From contig NZ_CP018863.1 in assembly GCF_002849715.1 (NCBI RefSeq), positions 806,001-870,000 of the forward strand: a DNA stretch of 64,000 nt, written 5' to 3'. Numbering within the stretch: the first letter of the stretch is position 1; every line of letters starts with the position of its first letter. Shown piece after piece: positions 1-64,000 of this stretch. The translations under genes were made by a program, and so were the position numbers. The notes below the pieces were generated by a model. The model was not told the DNA's origin. It saw nothing but the letters and a program-made list of their open reading frames with translations, and searched no databases. The DNA comes from Arthrobacter crystallopoietes (GTDB taxonomy: Bacteria; Actinomycetota; Actinomycetes; Actinomycetales; Micrococcaceae).

Positions 1-128
1 CTACAGCTACGAGGGTTGCCGTCCAACCGGCCAGGGCCGAAGGTTGGAACTCTTGATTCTGTGTCCGATTCTGCATGGTGCAGCACGGTACGTTCAACCG
101 TTTTGTAACACGAGGACTTCTATAGTTC
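1..128. other. Intergenic, no gene seen
   Basis: The first 128 bases hold no convincing coding region. The stop codon of the glutamate synthase-like gene on the minus strand lies at 129-131. No strong hairpin was seen here. Confidence 0.5.
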
Positions 129-1850
129 CTAGCGGCCCAGCTCGCCTTCGGGCCGGCCAACCTGGCCTTCGGGCTGGTGTTTGTCGCCGGGGATCCGGGC
201 CCGGTCATACTCCGGACTGCCGGGTACGGGCTCCGTCTTGTGTTCGTCCTCGGCTGGCTTCTTGGGCGGTTCGCGGAAGTAGTCAGCGTTGGCCAGGTTC
301 CAGTCTTCGCTCCAGCCGCGGGGAGGATCCTTGAGCAGTTCGCCGGGCTCCATCCAGTTGTAGATGTTCTCGTAGGAGCGCGTGGTCAGATGGTCCACGC
401 GGCGCCGAAGCATCCGCGGCGAGACCTCGTCCGGGGATTTGCAGCCCATCGACGCCATGATCTGGACGCTCTCGTCCACAGTGAGCTTCTGGTAGTTGAA
501 AACGCGCTGGCCCTTGTCCTCGACGTTGAGCGCGCGCACCAGCCGCGGGTTCTGCGTGGCCACGCCCACCGGGCATTCGTTGGTATGGCATTTCTGCGCC
601 TGGATGCAGCCGGTGGCCATCATCATGGTCCGCGCGCTCATGGTGAAGTCCGCGCCTTCGATCAGGCGCTTGACGATGTCCGAGCCGGAGGCGACCTTCC
701 CCGCGGCGGCAATGCGGACGCGCTCCCGCAGCCCCACGCCGACCAGGGCGTTGTGCACCAGCATCAGGCCCTCCGTCAGCGGCGTGCCCACGTTGTCCTG
801 GTACTCCAGCGGCGCCGCGCCGGTGCCGCCTTCGGAACCATCGACGACGATGAAATCCGGCGTCACCTTCTCCTCCAGCATCGCCTTGCAAATGGCGAGC
901 ACGTCCACCCGCGAGCCCACGCACAGCTTGAAGCCGATGGGCTTTCCATCGGAAAGCTCGCGCAGCTGCTTGACGAAGCGGATCAGTTCCCGCGGCGTGC
1001 CGAAGGCGCTGTGGCTGGCAGGCGACACGCAGTCGACGCCCATCTCCACGCCGCGGGCTTCGGCGATCTCCGGGGTGACTTTAGAACCCGGCAGGACACC
1101 GCCCAGACCGGGCTTGGCCCCCTGCGAAAGTTTGATGCTGATGCCCTTGACCTCGGGACGCGCCGCCTTCGGGATGAAGGCTTCTGGGCTGAAGTGTCCG
1201 TCTTTGTCCCGCGCGCCGAAGTAGCCTGAACCTATCTCCCAGATCAGGTCGGCACCGTATTCGAGGTGGTACTTCGTCAGGCCGCCTTCACCGGTTTCCT
1301 GCACAAAACCGCCGAGCGCCGCACCCTTGTTCATCGCGAGCACGGCATTCTTCGACAGCGAGCCGAAGCTCATGGAAGAGACGTTGAACAGCGAAATATC
1401 GTAGGGCTGCCTGCAATCAGGCCCGCCCAAGGGTATCCGGGGATGCTGCTTGGGTGGCGCCACCGGAGCGGTGGAATGGATCAGGTATTCGTAGCCGATC
1501 TGGTTCACTTCGCGCTCCGTGCCGAAGGCCTTGTGGCTGTTCTCGCCCTTGGCACGCGCATACACCAGCGACCGCACATCGCGGTTGAACGGCTTTCCGT
1601 CCACGTTCCGCTCGACAAAGTACTGCTGGATTTCCGGCCGGATGGATTCCAGCACGTACCGCATATGCCCCAGGATGGGGTAGTTCCGCAGGATCGAGTG
1701 CCGGGTCTGGACCACGTCCCAGATCCCGATCACCAAGAGCGCAACAACGACGGCGGCCAGCACCCACCAGCCAACGGAGCCGAACGACGCGGCCACGATG
1801 GTAATAAAGCCCAGCACCGCAAGAACAACAAAAACCAAAAAGCGTGCCAT
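129..1850 (-). CDS. FMN-binding glutamate synthase family protein, membrane-anchored
   Basis: 573 residues. Two hydrophobic segments at residues about 4-45 suggest the protein is tethered to the membrane. The remainder resembles the FMN/Fe-S half of the large glutamate synthase subunit: Gly-rich FMN and phosphate-binding stretches, SIKLSQGAKPG in the middle, and a Cys cluster (CIQAQKCHTNECPVG, residues about 415-430) typical of the Fe-S ligands. It lacks the amidotransferase domain, so it is not a full GOGAT; members of this stand-alone family have unclear substrates. It ends in a charged, proline-rich tail. It appears monocistronic, with no glutamate synthase small subunit nearby. The family assignment is firm; the reaction is not known. 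Confidence 0.9.
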   Translation of the reverse strand: MARFLVFVVLAVLGFITIVAASFGSVGWWVLAAVVVALLVIGIWDVVQTRHSILRNYPILGHMRYVLESIRPEIQQYFVERNVDGKPFNRDVRSLVYARAKGENSHKAFGTEREVNQIGYEYLIHSTAPVAPPKQHPRIPLGGPDCRQPYDISLFNVSSMSFGSLSKNAVLAMNKGAALGGFVQETGEGGLTKYHLEYGADLIWEIGSGYFGARDKDGHFSPEAFIPKAARPEVKGISIKLSQGAKPGLGGVLPGSKVTPEIAEARGVEMGVDCVSPASHSAFGTPRELIRFVKQLRELSDGKPIGFKLCVGSRVDVLAICKAMLEEKVTPDFIVVDGSEGGTGAAPLEYQDNVGTPLTEGLMLVHNALVGVGLRERVRIAAAGKVASGSDIVKRLIEGADFTMSARTMMMATGCIQAQKCHTNECPVGVATQNPRLVRALNVEDKGQRVFNYQKLTVDESVQIMASMGCKSPDEVSPRMLRRRVDHLTTRSYENIYNWMEPGELLKDPPRGWSEDWNLANADYFREPPKKPAEDEHKTEPVPGSPEYDRARIPGDKHQPEGQVGRPEGELGR

Positions 1851-1952
1851 GGCCCGAGTCTACGACCGACGCCGAAGGAACCGGACGGATCAGGCGGATT
1901 CGTCCGGTTCCGGGCGTAGGCACGGCTCAGGCACAGCGCTCAACCTTGACCG

Positions 1953-2261
1953 TCAGGCGCAGCAGTCGGCTGGCTGCCGCCCAGCCGGTGCGGGTGCCGA
2001 TAGCGCTCCCCGCCTCAGCCGTGGCATCAAGCTGTGGAACCAGGCCCGCGCACGATTATCGCTTGCGTAGGCTGTTACCGCTGGGGCTACGACTTCGCTC
2101 TTGACTGGAGCCACGGACTTGGCCCTGTTCTTCGGCGACCGCAGGGCAGTCCCATTCCCTTGGTACCGCGAGCGCTGGCGGGTCCGCTCTGCCTGCGCCA
2201 TCAGCTGCTGCAGTTCAATGTTGTGGATCTTCAGCCAGTATTCCGGAGGCTGGAGGCTCAT
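1953..2261 (-). CDS. Small hypothetical protein
   Basis: 102 residues if started at the ATG at 2261, which follows a GCAGGA ribosome-binding site at good spacing; an in-frame ATG lies seven codons upstream. The N-terminal half is a polar helix-like segment (PPEYWLKIHNIELQQLMAQ); the C-terminal half is basic, with arginines and prolines. I recognise no domain. It lies between the glutamate synthase-like gene and the HEAT-repeat gene, all on the minus strand. It could be a real small gene or a fortuitous frame; the ribosome-binding site and non-repetitive N-terminus favour a gene. Confidence 0.45.
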   Translation of the reverse strand: MSLQPPEYWLKIHNIELQQLMAQAERTRQRSRYQGNGTALRSPKNRAKSVAPVKSEVVAPAVTAYASDNRARAWFHSLMPRLRRGALSAPAPAGRQPADCCA

Positions 2262-2380
2262 GGCTGGTCCTGCTTTCTTCACGGATTCCGATGGGTCTTA
2301 GCGTCAACGCCGCGCCTACCGGATTCCATGGCCGGAAAACTGCCAGTTATCGTCGAATTCCTGCCATTGCTCCCCTGCCG

Positions 2381-3478
2381 CTAAATAACGACGTCGAACT
2401 CCGCCGCCGCTGATAGTTGGCCGTTCACCTGCACTTGGAGTAGGTGGCGGCCGGCGTAGTGCACGCGGGTGGTCATCGGCCGGAGTGCATGGGCCTTGCC
2501 GAACCGGCGTGTCTCGCCCGGTTCCAGCTCCGCGACGGCGAGTTTGAAGACCTTCGGTGCCAGCGTTCCGTTGGCCTTGACGTAGTGGACCATGTAGTCG
2601 ACGGCCAGACGCGCCGGGTGCAGCGAGTCGTTCCTGACCGCAACCGTGAACGCGATCTCGCCGGGCAACTGCACCTGGGCCTGGTCCAGCTCCGGCACCG
2701 AGACGCTCACCGCATTCGGAGTGAAGCCCAGCAACGCGAGCGCACCGGGGTGTGCCTTCTTGACCAGGGTCCGCAGCCCGTGCCGCACCACCCACGGAGT
2801 CCCGTCGCCGGGCTCCCCCAGCCATTTCCCTGCCAGGGCGACCACGGTTTCCGGGTCGTGGCGGGCGATGTCGTTGAGGTGGTTGGCCACGGACCGGCGG
2901 ACGAGTTGGCTGGAGTCGGTGTGCAGGGCATCGAGCAGCGGCAGTGTCGCTTCCGGGCGGGCGATGATGTCCGGCACGCGGACCGCCCATGGCAGGTACG
3001 GCCGCGGCCCTTCGCTGGCCAACCGCCGGACCTGTTCGTCCGGATGCCGCGTCCAGTCCTGCATCTGTGCCAGCGCCCGGTCGAGGTCCTGCAGGAGCAG
3101 GCGGCGGATCGCGAACTCCCCTGTAAGCCGGGGAGTCAGCTCGAAGAGCAAGGTCAGTGCGTCGTCGAATGCACGTGTGGTCCCGTCCTGCAACGCGAGC
3201 GTGACGGCAGCCTCCGAAACAGGCCAAATCATCCAGCCGGTGAAGGACTCATCGTTCAGCGCAGTCCGGATAACGTCGGCTGCCTGACCGTAGCCGACGT
3301 CCAGATCGGACAGCAGCGCAGCCGCCAGCAGGTCGCAGCGTGCGCGGAGCGAGAGCGGCTCCAGCTTCGCCTCGGCAGCGCCGAGCGCGCTCCAGCCCGA
3401 CCGGAGTGAGCCCTGACCGAGCGCTACCCTCAGTCCCTCCACAGCCTCCGGGCCCAGAAGGTCGTTCATTGCACCCAT
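2381..3478 (-). CDS. AlkD-like HEAT-repeat protein (possible DNA alkylation repair)
   Basis: About 365 residues from the ATG at 3478, preceded by AGGGAT. An in-frame ATG exists 17 codons further upstream but has no ribosome-binding site. The protein is mostly helical with HEAT-like repeats, such as DWTRHPDEQVRRLASEG and HTDSSQLVRRSVANHLNDIA, the pattern of AlkD/AlkC DNA glycosylase relatives. A C-terminal segment (about 265-365) looks like a beta domain (VAVRNDSLHPARLAVDYMVHYV). Such proteins recognise alkylated bases without base flipping, but the catalytic Asp and Trp residues cannot be confirmed here. It appears to be transcribed alone. Confidence 0.7.
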   Translation of the reverse strand: MGAMNDLLGPEAVEGLRVALGQGSLRSGWSALGAAEAKLEPLSLRARCDLLAAALLSDLDVGYGQAADVIRTALNDESFTGWMIWPVSEAAVTLALQDGTTRAFDDALTLLFELTPRLTGEFAIRRLLLQDLDRALAQMQDWTRHPDEQVRRLASEGPRPYLPWAVRVPDIIARPEATLPLLDALHTDSSQLVRRSVANHLNDIARHDPETVVALAGKWLGEPGDGTPWVVRHGLRTLVKKAHPGALALLGFTPNAVSVSVPELDQAQVQLPGEIAFTVAVRNDSLHPARLAVDYMVHYVKANGTLAPKVFKLAVAELEPGETRRFGKAHALRPMTTRVHYAGRHLLQVQVNGQLSAAAEFDVVI

Positions 3479-3926
3479 GTGATCATCCCTGTATCCGAAC
3501 GGCTCTAGCGAATATCCCCTCTTCGGCATCTTATGGTGCGCAGGACTTCAGTGCTGATAGTAGCCCGACGACAGGACAGCACGATAAGACAATCAGCTCT
3601 TTCTCCGCCGCTTTCTATTCATTTTCAAGTGTTGCCATTATCACCAATTCTTTTTTGCTTTATTTATCCTTTTGGATACCATTGTTATAGAGGCTCGAGA
3701 ATATGATAAAGAGACTTCAAAGGGCACTAAATGCCTACTGGTTGATTTATCCGAAATAAATTCATATTCACAGGAATAGTGAATAACAAGAACAAGGGGA
3801 AACTGTTCCGGACGCCGTTCGCAGCCTCGCTTCTGGCTCGGATGTCGGCAGGCATCTGCCTCCGACATGCCAGAGTCCCAGAGGCCGATGTGTCCAGGAC
3901 TTGAATCGCTGAAAGGAGTTTGCTTG
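3479..3926. other. Long AT-rich intergenic region
   Basis: About 450 bases without a credible gene. The part from about 3590 to 3785 is strikingly AT-rich (near 35-40% GC by eye) against about 65% for the window. It separates the HEAT-repeat gene (leftward) from the DUF3040 gene (rightward), so it should hold two divergent promoters. Confidence 0.6.
3742..3770 (+). promoter_or_regulatory. Candidate promoter for the DUF3040 gene
   Basis: TTGATT (3742-3747) and TATTCA (3765-3770) are separated by 17 bases, each matching 4 of 6 consensus bases. It lies in AT-rich DNA, where chance matches are common, about 155 bases upstream of the downstream start. Confidence 0.25.
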
Positions 3927-4235
3927 ATGTCCGGCAAGGAGATGTCTTTGTCCTACAACGAACGAATGCAGCTGGAGGAGCTGGAGAGGCGGATCGATAC
4001 GGAAGATCCTGCATTTGCGCGGAAGCTTCGGGCCGGGGAGGCGGGGCAGTCGGCGCCAGTTCCGAGCTGGCCGGGGCTGTTCGTGCTGTTGACCGGAGTG
4101 CTGGTACTCCTGTTCGGCGTCGCCACGCAATTACCTCTCATCGGGATTATCGGCTTCCTGCTAATAGTTATCGGGGGATATAAGCAGGTTCGCGAGCCGC
4201 TCCCCCACGAGGATTCGGACGGGCCGTCCAGGTAA
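3927..4235 (+). CDS. DUF3040 family small membrane protein
   Basis: 102 residues from the ATG at 3927, placed eight bases after an AAAGGAG ribosome-binding site. The N-terminus (SLSYNERMQLEELERRI) carries the DUF3040 signature: a short amphipathic helix followed by a region on 'DPAFARKL'. Two membrane segments follow at about 48-67 and 69-87. DUF3040 proteins are common, small and uncharacterised in Actinobacteria. A second member lies at 13705-14022 on the other strand. Confidence 0.85.
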   Translation: MSGKEMSLSYNERMQLEELERRIDTEDPAFARKLRAGEAGQSAPVPSWPGLFVLLTGVLVLLFGVATQLPLIGIIGFLLIVIGGYKQVREPLPHEDSDGPSR

Positions 4236-4280
4236 TTAAGCCCCCGTCAACAATCAGCGATAAAGGGAGGTCGAATTCTC

Positions 4281-4595
4281 ATGTTGGACACGATCAATTT
4301 CACCCTGACAGCCGAATGCCGCCAAGGGGATGAGCAGACCTTCCGTGACGTTATTGACTGGATATTAGCTAACGGTGTGGGAGGTGCGTCCTTCGAAGCT
4401 GCCGAGGTAACCGGCGGCGTAGCGTACCTCCACGGATCCATCGTCGGCGACCGCCGGTTGGTCGCGGAATCCGGACTTGCCGAGTATCTCTCCGACGTTC
4501 TCGCCCGCAAGGAAGGCATCCACGTGGATATCAGCGTCCACATCGCCTCGCCGGGCAGGCAGCTGCCGGCTGAGCACGCGGCGGTTGCGGCATAA
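4281..4595 (+). CDS. Hypothetical 104-residue protein
   Basis: The gene starts 45 bases after the DUF3040 gene with an AGGGAGG ribosome-binding site. The protein is acidic and soluble, with a mix of predicted strands and helices (NFTLTAEC, TFRDVIDWILANGVG, VHVDISVHIASPG). I do not recognise a family. It could be cotranscribed with the upstream gene. A hairpin 31 bases after its stop supports a transcript end there. Confidence 0.7.
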   Translation: MLDTINFTLTAECRQGDEQTFRDVIDWILANGVGGASFEAAEVTGGVAYLHGSIVGDRRLVAESGLAEYLSDVLARKEGIHVDISVHIASPGRQLPAEHAAVAA

Positions 4596-4626
4596 CGGTC
4601 CGGCACGCGTAATGAAGCACCCAGAA

Positions 4627-4653
4627 CCGCGGCAGCACCGAGGTCTGCCGCGG
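4627..4653 (+). terminator. Hairpin after the hypothetical gene
   Basis: CCGCGGCAG and CTGCCGCGG form a perfect 9-bp stem with a 9-base loop, 31 bases after the stop at 4595. No U-run follows, which is common in high-GC actinobacterial terminators. Confidence 0.5.
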
Positions 4654-4705
4654 GGCCTTCCACATATCCGGCTGTTGCGTTCCATTCGGCACCGGTGGCA
4701 AACCA

Positions 4706-4734
4706 TTGACCCCGGCTGGTCCCGGGGGTACGAA
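4706..4734 (+). promoter_or_regulatory. Candidate promoter with dyad for the protoglobin operon
   Basis: TTGACC (4706-4711) and TACGAA (4729-4734) are spaced by 17 bases. Between them CCCCGG (4710-4715) and CCGGGG (4722-4727) form an inverted repeat, a position suited to repressor binding. The start codon follows at 4766. The -10 match is weak. Confidence 0.35.
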
Positions 4735-4765
4735 TGAGGGACGCGAACTAGTTGGAGGTATGGCC

Positions 4766-5362
4766 ATGTCGTCCGAGTCGACCAACACAGAGATACCCGG
4801 CTACAACTACGGAACCGCCGAGCATTCGCCCGTCACCCTGACCGAGTTGGAGGAACTCAAGGCCAGTGTGATGCTCGATGAGCGCGACGTGGCGATGCTG
4901 CAGCGGGCGGGTGAGCTGCTCGATGACCAGGTCGATGACATTCTCGATGTCTGGTACGGCTTCGTCGCCAGCCAGCCGCAACTCGTGGCCCAATTTTCCC
5001 AGCCCGGCGGCCCACCCATCGATGAGTACCTCGCGGCGGTGCGTCCGAGATTCGGGCAATGGATTCGTGACACGTGTTCCCGCTCCTACGACCAGGAGTG
5101 GCTGGATTACCAGAACGAGATCGCGCTCCGGCACACCCCCGCCCACAAGAACGAGACGGACCAGGTCGGCTCCACCTCGGTAGTGCCGCTGCGGCATCTC
5201 ATCGCGTTGACCGGGCCGGTCACGATCACAGTCCGTCCCTTCCTGGCCCGCAAAGAGAACGACGGCGAACAAGTTGACGCCATGATGCAGGCCTGGCTCA
5301 AAGCGGTGCTGCTGCAGATTGCCTTGTGGTCGCGGCCGTATACGCGGGAAGGGCAATGGTAG
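4766..5362 (+). CDS. Protoglobin-domain haem protein
   Basis: 198 residues. The ATG at 4766 sits seven bases after GGAGG; the ATG at 4760 is too close to that site. The sequence follows the protoglobin fold: an N-terminal segment with YNYG, a globin core, and the RHTPAHKNETDQ motif (about residues 125-137), where the His is the expected proximal haem ligand. Protoglobins bind O2, CO and NO; free-standing members have no known enzymatic role. The stop overlaps the start of the hemerythrin-like gene, so the two are translationally coupled. Confidence 0.85.
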   Translation: MSSESTNTEIPGYNYGTAEHSPVTLTELEELKASVMLDERDVAMLQRAGELLDDQVDDILDVWYGFVASQPQLVAQFSQPGGPPIDEYLAAVRPRFGQWIRDTCSRSYDQEWLDYQNEIALRHTPAHKNETDQVGSTSVVPLRHLIALTGPVTITVRPFLARKENDGEQVDAMMQAWLKAVLLQIALWSRPYTREGQW

Positions 5363-5901
5363 AGATGGTCAACGAAGCCAAAGATGTGAACAGCGACCAG
5401 CAGGCCATCGCCGCCGTCGAACACCATCACGGGCAGATGCTGACCCGGCTGAACCATTTGACCCGCGCGTTGGTTGACGCCGTGGAAAGCGGGAAGAAGT
5501 CGGCCGAACATGACGCTCACGAGCTGCTGGTGGAATGGTGCGAAAACGACCTCATTCCGCATGCCTTGGCAGAAGAGTCAGCTCTTTATGAACGTGCCCG
5601 TTCCCGGCCCGAGGCGAACCTTCTTGTCGAGGGCATGCTCGCCGAACACCGGGTGATCACAGATACGTTGGAGGAACTACGCGGCGCACAGGGCATCCGT
5701 GCCGCTGCCCTGGCCACCGCCATCGAGCGCCTCTTCGCCCAACACCTGGACAAGGAAAACAAGCTGCTGCTGCCCTTCTTTGTTTCCCAGCCGGACCTGT
5801 CCCTGGTCGAGGCGGTCGAAGGGCTACATGAAATCGTCGGCGAGGCCCATCCCCATGGCGGCGAGCATCTGCATACAACTACGGAAACCCGACTGGCCTG
5901 A
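5356..5901 (+). CDS. Hemerythrin-like (HHE) domain protein
   Basis: 181 residues from the ATG at 5356, which overlaps the protoglobin stop by seven bases; the ATG at 5365 is an alternative start. Iron-ligand candidates are visible in order: EHHHGQM, ENDLIPHALAEE, EHRVI and AQHLDKENKLLLPFF, the pattern of a four-helix di-iron HHE domain. A short His-rich tail (EAHPHGGEHLH) follows. Such proteins bind O2 or respond to NO and oxidative stress. Coupling to a protoglobin suggests joint handling of a diatomic gas; which gas is inference. Confidence 0.85.
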   Translation: MVEMVNEAKDVNSDQQAIAAVEHHHGQMLTRLNHLTRALVDAVESGKKSAEHDAHELLVEWCENDLIPHALAEESALYERARSRPEANLLVEGMLAEHRVITDTLEELRGAQGIRAAALATAIERLFAQHLDKENKLLLPFFVSQPDLSLVEAVEGLHEIVGEAHPHGGEHLHTTTETRLA

Positions 5902-5921
5902 GAGGACAGATCGGCTGAGTG

Positions 5922-5948
5922 CGGACGGCGTGGACTCCACTCGGTCCG
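5922..5948. terminator. Weak hairpin between convergent genes
   Basis: CGGAC/GTCCG and GTGGA/TCCAC pair around a small internal loop between the hemerythrin stop (5901) and the GntR stop (5965). It could serve both strands. Confidence 0.3.
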
Positions 5949-5964
5949 GCTGCGCTCTATTCCG

Positions 5965-6654
5965 CTACTCTCCCGCTTGCGGCATCCAGGACATGCAGTA
6001 GTTGAGGTTGGCGTTGACGGTCGCTACGGCCGCGTCCTCGTCGCGGGCGGCAATGGCTGCCACGAGCGCCTCATGCCCGGCTTCCAGGCATCCGTCGAAT
6101 CCGTTGCGCAGCCGCTGGGCCATTTTCGTGCCATGGAAGACGTCTCCGAAACTCCCGTAGAGCTCGTGCAGCAGCCTGTTGCCCGAGGATTCCGCCACCT
6201 TCAAGTGGAAATCCCAGTCGGCCGCAATCCACTGTTCCAGATCCTCCGCCGCCCAAGCCTCGCGGCGCTTGGCGAGCATCGCATGCATAGCCGCGATGTC
6301 GCCGTCGTTAGCCAGTCGGGCCGCCAGACGCGCGGCCTTCGTGTCCAGAGCGAAGCGGACCTGCAGCACGTCCTCGTCCTCGTGCTCCCGGTAGGCCTTC
6401 CGGGCGGCACCATGGATCTCGCTGGCCGCGCGAACGTAGGTGCCGTCCCCGCGCCGGACCTCCAGCATCCCCGCGTGGGCCAGCGCCTTGACTCCCTCGC
6501 GCAGGGTCCCCCGCGAGACGCCGAGCTGCGCCATGAGCTCGGGTTCGGGCGGGATCCGTTCCTGCAACGGCCACTGGCCGGAGACGATCGCCTCGCGCAG
6601 TCGCTCGGTGACTTCGTCGGCCAACTGCGGGCGTTGGATTGAACCGAGCGTCAT
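5965..6654 (-). CDS. GntR family regulator, FadR/FCD type
   Basis: 229 residues from the ATG at 6654, which overlaps the stop of the upstream permease gene as ATGA. Residues 1-75 form the winged helix (LREAIVSGQWPLQERIPPE, LGVSRGTLREGVKALAHAGML). The rest is an all-helical FCD ligand domain with the metal or ligand residues expected (DWDFHLKVAESSGN, GHEALVAAI). It is cotranscribed with the permease it probably controls, and the operator at 8048-8062 fits the GntR half-site pattern. The same reading frame stays open upstream into the permease gene; that is not a fusion. Confidence 0.9.
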   Translation of the reverse strand: MTLGSIQRPQLADEVTERLREAIVSGQWPLQERIPPEPELMAQLGVSRGTLREGVKALAHAGMLEVRRGDGTYVRAASEIHGAARKAYREHEDEDVLQVRFALDTKAARLAARLANDGDIAAMHAMLAKRREAWAAEDLEQWIAADWDFHLKVAESSGNRLLHELYGSFGDVFHGTKMAQRLRNGFDGCLEAGHEALVAAIAARDEDAAVATVNANLNYCMSWMPQAGE

Positions 6655-8036
6655 GCCTGGCTCCCCTCGCCGCGACGCCCACGCAAGCGCCCCCGGCCAC
6701 GGCCACCTGAACGAACCCGGCCCCGGCCAGCACCACGTCCACCAGCAGAGCCGGCACCGCCACCCGCGCTGAGCCAGTACGCCAGGAACAGCTGCAGCAC
6801 TGCCACGCCCACCATCAGCTCCAGCGACAGAGTCCATCCGCCGGTGGCCGCGTGCAGCAACCCCAAACCGAACGGACCCACAGTCGCCACGAGATAACCC
6901 ACCGACTGGGCAAGAGTGGACATCGCTGTGGTTTCCGCCGCGTTGCTTCCGCTGCGGCTGATCACCACCATGACAATCGGGAACACCGAGAACCCGATGC
7001 CGATCAGCAGCACCGGCACAAGGACCAGCTGGTCGGGCGTGACCAATAGGCACGTGTAGCCCAGGAAGCTGGCGCCGGTCGACACCATGAACGCCGGGCG
7101 CAGCAGCCGCGGCTTGCTGGCCATCGCCAGCACCAGGACGACGGCGGGAATGCTGATCAATTGCAAGGCCCCGAGCATCAGGCCCGCGGACGCCGGATCC
7201 AGGCCGCGGGCGATGAGGATGGAGGGCAGCCAGCTGATGATCGTGTAGACCAGCAGCGCCTGCACTGTGAAGAGTCCCGTGATCAGCAGGCCTTTTCGTG
7301 TCAGCAGCAACGGCCACGGCGAAACGCCCGCGCCGGTCTCGGCCACCGGGCGCGGCTTGCCGGCCACAGCAAGCGGAATGAACGCGAGCAGGGCGACGAT
7401 GGCCAGGAGCGACCACGATGCAAGGCCCATGACCGGCGAGTTCAGCTGCATCGCCACCGGCACGCTCAGCGCTGCGGCAGTGGTCGCGCCGATCGACATG
7501 GTGATGGTGTAGACGCCCGTCATGGTGGAGGTCCGGTGCGCAAAGTGTTTGCGGATGAAGGAGGGCATCGCCACGTTGCAGATGGCCAGCCCGGACATGC
7601 TGACCACGGTGCCCAGCAGCAGCATGCTGACCGAATCGACCACGCGCAGCGCCAGTCCGGCCGTGAGCAGCGTCAACGCAACAGCGATCGCGCGTTCCAA
7701 ACCGACGAGTCTGCTCAGCCAGGACGTGGCTGCGCCCGCTACGGCGAAGCAAATAACGGGGATCGACGGCAACGTGGCGGCAACCAGCGGTCCGTACCCC
7801 AGCAGCAACTGCAGATCGTGGAACAAGGCGGCGGCGCTGGCCACACCCACTCGCAAATTCAGACCAATGAGCACGACGGCGGCAATCGCCAGGAAGGCTG
7901 CAAGCCTTTTCGGTGTGGCCGGCTTCGGCGCTATCTGACGTTCGTCCAACTCCGGAGCAAGAGTTTCATCCAGGACTTCGCCCAAATTCTCATTGGCAGG
8001 TTCATGAAGAGGCGCTTGAGTAATTCGGGACGACAT
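6651..8036 (-). CDS. MFS transporter, CynX/NimT (cyanate permease) family
   Basis: 461 residues with about 12 membrane segments starting near residue 45, after a polar N-terminal tail. The GLNLRVGVAS loop near TM1 is typical of the CynX/NimT branch, whose members move cyanate, 2-nitroimidazole or unknown anions; substrate is unknown here. The last about 35 residues are an unusual Arg/Gly-rich cytoplasmic tail (GRGAGRGRVRSGGRGRGR). The start codon has no ribosome-binding site and lies about eight bases after a -10 element, so the mRNA may be leaderless. Its last codon overlaps the GntR start. Confidence 0.85.
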   Translation of the reverse strand: MSSRITQAPLHEPANENLGEVLDETLAPELDERQIAPKPATPKRLAAFLAIAAVVLIGLNLRVGVASAAALFHDLQLLLGYGPLVAATLPSIPVICFAVAGAATSWLSRLVGLERAIAVALTLLTAGLALRVVDSVSMLLLGTVVSMSGLAICNVAMPSFIRKHFAHRTSTMTGVYTITMSIGATTAAALSVPVAMQLNSPVMGLASWSLLAIVALLAFIPLAVAGKPRPVAETGAGVSPWPLLLTRKGLLITGLFTVQALLVYTIISWLPSILIARGLDPASAGLMLGALQLISIPAVVLVLAMASKPRLLRPAFMVSTGASFLGYTCLLVTPDQLVLVPVLLIGIGFSVFPIVMVVISRSGSNAAETTAMSTLAQSVGYLVATVGPFGLGLLHAATGGWTLSLELMVGVAVLQLFLAYWLSAGGGAGSAGGRGAGRGRVRSGGRGRGRLRGRRGEGSQA

Positions 8037-8044
8037 ACGTAAAC

Positions 8045-8073
8045 ATTAGACGTTTGACGTCTTCTCGTGCAAA
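8045..8073 (-). promoter_or_regulatory. Promoter of the MFS-GntR operon
   Basis: Reading leftward, TTTGCA (8073-8068) and TCTAAT (8050-8045) are 17 bases apart. The -10 box matches 5 of 6 bases. The start codon lies eight bases beyond, consistent with a leaderless transcript. Confidence 0.55.
8048..8062. promoter_or_regulatory. Probable GntR operator
   Basis: AGACGTTTGACGTCT is a perfect 6-bp inverted repeat (AGACGT/ACGTCT) around TTG, with the GT-N3-AC core that FadR-type GntR proteins favour. It overlaps the -10 box of the permease promoter, so binding should repress. Binding by the neighbouring GntR is inference. Confidence 0.55.
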
Positions 8074-8236
8074 GTGCCTAGTCAAACACGAGCAGTGCAC
8101 TCTTGACGAACTGGTGGCTCCTGTAGACACAGCACGTCTGCTTCTGAGTCCTATGAGGGGCTGGGAGACTTGAAACGATCAGAACACTGTCCTCTGACCG
8201 CATTCTTTACCTGGGACGAACTGGAAGGAAGTATCG

Positions 8237-9172
8237 ATGCGCATATTGATTGTTGGCGCGGGAGCTACCGGAGGTGCGTTTGGAACGCGGCTCCAGGAAG
8301 CCGGCAGGGACGTCACTTACCTTGTTCGCTCTGAACGCCAGAGACTCCTGCAACGGGATGGCCTGCGCTTCCTCGCCCCCGACGGGGATCGCACGCATGC
8401 CGTTACCGCCGTCACGGGCATTTCTGAAGGTGACCATTACGACCTGGTGGTGATCGCGGTGAAAGCACCCGCACTCAAGGCGATCCTCGGCACCGCCGGC
8501 CCGGCAATCGGCAAGAAGACGCAGATTCTCCCGTTCCTCAACGGTCTTGACCATATCGACGTGCTCGAAGACGCATTTCCGGGGCAGGTGATTGGCGGCC
8601 TCGTGAAAATCGTCGCCATGGTCGACGAATTTGGTGCCATCCGGCAAATGACACCCCTGTCCACAATGACCATCGGGGCGTTGACGGCCGATCCTCTGCC
8701 TCCCTCCCTTGTGGAAACCCTGGATGTTCCCGGCATCGACCTGACCATCACGACCACGATCATGCAGCAACTCTGGGAAAAGTGGGCGTTCATCAGCGCA
8801 GCCGGCGCTCTCACCTGCCTACTACGCAACAATGTGGGCGCGATCCTCGAAGCAGGAGGCCGGCCCCAAATCCTACAAGCAATCGCCGAAGCCGAAAACG
8901 TTGCGGCAGCTGCAGGCTACCCCGTGAGCGAGCCAGGACATCAGCAGAGCCTGCAGATGCTGTCAGCTCCGGGGTCCTCGTTCACTTCTTCGCTTTACCG
9001 GGATCTTCAAAGGGGGCAGGCAGTCGAAGCCGAGCACCTTCTCGGGTCTCTCGCGGCGCGGGCACGAACCTTGAACGTCGATACGCCGCTCTTGGATCTC
9101 GCCGTGACACAGGTGCGGGCTCACCACATCAACCCCACCGGTGGAGGGATCTTCGACTCGGCCTCCGCCTGA
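8237..9172 (+). CDS. Ketopantoate reductase family protein (PanE/ApbA)
   Basis: 311 residues from an ATG after GGAAGGA. The N-terminal Rossmann motif is GAGATGGAFG (residues 7-16). The family's conserved Lys and the Asn of the catalytic domain are plausible at VIAVKAPALKAIL and FLNGLDHID, and WEKWAFISAAGALTCLLR is the usual C-terminal dimerisation signature. PanE makes pantoate for coenzyme A; paralogues of this family act on other 2-keto acids. No pantothenate genes are adjacent, so a catabolic paralogue is possible. It is divergent from the MFS-GntR operon and shares its 200-base intergenic region. Confidence 0.88.
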   Translation: MRILIVGAGATGGAFGTRLQEAGRDVTYLVRSERQRLLQRDGLRFLAPDGDRTHAVTAVTGISEGDHYDLVVIAVKAPALKAILGTAGPAIGKKTQILPFLNGLDHIDVLEDAFPGQVIGGLVKIVAMVDEFGAIRQMTPLSTMTIGALTADPLPPSLVETLDVPGIDLTITTTIMQQLWEKWAFISAAGALTCLLRNNVGAILEAGGRPQILQAIAEAENVAAAAGYPVSEPGHQQSLQMLSAPGSSFTSSLYRDLQRGQAVEAEHLLGSLAARARTLNVDTPLLDLAVTQVRAHHINPTGGGIFDSASA

Positions 9173-9303
9173 AAGGCCCTGGAGGCGGCATAGAAACCAG
9201 AGACTCCGCAGCGATCAGATGAGTCGCATTCCGCATTCACCCCTCAATCACCGCGGGCGCAGTTGTGGACAGCAGCCAACGGTACGACGGACGGCCGTTA
9301 CTT

Positions 9304-9513
9304 TCAGAGTCCTGCATCCTTCAGCGATTGAATATCGCGGCGGCGTTCGCTCTCGATAATTTTCATCATCTGCCGTTGGATCTTGTCCACGGCGTGTCTG
9401 TTCAGTTCCTTGCGGAGCAGGGCCAGTTCGTCAGCAGCGATCTGCCGACGGATCCCGTCGCGCTCAGCAACAGTCGGGGCCTGCTTCAGCGCCCTTTGAT
9501 AGCGCTCTTCCAC
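9304..9513 (-). CDS. Small hypothetical helical protein
   Basis: 69 residues from a GTG at 9513, with no clear ribosome-binding site. The sequence is strongly charged and looks entirely helical (AERDGIRRQIAADELALL, RHAVDKIQRQMMKIIESE), possibly a coiled coil. It has no recognised domain. The upstream 150 bases hold three copies of TTTACACGT, which might be its control region. Confidence 0.4.
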   Translation of the reverse strand: MEERYQRALKQAPTVAERDGIRRQIAADELALLRKELNRHAVDKIQRQMMKIIESERRRDIQSLKDAGL

Positions 9514-9605
9514 AATAGGATTTTAGTTCCCACTGCCCCGCATAGACCAGAGCCGGGGAGCGATGCCAGCGGACTCCTCTGGCGAATTCAATGACGTTGA
9601 GGGGC

Positions 9606-9668
9606 ACGTGTAAAAATTTCGACGGATTCTTTACACGTTTGCTGCACACATAAACATCCTTTACACGT
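9606..9668. repeat. Three copies of TTTACACGT
   Basis: The 9-mer occurs at 9630-9638 and 9660-9668, and inverted (ACGTGTAAA) at 9606-9614, in a short AT-rich intergenic region. The direct copies are 30 bases apart, close to three helical turns. This suggests a cooperative protein-binding site. Confidence 0.55.
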
Positions 9669-9671
9669 CGG

Positions 9672-10571
9672 CTACGACAGCACGTCTTTAGTGGCGAAGC
9701 GGCTGTAGGCGAGCGCGCAGAAGACGACGATGTAGCCGCCTTGGAGCAGGCCGTTGGCGGCGAAGGAGTCCCAGGAGATCGGCTGGCGGAGCAGGTCCGC
9801 GAAGCCGAGCCAGTGGTGGCTGAACAGCCAGGGGTGGAGCCATTCGAGCTGCGGAAGGTTGTCGAGGATCTGGGACACGACGGCGAGCACAGCGGTCGCG
9901 GCCATGGCGCCGACGGGGACCTCGGTCAGGGTGGAAATAAATAGACCGATGGCCGCGAGTCCGAGCAAGGACAGACCGACGTAGCAGGCCACCAGGAACA
10001 GCCGCAGCAATGACTCGCCTACGCTGATCGTGTCGCCGGAAAGCAGGGTGATCGGGCCTACGTCGAAGAGCGCCGAGCCGATCAGCACTCCTGCCGTCGC
10101 CACGGAGAGTGCGGCGGCAAGGCAGAAGACGACGGCGGCCGCATACTTCACCGCCAGCAGCCGGATCCGACCAGCCGGCGCCGCGAGCAGATACCTCAGG
10201 GTTCCGTGGCCGGCCTCGCCCGCAATCGTGTCCCCCGCGGCCACGCTGACAGTCAGCGGGAGGAACAGCGGGATGGATACAACCATGCCGGTCAGCGCGA
10301 TGAACAGTCCGTTCTGGGATACGCGGTCCAGGAACGGCGGACCCTGGCCGGGACCCGGATCGCGTGAGGAAAGCCGGACAGCGAGCGCTATCAGTACCGG
10401 GACGGCAGCGAGCGCCGCCAGCATGGCCCAGGTTCGCCAGCGCCGGAAGAGCACCTTCAGCTCGGACCCCAGCAGCGCCCAGCCCGCGGAGGGCCGGGAT
10501 GCGGTTACTCGTGATCCGCCATTGCCAGACGACGGTCCGTTTGGTGCAGATGCGGGCAGCTTATTGGACAA
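9672..10571 (-). CDS. ABC-2 type transporter permease
   Basis: 299 residues. A proline/serine-rich cytoplasmic N-terminus is followed by six or so membrane segments, the first at about 48-66 (AMLAALAAVPVLIALAV). The fold matches the ABC-2 permeases of the NosY/YhaP type. It overlaps the upstream ATPase gene by 11 bases, and the two should form one exporter. The substrate cannot be read from the sequence. Confidence 0.85.
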   Translation of the reverse strand: MSNKLPASAPNGPSSGNGGSRVTASRPSAGWALLGSELKVLFRRWRTWAMLAALAAVPVLIALAVRLSSRDPGPGQGPPFLDRVSQNGLFIALTGMVVSIPLFLPLTVSVAAGDTIAGEAGHGTLRYLLAAPAGRIRLLAVKYAAAVVFCLAAALSVATAGVLIGSALFDVGPITLLSGDTISVGESLLRLFLVACYVGLSLLGLAAIGLFISTLTEVPVGAMAATAVLAVVSQILDNLPQLEWLHPWLFSHHWLGFADLLRQPISWDSFAANGLLQGGYIVVFCALAYSRFATKDVLS

Positions 10572-11532
10572 CGTCGAAACCCTCCCCCGTCAGCGCCACG
10601 AACCGCTCCTCGAGACTGCTGCTTTCCACCGCGAAGCCGCGGACGCGGACACCTTCGGCGACGAGGGCCGCGACAATCGATTCCGGTTCCACCGCATGGT
10701 CGGCGAGCGGAGCGCGGACGGTACTGCCGCCGTCGTTGTTTGGATCTTGCGGTTCGGGTGCGAGACCCAGCCGCTGGAGGACGCGGCGGGCCTCGTCGGT
10801 GTCAGGAGTCTGGACTTTGACGTGAGCGAGACCGACCCGCCGGAGTTCATCGACAGTCCCCTGCGCCACCAGTTTGCCGGCGCTCATGACGGCGACGTGC
10901 GTGCAGATTTGCTCGACCTCCGCGAGCAGATGGCTGGACACGAAAACCGTGGTGCCTTCGGCAGCCAGCGAGCGCACAAGGCTGCGAACCTCCCGCGTGC
11001 CCTGCGGGTCGAGGCCATTGGTCGGCTCGTCCAATACCAGCAGTTCGCGCGGCATCAGCAAGGCGTTGGCGATGCCCAGACGCTGCTTCATGCCCAGAGA
11101 ATAGGCGCGGACCTTCTTGCCGGCCGCATGGGACAGCCCCACGCGGTCGAGCGCCTGGTTCACCCGGGCCCGCCGGGTGGCCGAGGAGGCGTGGCGGTCC
11201 GCGGTGTCGAAGCGGTGCAGGTTCGCGGCGCCGGACAGAAAAGGGTAAAAAGCCGGCCCTTCGATCAGGGCTCCAACACGGGGAAGCACCTCGCGGAGGC
11301 TCGCTGGCATGTCCTGCCCGAGTACCCGGACGTCCCCGCTCGTGGCGGCGGCGAGGCCGAGCATGACCCGGATGGTTGTGGTCTTCCCCGAGCCGTTCGG
11401 ACCAAGGAAGCCAAAGACGGAGCCGTGCGGAACCGCCAGGTCGATGCCGTCGACGGCCGTCTGGTGGCCGAACCGCTTGGTCAGCCCGGTAGTTTCAATC
11501 GCGAGTTCGGTAGATGGGAGGGCGCCGCTCAC
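10561..11532 (-). CDS. ABC transporter ATP-binding protein (drug/lipid exporter type)
   Basis: 323 residues. Walker A is GPNGSGKT (residues about 44-51), the signature is YSLGMKQRLGIANAL, and Walker B is LLVLDEPTNGLD. A C-terminal extension after residue 220 (VKVQTPDTDEARRVL) matches the DUF4162-like tail of this exporter class. Within it, PNNDGGST is encoded by a copy of the ACGACGGCGG word. It partners with the permease downstream and overlaps the LolA-like gene upstream by four bases. Confidence 0.9.
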   Translation of the reverse strand: MSGALPSTELAIETTGLTKRFGHQTAVDGIDLAVPHGSVFGFLGPNGSGKTTTIRVMLGLAAATSGDVRVLGQDMPASLREVLPRVGALIEGPAFYPFLSGAANLHRFDTADRHASSATRRARVNQALDRVGLSHAAGKKVRAYSLGMKQRLGIANALLMPRELLVLDEPTNGLDPQGTREVRSLVRSLAAEGTTVFVSSHLLAEVEQICTHVAVMSAGKLVAQGTVDELRRVGLAHVKVQTPDTDEARRVLQRLGLAPEPQDPNNDGGSTVRAPLADHAVEPESIVAALVAEGVRVRGFAVESSSLEERFVALTGEGFDVVQ

Positions 11533-12623
11533 CGGCCCTCCGCTGCCGCCTGCAGCTGCTCCAACGGAACCGATCCGGCGAACACCCGGCCATCGTCGGT
11601 CACGAGGACGTTCACCAGCGCCGAGGAAAGCAACCGGCCGCCGTCGACCTCTTGAGCGGTTTCGGCGATAACCGGCGAGTCCAACAATTCCGCAGGCACT
11701 TCATCTGCCGGCAGGCCGATCACCGTTTCCCAGCCGGATCCGTACTTCGTGTAGTCCTTATCGTGATTGCCGTCGCCCTGATGTCGGTCGCCGTGGTCAC
11801 CCTTGGCATGCTTGCCATGATGGTCCTCGACAACGCGCTCCGTGACGGTGGCGCCCGGCGGCGGTGTGAAGTTGAAGAGATCGTCCGACGGCGTTTCCAG
11901 ACTCAGCTCGGTGAAACCGACCTCGAAAGCAGGAGCATCCTGGCCGCGGGCCGCGACATCCACGCTGAGCGGCAACCCTGTTTCCGAATCCACCGCAATC
12001 GAGACGGACCTGACCAGCGTCTCCGAGCTGTCGGGGGTCAGCACCAGTTCATAGGCGGTCCGACCGGCAACTTCCGCGTCGGCGCCCACTGTCACTTCCG
12101 TGCTGGGCTCGACCGAGGACAGGAAGTGCTCGGCCAGATCTTCAGGGGTCCATGCTTTGTCGCCGTGATGCCCCTCGGTCTCCGAGCCTTCCGGAAGGAT
12201 CAGATGGGTGGCGGCATTCTGCTTGGAGCTGTACAGCCACACATCCCGGCCGTTGCGGATGACATCGCGTTCGGCCAGCCGGTCCATCACCTGCACGCGC
12301 GCCTGTGAATGGCCATCCAGATAAACCCGTGCCGTGTGGGATCCACCGAGGAGCTCGAGGGCGGAGGCTACGCCGGACGGAGCGCCGGACTCTCCGGACG
12401 GTGAATCCGTGGGCAACTGCGGCAAACCCAGTTCGGACGTTTGCTCAACAGTTCCGGACAACGAACGGACGGAGCTATCCGCCACCATTTCCAGGACTTC
12501 CTGCGGTGTCTTGTCCGGCAAGTCCGTGGCCGCGCCCGCCTGGACGGTGCCCAGCACCACGCCGCCCGCGATGACCGCAGGAACGACGGCGGCGGGGAGC
12601 CAGCGCTTCCATACAGGTGTCAT
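11529..12623 (-). CDS. Secreted LolA/MucB-like lipoprotein-carrier fold protein
   Basis: 364 residues with a good Sec signal peptide (KRWLPAAVVPAVIAGGVVLG, cleavage near AGAA). The mature part resembles the LolA/RseB half-barrel: SGTVEQTSELGLPQLP, ARVQVMDRLAERDVIRNG, and YELVLTPDSSETLVRSVSIAVDSE. An insert at about 265-288 is rich in His, Asp, Gly and Lys and could bind metal. It opens an operon with an ABC-2 exporter. In Actinobacteria LolA-like proteins of this kind probably bind lipids or lipoproteins outside the cell; that role here is inferred. An ATG follows GGAGG. Confidence 0.75.
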   Translation of the reverse strand: MTPVWKRWLPAAVVPAVIAGGVVLGTVQAGAATDLPDKTPQEVLEMVADSSVRSLSGTVEQTSELGLPQLPTDSPSGESGAPSGVASALELLGGSHTARVYLDGHSQARVQVMDRLAERDVIRNGRDVWLYSSKQNAATHLILPEGSETEGHHGDKAWTPEDLAEHFLSSVEPSTEVTVGADAEVAGRTAYELVLTPDSSETLVRSVSIAVDSETGLPLSVDVAARGQDAPAFEVGFTELSLETPSDDLFNFTPPPGATVTERVVEDHHGKHAKGDHGDRHQGDGNHDKDYTKYGSGWETVIGLPADEVPAELLDSPVIAETAQEVDGGRLLSSALVNVLVTDDGRVFAGSVPLEQLQAAAEGR

Positions 12624-12707
12624 GACAACCTCCGACGTTGCAAGTCTTCTTTCCAGACTACGCTCAATCGATCAGGTGTTCACGAGTACAGTTTCTTCTG
12701 CTCCGGG

Positions 12708-12980
12708 TCAGGCCGCAGTCTTGAGAACCCTAGACTCCGTATCGAGTTCAAGCAGCCGGCGCGCCTCTTCAAGTGCGGTCTTTGAATCCTTCTTGTCCAT
12801 CTGGGCCAGCGTCAGCAAATTCGCGATCCGCTGCTCGCGCCGCATGCCTGAGACTTCATCGGCGAATTCGATCATGGCGATGACACGCGCATGGGCGCGG
12901 CGTCCGCGGGCATCGTTGCTCGCGTCGTCGGCCTCGACGTCGCCCAGAATGGCGATAGCTTCCGCCAGTCGCTGGTTCAT
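12708..12980 (-). CDS. Hypothetical 90-residue protein
   Basis: The ATG at 12980 follows GGGGAG at seven bases. An upstream in-frame ATG at 13076 lacks a site and adds an unlikely leader. The protein is helical and charged (NQRLAEAIAILGDVEADDA, RVIAMIEFADEVSGMRREQR). I do not recognise a family. It precedes the LolA-like operon, 85 bases away. Confidence 0.6.
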   Translation of the reverse strand: MNQRLAEAIAILGDVEADDASNDARGRRAHARVIAMIEFADEVSGMRREQRIANLLTLAQMDKKDSKTALEEARRLLELDTESRVLKTAA

Positions 12981-13271
12981 TGTTTTCTCCCCTACATATA
13001 CGTCTGTGTACAACAGAAAAGTCGTTTCCCCGCGACGATCCTGTTTGATTGCTTTATCGAACCATAGGCAGTTCACGCCAAAGTTGGAATAGCAGATTGT
13101 AATTTACGTCATTGTGACCTCAGTTACAAAACGGAATGTCCCTGCAGGTCACAAAGCCATGACCGCTTCCGGACCTTGATATCGGGGGAAGCCACAACCC
13201 CCTTGGCAGCAGCATCGAATTGTGCCACGTTGGAAAGTGGATCCACCAACAATTCAAGGAGGGTGATCCCG

Positions 13272-13688
13272 ATGCCCAAGACAGACAAGAGCGGAAAGCC
13301 GAAGAAGAGCGAACTGCCCAGCACGCTCAAGCGTTCCGGCAAGAAGGCCCAGGAAACCTTCGCCGAGGCGCATGACTCGGCCGCCGAGAGCTACGGGGAC
13401 GAGGAACGCGCACACCGCGTTGCCTACAGCGCCCTGAAGCACACCCATGAGAAGGTCGGCGACCACTGGGAGCCCAAGGAGAAGGCCGGCCCCTCCGACA
13501 AGCAGGCCAAGGGAGGCAAGGACACCTCCCGAAAGACTGCCGGCGGCGTGGACGCCAACGCTTCCAAGGAGCACCTGTACGACCTGGCCAAGAAGCTCGA
13601 CGTGCCGGGGCGCTCCAAGATGAACAAGTCCGAATTGGTCGACGCCGTACAGAAGGCCAACGACAAGGAGACCCGGAAGTCCCGGTAG
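13272..13688 (+). CDS. ChaB domain protein with C-terminal Rho_N/SAP-like domain
   Basis: 138 residues, highly basic. The ATG at 13272 follows AAGGAGGG. Residues about 12-65 match ChaB (ELPSTLKRSGKKAQETFAEA, AHRVAYSALKHTHEKVGDHW). Residues about 100-132 match a Rho_N/SAP-like nucleic-acid-binding helix pair (KEHLYDLAKKLDVPGRSKMNK). The pairing is frequent in actinobacterial stress-related proteins and in some phages. The stop codon lies in the loop of a 20-base palindrome that probably terminates transcription. Confidence 0.85.
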   Translation: MPKTDKSGKPKKSELPSTLKRSGKKAQETFAEAHDSAAESYGDEERAHRVAYSALKHTHEKVGDHWEPKEKAGPSDKQAKGGKDTSRKTAGGVDANASKEHLYDLAKKLDVPGRSKMNKSELVDAVQKANDKETRKSR

Positions 13689-13698
13689 CTACCGGGAC
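13679..13698. terminator. Perfect 20-base palindrome between convergent genes
   Basis: GTCCCGGTAGCTACCGGGAC folds into a 7-bp stem with the ChaB stop codon (13686-13688) in its loop. It sits between the ChaB gene and the DUF3040 gene, so it can act on both strands. Confidence 0.6.
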
Positions 13699-13704
13699 TC
13701 GCCA

Positions 13705-14022
13705 TCACCTGACGCCGTGCGTCCCCTTGTCGGTTGCGATCTGATCATCGATTGCACTTCCCCAGCGGTAGAGGCGCATTGCCCAATAACCCGCTGCGCC
13801 CATTACCAGGAAGCCGCCGACACCCACGACGGTCAAATTCGTGGCGACGCCGATGATCAACAAGACCAAACCGACAATCCAGGCAAGCACCGCTAGAACA
13901 AGCTGTCCATGGTCGGGCCCCAACAGGTCGGACCGCATTACTTGGGCAAGCTCCGGGTCCTCGGCGGCCAACTGCAACTCCAGCGCATGAAGCTGCTCCC
14001 GCTCCTCATCCGACAGCGGCAT
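13705..14022 (-). CDS. DUF3040 family small membrane protein
   Basis: 105 residues. LSDEEREQLHALELQLAAEDPELAQVM is the family's cytoplasmic signature; two membrane segments follow (about 42-60 and 64-82). It is the second DUF3040 protein of the window. GGGGGTG precedes the ATG. The function is unknown. Confidence 0.85.
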   Translation of the reverse strand: MPLSDEEREQLHALELQLAAEDPELAQVMRSDLLGPDHGQLVLAVLAWIVGLVLLIIGVATNLTVVGVGGFLVMGAAGYWAMRLYRWGSAIDDQIATDKGTHGVR

Positions 14023-14056
14023 AACGCACCCCCTTCATCAGAAGTCCGGAGAAACA

Positions 14057-14084
14057 AAAGCGCCGGCCATGAAGGCCGGGCTTT
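14057..14084 (-). terminator. Rho-independent terminator of the sulfatase operon
   Basis: On the minus strand GGCCGG-type arms pair around ATTCAT-like loop bases, with AAAGC/GCTTT outside and a one-base bulge. A TTTTGTTT run follows in the leftward direction, after the sulfatase stop at 14225. This is one of the few classic terminators in the window. Confidence 0.65.
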
Positions 14085-14224
14085 CGCCGGTATAGCTATC
14101 ATCCGCTTCTAAATCGGAAATTGCTAGTTTTAGAGCGTGCTTTCCCTACCAGCTGATTCCGGGCGTACGTAGCGGCACAAACCGGTGCTTTCAGGAGGGG
14201 GAAGTCCTCATTATCGGCAAGCGG

Positions 14225-15823
14225 TCAGGCCGCTGCGGTTGGTGCCGTTCCGGTATCCGCTAATGCCGCCATCCCCTCCATCATCGCCAGTGCCAGAACA
14301 TCCTCAAGGTCTTTGAATTTGGCCTCTCCGGCAACGTTATTGAGCTCTTCTCGGTCCAACAGGTGGTCGTAGAGTTCGGTGATGCCGGTGCCGAAATACC
14401 TTGTCAGGCGTCCGGCTTTGGTCAGCACCGAGCGGGTACGAACGGGGCCAGGCAGCCCGGGAAGTCCGAACGGTTGGTCCTCCTCAATGATGAGAGCGTC
14501 CCGAACCGAGACCGCACTCCGCTCCAGCAACGGCACTAGGGATGTGCCTTGGATTCCCCTGAACAGGTGTGTTCCGGTCAGCTCCATCAGTGTGGGTGCC
14601 AAATCCGCGGTGGAGACCAAGGCATCAGTACTGCCCGGACTCATGCCGGGGACTTTGATCGTCAGGGGCACGTTGGTGACGGCCCGGTAATGGCTGAAAT
14701 GCTTCAGCATCAAACCGTGATCCCCGAAAAGGTCACCGTGGTCGCTGGTAAAGACAACAATCGTGTCCTCGGCCAGCCCGTTGTCATCGAGTGCCGCCAG
14801 GATCCGGCCGATCTGCTCATCCATCAGCGTGATCAAACCGTACTGGGCAGCGGCGGCCTGGCGGTACTGCGCCTCATCGGCGGCGAAAGTCATCGTGGGG
14901 TCTTCATTCGGTTCGCCGCGGCGGTCGAACATCCGGCGGATGTGCGACGGGGACTTGGCGTGGTCCTGGTAGAACCCGATCGGCAGCTCCACCTCATCCG
15001 GTGAGTACATGTCCGCGTACCCTGCCGGCGGTGAAAACGGATGGTGCGGGTCCGGGAAGGAGACGAACATGAAGAACGGTTCCGCAGATTCGGCGAACCC
15101 GGCCAAGTGCGCCTCGGCGCGTTCGCCGACATAGGAGCTTGGATGCAGCTCTGCCGGGATGCCGGTTTGGTACACCTGGTCCCAGGTATCCAGACGCTTG
15201 GGAGCGTTCTCGGCACCGCCGAGCGCCACAGGGTCGATGCCGCGTTCCCGTGCCCAGTGCACATAGTGCCCACCCGGACGGTCGCCGTGCCCGATGACCA
15301 GGTCCACGTGCTGGTAGCCGTAGTACCCCTCGGGGAGCGGCATGAAACCCTCCGCATGCGCCGCCGCATTCTCCCATTGGTCCCAGCCTTCCGGGCGGGA
15401 CTGCGTGCGGGCGTTGGAGGACTGCGGATCCAGCAGCAGCGGGTCCGTGGCTTCGATCTCGGCCCGCTGGATGGGTTCAAAATCCCACCCCATGTTCTGG
15501 TGGTGGAGTTTGCCTACGGCCCGGGTCAGGTAGCCGCCGCAGGACAACTGCTTGACCAAATTATTTGCGTCCGGGTCCATCGTGATCCCGTTGCAGCGTG
15601 TGCCGTGCGTCGAGGGCCACCGGCCTGTCAGCAGGCTGGCGCGGTTGGGCATGCAGGTGGGATTGGTGACGGTCGCCTCGGTGAAGACCATGCTTTGGGC
15701 GGCAAGCCTGTCCAGGTGCGGAGTCCGGACCACTTGGTTGCCGGCGAAACCTAGATGGTCGGCGCGCAACTGATCGGCGATGATGACCAGGACGTTGGGC
15801 CGCCGTGCCTTCCCGCCGCTCAT
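14225..15823 (-). CDS. Type I sulfatase / alkaline-phosphatase superfamily hydrolase
   Basis: 532 residues from the ATG at 15823, which overlaps the stop of the ABC ATPase gene. The catalytic Cys that must become formylglycine is in CMPNR (C57), matching C-x-P-x-R. Metal ligands are visible at ADQLRADHLG (D17) and FTSDHGDLFGDHG. The family includes aryl, choline and alkyl sulfatases and phosphonate hydrolases; the transport context suggests a sulfate ester. No signal peptide, so it acts in the cytoplasm on imported substrate. A formylglycine-generating enzyme is encoded 6 kb away in the same island. The longer open frame to 16186 is antisense-free run-on inside the ATPase gene. Confidence 0.9.
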   Translation of the reverse strand: MSGGKARRPNVLVIIADQLRADHLGFAGNQVVRTPHLDRLAAQSMVFTEATVTNPTCMPNRASLLTGRWPSTHGTRCNGITMDPDANNLVKQLSCGGYLTRAVGKLHHQNMGWDFEPIQRAEIEATDPLLLDPQSSNARTQSRPEGWDQWENAAAHAEGFMPLPEGYYGYQHVDLVIGHGDRPGGHYVHWARERGIDPVALGGAENAPKRLDTWDQVYQTGIPAELHPSSYVGERAEAHLAGFAESAEPFFMFVSFPDPHHPFSPPAGYADMYSPDEVELPIGFYQDHAKSPSHIRRMFDRRGEPNEDPTMTFAADEAQYRQAAAAQYGLITLMDEQIGRILAALDDNGLAEDTIVVFTSDHGDLFGDHGLMLKHFSHYRAVTNVPLTIKVPGMSPGSTDALVSTADLAPTLMELTGTHLFRGIQGTSLVPLLERSAVSVRDALIIEEDQPFGLPGLPGPVRTRSVLTKAGRLTRYFGTGITELYDHLLDREELNNVAGEAKFKDLEDVLALAMMEGMAALADTGTAPTAAA

Positions 15824-16614
15824 GCGGGCTTCCGGATCATCGACAGCACGTTGGTGCGCTGGTCCGCGAATTCCTTCAGTGCACGCGAGGAAATCTGGTC
15901 CCGCGGCGCCGGCAGGTCGATGTCGACCACGTCCAGCACCCGGGCGGGCTTGGCGCCAAGGACCACCACGCGGTCGGAGAGGTAGACAGCCTCGTCGATG
16001 TCGTGCGTGACCACCAGGATCGTCATACCGAAGTCGTCGCGGATCTTCAGGCACAGGTCTTCCAGCTCGAAGCGGGTCTGCGCGTCCACCGACGCGAACG
16101 GCTCGTCCATGATCAGGATTTCGGGCCGGTACGCCAGGGCCCGGGCGATGGCCACCCGCTGCTGCATGCCGCCGGAAAGCTGCCACGGATACTGGCTAGC
16201 GGCATGCGTCAGCCCCACAGCGTCGAGCGCGGTGTCGATGCGCTGGTTGAGCTCGGCTGCCGGCAGTCGCAGGTGGCGCAGCGGCAGCCGGATGTTCTTG
16301 CGAACGGTCAGCCAAGGCATCAGGGAACGGCTGTAATCCTGAAAGACCAGGGCCATCTCGGCTGGCGGACCGTCGATTTGCCGCCCGTCGATCGCGGCGG
16401 CTCCGGAGGTGACCGGCTGCAGCCCGGCCAGGCACTTCAGCAGCGTGGTTTTGCCGACGCCGGACGGGCCTACGATGCACACCACTTCGCCGGTGTTCAC
16501 CGTGAAGGTCAGGTCCTCGATCACGCACTTGGCGGACGCGCCGCTGCCGTAGGTCTTGGACAGTGCTGTAACTTCGAGCCGGGGCAGCGCGGCAGCTGCA
16601 TTGCGGACGGTCAT
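15820..16614 (-). CDS. ABC importer ATP-binding protein (SsuB/TauB/NrtD type)
   Basis: 264 residues from the ATG at 16614, which has AGGAGG five bases upstream; an ATG at 16680 overlaps the permease stop but has no such site and is the alternative. Walker A is GPSGVGKTT, the signature LSGGMQQRVAIARAL, Walker B ILIMDEPFASVD, and the H-loop is VTHDIDEA. The sequence FQDYSRSLMPWLTV is typical of nitrate/sulfonate/taurine importers. It should energise the two permeases upstream. Confidence 0.9.
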   Translation of the reverse strand: MTVRNAAAALPRLEVTALSKTYGSGASAKCVIEDLTFTVNTGEVVCIVGPSGVGKTTLLKCLAGLQPVTSGAAAIDGRQIDGPPAEMALVFQDYSRSLMPWLTVRKNIRLPLRHLRLPAAELNQRIDTALDAVGLTHAASQYPWQLSGGMQQRVAIARALAYRPEILIMDEPFASVDAQTRFELEDLCLKIRDDFGMTILVVTHDIDEAVYLSDRVVVLGAKPARVLDVVDIDLPAPRDQISSRALKEFADQRTNVLSMIRKPA

Positions 16615-16676
16615 CGGGTCCTCCTGGACGGTGTGCCGGCCTGCGGCGCGCCGGAAGCTGTTAGGGGCAGTCGCGG

Positions 16677-17450
16677 TCATGAGTTAGCCAATCGTCGGGA
16701 GCCTGCGTGCCAGGCCAGAATGCGGTTCTTGAGCAGTTCGAAGACCAGGTTCGCGCCGAACCCGATCACGCCGAGCAGCAGGATGCCGGCCCACATGTCC
16801 GGAATCATGAAGCTTTGCTGCGCCAGCAGAGTCATCGCGCCGATGCCCTCGGACGAGCCCAGCATCTCGGAGGCAATCATGACGATGAACGCCACCTGCA
16901 GGCTGACCTGCATACCGGAGGCGATCTGGGGCCCGGCCGCCGGCAGATAAACCTGCGCGAGCCTTTCGCCGCGCGACAGCCGGTAGACCGAACTGACGTC
17001 CTTCAGCGTGGTGTCCACGCTGCGGATGCCGTCCACCGTGGCGATCAGGGTCGGGAACAGAGCCGCCAGCGCGATGCTGGCCACCCGCATCTCGATCCCA
17101 AAACCGATCAGCGAGATGAAGATCGGCACCAGCGCCACCGGCGGAATTCCGCGCAGGAAATGGATCACAGGATCCAGCGCCCACCGGGCAACCGGCACCA
17201 GCGCAGTGACAAAGCCAATAACGACGCCGGCAACGGTCGCCACCGCGTAGCCCAGCAGCAGGTTGCGCAGGCTGAGCAGGATGTCCGAGCCGAAGTGGTC
17301 GAACAACCAGAGCTGGCGGAAACGGACCATGATGGCGCTCAGTGGCGGGAAGAACGTGTTCACCGAGTTGGCCGAGGCCACCCACCACGCGGCCACCAGC
17401 AGCACCGGGGTCGCTACGCCCAGGGACCAATTCAAAGCCTTGCGTTTCAT
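16677..17450 (-). CDS. ABC importer permease (SsuC/TauC type)
   Basis: 257 residues. The ATG at 17450 shares a base with the previous stop (TGATG) and follows GGAGG. About six membrane segments are visible, with the ATPase-contacting EAA loop at GERLAQVYLPAAGPQIASGM. The family moves sulfonates, taurine, nitrate or thiamine precursors. It is the first of two different permeases, implying a heterodimeric channel. Confidence 0.9.
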   Translation of the reverse strand: MKRKALNWSLGVATPVLLVAAWWVASANSVNTFFPPLSAIMVRFRQLWLFDHFGSDILLSLRNLLLGYAVATVAGVVIGFVTALVPVARWALDPVIHFLRGIPPVALVPIFISLIGFGIEMRVASIALAALFPTLIATVDGIRSVDTTLKDVSSVYRLSRGERLAQVYLPAAGPQIASGMQVSLQVAFIVMIASEMLGSSEGIGAMTLLAQQSFMIPDMWAGILLLGVIGFGANLVFELLKNRILAWHAGSRRLANS

Positions 17451-18223
17451 CACAGGACCACCTCCCGGTAGGACTCGTGCCAATGGAGAAGCCGGCGTTC
17501 AGCCAGCCGCGTGGCGCCTTGGAACACCAGGCCCAATAGACCCAGGACCAGCACCAGCGCGTACAGCACAGGGAAATCACCGGCCGCCTGCGCCTGATAG
17601 ATGCTTTGGCCGAGTCCCGGCCCGCCGCCCAGCAGGCCGGCGACGACCGCCACGACCAATGCAGCCGGGGCCGCCACGCGCATGGCGGTACCGATAAAGG
17701 GCATGGCACCGGGTAGCGTGACGAGCAGCAAGATCTCGGCGTGGCCCATGCCGTAGGAACGGGCTGTGTCCCGTGCTACCGGATCGGTGTCGTGCACCCC
17801 GGCGACGGTCTGCATCACAATCGGCAGGGCGCAGCCGATGACCACCAGGACCCAGGACATCTGCGCCGTCGGCCCCAGCACCAGCACCACCAGGGGCAGT
17901 ACCACAATCGGCGGAATGGGCTTCAGGAACTCCAGCACTGCCATGGTCGCGTAGCGCACCGGCGCGAAACTGCCGATCAGCAGCCCGGCCGCAACACCGG
18001 CGACAGCGGAAATTGCGAGTCCGCCGAGGGCAATCAGGATCGTGTCGGCCAGATCCGCCCAGAAAGTCCCGGTAGCCAGCAGCGCGGCCAGTTCGGCGAT
18101 GGCGTGACCCGGGGTGGGCAGGGCGCTGTCATTCATCGGCCCCGTGGCCAGGTACTGCCACAGGAGCAGCGCCCCGGCAATCCCCAGCGCACCCACCGCG
18201 GCAGGTTTGATTTGTGTTTTCAC
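17450..18223 (-). CDS. ABC importer permease (SsuC/TauC type), second subunit
   Basis: 257 residues, six or so membrane segments, with an EAA loop at GMGHAEILLLVTLPGAMPFIGTAM. It is 25 bases after the lipoprotein gene and ends one base into the next permease gene. The two permeases are distinct, unlike the single SsuC of the classic sulfonate system. Confidence 0.9.
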   Translation of the reverse strand: MKTQIKPAAVGALGIAGALLLWQYLATGPMNDSALPTPGHAIAELAALLATGTFWADLADTILIALGGLAISAVAGVAAGLLIGSFAPVRYATMAVLEFLKPIPPIVVLPLVVLVLGPTAQMSWVLVVIGCALPIVMQTVAGVHDTDPVARDTARSYGMGHAEILLLVTLPGAMPFIGTAMRVAAPAALVVAVVAGLLGGGPGLGQSIYQAQAAGDFPVLYALVLVLGLLGLVFQGATRLAERRLLHWHESYREVVL

Positions 18224-18248
18224 AGTTACTCCAGGATTTCCGCCAGGT

Positions 18249-19238
18249 CTACTCGGACAGGAACAGGCTTTGGTCCAGCTTCGGCTCCTCCGCCAGGAAT
18301 CCGAGTGTGGCCATCCGGGCAGCGGTCCGCTGGACGTCCTCCAGCCGCACTTCCACGGGCCAGAACGGAGTGGCGCCTGCCTTGACGGCTTCGAGTTCCA
18401 ACCCGGTGATTTCAGCCGCCTGCTTCTGAGACTCGTCCAGATTGTCGTTGGCGTACGCGTTGGCCTTATAGATGGCGCGCTGGAAGCCCAGCAGTTGGTC
18501 CTGTTTGGACTCTGCCTGCGCGGATCCCGCTACCCAGAGGCCAATGGCGCCTTTTTCGAAGAACTCAACGCCGGGCGAGGCCAGGAGGGTGTTGCCGGCG
18601 GAGGCGGCCTGGCCGGTGAACGGCGTGACCAACGAGGCGGCATCGATCCGGTCGTCTTTGAGCGACTGCAGAGCGGAGGCCGGGTCCAGCACCATCCAGT
18701 TCACTTTGGCGGGGTCGCCGCCGTCGTCCTTCACCAATTGGCTGACCGTAACTTCGAGCTGTGCCTTGCGGGCCGGCACGGATACCCGCTTGCCCTCCAA
18801 ATCCTTGGGCGAATCGATCCCACTGTCCGCTGCGACGTAGAGCCCTGTGTCATCCACCTGGCTCAGGTCTTCCTGCTCAAGCGCGTCGTCAGGATAGCCA
18901 TCGGCGGCGGCCACCACAGTCAGCGGCACGCCCTGGCTCTTGGCATTGAGCATGGGAATCGACGGGGTATAGGTCAGGTCCAGCTGGCCGCTTTGGGCTG
19001 CGGCAATGCCTGCCGGAGGATTGGCGACGACGGAAACTTCGACGTCGAGGCCTTCCTCGGCGAAATAGCCCTTGTCAATGGCGGACTGGAGGGCCGCATC
19101 GGCGGCGATGCCGATGGTGCCGACTTTCAGCGTGGTTTCGTTGGCGCCGTCGGCCGCCGGTGGCGATGACTCGGAGCCGCAGGCAGTCAGGCCCAGTGCC
19201 ACCGTAGCGGCGAGGGCGAGGGGAAGCTTGATACGCAT
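18249..19238 (-). CDS. ABC importer substrate-binding lipoprotein (SsuA/NMT1-like)
   Basis: 329 residues from an ATG after AAGGAG. The signal peptide ends in LGLTAC, a lipobox, followed by GSES. The mature protein has the two-lobe SsuA/ThiY pattern (TLKVGTIGIAADAALQSAID, GYFAEEGLDVEV, DLEGKRVSVPARKAQLEVTV). It gives the importer its specificity; binding of a sulfate ester or sulfonate is inferred from the linked sulfatase. Confidence 0.88.
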   Translation of the reverse strand: MRIKLPLALAATVALGLTACGSESSPPAADGANETTLKVGTIGIAADAALQSAIDKGYFAEEGLDVEVSVVANPPAGIAAAQSGQLDLTYTPSIPMLNAKSQGVPLTVVAAADGYPDDALEQEDLSQVDDTGLYVAADSGIDSPKDLEGKRVSVPARKAQLEVTVSQLVKDDGGDPAKVNWMVLDPASALQSLKDDRIDAASLVTPFTGQAASAGNTLLASPGVEFFEKGAIGLWVAGSAQAESKQDQLLGFQRAIYKANAYANDNLDESQKQAAEITGLELEAVKAGATPFWPVEVRLEDVQRTAARMATLGFLAEEPKLDQSLFLSE

Positions 19239-19303
19239 GAGTTCTCCTTGGTTGAAGATGGTTATTCGAAGTTGCAGTTGGAGTCGCAGTGACAGTTGGC
19301 CGG

Positions 19304-21025
19304 CTACAGCGCGGGCCCGGCCGCCGGCACCATGGAAGGTTCGTGCACAATCTGTCCGCCGCTGATGGTCCAAGCGACGTGGCGTTCGAGCAGGGCATCC
19401 GGTTCGGAATCGGCAGGCCAGGGCGCGTCGAGGAGGCAGAGGTCCGCCGCCAGCCCGGGGTGCAGGGCCCCCTTGAACTGTTCCGCGTGGTCCTGCCAGG
19501 CCGGCTGCGAGGTCATCGCCGCCAGGGCCTGGACCAGACCGAGGCCTTCGCCGTCGTCAACGGGTTCCGGGTGGTCGACGGTTGAGCGGGTCACCGCAGC
19601 CAATATGGTCCGCCGCCAGTCCGTTGTGGTCACCGGCGAATCCGATGCAATGTTGAACCGGACCCCTTGGCGCGCGGCCGAGCGCAGCGGCTGGTGCCGG
19701 CGGAAACGTTCCGGGCCCAGGATGCCCTCAAGCAAACTGCCTCCGCCGGACCGGATCATCGGGTTGGTGCTGTAGCCGATGCCGTGTTCCGCCAGACCGG
19801 CCAACGACTGGTTGGACGGAAAGGAACCGTGGATGACGTAATGCCGGTTATCCCCCGGCTGGGCTGCTTGCGCCCGGATGGCGGCGTTCATGGCTGCCTC
19901 CGTTGCGGCGTCGCCGGTGGCATGGATCCCGGCCTGAAGGCCTGCGGAGTGGATAAGCCGGACAATCTCGCCCAGCTCGGCGGAACGCTCGGAGTCGGTG
20001 TTACCGGCAACCACCATCGAGCCATGGGTGCAGGCGTGGCCATAGGGTTCGGTCATCCAGGCCGTTCCGCTGCGCGGGGTACCGTCCGCGAAGACCTTTA
20101 CGCCGGCGATCCGCAGCTTCCTGCTGTCGATGCCGCGCTCGGTGTAGGTCCGGTGCAACCCGGATTCCAGGCCCTCGCGGACCATGTCCGCGCTGATCCC
20201 GCCGGTGCCTGCGAAGAGGAGCAGCGTGTTCATGCGCAGGGTGAGTTCGCCGGAGAGTGCCAGATCCCCCAGCAGGTCCAGTGCTGCGGTGGTGCAGGAG
20301 CCGTCCAGCAGCCCGCCCGCGCCGGGACCCAGTCCCGGCTCGGTCAGCGAAGTGATGCCTTGGGCGTGCAGGATCCGTTGGAACCTCAGGGCGGCATCGC
20401 GCATGACCGGAACCGGCAGGGCTGGCAGCGCCCGCGTCATCAGTTCCATGGCGGCGTCGACCAGCCGGCCGGTCGGCGATCCGTCCGCGGCCCGTTCGAT
20501 GACACCTCCTGTGGGAGCCGGCGTGGAGACCGTGATGCCGGCAAGTTCCAGGGCCACGCGGTTCGCCAGGAGCTGGTGCCCGGTCTGGTCGAAAACCACC
20601 ACCGGTGTACCGGGCTTGCAATCGAGGACCAGTTCCGGGCCGCCGGGGCCCAACACCAGCTCATCCCAGCCATGTGCCCTGATCCAGCCGTCGGCCTCCG
20701 GCCGGGCCTGCTCGATAATGCGGCAGACCTCCTCCCACCGGCTCGCGGCATGGCTGCCGACGCGTACATACCCGAAGCGCACCATGGAGGAGGCGATGAA
20801 GTGCAGGTGCGCATCGTTGATCCCCGGGAGTACTGCGCCGCCGTCGGCGTCGATGATCCGCGTACCCGGGCCGACCAACCCCAGCACGTCCTGCCCACCA
20901 ATCGCCTGGATCCGCCCGCTGGAAACGGCCACGTTGGCAGCATCGGGGGAACCGTTGGGAAGTACTCCTTCCGGCACGGTTGCGTTGATGACCACCAGGT
21001 CCGCGGCTGTTGCCCGCTGCTCCAT
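19304..21025 (-). CDS. Amidohydrolase, YtcJ-like (amidohydrolase_3)
   Basis: 573 residues from an ATG after AAGGAG. The metal-binding motif LPGINDAHLHF lies near residue 68; GIHATGDAATEAAMNAAIRA and ASDSPVTTTDWRRTI supply the later His and Asp ligands. YtcJ-type enzymes hydrolyse amides or N-substituted compounds, and few have known substrates. It is the first gene of the importer-sulfatase operon, 65 bases before the lipoprotein gene. A sulfur compound that is also an amide would explain the pairing, but this is inference. Confidence 0.88.
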   Translation of the reverse strand: MEQRATAADLVVINATVPEGVLPNGSPDAANVAVSSGRIQAIGGQDVLGLVGPGTRIIDADGGAVLPGINDAHLHFIASSMVRFGYVRVGSHAASRWEEVCRIIEQARPEADGWIRAHGWDELVLGPGGPELVLDCKPGTPVVVFDQTGHQLLANRVALELAGITVSTPAPTGGVIERAADGSPTGRLVDAAMELMTRALPALPVPVMRDAALRFQRILHAQGITSLTEPGLGPGAGGLLDGSCTTAALDLLGDLALSGELTLRMNTLLLFAGTGGISADMVREGLESGLHRTYTERGIDSRKLRIAGVKVFADGTPRSGTAWMTEPYGHACTHGSMVVAGNTDSERSAELGEIVRLIHSAGLQAGIHATGDAATEAAMNAAIRAQAAQPGDNRHYVIHGSFPSNQSLAGLAEHGIGYSTNPMIRSGGGSLLEGILGPERFRRHQPLRSAARQGVRFNIASDSPVTTTDWRRTILAAVTRSTVDHPEPVDDGEGLGLVQALAAMTSQPAWQDHAEQFKGALHPGLAADLCLLDAPWPADSEPDALLERHVAWTISGGQIVHEPSMVPAAGPAL

Positions 21026-21074
21026 TCGACGCTCCTTATGTGATGTGCGTTACCGACTGGAATAGTATGTCGAA

Positions 21075-21093
21075 TGACTTGGTCACTTGACCA
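21075..21093. promoter_or_regulatory. Probable TetR operator between divergent genes
   Basis: Two overlapping inverted repeats, TGAC-TTG-GTCA (21075-21085) and TGGTCA-CT-TGACCA (21080-21093), lie between the amidohydrolase and TetR genes. They overlap the -35 box of a candidate tetR promoter. Binding by the adjacent TetR is inference. Confidence 0.5.
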
Positions 21094-21114
21094 CCTTTTT
21101 TCTAAAATTATTCT
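21087..21114 (+). promoter_or_regulatory. Candidate tetR promoter
   Basis: TTGACC (21087-21092) and TATTCT (21109-21114) are 16 bases apart. The -35 box falls inside the inverted repeat, which would give autoregulation. Confidence 0.45.
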
Positions 21115-21206
21115 TAATTCGTTCGGGAAGCCTGTCCGAACACCGCGAATCCAAGGCCAGCCCGGTTCCCGCCTAGGATGGTTCTACCTAACTGGAGGTG
21201 AATGCA

Positions 21207-21836
21207 TTGGCCCGAGTACCCACTGCTGAGCGGCGGTTGCAGTTTGTCCGGTCAGCGGCGAGAGTGATCGCCCACGACGGATTGGCCGCAGCGACAACCC
21301 GCCGGATTGCGGCGGAAGCGGAGGCTCCGCTGGCCTCGCTGCACTACTGCTTCAGGAGCAAGGACGAGCTGCTGCAGGAGGTCTACTACTACCTCAGCCG
21401 GGACTACGCCCAGGCGCTCCCGCCCGTGACGGTGGCCGGTGCGGGCCTGAAAGCTGTGGTGCGGGCGCATGCCCGGCGTGTCTGGGAACGGATGCTTGCC
21501 GAACCGCACGAGCAGGTGACGACGTTCGAGCTGTTGCTGCGCCGTTTCCGGGTCGACGCCGAGGAAGAACCCCGGGCGCTGGCCATGAACCGGTCGATGT
21601 ATGAGGGCTGGATCAAATCCACCTGCGAGCTGTTCGAAAACGCGGCAGTCGACGCAAATGAGGAAGTTCCGGCCAATCTGGAACTGTCAGCCCGGCTGTT
21701 CATCTCCGGCATCGATGGCATCAGCATGCAGCATCTGGCGGACCCGGACACCGAACGATCGACGGCGCTGGTTGACATGCTCGCCGAGAGTGTGGCCGGC
21801 TCTTTCGCCTACTCCCCGGACGCCGGGAGCGAGTAG
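21207..21836 (+). CDS. TetR family transcriptional regulator
   Basis: 209 residues from a TTG at 21207, spaced eight bases after GGAGG; a GTG at 21198 overlaps that site and is less likely. The DNA-binding domain is residues about 8-55 (SAARVIAHDGLAAATTRRIAA, ASLHYCFRSKDELLQEVYYY). The C-terminal helices form the ligand domain. It is divergent from the amidohydrolase-importer-sulfatase operon and probably represses it. Confidence 0.85.
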   Translation: MARVPTAERRLQFVRSAARVIAHDGLAAATTRRIAAEAEAPLASLHYCFRSKDELLQEVYYYLSRDYAQALPPVTVAGAGLKAVVRAHARRVWERMLAEPHEQVTTFELLLRRFRVDAEEEPRALAMNRSMYEGWIKSTCELFENAAVDANEEVPANLELSARLFISGIDGISMQHLADPDTERSTALVDMLAESVAGSFAYSPDAGSE

Positions 21837-21849
21837 GTCCATAACTGGT

Positions 21850-22809
21850 TCAGGCTGCCGTCCGGAAACCGCAGTTGCTGCTGGCTGAATCGGGGCTGTT
21901 GGAACTGCGGGCGGCGACCCGATAGCGGTTGCAGTACGAGTCGTGACACAGGAAGGACCCGCCGCGCATGACCCGGCCGCGCCCGATGGTCGGGCCCTGC
22001 GGATTCGCAGCCGGTGCATTGCGGTAATACTTCGGGAGGAACCAGTCGCTGCACCACTCCCAAACGTTGCCGCTGACCTCGTACAAGCCGAAACCGTTGG
22101 GCGGGAAACTTTGCACCGGAGCCGTGCCTAGGTAGCCGTCTTCCAGCGAGTTGACGCGCGGGAACTCGCCTTGCCAGATGTTGCAAAAGTGTTCTTCGGC
22201 CGGCCCGACCAGCTCATCCCCCCAGGCGTAGCGCTTCCCCTCCAGTCCGCCGCGGGCGCCGTACTCCCACTCGGCTTCGGTGGGCAATCGCCGGCCGGCC
22301 CATTTGCAGTAGGCCTGGGCGTCGTTCCACGACACCTGCACCACGGGATGGTCCGGCAAGTCCTCCCAACTTGAGAGCGGACCGGTGGGATGCGCCCAGT
22401 CTGCACCGCGGACGTTCAGCCACCACTGTGCCCCTGCCACATCGCCCAGTACGTCCTCCGGCCTGGCTTGGACCTGGAGATGGAACACAGCGGAAGTGCC
22501 GAAGCGCTCCGACTCCGTTCGGTAGCCTGTGGCCTGCACAAACGCGGCGAACTCCGCGTTGGTCACCGCAGTCGCATCGATCCGGAAGGCGTCCAGTGCC
22601 ACGTCGTGAACTGGAGTTTCCCCGTCGGCGGGGTACCCCTCGCCGAAGTGGTCCCCCATCCGGAAGCTCCCCGCCGGCAGCAGCACATCGCCGCGCTCCG
22701 CGCTCTCTGGCCGTCCTGCGCTCTCGATGCCGGCCACGGCCGCGCCGGACGCGGCGTCGTGTACAGGGTTACCGAGGGCTGGGCGCGATGGGCTGCCGCA
22801 ACAAGACAC
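21850..22809 (-). CDS. Formylglycine-generating enzyme (sulfatase-modifying factor)
   Basis: 319 residues from a GTG six bases after AAGGAG. It shows the FGE order: LPAGSFRMGDHFGEGYPADGE, VTNAEFAAFVQATGY, VSWNDAQAYCKWAGRRLPTE, WEYGARGG, NVWEWCSDW, and the copper-binding pair of cysteines in FLCHDSYCNRYRVAAR. It oxidises the sulfatase Cys to formylglycine using copper and O2, so it should activate the sulfatase at 14225-15823. Convergent with tetR, 13 bases apart. Confidence 0.93.
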   Translation of the reverse strand: MSCCGSPSRPALGNPVHDAASGAAVAGIESAGRPESAERGDVLLPAGSFRMGDHFGEGYPADGETPVHDVALDAFRIDATAVTNAEFAAFVQATGYRTESERFGTSAVFHLQVQARPEDVLGDVAGAQWWLNVRGADWAHPTGPLSSWEDLPDHPVVQVSWNDAQAYCKWAGRRLPTEAEWEYGARGGLEGKRYAWGDELVGPAEEHFCNIWQGEFPRVNSLEDGYLGTAPVQSFPPNGFGLYEVSGNVWEWCSDWFLPKYYRNAPAANPQGPTIGRGRVMRGGSFLCHDSYCNRYRVAARSSNSPDSASSNCGFRTAA

Positions 22810-22863
22810 AGGTGCTCCTTCCCCATTGCTGGATTTGTATTAAAAGGTACCGTGCCGGCGCTC

Positions 22864-24204
22864 CTAGCGGGCAGGATCCTTGGCCGGTTCGGGAGTTTCG
22901 GCTGGCTTCGCAACGTCCTCGATGTACCGCGGGCGGTTGATCATCACGGCTCCGGTCATCATGACCAGCAGGCAGACGCCGAGCATGGCGAAGGAGGCGT
23001 TCCAGCTGCCGGTGGCTTCCTGGACGACGCCGAACAGCAGCGGGGCGATGCCGGCGCCGGCGTAGCCGATGCCTTGGCTGAAGCCGGCGAGCACGGAGGC
23101 ACCGTGCGTGGTCCGTGAGCGCAGGTTCATCATCAGCAGTGCGGTGGCGAAGGTGCCCTGCCCCAGGCCGGCGAGCGTGATCCACCACCAGGTGCCATCC
23201 ATCGGCGCGAGGAACAGGCCCAGATGTCCCCCGGCCCAGCATGCCGCGAAGATGCTGATGGCGATGATCGGGTTGCGCATGCGGGGTACGATCAGCGGCA
23301 CCAGCAGGCTGACCGGCAGCCCGAGGATCGCGAAGTAGGCCAGCGCCGAGCCGGCTACCGCAGCGTCCACATTCTGCCCGGTCAGGTACGGCGGCAGCCA
23401 GGTGAAGTAGACGTAGGTCTGCGCAGAGTTGCCGGCGAGGAAGATCGCCAGGCCCCAGGCCACCGGCGAGCGCCAGGGATTCAGATGCTCCAGTGTGGGC
23501 TTGGCCGGCGGCATCTTGACCGAGCTCGACGCGGACGGCGGGGCAGGCTGCGGATCCGACGTCGACGGCGAGGCGGAACTTGTGTGGGCGGCCGCGGCGT
23601 CGTCGTTCTTCTCGCGTTTTGCCCGCCGGTCATGCAGCAACTGGGCTGCCCACGGGACCAGCACCAGCGCGCTGATCGAGGCCCAGACGCCAATCGACAC
23701 GCGCCAGCCGGCTAGGTCCGCTACGGGCACCGCCAACTGCGGACTGGCCGCCGTCCCGACCGCGAGCAGCGTGACATAGCCGGCCGTGACCACGCCCATT
23801 CGGTCCGGGAAGTACTTCTTCACGAGCGGCGGCAGCACCACGTTGCCCATGCCGTAGCCGGCCATGACCACGGCGGAGAGGCCCAGGAACGGCCATACCT
23901 CGCCCATGAAGGCGCGCCCCACCTGGCCCGCGACGGCCAGCAGCACCGCGAGGGTAAGGACCTTTTCCAGACCCAGCCACCGGATCAGGATGGGCGTGCC
24001 CAGGCCGCCGGCGGCGAAGATCAGCGGCGGCAGCATCGCCAGCAGGCCGATGGTGGCGGCATCGAACCCAAGTTCGGGGCTGACCTCGCCGAGCAGCGGC
24101 GGCACCACGGAGACGGCGGCGCGCAGACTCAGCGCCATGATCAGGATGCCCAGCAGGGCCCCGATCCGGCCGCGCCAGGGCTTGCGCAGGAAGTAGTTAG
24201 TCAC
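22864..24204 (-). CDS. MFS transporter, CynX/NimT family
   Basis: 446 residues from a GTG. About 12 membrane segments; LSLRAAVSVVPPLLGEV near TM1 resembles the CynX/NimT branch. A Ser/Pro-rich loop at about 205-245 separates the two halves. It precedes the FGE gene by 54 bases and may export a product or import a substrate of the sulfur island. It is a paralogue of the permease at 6651-8036. Confidence 0.85.
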   Translation of the reverse strand: MTNYFLRKPWRGRIGALLGILIMALSLRAAVSVVPPLLGEVSPELGFDAATIGLLAMLPPLIFAAGGLGTPILIRWLGLEKVLTLAVLLAVAGQVGRAFMGEVWPFLGLSAVVMAGYGMGNVVLPPLVKKYFPDRMGVVTAGYVTLLAVGTAASPQLAVPVADLAGWRVSIGVWASISALVLVPWAAQLLHDRRAKREKNDDAAAAHTSSASPSTSDPQPAPPSASSSVKMPPAKPTLEHLNPWRSPVAWGLAIFLAGNSAQTYVYFTWLPPYLTGQNVDAAVAGSALAYFAILGLPVSLLVPLIVPRMRNPIIAISIFAACWAGGHLGLFLAPMDGTWWWITLAGLGQGTFATALLMMNLRSRTTHGASVLAGFSQGIGYAGAGIAPLLFGVVQEATGSWNASFAMLGVCLLVMMTGAVMINRPRYIEDVAKPAETPEPAKDPAR

Positions 24205-24220
24205 CAGCTAACCCTAGCCA

Positions 24221-24266
24221 ACGGCGGAGCCCGGGCGAGTCATAAAACTCACCCGGGCGCCGCCGT
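24221..24266 (-). terminator. Long terminator hairpin containing CCGCCGTCGT
   Basis: ACGGCGG, GCCCGGG and GAGT on the left pair with ACTC, CCCGGGC and CCGCCGT on the right with two mismatches and a six-base loop. It lies ten bases after the stop at 24277, so it ends transcription of the small membrane gene. No U-run follows. The right arm continues into CCGCCGTCGTTGTTTG. Confidence 0.55.
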
Positions 24267-24276
24267 CGTTGTTTGG

Positions 24277-24783
24277 TTAGCGGGATTTGGTGCCGGCTTG
24301 AATCGGCCGAACCGATTCGGTCCGGACCATGCTCTCGCGGAATTTGAACCGGCTTTCGCCGTTCATCCGGTAGGCGGCGACGATGTACAGCGCCACGATC
24401 CAGTCGAAGCTCACGCAGGAAATGGCCCAGCTCTCGGGGGCGAACTCGTGTCCGCCGCCGAAGTAGTGGAGCGGGACGTCCCAGATGGGATGCAGCGCCC
24501 ACCCTGCGGCGAGCCAGTAGGGCGAGCGGCGCAGGCCGATGATGCCCAGCGCGCCGAGCCCGAGCGCTTGCAGGAGTTCCGCGAGGGCCCACGGTCCGCT
24601 GGCCTGGCCCGCGATGGCGAATCCGAGGTAGGCCCCGCCCGCGATGATGAGGAAGATGGCGAGCAGGGATCGCCCGGCGGCGTCCTTCACGAACCGCGAC
24701 AGCAGGAACGCGATGGCCACCAGGAGCACGGCGTTGATGGCGCCGCCCAACAGATAATTTCCGATGAGAGTTGAAGTAGTCAT
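24277..24783 (-). CDS. Small integral membrane protein (DUF6010-like)
   Basis: 168 residues from the ATG at 24783, where the TM-rich sequence begins (TSTLIGNYLLGGAINAV). Four or five membrane segments, with a conserved-looking WALHPIWDVPLHYFGGGHEF loop. I place it near DUF6010 with modest confidence. The function is unknown. It follows the large LuxR gene. Confidence 0.6.
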   Translation of the reverse strand: MTTSTLIGNYLLGGAINAVLLVAIAFLLSRFVKDAAGRSLLAIFLIIAGGAYLGFAIAGQASGPWALAELLQALGLGALGIIGLRRSPYWLAAGWALHPIWDVPLHYFGGGHEFAPESWAISCVSFDWIVALYIVAAYRMNGESRFKFRESMVRTESVRPIQAGTKSR

Positions 24784-24869
24784 GGCAGGAAAATTACTGG
24801 GCCACGGGGCTGCTCGAACCGGCGAAATTACCGGGTTTGGCACCGGTAACGACGGTGCAATGGCAGCTG

Positions 24870-27617
24870 CTAACTACCAACGACGACGGCGGGGGCGCGT
24901 CCCAGGTGCTGGCGCATCAGTTCGGCGCGCGTACTGATGCCGAGCTTGGCATACACGTTGCGGAGGTGGAAGTCGATGGTGCGCGGGCTGAGGAAGAGCC
25001 GTGCGGCGACATCGCGGTTGGTCATGCCCTGCTGGACCAGGCCAGCGACCTGGAGTTCCTGCGGGGTCAGCGTTGCTGCGGTGGAAGGATCGCGCTTGCG
25101 TGCCGTCCTGCCGGAGGCGCGCAGTTCCTGGCCGGCGAGTTCCTCCCAGCGGGCGGCGCCGAGGTCAGCGAAGGTTTCCATCGCGGCCTGCAGCTGGGCG
25201 CGGGCATCGACCCGGCGGCGCTCCCGGCGCAGGAACCGGCCGTAGGCTAGCTGGGTCCGGGCACGGTCGAATACTCGCGGCGACGAGGCGTGGTGTTCCA
25301 GCGCCAACTGGTAGAGCTTTTCGGCGTCGGCCGGGTTGTCGGCCAGCAACGCGCGGCCGTGCTCGGTGCTGGCAGCCGCCCAGACGTTGCCCGTGGCCGC
25401 GGCGAATTCCTCCAGGTCCGCCAGCCGGCTGGCGGCCTCATCCTGCTGCCCGGTTGCCATCGCGGACTCGAAGAAGTCGATGGCGGCCAGCCGACGCGTC
25501 AACGGCAGTTCCAGCTGGGCCAGATGATGGTGGGCCGCTTCGGGCTGGCCGCTGTGGACGGCCTTGGCCCACAACCGGAGATCGTGGGTCAGGCCGGCGA
25601 CGATGCCCAGCGGATGGTTCGCCGCAACGTCGTCGGCCGCCGCCAGGTGGCGCGCGTAGCCGTCGTCGTTCTGCAAGGCATCGAGCAGGGCCAGCAGCGT
25701 CAGTGGTGAAGCGGTCAGGCCCGGCTGCCCGGTGCCGTTGGCCAGTTGCAGGGCTTCGGCCGCGCCGGCCCGGGCCTCGTCCCAGTTGCCGGTGGCCACA
25801 TCGGTGACGGCCCGCCGGGTCAGCGCGTAGAGCACCATGATCAGCGCGCCGGTGCCGCGCGCCCGGGCCAGCAGCAGGTTGTGGTACTTCAGCGAGGCGT
25901 CATCATCGCCCAAGTGCAGGGCTGCGATGCCGAGGTTGGGCAGCAGGTCCTGGTCCGCGTTCTCCAGCGACGCCCCGTCGGCGAAGGCCGCCCTGAGCAC
26001 CGGCGCGCCCTGCTCCATCTCGCCGCGGGACACGTGGTGCAGGCCCACCAGCAGGTGCCAGAAGCTGTGCTCCCGGGCGGGCGCGCCGGCCTCCGGAGGG
26101 ACCGCGACGTCGACGGGCGTGATGCCGATGCCGGAGTCGCCGCCGAAGGAAGCAAGCGCGGCGGCGAACATCGCCATTTCCCGCGCACGCACAGGATCCG
26201 CCTGGGCTACATCGCGGGCGCCCTGCAGGATCATATGGTGGCCCAACTGGAGAGAACCGGTGTTCCACTCGATCCGGGCACGACGACGAACCGCGTCTGC
26301 GCGGAGTCCCGGGCTTCCGGCCATGGCTACCGCGGCGTCGCTGAGGGTCCGGGCACGGGCAGCCTGTCCCGCCAGCCACGCGCTGCCGGCCGCCTCATAC
26401 AAACGCCGTGCCTTGGCTTCGGCGTCGAGGGTCAGCTCCGCGGCGCGTTCCCAGGCAGCGCTGGCGGCCTCGTGCCCGCCGCGGCTGCGCGCCCTTTCGG
26501 CCACCTGGTCCAGTTCGGCGGCCACCGCTTCGTCGTCGTCCTCCGCAGCCGCGGCCAGATGCCAGACCCGGCGGTCCGGGCTGTGCTCCTGGGCCAGCAC
26601 CTCCGCCAGTGCAGCGTGGGCCTGCCGGCGCCGGTAGGCCCTGGCGGAACCGTAGACGGCCGAGCGGACCAGCGGATGGCGCAGCTGCAGCCTCCCGTCC
26701 GCGACCTTCAGCAGGCCGGATTGTTCCACCGCATCGAGCGCGTCGTCGCCCGCGCCCAGCGCCTTGGCTGCTTGCCGCACGGTGGTGAGCTGGCCGGCGT
26801 CGTCCGCCGCTGCCACGAGAAGCCAGGTTTGCGCGTGCTCCGGCAAGCGCCGGCAGCGGTCCAGAAAGGCCCGCTCCACGCCGGCGGTGAGCGGCAGATG
26901 GTGCGGCAGTCCCGACGTTCCGGCCAGTTGTTCGGGCGACAAGGACCCGGCCAGCTCCACCAGGGCCAGCGGATTGCCGGCGGTGCTGCGCACCAGCTCG
27001 CCGGTGACTTCGGCCGGAACAACGACGCCGGAATGCTCGGCCAGCAGCTCTGCCGCCGTCTGCTCATCAACGCCCGCCAGCGCCAATGCCGGCAGGTCGC
27101 CGTAGTCGAACTGGCGCTCGTCGCCGTCGCGGGCGGCGAACAGCACCGCCACCCGCTCCGCGTCCAGCCGGCGTGCCACGAACAGCAGCGCCGCGGCCGA
27201 GACGTCGTCCAGCCACTGCGCATCGTCGATGACCGCCAGCACGGGCTGGTGCTCGGCGGCTTCGGCCAGCAGGCTCAACGCGGCGAGGAAGATCAGGAAC
27301 CGGTCCACGCTCTCGGTGGCGATTTCGCCGAAGGCGGCCTTCAGCGCGTGGGCCTGCGGTTCGGGGAGCCGGTCTGTGTAGGACATGACTGGGCGCAGCA
27401 GCCGGTGCAGCGCAGCGAAGGCCAGCGGGGATTCGGACTCGATGCCCCGGGTCCGCAGTACGCGCAGGCCCTCGGCCCCGGTCACGGCGTCGTTGAGCAG
27501 CGTCGACTTGCCTACGCCCGGCAGGCCGTGGATGACAAGGGCGTTGCCCCGTGAAGTGCGGGCTTCTTCGATCAGCCCCACAATGACCGCGCGCTCCCGC
27601 GCCCTCCCCTGGATCAC
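24870..27617 (-). CDS. Large ATP-binding LuxR family regulator (LAL/MalT-like)
   Basis: 915 residues from a GTG at 27617 with no evident ribosome-binding site. The N-terminal ATPase has Walker A GLPGVGKST (31-39) and Walker B VLAVIDDAQWLDD. A long TPR-like helical middle follows (about 350-820). The C-terminus is a LuxR helix-turn-helix (TPQELQVAGLVQQGMTNRDV, RTIDFHLRNVYAKLG). Such STAND-type activators switch on when a small molecule or protein binds. It is divergent from the copper operon by 135 bases, though a link to copper is not established. Its last codons are read from a copy of the ACGACGGCGG word. Confidence 0.92.
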   Translation of the reverse strand: MIQGRARERAVIVGLIEEARTSRGNALVIHGLPGVGKSTLLNDAVTGAEGLRVLRTRGIESESPLAFAALHRLLRPVMSYTDRLPEPQAHALKAAFGEIATESVDRFLIFLAALSLLAEAAEHQPVLAVIDDAQWLDDVSAAALLFVARRLDAERVAVLFAARDGDERQFDYGDLPALALAGVDEQTAAELLAEHSGVVVPAEVTGELVRSTAGNPLALVELAGSLSPEQLAGTSGLPHHLPLTAGVERAFLDRCRRLPEHAQTWLLVAAADDAGQLTTVRQAAKALGAGDDALDAVEQSGLLKVADGRLQLRHPLVRSAVYGSARAYRRRQAHAALAEVLAQEHSPDRRVWHLAAAAEDDDEAVAAELDQVAERARSRGGHEAASAAWERAAELTLDAEAKARRLYEAAGSAWLAGQAARARTLSDAAVAMAGSPGLRADAVRRRARIEWNTGSLQLGHHMILQGARDVAQADPVRAREMAMFAAALASFGGDSGIGITPVDVAVPPEAGAPAREHSFWHLLVGLHHVSRGEMEQGAPVLRAAFADGASLENADQDLLPNLGIAALHLGDDDASLKYHNLLLARARGTGALIMVLYALTRRAVTDVATGNWDEARAGAAEALQLANGTGQPGLTASPLTLLALLDALQNDDGYARHLAAADDVAANHPLGIVAGLTHDLRLWAKAVHSGQPEAAHHHLAQLELPLTRRLAAIDFFESAMATGQQDEAASRLADLEEFAAATGNVWAAASTEHGRALLADNPADAEKLYQLALEHHASSPRVFDRARTQLAYGRFLRRERRRVDARAQLQAAMETFADLGAARWEELAGQELRASGRTARKRDPSTAATLTPQELQVAGLVQQGMTNRDVAARLFLSPRTIDFHLRNVYAKLGISTRAELMRQHLGRAPAVVVGS

Positions 27618-27630
27618 CGCACGATTCTAC

Positions 27631-27660
27631 CAACGGCCGTTGGGAAAACCCGGTGGTTTT
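27631..27660. promoter_or_regulatory. Two adjacent dyads between LuxR and copZ
   Basis: CAACGGCCGTTG (27631-27642) is a perfect palindrome, and AAAACC-CGGT-GGTTTT (27645-27660) a perfect inverted repeat. They occupy the divergent control region and could bind a copper sensor or the LuxR itself. No CsoR, CueR or CopY gene is visible in this window. Confidence 0.4.
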
Positions 27661-27752
27661 ACCGGTCCGAACTGCCCCTCCCGAGCCGGAAGATCGACCT
27701 ACCGAAAACCGGAAAAACCAAAACTCAAAGCACATCTCACCAAGGAGCAACC

Positions 27753-27998
27753 ATGTCCCTCCGCTTCCGCCGCAGCCAGCCGGACGAAGGCCAGCTGATC
27801 CGAACCACCTACCAGGTAGCCGGCATGTCCTGCGGGCATTGCGAGACCGCGGTCAAGACCGAGATCGGCAGCCTGGCGTCGGTGACCGGCGTCGACGTCG
27901 ACCTTTCCTCGGGGGCGGTCACCGTAGCGAGCCAGCGTCCGCTGGCCCGCAACGACGTCGCCGCCGCAGTGACCGAGGCCGGCTACACCCTCATCTGA
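27753..27998 (+). CDS. Copper chaperone CopZ (HMA domain)
   Basis: 81 residues. The metal motif is GMSCGHC, followed by the ferredoxin-like betaalphabeta pattern (TAVKTEIGSLASVTGVDVDL). The ATG follows AAGGAG. It would hand Cu(I) to the ATPase encoded 650 bases downstream. It is first in the copper operon. Confidence 0.92.
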   Translation: MSLRFRRSQPDEGQLIRTTYQVAGMSCGHCETAVKTEIGSLASVTGVDVDLSSGAVTVASQRPLARNDVAAAVTEAGYTLI

Positions 27999-28055
27999 CC
28001 GCCCGCCCCTCCTGCTGCTCCCCTCCTCACCTCCACAATCTTCAAAGGTAAAACA

Positions 28056-28565
28056 ATGAACAACACCGAACTGCACGCCTCCACCAGCACGACCACCACG
28101 TCCCCCACCACCAGCCGCGGCAGGCGTATCTGGCTTTTCACTCGGCACTACCTGGAAATGGTGGTCGCCATGATCCTGGGCATGGTCGTCCTCGGCCCGG
28201 TCTGGAACTGGCTGACCCGCGCCGCCGGTGTCTCCGCCGTGTTCGACCGGCCGGATGTGGCCTCACTGGTCATGGCGACGAACATGACCGTGGCGATGGG
28301 CGCCTGGATGAAGTTCCGCGGGCACGGCTGGGCACCGATTATCGAGATGGGCGCGGCCATGTACCTGCCGTTCATCGTGCTCTTCGTCCCGCTCTGGATG
28401 GGCGCGATCGACGGCCATACTGTGATGGCCGCCGGGCACCTGCTGATGCTGCCGGCGATGGCCATCGCGATGCTGCTGCGGCTGGACGAATACACCCAGG
28501 ACCATGCGCACCACCGCCACTCCGCCGACCAGGCCCACGAGCACCACGCGCACAAACACGCCTGA
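28056..28565 (+). CDS. Copper-operon membrane protein with His-rich tail
   Basis: 169 residues. After a Thr/Ser-rich start there are four membrane segments (VVAMILGMVVLGPVWNWL, SLVMATNMTVAMGAWMKF, IIEMGAAMYLPFIVLFV, VMAAGHLLMLPAMAIAML). These helices are rich in Met (MATNMTVAMGAWM), and the C-terminal tail is crowded with His (DHAHHRHSADQAHEHHAHKH). Met and His together suggest Cu(I)/Cu(II) binding. Relatives in other actinobacterial copper operons are sometimes labelled FliP, which is not supported. A role in copper transfer or sensing is inferred. Confidence 0.75.
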   Translation: MNNTELHASTSTTTTSPTTSRGRRIWLFTRHYLEMVVAMILGMVVLGPVWNWLTRAAGVSAVFDRPDVASLVMATNMTVAMGAWMKFRGHGWAPIIEMGAAMYLPFIVLFVPLWMGAIDGHTVMAAGHLLMLPAMAIAMLLRLDEYTQDHAHHRHSADQAHEHHAHKHA

Positions 28566-28661
28566 GCCGGCCCACCGCTTCCCCGCCGGGCTGCCGCTGC
28601 TTACCGAAGTAGCCGCTGCCCGGCGCAACCCCTTGAACAAAACAGACCGAAAGGAATGACC

Positions 28662-31600
28662 GTGAGTACCTCGGTTCTGGCTGAATGCACGCTCGAGATC
28701 GGCGGCATGACCTGCGCCTCCTGTGTAGGCCGGGTGGAAAAAGCCCTGACAAAGCTCGACGGCGTGGCCTCCGCCCACGTCAACCTCGCCACCGAAGCGG
28801 CCCGGGTTTCGTACAACCCGGACGCGGTCGGGCTCGAGGACCTCACCGCCGCGGTCATCGCGGCCGGCTACACCGGCAGCCTCCGGCAGCTCCCCCAGAC
28901 GCCGGCGCCCGACGTACGGAAGGTGCCGGAGCCGCCGTCGTCCGTTGATGATGACAGGGAGGCCCGCCGCGACGCGGAACTTGCCGGACTCAAGCGGAAG
29001 TGGCAGGTCGCGTTGGCGGCCGGGCTGTCCCTGATGGCGGTGATGTATGTGCCGCTGCCGATCGATGCGATGGACTGGCTGATGCCGCTGCTGCTGGTGG
29101 TCGCCACCGCGGTGCAGTTCTGGGCCGGCCGCGGGATCTACGCCGCAGCCTGGGCCGCCGCCCGGCACCGCAGTACCAACATGAACACGCTCGTGGCCCT
29201 CGGAACCGGGGTGGCGTACGGCTACAGCGCCTTCGTCACCCTGTGGCCGGGCGTGGCCGAGAGCCAGGGCCTGCCGCTGCACGTCTACTTCGAGACGTCG
29301 CTGGTCATCATCGCACTGGTGCTGATGGGCAAGTGGCTGGAGGGCCGGGCGAAGAAGCAGACAGCCGCGGCGATCAAGGCGCTGGCCGGACTGTCGCCCA
29401 AAACGGCGCGCGTGATCCGCGGCGGCGTCGAGCTGGATGTGCCCGTGGACGACGTCGTTGTTGGTGATCTAGTGCGGGTCCGCCCGGGCGAAAAAGTTCC
29501 GGTCGACGGCGTGGTCACCGAAGGCGCGTCCGCGGTGGACGAGAGCATGCTGACCGGCGAGAGCATGCCGGTGGACAAGCGGCCCGGCGACACCGCCATC
29601 GGCGGGACCATCAACCGGACCGGCTCCCTGGTGCTGCGCGCCACCGCCGTGGGCGCCGACACCGCGCTGGCACAGATCATCCGCCTGGTCGAGGACGCGC
29701 AGGGTTCGCGGGCGCCGATGCAGCGGCTGGCCGACAAGGTTTCCGCGTGGTTTGTCCCCGCGGTGCTGCTCATCGCCGCCGGCACGTTCGCCGGCTGGGC
29801 GCTGTTCGGTCCGGACACCGGCCGGCTGACGCTGGCCATCGGCACCGCGATCGCCGTCCTCATCATCGCCTGCCCGTGCGCGCTGGGCCTCGCCACCCCG
29901 ACGGCCGTCATGGTGGGCACCGGCAAGGCGGCCGAGCTGGGCATCCTGATCGGCAACGGCGAAGCGCTCGAACAGGCCCGCCGGCTGACCGCCGTCGTCC
30001 TCGACAAGACCGGCACGATCACCACCGGCCGTCCCCGACTGACCGAAATTACGACGGCGGGGGCTTGGGACCGCGACGAAATCCTCGCCTTGGTGGGGGC
30101 GGCCGAGCGCGGCAGCGAGCACCCGCTCGGTGAAGCCATTGTTGCCGCAGCCCGCGAGCGCGCGGCGGAGCGGGGTCTGGAGTTGCCGGAAGCCGAGAAG
30201 TTCGAGGCACTGCCGGGCCACGGTATCGATGCCGAGGTGGCCGGCCGGCACATCCTGATCGGCAACCGAGCGCTGGTGGTTTCGGCTGGCCGCCTGGGCA
30301 CCGCAGTTGCCCGGCTCGACGCCGCTGCCGCCGAGGCCGCACGGCAAGGCCAAACCCCGGTGTACGTCGCCATCGACGGCGAGCCCGCCGCGCTGCTCAC
30401 CGTCGCGGACAGCATCCGGCCCGAATCCGCCGAGGCCATCGCCCAGCTGAAGGCGCTCGGCGTCGAGGTCTGGATGCTGACCGGCGACAACACCGCCACC
30501 GCCGCCGCGGTAGCCCGGTCCGTCGGGATCGAGCACGTGATGGCCGAGGTCCTGCCCGGCGAAAAGGCGGACCGGATCAGCGCCCTGCAGCGCGAGGGCC
30601 ACGTTGTCGCCATGGCCGGTGACGGCATCAACGATGCTCCCGCACTGGCGCAGTCGGATCTGGGCATCGCCATCGGCACCGGAACCGACGTCGCCATCGC
30701 CGCCTCGGACATCACGCTGGTGGGTGGGGACCTGCGCGGCTTCGTGTCCGCGATCGCCCTCTCCCGACGCACCGTCGCCACCATCAAGCAGGGCCTGTTC
30801 TGGGCCTTCGCCTACAACGCGCTGCTCATCCCGGTGGCGGCCGGGGCGCTGCACTTCGCCGGCGGGATCCTGCTGGACCCCATCCTGGCCTCGGCGGCGA
30901 TGGCAATGAGTTCGGTCAGCGTGGTCACCAACGCCCTGCGCCTGCGCGGCTTCCGCCGCCCAGCCGGCGTGCAGGAGATCCTGCATCCGCCGCTGCGTGC
31001 GCGGGTCGGCCAGTACGCCTACCTCACCGGTGTGGCCGCCGTCGCCGTCGCACTGGGAACCGCCTTCACCCTGCTCAGCCACACCGACGCGGCGCAACGC
31101 GGCATGAACGGCGTGCTCGCCTGGACCCAGTCCACCGGCATGCCGATGCGCCCGGCCATGAGCACCATGATGACCACCGACGTCGACCCGCTCCCCGCCG
31201 AGGAAGCCGACGTCAACGTCCGGCTCGACGTACCCGCAGCCACGCGGCCCGGCGAACCCACCCGGGTTTTGGTGGAGCTCACCGACGCCACCACCGGTGC
31301 GCCGCTCAAGGACCTGGGCCTGAGCCACGAAGTCTGGATGCACCTGATTGTCACCCGCGACGATCTGGGCAGCTTCGCCCACGTCCACCCCGAGCCGACC
31401 GGCCAACCGGGACAGCTCGCCGTCGAACTCACCTTCCCCACCACCGGCAACTACCTGGTCAACACCGAGTTCCGCAGGCAGGGCCAGATGCAGGACATCC
31501 ATGCCGACCAGCAGCTGCGCGTCGGCGGCACCGCCACCCCGAATCCGGAAACGCTCACAGAAAGCCCGCGCACCCAGATTAACGACGGCGTCCGCGTCAT

Positions 31601-31952
31601 CTTGGAGGGCGAGGCAACGGCCGGACAGACCAGCGAGCTCTCCTTCACCTTCGCCGATGCCGCCACGGGTCGGCCAATCAGCAGCCTGAAGCCGTATCTG
31701 GCGGCAGCCGGACACGTAGTGATCATGGACGCGGCCGGCGAGGAGTTCGCGCACGAACACGCCGACGTCGAAGACGCCGACGGCAATCCGGTCTTCGCCC
31801 TGCCCGGCCAGCAGTTCGGACCCGAACTCACCGTCCACGCCCACTTCGACAAGCCGGGCCTCTACCGATTGTGGGGCCAGTTCCGGCTGCCGGATGACCG
31901 CGTGATCACGGCGCCCTTCACGGTCCAGGTCACCGACGACGGCAATGGATGA
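28662..31952 (+). CDS. Cu(+)-translocating P-type ATPase with long C-terminal extracytoplasmic domain
   Basis: 1096 residues from the GTG at 28662, six bases after AAGGA; the ATG at 28656 abuts that site. An N-terminal HMA domain has GMTCASC. The P1B core has the CPC motif (about 404-406), DKTGT (448-452), the HP pair (487-488) and GDGINDAP (653-660). It differs from ordinary 750-residue CopA: an extra membrane segment ([19 protein letters not shown], about 785-805), a Met-rich linker ([15 protein letters not shown]), and about 245 further residues with two beta-type modules containing [27 protein letters not shown] and VHAHFDKPG. The extra helix should place this end outside the cell. Confidence 0.93.
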
Positions 31953-31973
31953 GCGCGGCTGGCGGTATTCTCA

Positions 31974-32777
31974 ATGATCATGCCGAAATTCACCTGTCCT
32001 GATGGCCTTGCCGTTGCCTACCGAACAAGCGGCCAGGGCACACCTCTTCTGCTGCTGAGTGGTCAGGGTAACGGGATGGGCTGGTGGGATCCGATCGTCG
32101 CCGATTTCGAGTCCGACCATCTGGTCATCCGCTTCGACTATCTGGGGACCGGCGGCAGCGACGCGCCCGCCTCGGGCTATTCGCTCGGCAGGTTCGCCGA
32201 TGATGCCGCGGCACTGCTGGACCATCTGGGGATCGAATCGAGCGCCGTCTACGGCACGTCCATGGGCGGAAAGGTGGCGCAGCAACTGGCACTGCGCCAC
32301 CCTGCCCGCGTCAACTCCCTCGTCATCGGCTGCTCCTCTACCGGAGGGCCGAACACGCTCCGGATGCCCAAGGAGATCAGCTCCCGAATCGCAGATCCGG
32401 CGTCCAAGGAAGCACTCCTGACCGACCTCATGTATTCGTCCGCCTGGACGGCCGAGCGCCCCGGCCCCTATGCCACCTTGGGTGAAGCAAAGACTCCCCA
32501 GGCTCGGCTGGGCCACCGGCGGGCAAGCAACGGTCACGACGCGTGGGACCAGTTGGGCGCCATCGCGGTTCCCACCCTGGTCCTGCACGGCAGCGACGAC
32601 TTGATGGTTCCGCCGGCCAATGCCGATCTCCTGGCCGGCCGGATCCCCAACGCCCAAGTGCGCATCATTCCCGGCGGACGCCACGCGTACTTCGAAGAAT
32701 GCCGCGAGGTCGCCAGCCCGATCGTCCTGGATTTCCTGGCAGAGGTGTTGGCCGCGCCTTCTAACGACTCAAAATAA
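31974..32777 (+). CDS. Alpha/beta hydrolase
   Basis: 267 residues. The nucleophile elbow is YGTSMGGKVAQ, the oxyanion region LLLSGQGNGMGWWD, and the final His GGRHAYFEE. The ATGs at 31974 and 31980 are both possible; a TATTCT -10 element at 31966-31971 suggests a leaderless start. It begins 21 bases after the copper ATPase, but its own promoter makes operon membership uncertain. The fold resembles esterases and dehalogenase-like lactonases; substrate unknown. Confidence 0.85.
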   Translation: MIMPKFTCPDGLAVAYRTSGQGTPLLLLSGQGNGMGWWDPIVADFESDHLVIRFDYLGTGGSDAPASGYSLGRFADDAAALLDHLGIESSAVYGTSMGGKVAQQLALRHPARVNSLVIGCSSTGGPNTLRMPKEISSRIADPASKEALLTDLMYSSAWTAERPGPYATLGEAKTPQARLGHRRASNGHDAWDQLGAIAVPTLVLHGSDDLMVPPANADLLAGRIPNAQVRIIPGGRHAYFEECREVASPIVLDFLAEVLAAPSNDSK

Positions 32778-32820
32778 GCACCATTGGACTGCCCTCAGGC
32801 CAGCGTCTAGCGTAAGTCTT

Positions 32821-33627
32821 ATGTCAGGGGAGCCCGCTGAAAAACTGCCAGCAAAGTCGACCAACAATCCGCTGCTTGTGCTGGGGAAAATCACGTCGAT
32901 CCTCGATGCCTTCTCCCTGACGCGGCCGGTACTGACGCTGGCCGATATCCGTGAGGCAACCGGCATGCCGACGTCCACCGTGCAGCGGCTGGTCACCAAC
33001 CTGACGTCCCAAGGCTTCCTTGACCGCGAGGAAGATGCCTACCGGATCGGCCTCAAAATGGCGTATTGGGCGGCGCCGGCGACGCGGGGCAAAGCTGTTC
33101 TCGACGTCATCAGCCCGCTGCTGAAGGACCTGCGCGACACCACGGGCGAGACGGCCTGCTTCTTCCGTGCCGAGCAGCACTACCGTGTCTGCGTTGCTCT
33201 GGCGGAAACGCGGCACGCACTCCGGCGGGAGATGCACTTGGGAAAGATCCTGCCTCTGCATGCTGGATCGGCCGGGCGCGTGCTGCTGGCGTGGGATCCG
33301 GAATTGCTGGCCGAGCTGGTCAAGAACCCGCTGCCGCCGCTCACCGAGTCCACGATCACCAGTTCCGAAGACCTCGAGACAGTAGTAAAACAGACCCGAA
33401 CCGATGGTTTTGCCATCACCACCGATGAGCGCGAGACCGGGGCCTCAGGCCTGTCCGCCCCAGTCTTCGACTCCGCGGCCGGCCTGGTCGGCGCCGTGAC
33501 GATCAGCGGCCCGACCATGCGCATGCCCCGGCAGGTCTGCGAGGACTGGGTGGAGACCCTCCTGCAGACCGCCGAACGCATGACGCGGCTCATCGGCGGA
33601 CGCTTCCCCGGCGAGCCAAAAGCCTGA
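32821..33627 (+). CDS. IclR family transcriptional regulator
   Basis: 268 residues from the ATG at 32821, with no ribosome-binding site. Residues about 15-75 form the winged helix (ILDAFSLTRPVLTLADIREA, TSTVQRLVTNLTSQGFLDR). The rest is the IclR effector domain (LPLHAGSAGRVLLAW, GFAITTDERETGASGLSAPV). It converges with the hydroxyacid dehydrogenase gene of the GntP-CaiB-lyase operon and is the likely regulator of that operon. Confidence 0.9.
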   Translation: MSGEPAEKLPAKSTNNPLLVLGKITSILDAFSLTRPVLTLADIREATGMPTSTVQRLVTNLTSQGFLDREEDAYRIGLKMAYWAAPATRGKAVLDVISPLLKDLRDTTGETACFFRAEQHYRVCVALAETRHALRREMHLGKILPLHAGSAGRVLLAWDPELLAELVKNPLPPLTESTITSSEDLETVVKQTRTDGFAITTDERETGASGLSAPVFDSAAGLVGAVTISGPTMRMPRQVCEDWVETLLQTAERMTRLIGGRFPGEPKA

Positions 33628-33670
33628 CTGCAGACTTTCCACGCCCGTTAGTCCGGCGCGATCAGGATGC

Positions 33671-34660
33671 TCATGCCCACGCGTCCGGGTTGACGGCGTG
33701 TGGCGGGATCCGGCCCTCGGCCATGGCCACCGCGTTCAGCGCGCTCAGCCGCGCCATTTCGCTGCGCACCGGCACCGTGGCACTGCCGACGTGCGGCAGC
33801 AGGACCGTGTTGGGCAGCTCGGCCAGGCCCGGGGCCAGCCGCGGCTCGTCCTCGAAGACATCCAGGCCGGCACCGGCGATCGTGCCGTTCCGCAGAGCTT
33901 CAACCAGTGCGGCTTCGTCCACAATCGGGCCTCGGGCCGTGTTGATCAGGATGGCGCCGGGCTTCATCCGCTCCAGCACATCGGTATCCACCAGGTGCCG
34001 GGTCTGCTCATTGAGCGGGACGTGGACGGAGAGGAAGTCGCTGCGCTCCACCAGCTCGGTCCACGGCACCTGCCGGACCTTGCCGGTGAACTCGCCCAGC
34101 TCCTCGTCGCTGACCGGCCGGTCCCCCGGCGGCCGCGGCGCGAAGATCACCTCCATGCCGAAACCCAGCGCGCGCCGGGCGGTGGCACGGGCAATCCGGC
34201 CGAACCCGGCCAGCCCCAGGACGCGGCCGGACACATCGTGGCCCAGCATCAGCTCGGGCTCCCAGCCGTGGAAATTCCCCTCGCGGACGAGTCGGTCCGC
34301 CTCCACTACCCGCCGGGCAGTCCCGAGGATCAGCAGCAGGGCGATATCCGCCGTCGCGTCCGTGAGCACGCCGGGCGTATTGCCCACCATGATGCCGTTG
34401 GCCGTGGCGGCGTCCACATCAATATTGTTGTAGCCCACCGCGTAGTTGGAGACGCCGCGCAGCCGCGCCTGCGATAACAGCGGCGCGTCCATCTGGTCAC
34501 GCAGCTGCGTCAGTACGACGTCGTAATCGCCGGAGGCGCAGAGCTCGCCCAGCGTTTCATAATCCGGCAGCTCCGGCAGGACGGTGACCTGCCCGGCTGC
34601 CTCGAGCAGCTCCAGGCCGGGCGCGGGAACGGGTGTGGTGACGAGAAACCGGCTGCCCAT
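33671..34660 (-). CDS. D-isomer 2-hydroxyacid dehydrogenase (glyoxylate/hydroxypyruvate reductase type)
   Basis: 329 residues. Rossmann motif GLAGFGRIA (about 151-159); the catalytic Arg in NTARGPIVDEAALVEAL, Glu in DVFEDEPRL and His in LPHVGSAT are all present. The sequence is closest in style to GyaR/GhrB glyoxylate reductases. It is the last gene of the operon, starting one base after the lyase stop. Reduction of a 2-keto acid released by the lyase is a reasonable role, not shown. Confidence 0.9.
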   Translation of the reverse strand: MGSRFLVTTPVPAPGLELLEAAGQVTVLPELPDYETLGELCASGDYDVVLTQLRDQMDAPLLSQARLRGVSNYAVGYNNIDVDAATANGIMVGNTPGVLTDATADIALLLILGTARRVVEADRLVREGNFHGWEPELMLGHDVSGRVLGLAGFGRIARATARRALGFGMEVIFAPRPPGDRPVSDEELGEFTGKVRQVPWTELVERSDFLSVHVPLNEQTRHLVDTDVLERMKPGAILINTARGPIVDEAALVEALRNGTIAGAGLDVFEDEPRLAPGLAELPNTVLLPHVGSATVPVRSEMARLSALNAVAMAEGRIPPHAVNPDAWA

Positions 34661-35623
34661 TCAGAGCCCCCTGTCGCATACGGGTTCGCGGTCCGAGGCA
34701 ATGACCCACTCGAAGGCTTCCGCTTTGGAGCGGGCACCCTGGGCCGACTTGGAGCGGTTGGGCTCGCCCAGTTCCGCCAGCAGCTTTTCGGACAGGTCAA
34801 CCAGTCCGGCAAAGGTGGCCGGCGTCAGCCCCTCGGGCCGGGTGGCGAAGAGGATGTCCTCGGTGGAGGTGTTGCCGCTGGCGCCCGGGGCGAAGGGGCA
34901 GCCGCCCAGCCCGCCCAAGGCCCCGTCCACCAGGGTGGCGCCGGCCGCGATGGCAGCGAGCGTGTTCGCCACGCCGAGGCCCCAGGTGTCGTGGCCGTGG
35001 TAAACGATGCGCCGTGCCGGCGACTCGTCACGCACGCGAGAGATGAGGCTGGAAACCTGCGCCGGGACCGCTTGACCCAGGGTGTCGCAAATAACGACGT
35101 CGCAGGTGCCTTCCGCCCGCGGGTCATTGGCAATGGCGAGCACCCGTTCCTCCGGTACGATCCCCTCGAACGGGCAGGTGAAGGAGGTGGCGATGCAGAG
35201 CTGGATCTGCCCGTTGACGGCGCGGGCATGTGCCACGGCCTCCGGCAGCGCGGCCAGGCTGGCGTCGGTGCTGCGGCCGATGTTGGCCTGGTTGTGGGAG
35301 TCCGAGGCCGAGAGGCAGTACTGGAAGTTCCGTGCCCCAGCCGCCGCGGCCTTGGCCACGTGTCCCGGTGTTGCCACCCAGATCCAGCATTTCTCCAGCT
35401 CTTCCGCCGTCAGTGCCTGCACCACTTCAAGCGTGTTGGCCATCGTCGGCACCAGATCTGCGCGCGCCATGGAGCCCAGCTCGATGGACGGTACGCCCAG
35501 CCGCAGCAGTTCGCGGACGGTCTCGACCTTGCGTTCGGTGGAGAGCATCTTGCCGGTCAGCTGCAGCCCGTCGCGCAGCGTGACGTCCCGCAGTTCCGCG
35601 CGGGGTTCCAAGGTGAAACTCAT
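34661..35623 (-). CDS. Hydroxymethylglutaryl-CoA lyase-like aldolase
   Basis: 320 residues from the ATG at 35623, which overlaps the CaiB stop. RDVTLRDGLQ gives the catalytic Arg-Asp, and LGGLGGCPFAPGASGN carries the active-site Cys and metal region of HMG-CoA lyase. The enzyme should cleave a 3-hydroxyacyl-CoA into acetyl-CoA (or a homologue) plus a keto acid. The frame stays open to 36550 inside CaiB; that is not coding. Confidence 0.92.
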   Translation of the reverse strand: MSFTLEPRAELRDVTLRDGLQLTGKMLSTERKVETVRELLRLGVPSIELGSMARADLVPTMANTLEVVQALTAEELEKCWIWVATPGHVAKAAAAGARNFQYCLSASDSHNQANIGRSTDASLAALPEAVAHARAVNGQIQLCIATSFTCPFEGIVPEERVLAIANDPRAEGTCDVVICDTLGQAVPAQVSSLISRVRDESPARRIVYHGHDTWGLGVANTLAAIAAGATLVDGALGGLGGCPFAPGASGNTSTEDILFATRPEGLTPATFAGLVDLSEKLLAELGEPNRSKSAQGARSKAEAFEWVIASDREPVCDRGL

Positions 35624-36870
35624 GCCTTCAGGGCCTCCTCGCGGCTCGAGGCCGCATTGATTTGTTCGGTGTCCATGCCTAGCAGTCCGCCGAGGACTTC
35701 GTCTGTATTCTCGCCCAGATCCGGGCCGAGGTTGCGGATGGGCAGCGACTGCTCGCCGATCACCGGCACGATCCCCGGGAAGCCGACGTCGGAAAGCACT
35801 TCCTCGCCGGTGGACACGTCGAACTTCTGGATCATGTTCCGTGCCGCGTACTGGTCGTCGGCGACGATGTCCTCCGCCGTGTAGATGGGGCCGGCCGGTA
35901 CGCCGGCGGCGTCCAGCGCGGCGAGGGCATCCGCTGCCGGGAGCCCGGCGGCCCAGTCGCCGATCGCCGCATCCAGTTCCTCGCGCCGGGCCCAGCGGAG
36001 GGCGTTGGACTGCAGCCCGGGGTCGGTCCCCAGGTCCGGGCGCCCGATGGTTTCCATGTAGCGCAGGAAAATGCCGTCGCCGTTGCCGGCCACCACGATG
36101 CTGGCACCGTCCGCGCAGACGTAGGCGTTGGACGGGGCAATGCCTTCCATCCGGCCGCCGGTGCGTTCGCGGCGCACACCGTACGCCTCGTAGTCCGGCA
36201 CGAGCGATTCCATCATCGAGAACATTGCCTCGTTCAACGCGACGTCGATAATCCGCTCCGGCAACGCCACAGCGGAACCCGAGCTCCGCCGTCGTGCTTC
36301 GCGCTGGAAAAGGCTCATCATGGAGCCGAAGGCGGCGTACAGGCCGGCGATCGAGTCGCCGATCGAGACACCGACCCGGACCGGGGCACGGTCCGGGTCC
36401 CCCACGAGGTTGCGGAAGCCGCTGTAGGCCTCGGCCACGGCGGCGAAGCCGGGGCGTTCGGACAGCGGGCCGGTCTGGCCGAAGGCGGAGACGCGCGTGA
36501 TGATCAGCTCCGGGTTGGCCTCGTTGAGCACCTCGGGCCCCAGCCCCCACTTCTCCAGGGTGCCCGGCCGGAAGTTCTCCAGCAGGATGTCCGACTTCGC
36601 TGCCAGCTCCAGCACCGCCTGGCGGCCCGCGTCCGTGCGCAGATCCAGCACCACCGACTTCTTGTTTCGGTTGATGGTCCGGTACAGCATGGACGTGTCG
36701 CCCTTGTGCAGGCGCCAGTTCCGCAGCTCGTCGCCGGTGCCCGGGCGCTCCACCTTGATCACCTCGGCGCCGAAATCGGCCAGCAGCCGTCCGGCCGTGG
36801 GGGCGGCAATGTAGTTGCCCAGTTCAAGAACGCGCACGCCGTCCAGCGGGGCGATGGGTGTCTGTGTCAT
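35620..36870 (-). CDS. CaiB/BaiF class III CoA-transferase
   Basis: 416 residues. It starts VRVLELGNYIAAPTAGRLLADFGAEVIKVE, a family hallmark. It transfers CoA between acids, activating an organic acid for the lyase downstream. Its GGRMEGIAPSNAYVCADG loop and the catalytic-Asp region (SGFRNLVGDPD) are typical. It overlaps the lyase by four bases. Confidence 0.92.
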   Translation of the reverse strand: MTQTPIAPLDGVRVLELGNYIAAPTAGRLLADFGAEVIKVERPGTGDELRNWRLHKGDTSMLYRTINRNKKSVVLDLRTDAGRQAVLELAAKSDILLENFRPGTLEKWGLGPEVLNEANPELIITRVSAFGQTGPLSERPGFAAVAEAYSGFRNLVGDPDRAPVRVGVSIGDSIAGLYAAFGSMMSLFQREARRRSSGSAVALPERIIDVALNEAMFSMMESLVPDYEAYGVRRERTGGRMEGIAPSNAYVCADGASIVVAGNGDGIFLRYMETIGRPDLGTDPGLQSNALRWARREELDAAIGDWAAGLPAADALAALDAAGVPAGPIYTAEDIVADDQYAARNMIQKFDVSTGEEVLSDVGFPGIVPVIGEQSLPIRNLGPDLGENTDEVLGGLLGMDTEQINAASSREEALKA

Positions 36871-36916
36871 AACTCTTTCCTCGGTAGTGCAGTACGTCTG
36901 GTGGCCGGGATCCGGC

Positions 36917-38410
36917 CTAGAAGAGCAGGCTCATGGGCATGATCAACAAAATTGCGACGACGGACGCCACTGACACGCCGACCGTCACCGACTTCAGGGC
37001 GCCCCGGACGCTCTGGCCGAGCAGCGACTGCAGCAGCCAGAAGGTGTTGCTGGTGACGTGCACCATGAACAGCGAGCCGGCGCCGGCGGCGAGGGCGATC
37101 AGGACGGGGTCGATGCCAAGCGCCGGGGCGATCGGGGCGAGCAGGCCCGCGGCGGTGATGGCCGAGAGGGTCACGGAGCCGACGGCGATGTGCAGCAGGG
37201 CGGCAATGCCCCAGACCACGAGCAGCGGAGCCACCGTGCTGGCAGAGAAGAAGCCGCCGAGGATGTCGCCCAGTCCCGCTGCGCCTACGGTTGCGGCGAG
37301 CGAGCCGCCGACGCCGGTCAGGATGAGGATCTGTCCGCTTTCCTTGAAGCCCGTGGCGATGGCGGTTTCCACCCGCTTCTGGCCTACCGTGTAGCGGCCC
37401 ATGATGCCGGTGCCGATCAGGCCGATCAGCAGGGCGATGACGGGCTCGCCCAGCAGTTGCAGCCAGGCCATCTCGATCTTCAGGATTTCCAGGATCGCGC
37501 CGGCGCCGATGAGCAGCAGCGAGACCAGCAGCGGGGCGAAGAGCACCAGCAGCGGAGCTTCACGTTCCTTATCCGCCTCGGCGACGGCGACCGAAGCGCC
37601 GGCCGGGACAGGTTCAGCGGTAGCGCCGTCGCCGTTGGAACGGCCCGTGGTGCCTGTAGTGCCCGTGCCGCTGCCGGTGCTGCCGCTTCCGGCACCGGTT
37701 TCTGTACCGGCCGCAATCGTTTCGGTCCCCGGAGCGGAGGTATCGTCGTCCTCCTCGAGGTAGATGTGGTCCTCATCCTTCTCTTCGTTCCAGAAGCCCC
37801 TGCGGAACAGGAAGGTCATGATGGCGATCGAGATGATGATGGTGGGGACGATCAGGATCAGGCCGAAGATCATCATCTTGCCCAGCGGCACGCTCAGCAG
37901 GCCGGCCAATGCCAGCGCCGCGACGCCCGGGACCATGAAGACGATGCCGCATTCGAGCGCGATCGCCATTGCCGTGGCCATCCGCGCCGTGCCCAGCTTG
38001 CCGATCCTCGGGGCCAGCTTGCGGGCCAGCGGAGCGGAAATCACCAGCAGCACGTCCAGGAAGATGGACTGCAGCGCGGTGCCGATGGCCAGACCCATGG
38101 TGTAGGGCAGCCGCTTGGGCCCGAAGACGTGCAGCAGGTGCTCCACCAGGCGGCGGATAGCACCGGTCTCGTTCAGGATGGAACCCATCAGCACGCCGAA
38201 CGCAATCAGCAGGCCGACCTCGACCATGATTTCGCCGAAACCGCCGGTGATCGTCTCCACCGTCTTGGTTACGCCGAGCCCAGCCGAGAGCCCAAGATAG
38301 ACGGAGCCGATGATCAGGGAAATGACGGGGTTGACCTTGAACCTGACAATCAGCACCACGGTGGCAAGCACAGCCACCGCAGTGTTGATCAAGATAGCCA
38401 TATCGGACAT
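36917..38410 (-). CDS. GntP family permease
   Basis: 497 residues from the ATG at 38410. About 12 membrane segments, with FKVNPVISLIIGSVYLGL and TGGFGEIMVEVGLLIAFGVL typical of GntP. A low-complexity loop of Gly, Ser, Thr and Glu at about 225-285 splits the protein and is unusual for the family. GntP proteins are proton symporters for gluconate and related hydroxy acids. It probably imports the acid that CaiB and the lyase degrade. Confidence 0.88.
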   Translation of the reverse strand: MSDMAILINTAVAVLATVVLIVRFKVNPVISLIIGSVYLGLSAGLGVTKTVETITGGFGEIMVEVGLLIAFGVLMGSILNETGAIRRLVEHLLHVFGPKRLPYTMGLAIGTALQSIFLDVLLVISAPLARKLAPRIGKLGTARMATAMAIALECGIVFMVPGVAALALAGLLSVPLGKMMIFGLILIVPTIIISIAIMTFLFRRGFWNEEKDEDHIYLEEDDDTSAPGTETIAAGTETGAGSGSTGSGTGTTGTTGRSNGDGATAEPVPAGASVAVAEADKEREAPLLVLFAPLLVSLLLIGAGAILEILKIEMAWLQLLGEPVIALLIGLIGTGIMGRYTVGQKRVETAIATGFKESGQILILTGVGGSLAATVGAAGLGDILGGFFSASTVAPLLVVWGIAALLHIAVGSVTLSAITAAGLLAPIAPALGIDPVLIALAAGAGSLFMVHVTSNTFWLLQSLLGQSVRGALKSVTVGVSVASVVAILLIMPMSLLF

Positions 38411-38489
38411 GGGAAGAATCCATTCAGTCGAGCCTTCAGCACTGGAGGCTGCGTACGAGTTTCGCTGTGACGGGAAGCACAGCACTCGT

Positions 38490-38502
38490 CCCATATTATG
38501 GG
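38490..38502. promoter_or_regulatory. Probable IclR operator in the gntP promoter
   Basis: CCCATATTATGGG is a perfect inverted repeat (5-3-5). On the minus strand it contains a TAATAT -10 box with TTGCAA (about 16 bases upstream) as -35. It lies about 80 bases before the gntP start. Confidence 0.5.
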
Positions 38503-38538
38503 TTCTGACTCACATTGCAAGACTTAGACCAAAGAATT

Positions 38539-38590
38539 ACGACGGCGGCACTCAGGTGCGGATCGAATCCCGCCTGAGTGCCGCCGTCGT
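38539..38590 (-). terminator. Strong hairpin with ACGACGGCGG arms
   Basis: A perfect 18-bp stem: ACGACGGCGGCACTCAGG and its complement, with a 16-base loop that can pair further. It lies 90 bases after the DUF2637 stop on that strand and upstream of the gntP promoter, so it insulates the two genes. Confidence 0.65.
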
Positions 38591-38679
38591 TGTTAGTTAT
38601 CCGGGATGCCGGCCATCTGCTGCGTCCCGGCGCGATCAGAAAGGTGAAGCTGCTGTGCGAGATCCTGTAACCAGCGGAG

Positions 38680-39396
38680 CTAGCGCTGGGCCAGAGCTTC
38701 AGGGTCTTCGGCTGCCAGGGCGCTGACCGTCTCGTCGTAGAGGGGTGCCGGGCCTTCGTTGTTTACCTGACCGGCGGACGGCGTCCGGTAAGGCTCAGCT
38801 GCGGCGACCCGCGGTGGGGCGACCGGAGCGGCGGGAACGGCAGGAGCGGCAGCAGGCACCAATTCTTCGGCCGACCAGTCACCCTCATACTCGTGGTAGT
38901 AGTAGCCGTGGGCGGCGGCTTCGGCCTCGGCAATAGCCTCTTCCTCGGCCCGCTGCTGGGCGACTTCGGCGCGCTTCTGGTACATGTGAACGGTCAAGTG
39001 GGTAATGGCCAGCAGCACCACCGGCGGCATCGCGGCAACCAGCGCGGACACGATCGGCGGAATGCCCGAGGCCATCTTGTCCACGGTGAGGATCGCATGC
39101 ACGGAGTTGGCAGCCGTGGAGACTATGGCACCGAAGAAAAGCAGTGACCAGGGGTAGATCATCGCGCGGCGGCCATGGCCGTTCAGCGCGACGATGGCCA
39201 CCGTGGAGGCGACGATCATACCGTCCACAATAATCGGCCAGATCCAGGCCAGGCGTGGTTCGATGCCGGAGCGCTGCGCCAGATCGGTCAAGGCGGCGAA
39301 GGAAAGCACGAAGGCGCCGATCGCGATCAAAACCGTGGCGCCGACGGCGGTCCTCAGGACGGCCTTGTGCGGCTCGTTGGGAATCTTGTTGGCCAT
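38680..39396 (-). CDS. DUF2637 family membrane protein
   Basis: 238 residues. Four membrane segments in the first 130 residues, with AFVLSFAALTDLAQRSGI, the DUF2637 signature. A His- and Tyr-bearing linker and an Ala/Pro-rich tail follow. DUF2637 proteins are common in Actinobacteria and relate to the SpdB plasmid-spread proteins, but a chromosomal copy alone gives no evidence of conjugation. It lies between the gntP operon and gap, on the same strand. Confidence 0.88.
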   Translation of the reverse strand: MANKIPNEPHKAVLRTAVGATVLIAIGAFVLSFAALTDLAQRSGIEPRLAWIWPIIVDGMIVASTVAIVALNGHGRRAMIYPWSLLFFGAIVSTAANSVHAILTVDKMASGIPPIVSALVAAMPPVVLLAITHLTVHMYQKRAEVAQQRAEEEAIAEAEAAAHGYYYHEYEGDWSAEELVPAAAPAVPAAPVAPPRVAAAEPYRTPSAGQVNNEGPAPLYDETVSALAAEDPEALAQR

Positions 39397-39503
39397 GTCC
39401 GTGGCTGCCTTCTGCTTGAACCGTGCCGGCGGACCGGCAGGGACGCTGACGGCCCCGGAAGATTCTACTGTGGCAACACCAAGGCGCCGTGCATTTGGGG
39501 CGA

Positions 39504-39549
39504 ACGACGTCGGGTGCCCGGCTCTTGTGAGCCAGGCACCCGACGTCGT
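39504..39549 (-). terminator. Terminator hairpin of gap
   Basis: ACGACGTCGGGTGCC and GGCACCCGACGTCGT make a perfect 15-bp stem. The 16-base loop contains a second GGCTC/GAGCC pair. It lies 17 bases after the gap stop at 39566. Confidence 0.65.
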
Positions 39550-39565
39550 GCTTTGAAAATTGAAA

Positions 39566-40689
<1,124 letters not shown>

Positions 40690-41943
40690 GTGGACAAGAC
40701 AGCCAGCACCCCGCAGGCCTTGCGGCGGACCAATCTCAAGGCTGTCCTGGAGGTCATGCGCGACGCCGGGGCGATGACGGGAACGGACCTGATCGAGGCC
40801 ACCGGCTTGACCAGGGCCACCGTGATTGCGGTCTGCGACGACCTGATCCGCCGTGGCTGGGTGCGCGAACTGGAGGGCGACCGGAGCTCCGGTTCGCAGA
40901 AGGGCCGACCCGCCCGCCGGTTCGAGTTCAACGCTTCCGCGGGGTGCGTCCTGGGGCTCGACGTCGGTCTGGCCACCGTCACGGTGCTGGTCGCCGGGCT
41001 CACCGGGCAGATGCTCGGCCGGGCCGCGGAGCGCTTCAGCAAGACCGCCGACGAGGCCGAACGGCGTGCCACCATTGCCCGCACGGCCGATCGCGCCCTG
41101 GCGGAGGCCGGCCTGCCGCACTCGGCCGTTCTCGCCGTCGGGATCGGGCTGTCCACTGCAGTGGACCGCCACGGCAACATCACCAAGGGCCTGCAGCTGA
41201 GCGAGCATTTCGACATCGGCCTGCAGACGGAACTGTGGCAAGAGCACGGCTGGCCGGTCCTGCTGGAGAACGATGCGAATCTGGCCGCCCTCGGCGAACA
41301 CTGGCGCGGCGTCGGCGCCGGAGTCGACGACCTTGCCGTCATGCTGGCCGGCGAACGCCTCGGTACCGGCCTGATCGAATCCGGCCGGTTGCTCCACGGC
41401 AGCAACGGCGGCGCCGGCGAAGTAGGCACGTTGGAACTAGTCGACGGCGTCGGCAGCCAGGATGGCATCGCCCGGCTCGCCCGGCACTGGGGCACCGCCG
41501 CGCTGGCCGAAGGCAAGCCGACGCTGATCCGGGACCTGGTGGGGCCGCACACCCCACGTGTTTCCGCGAGGTTCGTCTTTGAGGCAGCGGCCAAGGATGA
41601 CCCCGTCGCGCAGGAGATTTTGGAGCGCATCGGCCGCCGCATGGCGCGCGTCATCTCCCTGCTCGGCACCTTCCTCAACCCGGAACTGGTGGTCATCGGC
41701 GGCGCCGTCTCTGCCTCGGCCACCGCCCTGCTGCCGACCATCAACGCGGAACTTCCGCGGCTGACCGGGACCCCGCCGCGCGTCGCCGTCTCCGAGTTGG
41801 GCGATGCCATTGTCGCGACCGGTGCGGTCCGGCTCGCGCTGGCCTACGTGGAAGACAACGCGCTGGCGCTCACTCCGGTCGGCGCCGGGCAGGGAGCCGG
41901 GCAGGGAGCCGGACAGGGAGCCGGACAGGGAGCCGGCTTGTAA
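40690..41943 (+). CDS. ROK family regulator or sugar kinase (NagC/XylR-like)
   Basis: 417 residues from the GTG at 40690, after AGAGGA. A winged helix (LKAVLEVMRDAGAMTGTDLI, TRATVIAVCDDLIRRGWV) precedes a ROK domain with VLGLDVG and HGSNGGAGEVGTLE; the usual Cys zinc cluster of ROK proteins is not evident. It is therefore probably a regulator rather than a kinase. The C-terminus ends in GAGQ repeats encoded by a 12-base tandem repeat. The gap gene is divergent and may be its target. Confidence 0.85.
   Translation: MDKTASTPQALRRTNLKAVLEVMRDAGAMTGTDLIEATGLTRATVIAVCDDLIRRGWVRELEGDRSSGSQKGRPARRFEFNASAGCVLGLDVGLATVTVLVAGLTGQMLGRAAERFSKTADEAERRATIARTADRALAEAGLPHSAVLAVGIGLSTAVDRHGNITKGLQLSEHFDIGLQTELWQEHGWPVLLENDANLAALGEHWRGVGAGVDDLAVMLAGERLGTGLIESGRLLHGSNGGAGEVGTLELVDGVGSQDGIARLARHWGTAALAEGKPTLIRDLVGPHTPRVSARFVFEAAAKDDPVAQEILERIGRRMARVISLLGTFLNPELVVIGGAVSASATALLPTINAELPRLTGTPPRVAVSELGDAIVATGAVRLALAYVEDNALALTPVGAGQGAGQGAGQGAGQGAGL
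41884..41931 (+). repeat. 12-base tandem repeat in the ROK C-terminus
   Basis: Four head-to-tail copies of GCCGG(G/A)CAGGGA encode GAGQ units just before the stop codon. The repeat keeps frame, so copy-number change would only alter tail length. Confidence 0.85.
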
Positions 41944-41948
41944 GACAT

Positions 41949-41972
41949 TTGCCCGGCGGCAACGGCTTTTTT
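41949..41972 (+). terminator. Short terminator of the ROK gene
   Basis: TTGCC-CGGC-GGCAA is a 5-bp stem-loop followed by CGGC and a TTTTTT run, six bases after the stop at 41943. Confidence 0.45.
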
Positions 41973-42129
41973 CGTGCAGAACGTCTGCTGACGCACCTCG
42001 GCTCTGGCAGATCTGCGGGCGGTCGATTAGGTTCGAATTTGGCCATTGGTTTTTCCCAACCAATGGCCTCGCGCTGCCCGGCCCCAACCGGGCGGCGCGA
42101 TCATTCGCCTAACCTTTGGAGGACATGCA

Positions 42130-43317
42130 GTGACGCACTACCCCAAGCTTCAGCACGGTTCCCGGCCCAAGCGGTACCGCACTCTCGCAGCCGCCGCAGC
42201 CATCGCCGTCGTACTCCCCTTCGGTTCGCTGGCCCCGGCTGCGGCCGACGCGAACTTCCCCTCGCCCGAGGGGCAGACCAACATTTCGAGCATCCTCACC
42301 TACTCGGATGTGGTGGCCGAGCTGCAGAAGCTCGAGCAGACCAGCCGCTACGGTGTGAACGCTTTCACGCTGGAAGAAGCCGGCACGCAGGTCAGCACCT
42401 CGGAGCAGGGCCGCGACCTGTATGTGGCCACGGTCGGCAGCGGCGAGGAACATGTTTGGGTGCAGGGCCGGATCCACGGCAACGAGCCCTACGGCACGGA
42501 CTCGATCCTGACGCTGCTCAAGGACCTGGGCAGCAACGGTTCCGCGGACTACTCGCTGCTGCGCGAGAAGTTCACCTTCCACTTCATCCCGATGTACAAT
42601 CCGGACGGCTCGGAGGCGAACATCCGCCACACGGTGCTCTGGGACCAGGAGTCGGATGCCCCGGAACTGGACGCGGACGGCAAGCAGCAGCGGATCGACC
42701 TGAACCGGGACTGGACGGCGGACGGGTTTGTGGCGGACGAGTCGCTGGCATTCTACGAATACTGGACCAAGGTCAAGCCGGACTTCGGGATCGACATCCA
42801 CCACCAGGGCTTGAAGGAGGAATGGGGAACCGGCGATGATGTCACGCTCTCGCTGGGCATCTCGCTGGCGCCCGGCGGGCCCACGCTGCCCAACATCGAG
42901 AACGGCGTGTACGACGTGCTGACCCGCCAGATGCACGTCTATGTCTACGACCAGCTGGCCAAGTACGGCTCCATCAACATGGACCGCTACCAGGTGGGCA
43001 ACGGCTACGAAATCGACATTAAGGGCGGTGTGGTTTCGGCCATGATGCTCGGCCTCGACTACCAGAACCTCAACCCGGACGGGCACTCCAATCCCGTGGT
43101 GTTCTTCGAGACGTCCGGCAACACATCCGACGGAAGCCTCGGCCAGAAGGCGCGCGGCAAGTCCATCCGGCAGAACGTGCTGGCCATGAAGGAACTGCTG
43201 CTGGGTCTGGCCACGGGCGAAGTGCAGCAGGCCGACGCCGAGCGCTGGGAAGACATCCCGCACCAGCCCGTCAACGGCTACCAGACGGACTACGCCGGAA
43301 TTCAGCCGCCGCGCTAA
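42130..43317 (+). CDS. Secreted M14 family zinc carboxypeptidase
   Basis: 395 residues from the GTG at 42130, seven bases after GGAGG; an earlier ATG in frame at 42046 lacks a site. A Sec signal peptide (LAAAAAIAVVLPFGSLAP, cleavage near AAADA) leads. Zinc ligands: HGNEPYG (H-x-x-E) and the later His in DIHHQG. The catalytic Glu is plausible in VFFETSG. It probably trims peptides or cell-wall peptides outside the cell. A hairpin follows the stop. Confidence 0.88.
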   Translation: MTHYPKLQHGSRPKRYRTLAAAAAIAVVLPFGSLAPAAADANFPSPEGQTNISSILTYSDVVAELQKLEQTSRYGVNAFTLEEAGTQVSTSEQGRDLYVATVGSGEEHVWVQGRIHGNEPYGTDSILTLLKDLGSNGSADYSLLREKFTFHFIPMYNPDGSEANIRHTVLWDQESDAPELDADGKQQRIDLNRDWTADGFVADESLAFYEYWTKVKPDFGIDIHHQGLKEEWGTGDDVTLSLGISLAPGGPTLPNIENGVYDVLTRQMHVYVYDQLAKYGSINMDRYQVGNGYEIDIKGGVVSAMMLGLDYQNLNPDGHSNPVVFFETSGNTSDGSLGQKARGKSIRQNVLAMKELLLGLATGEVQQADAERWEDIPHQPVNGYQTDYAGIQPPR

Positions 43318-43349
43318 TCCGGGAACACCCGTTCCCCCACCGTCAAATA

Positions 43350-43401
43350 ACGACGGCGGACGCTTGGTTCCATGAGCAGCGGAGCCAAGCGCCGCCGTCG
43401 T
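43350..43401 (+). terminator. Hairpin A with ACGACGGCGG arms
   Basis: ACGACGGCGG (43350-43359) and CGCTTGG pair with CCAAGCG and CCGCCGTCGT (43392-43401), with one bulged base. It lies 32 bases after the M14 peptidase stop. The same element recurs almost unchanged at 44321-44372. Confidence 0.65.
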
Positions 43402-43416
43402 TGCTTGTTCCGTCTA

Positions 43417-43445
43417 TTGACCGTGCAGCTCACCGGATTTACAGT
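43417..43445 (+). promoter_or_regulatory. Promoter of the ArsR-SRPBCC pair
   Basis: TTGACC (43417-43422) and TACAGT (43440-43445) are 17 bases apart. A direct repeat TTAAGGA (43445-43451, 43461-43467) and an inverted CTTA-N5-TAAG follow, overlapping the ribosome-binding site, a likely ArsR site. Confidence 0.55.
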
Positions 43446-43476
43446 TAAGGAACTTATTAATTAAGGAGTTGCTTAC

Positions 43477-43818
43477 GTGGCCGCATCGGACGAGCTGAGT
43501 GTTGTTTTTGCGGCACTCGCCGACCCTACAAGGAGGGCCATCCTGTCGCGGCTGCGCCAGGGGCCAACCACCGTAGGTGAGCTCGCCGAGCCTTTCTCGA
43601 TGAGCCGGCCGGCGATCTCGCAGCACCTTCGCGTGCTGCAGAATGCAGGGCTTATCGAACGCACCACGAGCGCACAATGGCGCACCTGCACCCTGCGCAC
43701 CGAACCCCTCAACGACGCATCGGTCTGGATCGACCATCACCGTGGTCTCTGGAACGAGCGTTTCGATCTGCTGGACGAGCGGCTCCGCGAACTGAAGGAG
43801 AGGTCATCCGATGGTTGA
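43477..43818 (+). CDS. ArsR family regulator
   Basis: 113 residues from a GTG nine bases after AAGGAG. The helix-turn-helix is clear (LADPTRRAILSRLRQGPTTV, MSRPAISQHLRVLQNAGLIE). It has no obvious metal-binding Cys pair, so it belongs to the SRPBCC-linked group rather than the classic metal sensors. It overlaps the SRPBCC gene by eight bases. Confidence 0.9.
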   Translation: MAASDELSVVFAALADPTRRAILSRLRQGPTTVGELAEPFSMSRPAISQHLRVLQNAGLIERTTSAQWRTCTLRTEPLNDASVWIDHHRGLWNERFDLLDERLRELKERSSDG

Positions 43819-44266
43819 CCAGACCACAACCCAGGAAAAACAGTTCACCATTACCCGTGTCTTCGACGCGCCCCGCGAGGTTATTTGGCGCGCGTGGACG
43901 AACCCGGATGAAGCCGCGCATTGGTGGCATCCGCGCGAGGTCCGGACGCCGCGTGAGTCTGTGCGCGTGGACCTGCGCGTCGGCGGCAGCTATGAGTACA
44001 ACATGATCGCCCCTGATAACAGCGAGTACCCTACCGCCGGGGAGTACTTGGAAGTCGTCGAACCCGAGCGACTGGTCTTCACCTGGGGCAGTCCGGGCGA
44101 CGATCGGTCTGAAGTGCCCGTCATCACCGTCACTCTCGCCGAGCTCGCCGGCGATCGGACCGAGATGACGTTCCACCTGCGCGGCATCGAGGGCAAGCTG
44201 GGCGACGGCTTTGTCTACGACGGCTGGAACGAGGCATTCGACTGCCTGGTCGAGCACCTCGCGTGA
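43811..44266 (+). CDS. SRPBCC/AHSA1 domain protein
   Basis: 151 residues. TRVFDAPREVIWRAWTNPDEAAHWWHP and the terminal DGWNEAFDCLVEHLA are typical of the AHSA1 branch, a lipid/ligand-binding START-like cavity. It is coupled to the ArsR gene, suggesting that the two form a ligand-responding pair. The same pair is fused in one protein at 46305-47057. Confidence 0.9.
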   Translation: MVDQTTTQEKQFTITRVFDAPREVIWRAWTNPDEAAHWWHPREVRTPRESVRVDLRVGGSYEYNMIAPDNSEYPTAGEYLEVVEPERLVFTWGSPGDDRSEVPVITVTLAELAGDRTEMTFHLRGIEGKLGDGFVYDGWNEAFDCLVEHLA

Positions 44267-44320
44267 ACCGGAGCCTGCCGGCTTAGCGACCCTGGGACAC
44301 CGCTCCGATCGTTCCAAACA

Positions 44321-44372
44321 ACGACGGCGGACGCTTGGTTCCGTGCGCAGCGGAGCCAAGCGCCGTCGTCGT
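44321..44372. terminator. Hairpin B, near-copy of hairpin A
   Basis: ACGACGGCGG (44321-44330) plus CGCTTGG pairs with CCAAGCG and CCGTCGTCGT. It differs from hairpin A by about three bases over 53. It lies between the convergent SRPBCC and hydroxyacid dehydrogenase genes and can end both. Confidence 0.65.
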
Positions 44373-44375
44373 TGT

Positions 44376-45323
44376 TTAATTCAGCTGGTTGATCGGCTCG
44401 CCCTTGGTGAAGGCGAGGATGTCCTCAAGCATCTGGGTGTAGCCGAGCCGGTGCGCGCGCTGGGTCACGAACCCGATGTGCGGACTCAGGATCAGGTTGG
44501 GCGCGGACCGAAGCGGGCTGTCCGCCGGGAGCGGTTCCACGTCGAACACGTCGAGCGCGGCTGCGGCAATGCGCCCCTCGGTGAGCGCGCGGACCAGCGC
44601 CGCCTCGTCCACCAGCGGGCCGCGCGAGGTGTTCACCAGCCGCCCCTCGGGGCCGAGCAGCTCCAGCTCGGCAGCGCCGACAATCCCGCGCACGGCATCC
44701 GAGAGCCGCAGGTGGATGCTGACGATGTCGCCGCGGCGGAACAGCTCCGACTTGGTCACCAGTTCGACGCCGTGTTCGGCTGCGCGTTCCTCGGTCAGGT
44801 GCGGGCTCCACGCGATGACCTTCATGCCGAAGACCTCGGCATAGCGGGCCATCAGCGAGCCGAGTTTGCCCAGCCCCAGCACGCCCAGGGTCGCCCCCGC
44901 CAGGTCGATCCCGAGCCCGGCCTGCCACTTGCCGCTGCGGATGTCGCGATCGTTCTGCGGGATGTCCCGGGCCACGGCCATGATCAGCGCCCAGGCCAGT
45001 TCGGCCGTAGCGTTGGTGGACCGGCGGGTGCCGCAGACGGCAATGCCGAGCCGCTTGGCCGCTTCCAGATCGATCGAGGCGTTGGCCATGCCGGTGGTGG
45101 TGATCAGGCGCAGCCGCGGCAGCCGCTCCAGGAGTTCCGCCGTCAGGGGCGTCCGCTCACGCATGACAACAACGACGTCGGCATCGCCCAAGCGTTCGGC
45201 GAGCGCGTCCTGATTGTCGAGGTGGTCCGTGAACCGCTCGACACTCGCCTCCGGCGGGAGCTGTTCCCACGGGGCGCTGGCCAGAGCGACATCTTGGTAG
45301 TCATCCAGAATCACGATCTTCAC
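44376..45323 (-). CDS. D-2-hydroxyacid dehydrogenase family protein
   Basis: 315 residues from a GTG at 45323. VGLGKLGSLMA-type Rossmann motif (LGVLGLGKLGSLMARYAEVF), catalytic Arg in NTSRGPLVDEAALVRAL, Glu in DVEPLPADSPL and His in SPHIGFVT. Its substrate is unknown. It is one of three such dehydrogenases in the window. Confidence 0.88.
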   Translation of the reverse strand: MKIVILDDYQDVALASAPWEQLPPEASVERFTDHLDNQDALAERLGDADVVVVMRERTPLTAELLERLPRLRLITTTGMANASIDLEAAKRLGIAVCGTRRSTNATAELAWALIMAVARDIPQNDRDIRSGKWQAGLGIDLAGATLGVLGLGKLGSLMARYAEVFGMKVIAWSPHLTEERAAEHGVELVTKSELFRRGDIVSIHLRLSDAVRGIVGAAELELLGPEGRLVNTSRGPLVDEAALVRALTEGRIAAAALDVFDVEPLPADSPLRSAPNLILSPHIGFVTQRAHRLGYTQMLEDILAFTKGEPINQLN

Positions 45324-45425
45324 GCTGCCCAGCGTAGCGCTTAGCTCTCCCCGAGGCGCGGCTGCGCAAATTAGACTGGGCGGGTCCGGCATTTCACCGC
45401 CTGTCCTGACAGCTGGGAGTCCACC

Positions 45426-46247
45426 ATGTGTGCCTTTAATACGACTGCTCCTGCTGCCGCGGCCCTCGCGATGCTGGGCGTCGCTTTGCTCACCGGTTGC
45501 GCCGCCGGAGAGGACACGGATGGCACGTCCGGCGCCCCGCCGTCGTCGTCCGTTGCTGCCAGCAGTCCGGCCCGCGCGTCGGGGGAAGCATCACCGTCAG
45601 CCAGCGCGCCCACGTCCTCCGTTCCCCCGGCGCCCGAAGGCCAGGAACTGGACCGCCTGAACCAGCAGCTGCAGCAGGCCGCAGCCGATAACGACGCCGG
45701 GCAGATTGCCGAACTGCTGGACCGTGGCGCGGAGCTGGAACACCGCAACGCGGAGGGCCGCACTCCGCTGGTCACCGCTACCAAGGCGAACAATATCGAC
45801 GCCGCCCGCGCGCTCATCGAGGCCGGCGCCGATGTGAACGCCAAGGACAACATCGACGATTCTGCCTATCTGTACGCCGGCGCCGAGGGCTTCGACGAGA
45901 TCCTGCAGCTGACGCTGGAGCACGGCGCGGACCTCTCCAGCACCAACCGCTTCGGCGGAACGGCGCTTATCCCGGCCTGCGAACACGCGCACACCTCGAC
46001 GGTCCGGATCCTCATTGACGCCGGCGTCGACGTCGACCATGTGAACACTCCCGGCTGGACGTGCCTGCTCGAAGCCGTGGTGTTCGGCACCGGCAGCGAG
46101 GCCTACCAGGACACCGTTCGGCAGGTCATCGCCGCCGGAGCCGACCTCAACATTCCCGATGCCAACGGGGTGACAGCGCTGCAGCACGCGCAGGCACTGG
46201 GCCAGACGGAGGTCGCTGCCCTGCTCCGGCAAGCCGGCGCGCGCTGA
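45426..46247 (+). CDS. Ankyrin-repeat lipoprotein
   Basis: 273 residues. A signal peptide ends in the lipobox LLTGC. A Ser/Pro/Ala-rich linker (about 27-70) is followed by four or five ankyrin repeats, such as NAEGRTPLVTATKANNIDAA and DANGVTALQHAQALGQTEVA. It should sit on the outer face of the membrane and bind another protein. Bacterial relatives include catalase-linked and toxin-linked ankyrins; no partner is evident here. Confidence 0.88.
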   Translation: MCAFNTTAPAAAALAMLGVALLTGCAAGEDTDGTSGAPPSSSVAASSPARASGEASPSASAPTSSVPPAPEGQELDRLNQQLQQAAADNDAGQIAELLDRGAELEHRNAEGRTPLVTATKANNIDAARALIEAGADVNAKDNIDDSAYLYAGAEGFDEILQLTLEHGADLSSTNRFGGTALIPACEHAHTSTVRILIDAGVDVDHVNTPGWTCLLEAVVFGTGSEAYQDTVRQVIAAGADLNIPDANGVTALQHAQALGQTEVAALLRQAGAR

Positions 46248-46268
46248 CTGCCCTGGCGGAGAAAACGC

Positions 46269-46298
46269 TCGACATGTGACCAAATGGTCACCTATTAT
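46269..46298 (+). promoter_or_regulatory. Promoter with palindromic operator, ArsR-SRPBCC fusion gene
   Basis: TCGACA (46269-46274) and TATTAT (46293-46298) are 18 bases apart. Between them GTGACCAAATGGTCAC (46276-46291) is a perfect 7-bp inverted repeat with a 2-base spacer. The GTG start at 46305 lies where the transcript should begin, so the mRNA is probably leaderless. Confidence 0.65.
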
Positions 46299-46304
46299 TA
46301 ACAC

Positions 46305-47057
46305 GTGGACGCGGTGTTTAAAGCCCTCGCAGATCCAACCCGCAGAGCCCTGTTGGACGAACTCTTCCGCGAGGACGGGCAGACACTCAGCGCCCTTGAA
46401 GCGCAGTTCGACATCACGCGCTTTGGTGTCATGAAGCACCTGAAACAGCTCGAAGAAGCAGGCCTGGTGGTCGCGCGCCGCAGAGGCCGCGAAAAGCTCC
46501 ATTTCCTGAATCCGGTGCCGATCCGGCTCATCCACGACCGGTGGGTGGGCAAGTACGCAGAACCGTGGGCCGCTGGCCTCAGCGAGCTCAAGACACGATT
46601 GGAAACTCCGATGGAAAAGATCTTTGAGATCTATATCCGCACCACCCCGGCCCGGCTATGGGAAGCGATCACAGACAGCGAGACCAGAAGCAAGTACATC
46701 TTCGGCAACCGGATCGAAACCGACTGGCAGGTTGGCTCGACCTACCGGATGACCAACCCGAAGGCCGACGGGCCGCTGAGCGAAGGCGAAATCCTGGAGA
46801 TTGACCCGCCGCGCCGTCTCGTGCAGAGCATGCGCGCACTCTGGGGGGAGGACGTTGAAGCCGAAGGGACCTCCCGGATCACCTGGGAAATCGAGCAGGT
46901 GGCGGACTCCTGCCGGCTGACCGTCACGCACGATCAGCTGCGCGAGGGCGCCAACGACCAGCTCTACGGCGGTTGGCCGATGATCCTCTCCGGCCTGAAG
47001 ACCTGGCTGGAAACCGGCGAAGTGCTCACCACCCCGGGGTCGCTCATGTACACCTGA
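46305..47057 (+). CDS. ArsR-SRPBCC fusion protein
   Basis: 250 residues. Residues about 1-95 are an ArsR helix-turn-helix (ALADPTRRALLDELFRE, FGVMKHLKQLEEAGLVVARR); residues about 103-245 an AHSA1 domain (ARLWEAITDSETRSKYIFGN, GWPMILSGLKTWLETGEVL). The fusion places the ligand pocket directly on the DNA-binding domain. The operator in its own promoter suggests autorepression. Confidence 0.9.
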   Translation: MDAVFKALADPTRRALLDELFREDGQTLSALEAQFDITRFGVMKHLKQLEEAGLVVARRRGREKLHFLNPVPIRLIHDRWVGKYAEPWAAGLSELKTRLETPMEKIFEIYIRTTPARLWEAITDSETRSKYIFGNRIETDWQVGSTYRMTNPKADGPLSEGEILEIDPPRRLVQSMRALWGEDVEAEGTSRITWEIEQVADSCRLTVTHDQLREGANDQLYGGWPMILSGLKTWLETGEVLTTPGSLMYT

Positions 47058-47066
47058 CCTGGCGGC

Positions 47067-47080
47067 GGGGCCACGGCCCC
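47067..47080. terminator. Small hairpin between convergent genes
   Basis: GGGGC-CACG-GCCCC (47067-47080) lies ten bases after the ArsR-SRPBCC stop and 20 bases before the UDG-like stop. Confidence 0.35.
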
Positions 47081-47099
47081 TCAATCCTGGATCCGCCCG

Positions 47100-47801
47100 T
47101 TAGCCATCCATCCCGGCGGCAAGAAGTTCCTTAAGCCCGTCCCGGAACTTGACCTTGCCGCCGTGGGCCGGATGGCGCACTTTGGGAACGGACAAGCCGC
47201 TGGCGCTGACGCTGCGGAAGCCTACGTTTCCCACCGCCACCACGGACTTCACCGCGAACAGCTTCGCCAGCTCCTGCCAGAACGGGCGCCCGGCCAATGC
47301 TTCGGCGGCCGACGGCGTGCGGTTCGACAGCGGCCGGCCGGGCTGGTGCGAATGCAACGGGTAGGCGCTCCAAAGCAGCGGCAGAAAATCCAGGCCGGCG
47401 AGCACGTCCCACATCACCGTCGCCGTCGGTTCGGCCGCAACCGGGGCCGCCTCCGCCGGCAAGACATACCCCCGGTCCGGCCCGAACAGCCCGAAGTAGC
47501 CTTCGCGGCTCTGCAGGATGTCGCGGTTGGTGAACGGAACTCCGGTCAGCCGCATGCCCCGGTAGCCGGGCGCCTCCCCCACCAGCAGGACTTTCGGCCG
47601 GCGTTCCAGCATGTCCTGCAGGTACAACTCCAGGTTGCGCCGTCGAACGGCGTTCTCCGGATTGGAGTGGTCGAAGAAGTTGCAACTGCTCGCCCCGACA
47701 GGCAACCGGGCAAGCTTTTCGATGAAGACCTGGATTTCCTGTGCGCCTCTGGCCAAATTCCTCAAGTCCTCCCGTCCGTTGCCACGCGCCCAGCGACCCA
47801 C
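47100..47801 (-). CDS. Uracil-DNA glycosylase family protein
   Basis: 233 residues if the GTG at 47801 is used; the TTG at 47765, after GGGAGG, is another choice, so the start is uncertain. The core has VLLVGEAPGYRGMRLTGVPFTNR (UDG motif 1-like GEAPGxxG) and VRHPAHGG (motif 2-like HP). It may remove uracil or another base from DNA or may be a diverged member of the superfamily. Its 5' end nearly meets the next divergent gene. Confidence 0.75.
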   Translation of the reverse strand: MGRWARGNGREDLRNLARGAQEIQVFIEKLARLPVGASSCNFFDHSNPENAVRRRNLELYLQDMLERRPKVLLVGEAPGYRGMRLTGVPFTNRDILQSREGYFGLFGPDRGYVLPAEAAPVAAEPTATVMWDVLAGLDFLPLLWSAYPLHSHQPGRPLSNRTPSAAEALAGRPFWQELAKLFAVKSVVAVGNVGFRSVSASGLSVPKVRHPAHGGKVKFRDGLKELLAAGMDG

Positions 47802-47895
47802 TCGAGCACGCCGTCGTTGGTTGTTCCGACTCCTCAACCATAGTGTCCGGCAGTGGTCAGGTGGCCTGCCCGGCTCCAATATGGGAGTCTGAAGC

Positions 47896-48345
47896 ATGGT
47901 CGACGTCACCACCGAAACAGTCATTGCTGCCCCGCGCAAGACGGTTGCCGAATACGCGGCTGATCCGGACAATGCCCCGGAGTGGTACCAGAACATCGCC
48001 TCGGCCCGCTGGGAAACGCCACGTCCGCTCGCGGTCGGATCCCGCATTGCCTTCGACGCCGCCTTCCTCGGCCGCCACCTCTCCTACACATACGAGATCA
48101 TCGAGTTCCGCCCGCTCGAAAAACTGGTGATGCGCACAGCACAGGGCCCCTTCCCGATGCAGACCACCTACACCTGGACCGAGGTGGACGGCGCCAGCAC
48201 GCGGATGACCCTGCGCAACAACGGCGAACCGGCCGGCTTCTCCCGGCTGGCCGCCCCATTCATGGGGATGATGATGAGGAAGGCCAACCGTAAGGACCTG
48301 GTCCGGATCAAGTCGATTCTCGAAGCACGTCCCGCATCCGCCTAA
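47896..48345 (+). CDS. SRPBCC family protein (polyketide cyclase-like)
   Basis: 149 residues from an ATG after GGGAG. TTETVIAAPRKTVAEYAADP, then a beta-rich cavity region (DNAPEWYQNIASARWET) and a C-terminal helix (APFMGMMMRKANRKDLVRIK). It is a third SRPBCC protein within 5 kb, without its own ArsR. Ligand unknown. Confidence 0.88.
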   Translation: MVDVTTETVIAAPRKTVAEYAADPDNAPEWYQNIASARWETPRPLAVGSRIAFDAAFLGRHLSYTYEIIEFRPLEKLVMRTAQGPFPMQTTYTWTEVDGASTRMTLRNNGEPAGFSRLAAPFMGMMMRKANRKDLVRIKSILEARPASA

Positions 48346-48410
48346 GCGCAAGCGGCACAAGCACCACATCCCAGTCCCCGCCAGTCTCCGCCAGCGCCCA
48401 GAATGAGGAT

Positions 48411-48445
48411 GGACGACGGCGGCAGCCCACCTGCCGCCGTCGTCC
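48411..48445 (+). terminator. Perfect 15-bp hairpin with ACGACGGCGG
   Basis: GGACGACGGCGGCAG and CTGCCGCCGTCGTCC are perfect complements with a five-base loop, followed by a T-rich stretch (CTTTGCTTTCATTTT). It ends the SRPBCC transcript. It also shows that the methyltransferase starts downstream at 48502. Confidence 0.7.
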
Positions 48446-48501
48446 TCCCTTTGCTTTCATTTTGCTGCCTGTCCTTCCCGCGAGGCGGCTATGCTCCTGC
48501 T

Positions 48502-49389
48502 ATGGCGGGGAACAGCGGGCCGATCGATAACGACGTCTACAACAGGCTGGGTAGTTCCTGGTGGGATGAAGACAACCCGCTCAATCTGCTGCACGGCAGC
48601 CTCACTCCCGCACGGATGGCCTACTTCAGCGAAGTCCTGCAACGCGAGCTGGGCGATGAGGACGGTAGGACGGCCAAGGCCAACTACGCCGGTGATTCGG
48701 CCGTTGCCCAACCGATCGGCGCAGGGCTGAAAGCGCTCGATGTGGGCTGCGGGGCGGGTTTGCTGGGTGAGGAGTTTGCGCGCCTGGGGTTCGACGTCAT
48801 GGGTATGGATCCGTCCGCCGTCGCTATCGAAGCCGCACGGACGCATGCAGAAAAAAGCGGGCTTCGGATCCGCTACCAAGTGGGTGCCGGCGAACAGTTG
48901 CCGGTGGAGGACAGGACGTTCGACGTCGTCTACTGCTGCGATGTGCTCGAGCATGTCGCCGATCTGCCGCGGGTCCTGGCGGAGTCAGCCCGGGTGATGA
49001 AACCGGGAGGGCTGTACCTGTTCGACACCATCAACCGGACCGCCACGAGCAAAATCCTGGCCATCAAGCTCATGCAGGAGTGGGCGCCCACCCGGATCAT
49101 CGACACGGAGCTCCACGTCTGGGAGAAGTTCATCAAGCCGAACGAACTGGCCTCCCTATTAATAGGTAACGGACTTCAGCCGGCCGGCCTGTCCGGTCTG
49201 GCCCCGCGGGCGAACCCGCTGGCCATGCTGCGCGGTTTCGTCCAAGCCCGGCGGGGCCGCATCTCGTACGGCGAGCTCAGCCGCAGGCTGGACTTCGGGA
49301 CGGTGAGGCGGACGTCCCTCTCTTATATGGGGTACGCGGTGAAGCGCCGGAACCGGGGACCCCAGGTGGGGTCCGAGGCCGGCGAATGA
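48502..49389 (+). CDS. UbiG-like class I methyltransferase
   Basis: 295 residues from the ATG at 48502. NSGPIDNDVYNRLGSSWWDE and NLLHGSLTPARM are typical of UbiG, with the SAM motif ALDVGCGAGLLGEEFARLG and CCDVLEHVADL. UbiG O-methylates a quinone precursor in proteobacteria; Actinobacteria use menaquinone, so the real substrate is uncertain. It overlaps the kinase gene downstream. Confidence 0.85.
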   Translation: MAGNSGPIDNDVYNRLGSSWWDEDNPLNLLHGSLTPARMAYFSEVLQRELGDEDGRTAKANYAGDSAVAQPIGAGLKALDVGCGAGLLGEEFARLGFDVMGMDPSAVAIEAARTHAEKSGLRIRYQVGAGEQLPVEDRTFDVVYCCDVLEHVADLPRVLAESARVMKPGGLYLFDTINRTATSKILAIKLMQEWAPTRIIDTELHVWEKFIKPNELASLLIGNGLQPAGLSGLAPRANPLAMLRGFVQARRGRISYGELSRRLDFGTVRRTSLSYMGYAVKRRNRGPQVGSEAGE

Positions 49390-50072
49390 GGCTGCAGGAA
49401 TTGGCCGATCGGATCGAGCGGCTCGCCGCTGGGGTGACGGCTACCCCGGAGCATGTTGCTGAAGATGACGTGGCTGCCGTGCCAGGGCGGATCGTTATCG
49501 GCGTCGTCGGCGAACCGGGCGCGGGCAAAAGCACGCTCGTGGAAAACCTGCTGGCGCTGCTCAATGCAGGCACTCCCGATCCCGAGCAGCAGCGGTTCGC
49601 GCATGTCCCGATGGACGGCTTCCATCTCGCCGACGCTGAATTGGAACGGCTAGGGCTGCTGCACCGGAAGGGCGCACCGGAGACCTTCGATGTGTATGGC
49701 TATGCCGAACTGCTCGGGCGGATCCGGCGCGACCGGCACAACACCGTCTACGCTCCCGGATTCCAGCGAACCCTTGAGCAGCCGCTGGCAGGCTTCGTTC
49801 CCGTCTTTCCCGCAGCACACACGGTGCTCACCGAAGGCAATTACCTCCTGCTGGATGAACCGGGCTGGCGGCAAGTCCGTAACCAGTGCACGGAGGTCTG
49901 GTACGTCGAGCAGGACGACCGGCTGCGCATCCGGCAACTGGTTGAGCGGCACATCGCCTTCGGCAAATCGCCGGCAGCGGCCGAAGCTTGGGTACGGGAG
50001 GTGGACGAGCCGAATGCCGGCCTGATCCGTGCAAGCCGCGAACGGGCAGACCTGGTTTTCAAGCTGCCATAG
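49386..50072 (+). CDS. Nucleoside/nucleotide kinase family protein (uridine kinase-like)
   Basis: 228 residues. Walker A GEPGAGKST (about 41-49), then FAHVPMDGFHLADAELERLG, FDVYGYAELLGRI and YVEQDDRLRIRQLVERH. These match the P-loop kinases often labelled fructokinase, uridine kinase or phosphoribulokinase-like. The substrate is not clear. It starts within the stop of the methyltransferase gene. Confidence 0.88.
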   Translation: MRLQELADRIERLAAGVTATPEHVAEDDVAAVPGRIVIGVVGEPGAGKSTLVENLLALLNAGTPDPEQQRFAHVPMDGFHLADAELERLGLLHRKGAPETFDVYGYAELLGRIRRDRHNTVYAPGFQRTLEQPLAGFVPVFPAAHTVLTEGNYLLLDEPGWRQVRNQCTEVWYVEQDDRLRIRQLVERHIAFGKSPAAAEAWVREVDEPNAGLIRASRERADLVFKLP

Positions 50073-50097
50073 GCCTGGCCGGCGCTCGATCCGTCAC

Positions 50098-50106
50098 TTA
50101 TCCACA
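50098..50106 (+). promoter_or_regulatory. Isolated DnaA box
   Basis: TTATCCACA is a perfect match to the DnaA box consensus, 43 bases before the next start. A single box is not an origin; it may be chance or a DnaA-responsive promoter. Confidence 0.3.
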
Positions 50107-50148
50107 GGCGTTCCCAAACCGTCTTAGCTAGTAGGTAGGGTCGAAGTC

Positions 50149-51015
50149 ATGAAACATCAGCTGGATTGGCTCGTTCCGTTACTGCTCGTGCCGATCAGCT
50201 ATTACGGCGGACTGCTGCTTCATACCTGGATTGTCACCGCCGGAGGGGACGATTTACTCACCGTCCTCTTGGAACTCTTGACGTTGCTTCTAGCAGTAGT
50301 GGGTCCAATAGTTGCCGGATGCTTTCTGATCCGCGCGCTGCACCGCCGGTTCCGTGCCTGGCGCCGGAGCAAGGGGCACTTCACCAAGGCTGAACGGCAC
50401 CGCCGCGATGTTGAAGCCGGCTACGCGTTCGGTTACCACAAGGCCCAGGTGCTGGCGCGTGGTCTGGCCGCAGGGGCCGCTCCTCCTCATATCGATCTGT
50501 GGAATGTTCCGCTGTTCGCAGGCGAGGTCGCCTTCTACCAGTGCAACGCCACTTACGCCCGGTACTACGGCATGGACGGGTCGTACACACATGTTTCCGG
50601 TTTCTACTGGGGCCGCCCGGCCTTCGTCCTCGGAGGCCTTGCCGCCCAGGGACTCCTCAACTCATCACGCCGCAAGGCTGCTGCCGCGGCATCGATGGAA
50701 TGCTGGCGCGAGCAGCAGTTCATTCCCGTCATCGTCACCTCACACCGCTTTATTTGCTGCGTCAACGGTCGGTGGGCTTCCTTCGACCATGGTGCGGTGA
50801 ACGCCTGGTATGCAGAACCGGACAATTCCAGCCTGGTGCTCCACTACCAGGGCCTGCCGCCTGTCCTGTTTGCGGGGTCGGAAAGCCCGGTGCTCTCTGT
50901 CCTCACGACCTATGTGCTCAGCGGTCAAAACGGCGTAGTGAACAATCCCGGCCTGCAGTCCCTGCACCGGGGAGAATTGCTTGCGTGGGACGCGGTGGCC
51001 AGCGGGCGGAGCTGA
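50149..51015 (+). CDS. Hypothetical membrane protein
   Basis: 288 residues. Two membrane segments at about 8-28 and 37-60 (LVPLLLVPISYYGGLLLH, LLTLLLAVVGPIVAGCFLI) are followed by a basic linker and a soluble beta-rich domain, ending in YVLSGQNGVVNNP. No family recognised. It has tryptophan- and tyrosine-rich patches (YARYYGMDGSYTH). Confidence 0.75.
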   Translation: MKHQLDWLVPLLLVPISYYGGLLLHTWIVTAGGDDLLTVLLELLTLLLAVVGPIVAGCFLIRALHRRFRAWRRSKGHFTKAERHRRDVEAGYAFGYHKAQVLARGLAAGAAPPHIDLWNVPLFAGEVAFYQCNATYARYYGMDGSYTHVSGFYWGRPAFVLGGLAAQGLLNSSRRKAAAAASMECWREQQFIPVIVTSHRFICCVNGRWASFDHGAVNAWYAEPDNSSLVLHYQGLPPVLFAGSESPVLSVLTTYVLSGQNGVVNNPGLQSLHRGELLAWDAVASGRS

Positions 51016-51073
51016 CACAGGGCGGTGAACCGGCAGCTCCCGGCCGCCGGTTCCCTGCCCGTTCCGTCACGCA

Positions 51074-51090
51074 ACGTCATGTGACGTCAC
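51074..51090. promoter_or_regulatory. CRE-like palindrome before the organosulfur operon
   Basis: ACGTCA-TG-TGACGT (51074-51087) and GTGACGTCAC (51081-51090) overlap. They lie 205 bases before the operon start and may bind a regulator. Confidence 0.45.
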
Positions 51091-51294
51091 GCTGCTGACG
51101 CACAAAGTCACTGCAGTTCAGAAATATTTCCTGCCCTGGGACGCGCCGGTAGATTCCTCGGTACGTCCGCTAAGGACGGTAACTGCCACGAGGCGACGCA
51201 AGCTTCGTTGAACACTAGCCGGTGAGTGCAGTCCCCGAATGTTCGGGTTCCCCCGGCGAGCCGTTTAACGGGCCGGACGGAAGAACCCGAGAAC
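51091..51294 (+). other. Long untranslated leader of the organosulfur operon
   Basis: About 200 bases without a gene. A CCCGAA/TTCGGG hairpin surrounds 51235-51250, and a nine-codon frame starting at 51239 might be a leader peptide. I could not match a known riboswitch. A cis-acting control element is possible. Confidence 0.3.
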
Positions 51295-52929
51295 ATGACA
51301 TTACGCAAAGCCCCTTGGGCACCCACGGCCCTTGCCGCCGTCGTTGTCCTGGCCCTTACCGGTTGCGGCGGCGCCGCGAGCGCCCAGCCCGATGAGGCCG
51401 ACACCTTTGTTTTCGCCACCGGCAAGGACATCTCCTGTCTGGATCCCCACGTCAACGGGGACATGCCGCAGGCGTCGCTCGCCGCCAACTACCTTGATTC
51501 GCTGGTCTCGCAGGACAAGGACGGCAAGATCCGCCCCTGGCTCGCCGAATCCTGGGAGGTCTCCGCGGACGGGCTGACATATACCTTCACGGTCCGCGAC
51601 GACGTCTACTTCACCGACGGCACCAAGTTCACGGCGGAGGCGGTCAAGGCGAACCTGGACCACATGGTGGATCCGGACACGCAATCCGGCACCGCCGGCG
51701 GCTACCTCAAGCCCTATGAGAGCACCGAGGTCATCAATGAGACCACGGCGCGGGTCACCCTGAACCGGCCGTACGCGGCCTTCCTGGAAGTGCTGGCCCA
51801 GCCGTTCCTCGGCATCGAGTCCCCCACTGCGCTCAAGCGGCCGCAGGCGGAGAACTGCATCTCGCCCGTGGGCACCGGCCCGTACAAGATTGTGGACTAC
51901 ATTCCGCAGTCCAAAGTCTCGCTGGTGCGCAACGAGGATTACAACTCGGCACCGCCGTTCGCCCAGCACGAGGGTCCGGCGCACATCAAGAACCTGGAAT
52001 GGCTGATCGTGCCGGAGGATTCCACCCGGTACGGGCTGCTGCGCGCAGGCCAGGTGGACGCACTGGATCTGATGCCTTCGGTGCACTTCGCCGAGGCGGA
52101 GGCGGACAAGAAGGTGCAACTGGTACTGCAGGACCGGCCGGGCAACCCGACCAACCTGATGCTCAACACCACCCGCGCCCCGTTCGACGACATCAACGTG
52201 CGCAAGGCCTTCCTGCACAGCGTGTATGTGGAGGCCGGTATCAACAGTGTCTACTTCGGAACGGTGACCAAGGCCGGCGGACCGCTGGCCAGCACCACCG
52301 GTTTCTACTCGCCCGACTTCGAGGATGCCTACCTCCCGGACCCGGCAGAAGCGGACCGGCTGCTGGACGAAGCTGGCTGGACCGGGCGGGACGAGCAGGG
52401 CTACCGGACCAAGGACGGAAAACGGCTGACCGTGGTCCTGCCCTACACCCCGGCGGCCTGGCCCACGGCGCACGCGGCACTGGTCACGCAGATCCAGGCC
52501 AGCGCCAAGCAGCGTGGCTTCGACGTGCGGATCGAGAACCAGGACTTCGCGTCGTCGTCGGAAAAGTACAACAACTTCGAATACGACCTGCGCGCCGGCT
52601 ACTGGAACACCAACACGGCGGACGTGCTGCGGATCGTGTTCTCCACCGAGTACATGAAGTCAGCCGGCTTCGTCCCCAACGGCTCCGGCTTCAGCAACAA
52701 GGAGTTCGACCGGATCGTCAACGAGGCCCTGGCCACCGATGATCCGGAAATCCGCGCCGACCTGTACTACCGGGCCCAGCAGATTGTCAGCGAGAACGCC
52801 CTCCAGCTTCCGCTCTACAACCAGACCAGCCAGCTGGCCCTGCGCCAGGACCGGTTCGCCAACCTGACGCTGGAACCGAGCCTGTCCCTCCCCTACATCT
52901 ACGACGTCACGGCGGTGAACGCATCATGA
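51295..52929 (+). CDS. ABC importer substrate-binding lipoprotein (Dpp/Opp type)
   Basis: 544 residues from the ATG at 51295. The lipobox is ALTGC. The mature protein has the SBP_bac_5 order: PWLAESWEVSADGLTYTFTV, FTAEAVKANLDHM, INVRKAFLHSVYVEAGINS. Usually these bind peptides or nickel, but with two flavin enzymes downstream the ligand is likely an organosulfur compound. It is first of the operon. Confidence 0.92.
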   Translation: MTLRKAPWAPTALAAVVVLALTGCGGAASAQPDEADTFVFATGKDISCLDPHVNGDMPQASLAANYLDSLVSQDKDGKIRPWLAESWEVSADGLTYTFTVRDDVYFTDGTKFTAEAVKANLDHMVDPDTQSGTAGGYLKPYESTEVINETTARVTLNRPYAAFLEVLAQPFLGIESPTALKRPQAENCISPVGTGPYKIVDYIPQSKVSLVRNEDYNSAPPFAQHEGPAHIKNLEWLIVPEDSTRYGLLRAGQVDALDLMPSVHFAEAEADKKVQLVLQDRPGNPTNLMLNTTRAPFDDINVRKAFLHSVYVEAGINSVYFGTVTKAGGPLASTTGFYSPDFEDAYLPDPAEADRLLDEAGWTGRDEQGYRTKDGKRLTVVLPYTPAAWPTAHAALVTQIQASAKQRGFDVRIENQDFASSSEKYNNFEYDLRAGYWNTNTADVLRIVFSTEYMKSAGFVPNGSGFSNKEFDRIVNEALATDDPEIRADLYYRAQQIVSENALQLPLYNQTSQLALRQDRFANLTLEPSLSLPYIYDVTAVNAS

Positions 52930-53933
52930 GCACGGCAACGCAAGCCCGCACTTCGCATACGGAAATTCCACGAACGACGGCGACAGCCGGCTCCACGGGG
53001 CAGGTGATCCTCAAGCGCGCGGCCGGCAGCCTGTTTGTCCTCTGGGCCGCGGTGACGCTGACGTTCTTTGTCCTGCGGCTGGTGCCCGGCGATCCGGTCA
53101 CCACCATCCTGGGCGGACACAGCGCCGCCCCCTCCGCCGCAACCGTGGCCGCGGTCGAGGCGCAGTACGGGCTGGACCAGCCGGTCCTCGTCCAGTATGT
53201 CAACTACCTGGCCGGGCTGGCCACCGGCGACTTCGGCACCTCGTACGTGTTCAAGGTTCCGGTGCTGGACATCCTCGGCCCGCAGATCCTGCCCACTTTC
53301 CAGATGGCCGGCCTGGCGTTGGTCTTCGCCTGGGCCATCGCGCTGGCGTTCACCCTGCTGACCGTGGGACGCGGCCGAGTGCTGGACGGGGTTGGCCGCG
53401 GCATCGAGGTCTTCTTCGCCGCGCTGCCGCCGTTCTGGGTGGGCATCATGCTGGCGGTGGTCTTCGCCGTCATCCTGGGCTGGTTCCCGGTGGCCGGCGA
53501 CGACGGCTTCAAGTCCCTGGTGCTCCCGGCCCTGGCGCTGGGCATTCCGCTGGCCGGCTTCATCGCTCAGGTCACCCGCTCCTCCTTCGAGGAGGCGCTG
53601 GCGCAGCCGTTTGTGCTTTCCGCCCGGGCCCGAGGCCTGTCCGACCTGGCCGTCCGCGTGGGCCATGCCCTGCGGCACGCCATCCTGCCCGGCCTGACGC
53701 TCTCCGCCTGGGCGGTCGGCTCGCTGGTCAGCTCGGCCGTGGTCGCGGAGATCATCTTCGCCCGCCCCGGCCTGGGCCGCTCCCTGGTGGACGCCATCAT
53801 CAACCGGGACCTGCCCATCACCCTGGCCGTGGTGTTCATCATCGCCGCGGTCTACATCCTCGTGAACCTGGTGGTCGACGTGCTGTACCGCGTGATCGAT
53901 CCCCGCACCAATGACAAGGGGGCCGGCGCATGA
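52926..53933 (+). CDS. ABC importer permease (DppB type)
   Basis: 335 residues. Six membrane segments; the first follows a polar tail (SLFVLWAAVTLTFFVLRL, LVPGDPVTTILGG). The binding-protein permease motif is ARARGLSDLAVRVGHALRHAILPG. It overlaps the lipoprotein gene by four bases. Confidence 0.92.
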   Translation: MSTATQARTSHTEIPRTTATAGSTGQVILKRAAGSLFVLWAAVTLTFFVLRLVPGDPVTTILGGHSAAPSAATVAAVEAQYGLDQPVLVQYVNYLAGLATGDFGTSYVFKVPVLDILGPQILPTFQMAGLALVFAWAIALAFTLLTVGRGRVLDGVGRGIEVFFAALPPFWVGIMLAVVFAVILGWFPVAGDDGFKSLVLPALALGIPLAGFIAQVTRSSFEEALAQPFVLSARARGLSDLAVRVGHALRHAILPGLTLSAWAVGSLVSSAVVAEIIFARPGLGRSLVDAIINRDLPITLAVVFIIAAVYILVNLVVDVLYRVIDPRTNDKGAGA

Positions 53934-54850
53934 GCGTGGCACATGAACCCACCACCCGGACGCCGCTGCCCGGAGGCGGCCAGCCCGACGGCGGCCGCGG
54001 CCGGACCCGCACCACCGGCGCGCTCGCCGCAGCACTGCGCGGCCTCCGCGGTACCCCGATCGGCGTGTGGATCGCTGCGGCGGTCCTGGCTTTCCTGGTG
54101 CTGGCCGCCGTCGTTCCTTCGCTGTTGACGGTCAAGAATCCCTACATCATCGACCCGGCCGGCGCCTTCACCGCCCCAAACGCGGAGCATCTCTTCGGCA
54201 CCGACCAGAACGGGCGCGACGTCTTCTCGCGGGTCATCGCCGGCACCGGGCAGTCGCTGCTGCTGGGGCTGGCCGCCACTGCCATCGGGCTCGTGCTCGG
54301 CGGGCTGCTCGGCATCACCGCCGGCGTCTCCGGCAAGTGGCTGGACTCGGCGATCTGCCGCTTTGTGGAGATCCTCTTCGCCTTCCCCGGCCTGCTGCTC
54401 GCGCTGATCGTCATCGCGGTTTCGGGCACCGGCGTGGTCACCGCCGCGATCGCCGTCGGCGTGGGCACGGCCCCGGGTTACGCCCGGATGCTCCGCACGC
54501 AGACGCTGCAGGTCATCGCCGCGCCCTACGTGGAGACCGCGCGCTCGCTCGGCCGCTCCCGCCGGCACATCCTGTGGCACACCATCGTTCCCAACGTGAT
54601 CCGGCCGCTGTTTGTGCTCGCCACCCTCGGCGTGGGCCAGGCGATCGTCTGGGCTTCCTCGCTCAGCTTCCTCGGCCTGGGCGCGCAGCCGCCAGCGGCC
54701 GAGTGGGGCGCGATGCTGGCGGACGGCCGCAACTACATCCAGATCGCCTGGTGGATCGCCGCCTTCCCCGGCATCTTCATCACCCTCGCCGCGCTGACCA
54801 CCACCGTGGTGGGGCGTCACCTGCAGCAGCGGCTCGAAGCAGAGGTTTAG
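53930..54850 (+). CDS. ABC importer permease (DppC type)
   Basis: 306 residues with a proline/glycine-rich N-terminal tail. LFGTDQNGRDVFSRVIAGTG and the ETARSLGRSRRHILWHTIVPN loop are DppC hallmarks. It pairs with the DppB-type subunit, which it overlaps by four bases. Confidence 0.93.
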   Translation: MSVAHEPTTRTPLPGGGQPDGGRGRTRTTGALAAALRGLRGTPIGVWIAAAVLAFLVLAAVVPSLLTVKNPYIIDPAGAFTAPNAEHLFGTDQNGRDVFSRVIAGTGQSLLLGLAATAIGLVLGGLLGITAGVSGKWLDSAICRFVEILFAFPGLLLALIVIAVSGTGVVTAAIAVGVGTAPGYARMLRTQTLQVIAAPYVETARSLGRSRRHILWHTIVPNVIRPLFVLATLGVGQAIVWASSLSFLGLGAQPPAAEWGAMLADGRNYIQIAWWIAAFPGIFITLAALTTTVVGRHLQQRLEAEV

Positions 54851-54853
54851 GAC

Positions 54854-56635
54854 ATGACTGATTACCGCACAAACAACGACGACGGCGGGGGTTCGGCTTC
54901 CGCTGCGCCCGCCGGTTCCGCAGGTGGCACCTCCGCTGCCGCAGCCGGCGCCAACTCCCTGCTCAACATCGAAGGGCTGAACGTCTCGTTCGCCACGCCG
55001 CGGGGAACGGTGGACGTGGTCAAAGACGTCTCGCTGGCGCTGGCACCGGGCAAAGCCTTGGCGCTGGTGGGCGAATCCGGCTCCGGCAAGACGGTCACCG
55101 CCCGCACCCTGGTGGGACTGAACGCGGCGAACGCCAAGGTCACCGCCGGACGGCTGGACGTGCTGGGCAGGAACGCATTGAAACTGTCCGAGCGGCAGTG
55201 GCGCGGGCTGCGCGGCAAGGACATCGGCTACGTGCTGCAGGACGCCCTGGTCTCACTCGATCCGCTACGCACCGTAGGTCAGGAAATCGACGAGGCGCTG
55301 CGTGCGCATGGTGTCCGGGGCAAGGCTGCCCGGCTGGAGCGGGTGCACCAGGCGCTGCGCGACGCCGGCATTCCGGATCCGGAAGTGCGCGTCAAGCAGC
55401 GTTCCGGCGAACTCTCCGGCGGGCTGCGCCAGCGGGCGCTGATCGCCCAGGCCACCGTGCTCAATCCGCAGCTAGTGATCGCCGACGAGCCGACCACCGC
55501 GCTGGACGCCACGGTGCAGGCACAGATCCTGGAGCTGCTGGCTGGGCTGAAAGAACAGGGCCGCGGGCTGGTTTTCATCTCGCATGACCTGGCCGTGGTC
55601 TCCCATCTGGCAGACGAGATCGCCGTGATGCAGGGCGGGCGGATCGTCGAATCCGGCCGCGCCGCCGAAGTGCTGTCCAACCCGCGGCACGAATACACCC
55701 GGGCCCTGATCGACGCGATCCCTTCCGGCAGGGCCAAGGGCAGCAGGCTCTCCGCCGTCGTTCCCGTCTCCGGTGCAGCCCTTTCCGGCGGCGCCGACCG
55801 GACCACGGAGTTCTCCGAAACGGCGCCCGCCATCGTGGCCCGGGACCTGGTGAAGTCCTACCCCGGCCCGGGCGGAACCCGCCGTACCGTCGTGGACGGC
55901 GTGTCCTTCACGCTGGAACGCGGCAAAACCTTGGGCATCGTGGGCGAATCCGGCTCCGGCAAGTCCACCACCGCGCGGATTGCCCTGGGGCTTACCCAGC
56001 CGGACGCCGGCAGTGTCACCCTCGGCGGGTTCGCTTGGTCCGGTACCGGCGCGGACCAGGTCTCCGAGGAACAACGACGCCGGCACCGCCCGGACATCCA
56101 GCTGGTCAACCAGGATCCGCTGAGCTCCTTCGACCCCCGCTTCAGCGTGGGCCGGGTCATCATCGACGCGCTGGAGGCCGGTTCCATCGGCACGGCCGGC
56201 GACCGCACCGAGCGGGCGGTGACGCTGCTCGACCAGGTGGGGCTGCCGCCGTCGTTATTCAACCGGCGCCCGCTCACGCTGTCCGGCGGGCAGCGCCAGC
56301 GCGTGGCCATCGCCCGGGCGCTCGCGCTGCAGCCGCGCGTGCTGCTGCTCGACGAGCCGGTCTCCGCCCTGGACGTCTCCATCCAGGCGCAGGTGCTGGA
56401 CCTGCTGGCGGACCTGCAGTCACAGCTCGGCCTGAGCTACCTGTTCATCAGCCACGACCTCGGCGTGATCCACCACGTGAGCGACGACGTCCTTGTCATG
56501 AAGGACGGCAGGGTGGTCGAAGCAGGCACCGCCGAGGCCATTTTCACGAACCCGCAGACCGACTACACCCGGCAGCTGCTGGCCGCCGTGCCGGAACTGC
56601 CCGCCCGCGAACTCGCCGCCAAGGAGGCATCATGA
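54854..56635 (+). CDS. ABC importer ATPase, fused DppD-DppF
   Basis: 593 residues. Two complete ATPase halves: Walker A GESGSGKT near residue 75 and again near 375, signatures LSGGLRQRALIAQA and LSGGQRQRVAIARALA, with Walker B LVIADEPTTALD and LLLDEPVSALD. The first about 34 residues are a low-complexity leader of Gly, Ala and Ser opened by TNNDDGGG, encoded by a copy of the ACGACGGCGG word. One polypeptide thus replaces the usual two ATPases. Confidence 0.95.
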   Translation: MTDYRTNNDDGGGSASAAPAGSAGGTSAAAAGANSLLNIEGLNVSFATPRGTVDVVKDVSLALAPGKALALVGESGSGKTVTARTLVGLNAANAKVTAGRLDVLGRNALKLSERQWRGLRGKDIGYVLQDALVSLDPLRTVGQEIDEALRAHGVRGKAARLERVHQALRDAGIPDPEVRVKQRSGELSGGLRQRALIAQATVLNPQLVIADEPTTALDATVQAQILELLAGLKEQGRGLVFISHDLAVVSHLADEIAVMQGGRIVESGRAAEVLSNPRHEYTRALIDAIPSGRAKGSRLSAVVPVSGAALSGGADRTTEFSETAPAIVARDLVKSYPGPGGTRRTVVDGVSFTLERGKTLGIVGESGSGKSTTARIALGLTQPDAGSVTLGGFAWSGTGADQVSEEQRRRHRPDIQLVNQDPLSSFDPRFSVGRVIIDALEAGSIGTAGDRTERAVTLLDQVGLPPSLFNRRPLTLSGGQRQRVAIARALALQPRVLLLDEPVSALDVSIQAQVLDLLADLQSQLGLSYLFISHDLGVIHHVSDDVLVMKDGRVVEAGTAEAIFTNPQTDYTRQLLAAVPELPARELAAKEAS

Positions 56636-58026
56636 GCAAAGAGATCCACTTCAATGGTTTCGAGATGAACACCGTCAGCCACATCAACCATGGGCTGTGG
56701 GTGCATCCGGACAACCGCCGGCATGAGTACACGGACATCGAGTACTGGACGGAGACCGCGCAGCTGCTGGAACGCGGCCTGTTCGACGCCATCTTCCTGG
56801 CCGACGTGGTCGGGACCTATGACGTGTACCGCGGGAGCCGCGGTCCCGCCGTCGAACGTGGACTGCAGGTGCCCAACAATGATCCGTACCTGCTGGTTCC
56901 GGCGATGGCTGCCGTGACCCGGAACCTCGGCTTCGCCGTCACGTTCTCCACCACCTACGAGCCGCCGTTCGGCAACGCCCGGCGGCTGAGCACGCTGGAC
57001 CACCTGACCAAGGGGCGGGTGGCGTGGAACGTGGTCACCGGCTACCTGCCGGACGCGGCGCGCAACTTCGGTCTGCCCGCGCACATCAAGCACGATGACC
57101 GGTACGACATCGCGGAAGAATACCTCGACGTTTCCTACAAGCTGTGGGAGGGCTCGTGGGACGACGGCGCCGTGGTCCGCGACCGGGAGCGGCGGGTCTA
57201 CACCGAGACCGACGGCGTACACGAGATCGGCCACGCCGGCCGGTTCTTCACCGTGGACGGACCGCACCTGTCCGAACCCTCGCTGCAGCGCACGCCGGTG
57301 ATCTACCAGGCCGGTTCCTCCGAGCGCGGCAAGGACTTCGCCGCCCGGCACGCCGAAGCCGTCTTCGTCAGCTCCCGGACCGTGCAGCGGGTGGCCGCGG
57401 ACGTGCGGGACCTGCGCGAGCGGGCCGAGGCCGCCGGACGCGGACGCGACGCGGTCAAGGCGCTGGCCTCGCTGAACATCGTGCTCGGCGAGACCGAGGC
57501 CGAGGTGGCGCGCAAGGTCGAAGAGGTGGTGCGGCTGCGCGATGTCGAGGGGCATTTGGTGCACTTCGGCGGCTCCTCCGGGATCGACGTCGCCTCGCTG
57601 GAGACGGATGAGTACCTGCAGTATGTGGGCCGTGACCATGCGCAGTCCATGGAGGCCGAGTTCGCCACCGGCGCGGGCCGCAAGCGCGCGCACGAATTGA
57701 TCGACGCGCTCGCCGACCCGCGCAACGACGAGTTCTTCATCGCCGGTACTCCGGAGCAGGTGGCGGACCGGATCGAGGAGATCGTGGACGCCACGGACGT
57801 GGACGGGTTCAACATTGTGCAGTTCCTCTCCCCCGGAACGTTCACCGACGTCGTCGAACTCCTGGTTCCGGAACTGCAGAAGCGCGGCCGTTACCGGACC
57901 GCGTACTCGGAGTCGGAGCGCACGCTGCGCGAACGGCTGTTCCCGGGCAATGGCCCGCTGCTGCCCGCCACCCATCCCGGCGCCGCCTACCGCGGCGCGT
58001 TCCGCCGCGAGGAGATCACTGTATGA
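56632..58026 (+). CDS. NtaA/SnaA/DszA family FMN-dependent monooxygenase
   Basis: 464 residues from the ATG at 56632, after AAGGAGG and overlapping the ATPase stop. MSKEIHFNGFEMNTVSHINHG, STLDHLTKGRVAWNVVTGYL and PVIYQAGSSERGKDFAARHA are signatures of the bacterial luciferase-like oxygenases that oxidise sulfones (DszA) or nitrilotriacetate. FMNH2 must come from an oxidoreductase encoded elsewhere. Position between an importer and a DszC-like enzyme argues for organosulfur. Confidence 0.93.
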   Translation: MSKEIHFNGFEMNTVSHINHGLWVHPDNRRHEYTDIEYWTETAQLLERGLFDAIFLADVVGTYDVYRGSRGPAVERGLQVPNNDPYLLVPAMAAVTRNLGFAVTFSTTYEPPFGNARRLSTLDHLTKGRVAWNVVTGYLPDAARNFGLPAHIKHDDRYDIAEEYLDVSYKLWEGSWDDGAVVRDRERRVYTETDGVHEIGHAGRFFTVDGPHLSEPSLQRTPVIYQAGSSERGKDFAARHAEAVFVSSRTVQRVAADVRDLRERAEAAGRGRDAVKALASLNIVLGETEAEVARKVEEVVRLRDVEGHLVHFGGSSGIDVASLETDEYLQYVGRDHAQSMEAEFATGAGRKRAHELIDALADPRNDEFFIAGTPEQVADRIEEIVDATDVDGFNIVQFLSPGTFTDVVELLVPELQKRGRYRTAYSESERTLRERLFPGNGPLLPATHPGAAYRGAFRREEITV

Positions 58027-59282
58027 GCATCGCCACCGCGCCTGCTGCTGCCCCCACCTATGCCGAGCTGGCGGCCAAGTACCGGCCGCTCTTCAAGTCC
58101 ATCGCGGCCGGGGCCGCCGGGCGGGAAACGGACCGGGGGCTGCTGCACGAGCAGATCGGCGAACTGGCGGCGGCCGGGTTCGGCGCCGTCAGGGTGCCGC
58201 GGGAGTTCGGCGGCGACGGGGCCACGGCGGTGCAGTTCTTCCGGCTGCTGATCGAGCTGGCCGCGGCGGAGTCCAACCTCGCCCAGGCCCTGCGCTCGCA
58301 CATCGCCTTTGTGGAGGGCCGGCTGTACGCGAACGACGCCGGGTGGTTGCGTCGGGTGGGCGAAGGCCAGATCCTGGGCAACGCGTGGACCGAAACCGGC
58401 CCGGTAGCTGTGGGCGGGGTGGGCACCACCATCGAGCCGGACGGCGAGAACTTCCGTGTCAACGGCACCAAGTACTACACCACCGGGAGCCTCTACGCGG
58501 ACTGGATCCAGACCGGTGCCCGGACCGCGGACGGCCGCGACATCATCGCCCTGGTCCGTGCGGATGCGCCCGGCGTCACGATCCACGACGACTGGGACGG
58601 TTTTGGCCAGCGCCTGACGGCCTCCGGAACCACCGTTTTCGACAACGTTGCCGTCCCCGCCTCGGACATCCTGGTGGAAACAGAGCAGGCGCCGTACGCC
58701 ACCGGTGTCTACCAGCTCATCCACGTCGCCACCCTGGCCGGCATCACCCAGCGCGTGGTCCGCGACGTTTCCGAAGCGGTCCGCGAGCGCACCCGCGTGT
58801 TCAGCCACGGCAACGGCGTCCGGCCCAGCGAGGACATCCAGATCCAGCAGATCGTCGGCGAGATTTCGGCCCAGGCCTTCGCCGCAGAGGCTGCCACCCT
58901 TCGCGTGGCGGAGCTGCTGCAGGATGCCTTCGACCTCCGCCCCGCGAGTAAAGCAAGTAGAGGCACTGCGACCGGGAACCAGGACAGCTCAGCGACCAGC
59001 GGCGCGCGGCACCTCGCGTTCGAGGAAGCCGTCCTCCAAGTGGAGTTCGGCTCTTCCCAGGCCCAGATCGTGGTGACCGACCTTGCACAGCGCGCGTCGT
59101 CGTCGTTGTTTGATGCCTTGGGCGCATCCGCCACGAAGTCCGACCTGCAGCTGGACCGCCACTGGCGTAACGCCCGGGTCATCTCCTCCCACAACCCCGT
59201 GGTCTACAAGTCACGCGTGGTCGGTGACTGGAAGATCAACAGCTCGGTCCCGGAGTTCGTCTGGCGTTCCGGAACCGCCTGA
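58023..59282 (+). CDS. Acyl-CoA dehydrogenase-like flavin monooxygenase (DszC/SfnB type)
   Basis: 419 residues. AAAGFGAVRVPREFGGDGA, ILGNAWTETGPVAVGG and GTKYYTTGSLYADW show the acyl-CoA dehydrogenase fold; lack of the catalytic Glu cannot be excluded, but FMN-dependent desulfurisation enzymes of this fold are the closest style. A 30-residue Ser/Thr/Gly-rich insert (about 305-333) is lower in GC than its flanks. It overlaps the monooxygenase gene by four bases and ends the operon. Confidence 0.88.
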   Translation: MSIATAPAAAPTYAELAAKYRPLFKSIAAGAAGRETDRGLLHEQIGELAAAGFGAVRVPREFGGDGATAVQFFRLLIELAAAESNLAQALRSHIAFVEGRLYANDAGWLRRVGEGQILGNAWTETGPVAVGGVGTTIEPDGENFRVNGTKYYTTGSLYADWIQTGARTADGRDIIALVRADAPGVTIHDDWDGFGQRLTASGTTVFDNVAVPASDILVETEQAPYATGVYQLIHVATLAGITQRVVRDVSEAVRERTRVFSHGNGVRPSEDIQIQQIVGEISAQAFAAEAATLRVAELLQDAFDLRPASKASRGTATGNQDSSATSGARHLAFEEAVLQVEFGSSQAQIVVTDLAQRASSSLFDALGASATKSDLQLDRHWRNARVISSHNPVVYKSRVVGDWKINSSVPEFVWRSGTA

Positions 59283-59306
59283 CAACAACCAGAATCAGAA
59301 CAAGTT

Positions 59307-59352
59307 GGCGGGGGTGTCTGCCGGGCTAAAGAACCCGGCTGGCGCCCCCGCC
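59307..59352 (+). terminator. Terminator of the organosulfur operon
   Basis: GGCGGGGG and CCGGG on the left pair with CCCGG and CCCCCGCC on the right, with mismatches in between and a CTAAAGAA loop. It lies 25 bases after the stop and continues into CCGTCGTTGTTT. Confidence 0.6.
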
Positions 59353-59468
59353 GTCGTTGTTTCCAATGGTTTCGGGAATACCCGGGCAGGAACAATCCAG
59401 GCTGATTCTGCGCAGCTACTTGGCAAAAACTTGGGAACCAATTCCGCAACCGCCATTGCAGGTGTTTA

Positions 59469-59482
59469 CTAAGCATGCTTAG
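59469..59482. promoter_or_regulatory. 14-base palindrome before the envelope operon
   Basis: CTAAGCATGCTTAG is perfectly palindromic, about 100 bases before the YihY start. The 301-base gap holds only this and the terminator. It is a likely regulator site. Confidence 0.5.
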
Positions 59483-59583
59483 CATGAATTTACATCGTAA
59501 GGCGGGCGGGCGGAGGAAGCTCCGCAGCGTCCACAAGAACCCATCAACTGCCCTTACGTCAGTGCACACGACCGGAGGTACCA

Positions 59584-60687
59584 ATGTCCAGAAATGATGT
59601 GCCTTCCAGCGGCCTGACCACCACAGAAGACCAGAACAGTGCAGGCAAGAGCCACGAGGCTCCGGCTCCCGATCATTCGCGGAAGCCGGACAAGCCCAGT
59701 GACGTCCGGAATCCCAACTGGAAGTACATCCTGCGACGGACCGTTCGTGAATTTTCCAAGGACAAGTGCACCGACCTTGCCGCGGCTCTAACGTACTTCG
59801 GAGTGCTGTCGTTGTTCCCTGCGCTGCTGGCCATGGTCTCCCTGCTGGGCGTAATCGGGCAGGCCGAACAGACCACCCAAACACTGCTGCAGATCGTGGA
59901 AGGCGTCGCGAGCCCGGAAGTGGTCCAGACTCTGCGGCAGCCGATCCAGCAGTTGGCTAGCGCGCCGGCTGCAGGTTTTGCCCTGATTGCAGGCCTTGCC
60001 GGCGCACTCTGGTCCGCATCCGGTTATGTCGGTGCTTTCAGCCGGGCGATGAACCGGATTTATGAAGTTGAAGAGGGCCGGCCGTTCTACAAACTGCGCC
60101 CGGCCATGCTGGTCATCACGCTCATCATGCTGCTGCTGGCCGTTGTAATGGCTGTGCTGCTGGTCGTCTCCGGCCCCGTAGCCCAGGCGATCGGCGACGC
60201 CGTTGGGCTGGGCGAGACCGCCGTGACGGTATGGAACATCGCCAAGTGGCCGGTGCTGGTGATCTTCGCGATCCTCATTATCGCCGTCCTGTACTACGCG
60301 ACGCCGAACGTGAAGCAGCCCAAGTTCCGTTGGATGAGCGTCGGCGCCTTTATCGCCCTGCTCGTCCTGGCGCTCGCTTCCCTGGGCTTCTTCTTCTACG
60401 TGACCAACTTCGGCAACTACAACAAGACCTACGGTGCCATTGGCGGCATGATCGTGCTGTTGCTGTGGATCTGGATTGCCAACATTTCCTTGCTCTTCGG
60501 CGCGGAGTTCGACGCCGAGATGGAGCGCGGACGCCAGCTCCAGGGCGGCATCGAGGCCGAGGATACCATCCAGCTGCCGCCTCGGGATACCAAGGCGAGC
60601 GACAAGAAACTCGAGAAGGAGAGGGAGGACATCAACGACGGACGTGAGCTCAGAGAACGGCACGGTAGGAGTCCTGATCGGGACTGA
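59584..60687 (+). CDS. YihY/BrkB family inner membrane protein
   Basis: 367 residues after CCGGAGG. A polar head (residues 1-45) precedes KCTDLAAALTYFGVLSLFPALLAMVSLLG, the family signature, and five more membrane segments. A charged cytoplasmic tail follows (KLEKEREDINDGRELRE). The family was once called RNase BN in error; its function is unknown. First gene of a likely four-gene envelope operon. Confidence 0.92.
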   Translation: MSRNDVPSSGLTTTEDQNSAGKSHEAPAPDHSRKPDKPSDVRNPNWKYILRRTVREFSKDKCTDLAAALTYFGVLSLFPALLAMVSLLGVIGQAEQTTQTLLQIVEGVASPEVVQTLRQPIQQLASAPAAGFALIAGLAGALWSASGYVGAFSRAMNRIYEVEEGRPFYKLRPAMLVITLIMLLLAVVMAVLLVVSGPVAQAIGDAVGLGETAVTVWNIAKWPVLVIFAILIIAVLYYATPNVKQPKFRWMSVGAFIALLVLALASLGFFFYVTNFGNYNKTYGAIGGMIVLLLWIWIANISLLFGAEFDAEMERGRQLQGGIEAEDTIQLPPRDTKASDKKLEKEREDINDGRELRERHGRSPDRD

Positions 60688-60724
60688 CGGCAACTAGTTC
60701 GCATCCAGCATTGGAGTTCAAACT

Positions 60725-61507
60725 ATGACAACGCAGAACTGGCAGGAACCGGCGGCGCCCGGCACAGAGAATCTAGCGATTCAGAACAGCCAAACGGCCA
60801 CCGGCTACGCATCAACCGGCAGCTCATCCACAACGACGGCGGCCAAAGACGAAGGGAAGAACGTCGCCAAAGAGGGGGCCAGTGCCGGCAAACAGGTTGC
60901 AGGCACCGCAGTTGACGAGACCAAGGCCGTGGCCCAGGAGGCCGGCACGCATGCCAAGAACCTCGTACACGAACTGGGTTCGAATCTGAAAGACCAGGCA
61001 GGAACGCAGCAGCAGCGGGTCGCCGAGGGACTGCGGTCGCTGAGCGACGAATTGCGCTCCATGTCCCAGGCCTCGGAAAATTCCGGCACCGCGGCGAACC
61101 TGGTTGGCCAGGCAGCCCAAAGGACAAGCGATGTGGCCGGCTGGTTTGAAGCACGCGACCCCGGTTCGCTGCTGCAGGAAGTCAAGGGCTTTGCGCGTAA
61201 CCGGCCGGGCGCCTTTCTGGCAATCGCCGCTGGCGCAGGCTTGTTGGCAGGCCGGCTGACCCGCGGCATTACCGGGGCGCAATCGGACTCATCGTCCGGT
61301 CCGCGCACCGGTGCTCCGGTCCAAAGCCCGCGAAGCACGCCTGCTCCACCGGCAGCCGAACCTGCACGCGCGCCCGCAGACGGCGGCTTCGGCACGACGG
61401 CTCCGGTGACCGGAGATCCCTTCAGCGATCCTTGGGACAACGAGCCCACCCTTCGCCCCGGGACCCCGCCCGTCAGCACCGACCCCGAACGGAGGCATGC
61501 GCTCTAA
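60725..61507 (+). CDS. Envelope-stress-type helical protein
   Basis: 260 residues after a GGAG site. A long alanine/lysine-rich amphipathic helix (about 40-115, KQVAGTAVDETKAVAQEAGTH) resembles LEA/YtxH-type proteins. A single hydrophobic segment (ARNRPGAFLAIAAGAGLLAG) and a Pro/Ala-rich tail follow. No firm family. It ends one base into the holin-X gene. Confidence 0.75.
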   Translation: MTTQNWQEPAAPGTENLAIQNSQTATGYASTGSSSTTTAAKDEGKNVAKEGASAGKQVAGTAVDETKAVAQEAGTHAKNLVHELGSNLKDQAGTQQQRVAEGLRSLSDELRSMSQASENSGTAANLVGQAAQRTSDVAGWFEARDPGSLLQEVKGFARNRPGAFLAIAAGAGLLAGRLTRGITGAQSDSSSGPRTGAPVQSPRSTPAPPAAEPARAPADGGFGTTAPVTGDPFSDPWDNEPTLRPGTPPVSTDPERRHAL

Positions 61508-61956
61508 TGACACAATCGAACTCCGCCGGCTCGCACGCCTACGAGATTCCGCCCACGGAAGCCGAGATCAGGGCACAGAACTCGTCCCTGGGCGACATTC
61601 TGAGCGAAGTCAGCCGGGACGTTTCAACCCTCATGCGCCAGGAAGTCGAACTGGCCAAGGCGGAACTCAAGGAATCAGGCACCAAGGCAGGCAAGGGCGC
61701 AGGTATGTTTGCCGGCGCGGGCGTGGCAGGGCACCTTGTCCTGGTTTTCCTCTCCCTCGCACTGATGTATGCCCTTGGCACGTTGATCGGCCTTGGCTGG
61801 TCGGCGGTAATCGTCGCCGTAATCTGGGCGATTGTTGCGGCCGTTCTCGCCGCCAAGGGCAAGAAGGAAATGAAGACGGTTCGCGGCATGCCGCAGACCG
61901 CGGAAACCATCAAGGAAATTCCCCCGACGTTTAAACCAGGTGAGGAGACCCCATGA
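61507..61956 (+). CDS. Actinobacterial holin-X family protein
   Basis: 149 residues from the ATG at 61507 (TAATG overlap). SLGDILSEVSRDVSTLMRQEVELAKAELKE is the holin-X signature, and two membrane segments follow (AGVAGHLVLVFLSLALMYAL, LGWSAVIVAVIWAIVAAVLA). Despite the name, these chromosomal proteins are not known to lyse cells. Confidence 0.9.
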   Translation: MTQSNSAGSHAYEIPPTEAEIRAQNSSLGDILSEVSRDVSTLMRQEVELAKAELKESGTKAGKGAGMFAGAGVAGHLVLVFLSLALMYALGTLIGLGWSAVIVAVIWAIVAAVLAAKGKKEMKTVRGMPQTAETIKEIPPTFKPGEETP

Positions 61957-62609
61957 GCCAGTCACCGGAAGAAATCCGCGAAGAAATTGAACGGACCCGT
62001 GCAGAACTAGGTTCCGACGTCGACGCGCTGGCGGAAAAGGTCAGCCCCTCCGGGATGGCGCACCGGCAAGGTCAGAAAGTCCGGGACAAGATGAACCACG
62101 TCAAGAGCAGCATCATGGGCGCGGCCGACAACACCACCGGGTCGGCAAAATCCGGAATGCACCAGGCCGGAGAATCCGTTTCCCACACCGCCCAGCACGC
62201 CGGCGAAACGGTGCAGAACGCTCCGCATCAGGTCGCCGAGAAGACCCGCGGCAACCCCATGGCGGCCGGCCTCATTGCCTTCGGTGCCGGCATGCTGATT
62301 TCCTCGCTGATACCCGCGAGCCAAAAGGAACAGGAAGCGGCAACTGCCTTGAAGGAGAAGGCGAAACCGCTGAAAACCGAGCTCACCGATGCCGCCAAGC
62401 AGGTAGCGCAGGACATGAAGGGTCCGGCCCAGGAAGCCATGGAGTCCGTCAAGAGCTCAGCGCAGGATGCTGCCGCCAGGGTGAAGGACGAGAGCGCGGG
62501 CGCCGCCGCAGACGTCAAAGAGCGAGCCCAGGATGCTAAGTCCAATGTCCAGGACACTCAGTCAGGCTCCCCGGCCGCCGCCGGCTCTACGCTCCCTACC
62601 GGCTTCTAA
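61953..62609 (+). CDS. DUF3618 domain protein
   Basis: 218 residues. SPEEIREEIERTRAELGSDVDALAEKVSPS is the DUF3618 head. A long helical region, a hydrophobic segment (PMAAGLIAFGAGMLISSLI) and an alanine/lysine-rich tail follow. Overlaps the holin-X gene by four bases. Together with the preceding gene and YihY, these are probably a membrane-protection set. Confidence 0.9.
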   Translation: MSQSPEEIREEIERTRAELGSDVDALAEKVSPSGMAHRQGQKVRDKMNHVKSSIMGAADNTTGSAKSGMHQAGESVSHTAQHAGETVQNAPHQVAEKTRGNPMAAGLIAFGAGMLISSLIPASQKEQEAATALKEKAKPLKTELTDAAKQVAQDMKGPAQEAMESVKSSAQDAAARVKDESAGAAADVKERAQDAKSNVQDTQSGSPAAAGSTLPTGF

Positions 62610-62622
62610 AAGACATCCGGCG

Positions 62623-62665
62623 ACCAGTGCGGGCGGCAGGGACATTCCCGGCCGCCCGCACTGGT
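62623..62665. terminator. Bidirectional terminator, 15-bp stem
   Basis: ACCAGTGCGGGCGGC and GCCGCCCGCACTGGT are perfect complements with a 13-base loop, between the DUF3618 stop and the dehydrogenase stop. Confidence 0.65.
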
Positions 62666-62674
62666 CCGCCGCCG

Positions 62675-63667
62675 TCAGTGGCTGGAGCTGACGTAGCCGC
62701 GTTCCTTGTCCACCAGGTTGGCCAGCGGCTCCCCCGCGGTCCAGCGGGTCAGGTTCTGCAGGAACTGGTCCGCCAGGGCCTCGCGCCAGCCGATCACGTC
62801 CCCGCACATGTGCGCCGAAATGTGGACATTCTCCAGCTGCCAGAACGGGTGCCCGGCCGGCAGCGGCTCCTCCTCGAACACGTCCAGCGAAGCGGCAGCA
62901 ATCTTCCCCTCGCGCAGCGCCTCGACCAGTGCCGCCTCATCCACCAGCGCGCCACGGCCGACGTTGACCAGATGCGCGCTGGGCTTCATGGCCGCCAGGA
63001 CTTCGGCGTTCATCATGTGGCGGGTCTGCTCGGTCAGCGGCGCGATCAGCACAACATGGTCGGCCCAGCCGATATGCTCGGCCAGATCCGCGCTCGGCAC
63101 TACGGTGCCGAAGTCGCCGTCGTTATCCCTTGCGGTCCTGCCCACGCCGCGGACCTCGATGCCGACGGCGCGCAGCAGCCGGGCGGTGGCGCGGCCGATC
63201 CCGCCGGTGCCCACTACCAGTGCGCGCGAACCGCCGGTCGGGGTGAGCTCGCGGTGCTGCCAGACCGATTCCTGCTGCAGGCGCTTGCTCAGGTGCAGCT
63301 GCTTGTCGTGGGCGAGGATGGACGCCAGCGCGAACTCGGCGATGGGCCGGTCGAACGTGCCGTGGGCGTTGGTGACCAGCACCTCGGAGGCCCGCAGCTC
63401 GTCGAACATCATGGCATCCACCCCGGCCGCCGCCACGTGCACCCACTTCAGCGCATCCGCATTCGGCCAGGCCTCACCCAGCGCGGAGGAGAAGAAGTCC
63501 CAGAGGAACAGCACGTCGGCGCCGCGGGCGGCTTCCGGCAGACCGGCCGCATCGGTAATAACGACGTCGGCACGCGCCTTGATCTCGTCAAGATTGTAGG
63601 GGCGGGGCTGGCCCTCCGCAGCGAGAATGACAACGCGGGGACGGGAGCTGGAATCACGGTAAGTCAC
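62675..63667 (-). CDS. D-2-hydroxyacid dehydrogenase family protein
   Basis: 330 residues from a GTG at 63667. Motif VVGTGGIGRATARLL, catalytic Arg in NVGRGALVDEAALVEAL, Glu in DVFEEEPLPAGHPF and His in ISAHMCGDVIGW. The C-terminal His context is atypical, so substrate differs from the other two copies. It is divergent from the aminotransferase gene. Confidence 0.88.
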   Translation of the reverse strand: MTYRDSSSRPRVVILAAEGQPRPYNLDEIKARADVVITDAAGLPEAARGADVLFLWDFFSSALGEAWPNADALKWVHVAAAGVDAMMFDELRASEVLVTNAHGTFDRPIAEFALASILAHDKQLHLSKRLQQESVWQHRELTPTGGSRALVVGTGGIGRATARLLRAVGIEVRGVGRTARDNDGDFGTVVPSADLAEHIGWADHVVLIAPLTEQTRHMMNAEVLAAMKPSAHLVNVGRGALVDEAALVEALREGKIAAASLDVFEEEPLPAGHPFWQLENVHISAHMCGDVIGWREALADQFLQNLTRWTAGEPLANLVDKERGYVSSSH

Positions 63668-63691
63668 GCCTCCACGGTACGCGATGAGAGG

Positions 63692-63703
63692 ATTGTTGAC
63701 AAT
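63692..63703. promoter_or_regulatory. GntR-like operator and -35 box
   Basis: ATTGT-TG-ACAAT is a perfect 5-bp inverted repeat that also contains a perfect TTGACA (63696-63701) for the aminotransferase gene. This resembles operators of FCD-type GntR regulators. No clear -10 box was found. Confidence 0.45.
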
Positions 63704-63732
63704 AAACAGGTGTGACCTGCACCATAGGTGGC

Positions 63733-64000
63733 ATGACCTCTCTTAGCCCCGCGCTCAAGCAAGCAACGCCCATCGTCGTCGACCACGCCCTCGGCTCGTG
63801 GATCCATGCCACCGACGGCAAGGACTACCTGGATTTCACTACCGGCATCGGCGTGACCAGCACCGGCCACTGCCACCCGAAGGTTGTGGAAGCGGCGCGC
63901 GAACAGGTCGGCAAGATCATCCACGCCCAGTACACCACCGTGATGCACAAGCCGCTGCTGGCGCTGACCGAGAAGCTCGGCGAAGTCCTCCCCGCGGGGC
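63733..64000 (+). CDS. Class III aminotransferase (GABA aminotransferase-like), 5' part
   Basis: The first 89 codons of a gene that runs off the window. ALGSWIHATDGKDYLDFTTG and GHCHPKVVEAAREQVGKII are hallmarks of class III pyridoxal-phosphate aminotransferases, closest in style to 4-aminobutyrate aminotransferase. The active-site Lys lies beyond the end. Confidence 0.85.
   Translation, partial: MTSLSPALKQATPIVVDHALGSWIHATDGKDYLDFTTGIGVTSTGHCHPKVVEAAREQVGKIIHAQYTTVMHKPLLALTEKLGEVLPAG

Follow-up and report, generated by a model that had tools for sequence, protein, structure and literature searches.

The window, the whole 64,000-nucleotide stretch of DNA analysed here, carries a copper operon on its forward strand in which copZ is followed by a small membrane protein gene and by a copA gene with a fused 3' extension. 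The features of the locus are given below, with residue numbers here and throughout counted from the ATG at 28656.

27753..27998, forward strand: copZ, probably the first gene of the operon, for a cytosolic copper chaperone of the HMA type (Pfam HMA, 3.4e-10)
28056..28565, forward strand: gene between copZ and copA for a small membrane protein whose C terminus is rich in His, no convincing family
28656..31952, forward strand: CopA with fused tail, one open frame of 1098 aa, or 1096 aa if translation starts at GTG 28662
28689..28874, forward strand: N-terminal HMA domain, residues 12–73 (Pfam PF00403, 1.7e-17)
29001..30950, forward strand: P1B-1 ATPase core, residues 116–765, with CPC, DKTGT, HP and GDGIND (TIGR01511 and motifs)
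31011..31094, forward strand: ninth predicted membrane helix (TM7), residues 786–813 (hydropathy peak 1.89)
31104..31172, forward strand: Met-rich linker, residues 817–839 (M817, M829, M831, M835, M838, M839; W823)
31191..31535, forward strand: YtkA-like module 1, residues 846–960, with H891, H896, H909 and H911 (PF13115, E 0.0016, below cut-off)
31557..31943, forward strand: YtkA-like module 2, residues 968–1096, with H1020, H1033 and H1035 (by homology to module 1)

The deposited protein (P0002) has 1096 aa, the same length as the frame read from the GTG at 28662, and this codon is better spaced than the ATG at 28656 from an upstream AAAGGA. Since protein length and spacing agree, the start at 28662 chosen in the first-pass annotation is reasonable. 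The best NCBIfam match of copZ was CopZ (4.6e-15), below the cut-off of that family. Among the loci examined, relatives of the 28056–28565 protein (tblastn, E ≤ 1e-3) were found, besides the window's own, only in L001 and L145 (both 87%) and in L147 (77%); the close relatives seen in these loci all lie beside a fused CopA. Divergent from the copper operon lies a large LuxR-type regulator gene (24870–27617, reverse strand) that may control the copper genes; L147 has a divergent ORF of 912 aa (7383–10121) that is, by eye, similar to it.

By family score and motifs, residues 12–765 are a Cu(I) P1B-1 ATPase (CopA). The copper P1B ATPase family TIGR01511 scored 598.7 bits against a cut-off of 397 in the NCBIfam scan, and GMTCASC was found at position 17, TGE at 300, CPC at 406, DKTGT at 450, HP at 489 and GDGIND at 655, so the complete P1B core claimed in the first-pass annotation (HMA, CPC, DKTGT, HP, GDGIND) is all present. 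Alignments with the solved CopAs 3j09, 3rfu and 7r0g end at residues 764–769, and that with plant HMA4 at 779. About 320–330 residues of the window protein are therefore extra with respect to the solved CopAs, in agreement with the earlier claim of an extension past the typical end of CopA.

Eight canonical membrane segments are followed by a ninth, TM7 (segments called from hydropathy only). Lys and Arg are more frequent in the 25 residues before TM7 than after it in 141 of 143 TM7 sequences, including all 43 of those labelled as having a YtkA tail. Because TM7 is the ninth helix and positive residues are concentrated before it, the tail is predicted to lie outside the membrane, which is where the first-pass annotation had placed it on the strength of an extra helix; neither hydropathy nor charge bias pointed to a cytoplasmic tail. 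The Met-rich linker and two modules described there were likewise recovered, at residues 817–839, 846–960 and 968–1096, and hhalign shows the two modules to be homologous (99.4%, E 2.9e-21).

We searched for the same fusion in other genomes. When 8000 candidates were scored against residues 785–1098, 605 proteins reached E ≤ 1e-3. Not counting 15 matches no longer than 950 aa and the copies from the window itself, 104 of the best 120 are other full-length fused homologues; coming from the top of the ranking, they are fairly close relatives. Their number rules out a chance or frameshift fusion. All organism-named matches in the best 120 are actinobacterial (Geodermatophilus, Blastococcus, Streptomyces, Kineococcus, Crystallibacter and others), and the fusion is widespread in Actinomycetota. 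Stand-alone tails outnumber fused ones in the genomes sampled. Across the phylum, at least 29 of 396 genomes have a match and at least 2 have the fusion (G000, and G386, whose gene is broken across contig ends); across the family, at least 35 of 245 genomes have a match and at least 4 have the fusion, judged by long frames and 68–100% identity. These counts are lower bounds, with the best 6 (phylum) or 10 (family) candidates scored per genome. All four family-level fusions belong to the window's own genus, in which they account for 4 of 10 genomes (again a lower bound). This patchy distribution would suit horizontal transfer. An origin on a plasmid was considered and rejected: relatives of the tail occur in 228 of 72,556 plasmid records, all at less than 60% identity, and in the 25 best and 45 spread plasmid matches inspected no ATPase was named under the match, the features there being mostly hypothetical or unannotated.

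The tail resembles the YtkA family at the limit of detection. The window tail itself matched PF13115 (YtkA) with 19.5 bits, against a cut-off of 25.9 (E 0.0016); the best of 36 relatives matched at 8.4e-6, above the cut-off, and L050 reached 26.8 bits. Matches at E ≤ 0.05 were obtained for 16 of the 36 members of alignment A2, the window included, and a precomputed PF13115 is carried by 8 of the best 120 of the 605 tail matches. The relatives suggested in the first-pass annotation, CusF, CopC and YcnI, found no support in sequence, which favours YtkA/CtaK. Compared by sequence, CusF gave no family match in Pfam or NCBIfam and no PDB match; CopC (PF04234) was not matched by the tail and is a separate domain fused to it in L082, where a CopC domain and the same YtkA-like tail share one frame (4044–6629); and nothing in the sequence linked the tail to YcnI. 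FixH/CcoH was also rejected, with no PF05751 match and no recognisable cbb3 gene among the listed ORFs of the window. One distant tail homologue is annotated as FixH family, and a deep kinship with FixH is possible. A search of the PDB with the tail sequence returned no match, and a search with the tail profile returned mainly polyubiquitin chains, weak hits of about 7 bits summed over repeats that we discarded.

M817, M829, M835, M838, M839 and W823 are kept in all 104 full-length fused homologues and M831 in 102, and H891, H896, H909, H911, H1020, H1033 and H1035 are likewise kept in 104 of 104. Over these homologues the core averages 0.744 identity to the window, TM7 0.615, residues 814–848 0.756, and the modules 0.632 and 0.620, so that the linker region is conserved to the same degree as the ATPase core, and TM7 less. 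The Met-rich linker is specific to the window's clade; other tails have different, less Met-dense linkers. The seven His extend further: each of 24 more distant fusions outside this clade has all of them. These 24 were taken from the best 120 matches of the M6-TM7 region by a profile required to span at least 80% of the tail, with no motif rule, although the profile was built from the A2 alignment, which itself contains those His. An earlier count of 20 of 20 was biased, the YtkA label rule having demanded one His-x-His motif. H896, H909, H911, H1020, H1033 and H1035 are present in all of the best 120 of 906 stand-alone relatives, and H891 in 116. By contrast, conservation of H949 and H1061 does not reach beyond the fusion clade to which the window belongs, and H1063 is found in 13% of its fused homologues. 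Thus seven His and five linker Met hold in 104 of 104 homologues, whereas in the VHAHFDKPG motif named in the first-pass annotation H1061 is conserved in the clade only and H1063 is mostly absent. The outcome given there as counting against the proposed acceptor, a lack of conservation of His and Met in homologues, was not observed, the key His and linker Met being invariant. The locus-level comparison of tails omitted L005 (in-frame stop), L052, L053 and L084 (contig-end fragments), L055, L056 and L078.

We also examined 34 loci with a stand-alone relative of the tail (a set that omits L052, L053 and L084). A hydrophobic start segment is present in 26 of the 34 (17-residue mean ≥ 1.9), followed by a linker, often with His, and then by the same two modules. 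A P1B core lies within 3 kb in 27 of the 34 loci, on the same strand in 22 and with the ATPase downstream in 21; copZ is matched in 21, and the order copZ-tail-copA on one strand is seen in 16. The window's own genome has two such stand-alone copZ-tail-copA loci besides the fusion, and with seven P1B-type genes in 5.03 Mb we estimate that about 1% of random sites would fall within 3 kb of one. Being fused or adjacent is the usual sign of functional partnership, and tail and pump are probably partners in this sense.

Outside Actinomycetota, four plasmid contexts were inspected. In a Staphylococcus haemolyticus plasmid (L150, NZ_KT359373.1, 1826–5466), a metal-sensing repressor, a P-type ATPase, CopZ and a tail homologue are consecutive, and Staphylococcus accounts for 97 of the 228 plasmid records with a tail relative; in a Hymenobacter plasmid the tail homologue adjoins RND efflux genes. 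The P1B core is absent from the stretch examined in 7 of the 34 loci (L055, L056, L073, L074, L077, L081 and L082), L073 having copZ only, and plasmid copies in Priestia and Nostoc have no recognisable copper genes nearby, indicating that the tail family is not tied only to CopA. A further partner is PF14342 (DUF4396), found on 11 of the best 120 of 906 stand-alone relatives (P0272, P0273, P0276, P0281 and seven others); L077 (5349–6743) has a similar layout and is perhaps another such fusion. That DUF4396 is repeatedly joined to this tail hints at a part for DUF4396 proteins in copper handling. Those of the best 120 stand-alone relatives that have a source name are mostly called hypothetical or secreted protein.

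To place the fusion among CopAs, we built a tree of 202 cores (193 unique), rooted with one chosen outgroup. All 143 CopAs with TM7, that of the window among them, fell in one clade that contained none of the 59 others (FastTree support 0.941). This result depends on the sample, in which TM7 members were mostly gathered by a TM7-region search and the non-TM7 members by core or locus. Script rules on motifs and length, rather than HMM calls, labelled the 143 tails as YtkA (43, of which 23 are in the window's clade, support 1.0), cupredoxin (33), DUF305 (2, being one protein sampled twice), short (51) and other (14). A profile check identified two "other" tails, P0132 and P0161, as YtkA tails, and P0210 and P0233 as partial YtkA tails; in a Pfam scan of nine tails, six had no tail match, including P0226, which is labelled YtkA. 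Parsimony requires at least 31 changes of tail type over the tree, a figure that includes label errors and truncated genes, compared with a minimum of 66 in 200 shuffles, indicating that tails are inherited yet repeatedly exchanged. Since 51 of 143 TM7 CopAs have a short tail, some perhaps from truncated assemblies, the large domain is dispensable for the pump.

The M6-TM7 region, used as the query, matched 1425 proteins at E ≤ 1. Among the best 120 of these, PF00127 (plastocyanin-type) was found on 34, PF13115 on 7 and PF03713 on 1, and the profile recognised 24 complete and 3 partial YtkA-type tails. Named sources of the PF00127-bearing matches include Chloroflexota and Thermomicrobiales. 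The cupredoxin-type domain is located after TM7 in P0152 (917–1023), P0175 (922–1027) and P0196 (821–914), whose tails show a Cys-His-Met pattern; the P0152 tail matches plastocyanin-type Copper-bind at 1.2e-11. The closest cores without a YtkA tail (64–66% identity) come from Rubrobacter-type genomes and also have TM7. L111–L113 end 78–82 residues past the M6 motif, whereas CopA of Rubrobacter tropicus (P0122, L139) has a DUF305 tail (2.2e-48) that matches the CopM metallochaperone family NF049983 with 119 bits (cut-off 90). In L140 and L141, a separate DUF305 gene (248 aa) lies 144 and 356 bases upstream of a short-tailed TM7 CopA. Six further TM7 CopAs (P0191, P0214, P0184, P0194, P0204 and P0208) continue past M6 for 169–195 residues that are either rich in Met or similar to a cupredoxin lacking the Cys, and in the first four of these the post-M6 region has no Pfam match. 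A ferredoxin-like ORF (by eye) is seen near the copper genes of Rubrobacter-type loci (L139, 3579–3998; L141, 3832–4203).

Because YtkA-like, CopM/DUF305 and cupredoxin domains as well as stubs all follow TM7, this helix looks like a platform for interchangeable copper acceptors. We tentatively propose, at somewhat less than even odds, that gain of the ninth helix founded a CopA subfamily in which at least three unrelated copper proteins have been plugged onto an exit-side helix, with Cu(I) handed over within the chain; the cupredoxin versions may bind or oxidise it at once. In the open-licence papers searched we recognised no description of a CopA that has TM7 and interchangeable outside copper domains, or to which a YtkA, CopM or cupredoxin tail is fused; such tails may be mentioned in a survey of the diversity of P1B ATPases from 2014.

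For the window protein itself, we favour, with a probability of roughly 60%, a Cu(I)-exporting P1B-1 ATPase fused to its outer-face partner protein, in which linker and modules would receive Cu(I). TM7 would lead the chain out of the membrane next to the pump, and the Met-rich segment beside it would be placed to catch Cu(I) leaving the exit site. Cu(I) would then move on to the His sites of the two YtkA-like modules, with four and three conserved His, and the modules would hold the copper or pass it to an extracytoplasmic acceptor. We infer in this way the outside location, copper binding, direct hand-off and detoxification purpose of the tail. An exit-side acceptor had been suggested in the first-pass annotation and gains support from the comparisons made here: stand-alone tails near copZ and copA support such a role, and replacement by CopM or cupredoxin in relatives does so more strongly than the evidence available then.

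The tail might instead serve cuproprotein assembly, keeping exported copper, like CtaK, for cytochrome oxidase or another enzyme and so making the ATPase a maturation pump, which we consider unlikely. FixH adjoins the ATPase FixI in cbb3 oxidase operons, an organisation that the fusion recalls. The characterised YtkA proteins, CtaK and the YcnJ domain, support the CuA site according to two reports (PMC13344008, PMC9145763); however, two distant plasmid homologues of the tail are in metal-export contexts, and the swap to CopM, a copper-resistance protein (PMC4335983), points to detoxification. The operon has copZ, and in a reading of the window ORF list (not a family search) no oxidase, Sco, CtaG or other oxidase assembly gene was recognised. 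Detoxification is the likelier purpose because no oxidase assembly gene was recognised in the window and copZ is adjacent.

His-only sites by themselves do not specify Cu(I); they suit Cu(II), as would be expected if the tail were an outside copper buffer or a relay for oxidation of Cu(I) to Cu(II) that receives nothing directly from the pump. The Cys-His-Met pattern of the Copper-bind tails and the multicopper oxidase gene of L139, which is separated from copA by three genes, would fit this proposal, but the invariant Met linker beside the helix would suit Cu(I) and covalent attachment at the exit would imply that proximity matters, and we regard it as rather improbable. A sensor role, in which outside copper binds the tail and gates the pump through TM7, is the least probable. 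Covalent coupling via a helix packed on the transport domain would allow gating, but a specific allosteric contact is difficult to reconcile with unrelated domains on the same helix and with separate-protein forms.

Ideas on how P1B ATPases release Cu(I) so that it is never free in the envelope have been based mainly on CopA and CusF. If the tail is an acceptor fused to its pump, the exit step becomes testable with one purified protein, and the exchanged acceptor domains are a natural set of swaps. Acceptor exchange also suggests that a large family, most of whose members are at present called hypothetical or secreted protein, has a role in copper export.

The pump itself is a CopA. The solved CopAs (3j09, 3rfu) share the same core, from HMA or the second helix to residues 764–769, where they stop, whereas the window protein adds a ninth helix and a tail of about 285 residues predicted to lie outside. 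CopA hands Cu(I) to periplasmic CusF (PMC7558416), a precedent for the proposed hand-off to the tail: CusF, like the tail in its proposed role, takes Cu(I) from CopA on the outer side. Unlike the tail, CusF is a separate protein with an OB-type barrel and a His-Met-Met-Trp site, and we found no sequence relation between the two. CtaK, a YtkA protein, is described in PMC9145763 as acting in CuA assembly, and substitution of its His118 by Tyr causes the oxidase defect that is also seen when the gene is lost. It resembles the tail as a membrane-anchored, extracytoplasmic YtkA-like protein, with a His needed for function, and differs from it as a separate lipoprotein for CuA assembly that is not described as a pump partner in that report. 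YcnJ of Bacillus subtilis, a CopC-CopD-YtkA protein partly redundant with CtaK (PMC13344008), is like the window CopA a copper membrane transporter with a C-terminal YtkA domain; it differs in being a proposed importer, in having CopD rather than an ATPase, and in having no TM7 platform. The YtkA domains of CtaK and YcnJ are thus precedents for copper handling by YtkA outside the membrane. CopM, described in PMC4335983 as periplasmic and free in Synechocystis, belongs to the same DUF305 family as the tail of the sister CopA in Rubrobacter tropicus and to a different family from the window tail. Finally, SCO1044 of Streptomyces coelicolor is a predicted CsoR-controlled gene (PMC6414726) numbered beside SCO1045/1046 (copZ-copA), a position that matches the stand-alone loci; that it is homologous to the tail is a guess.
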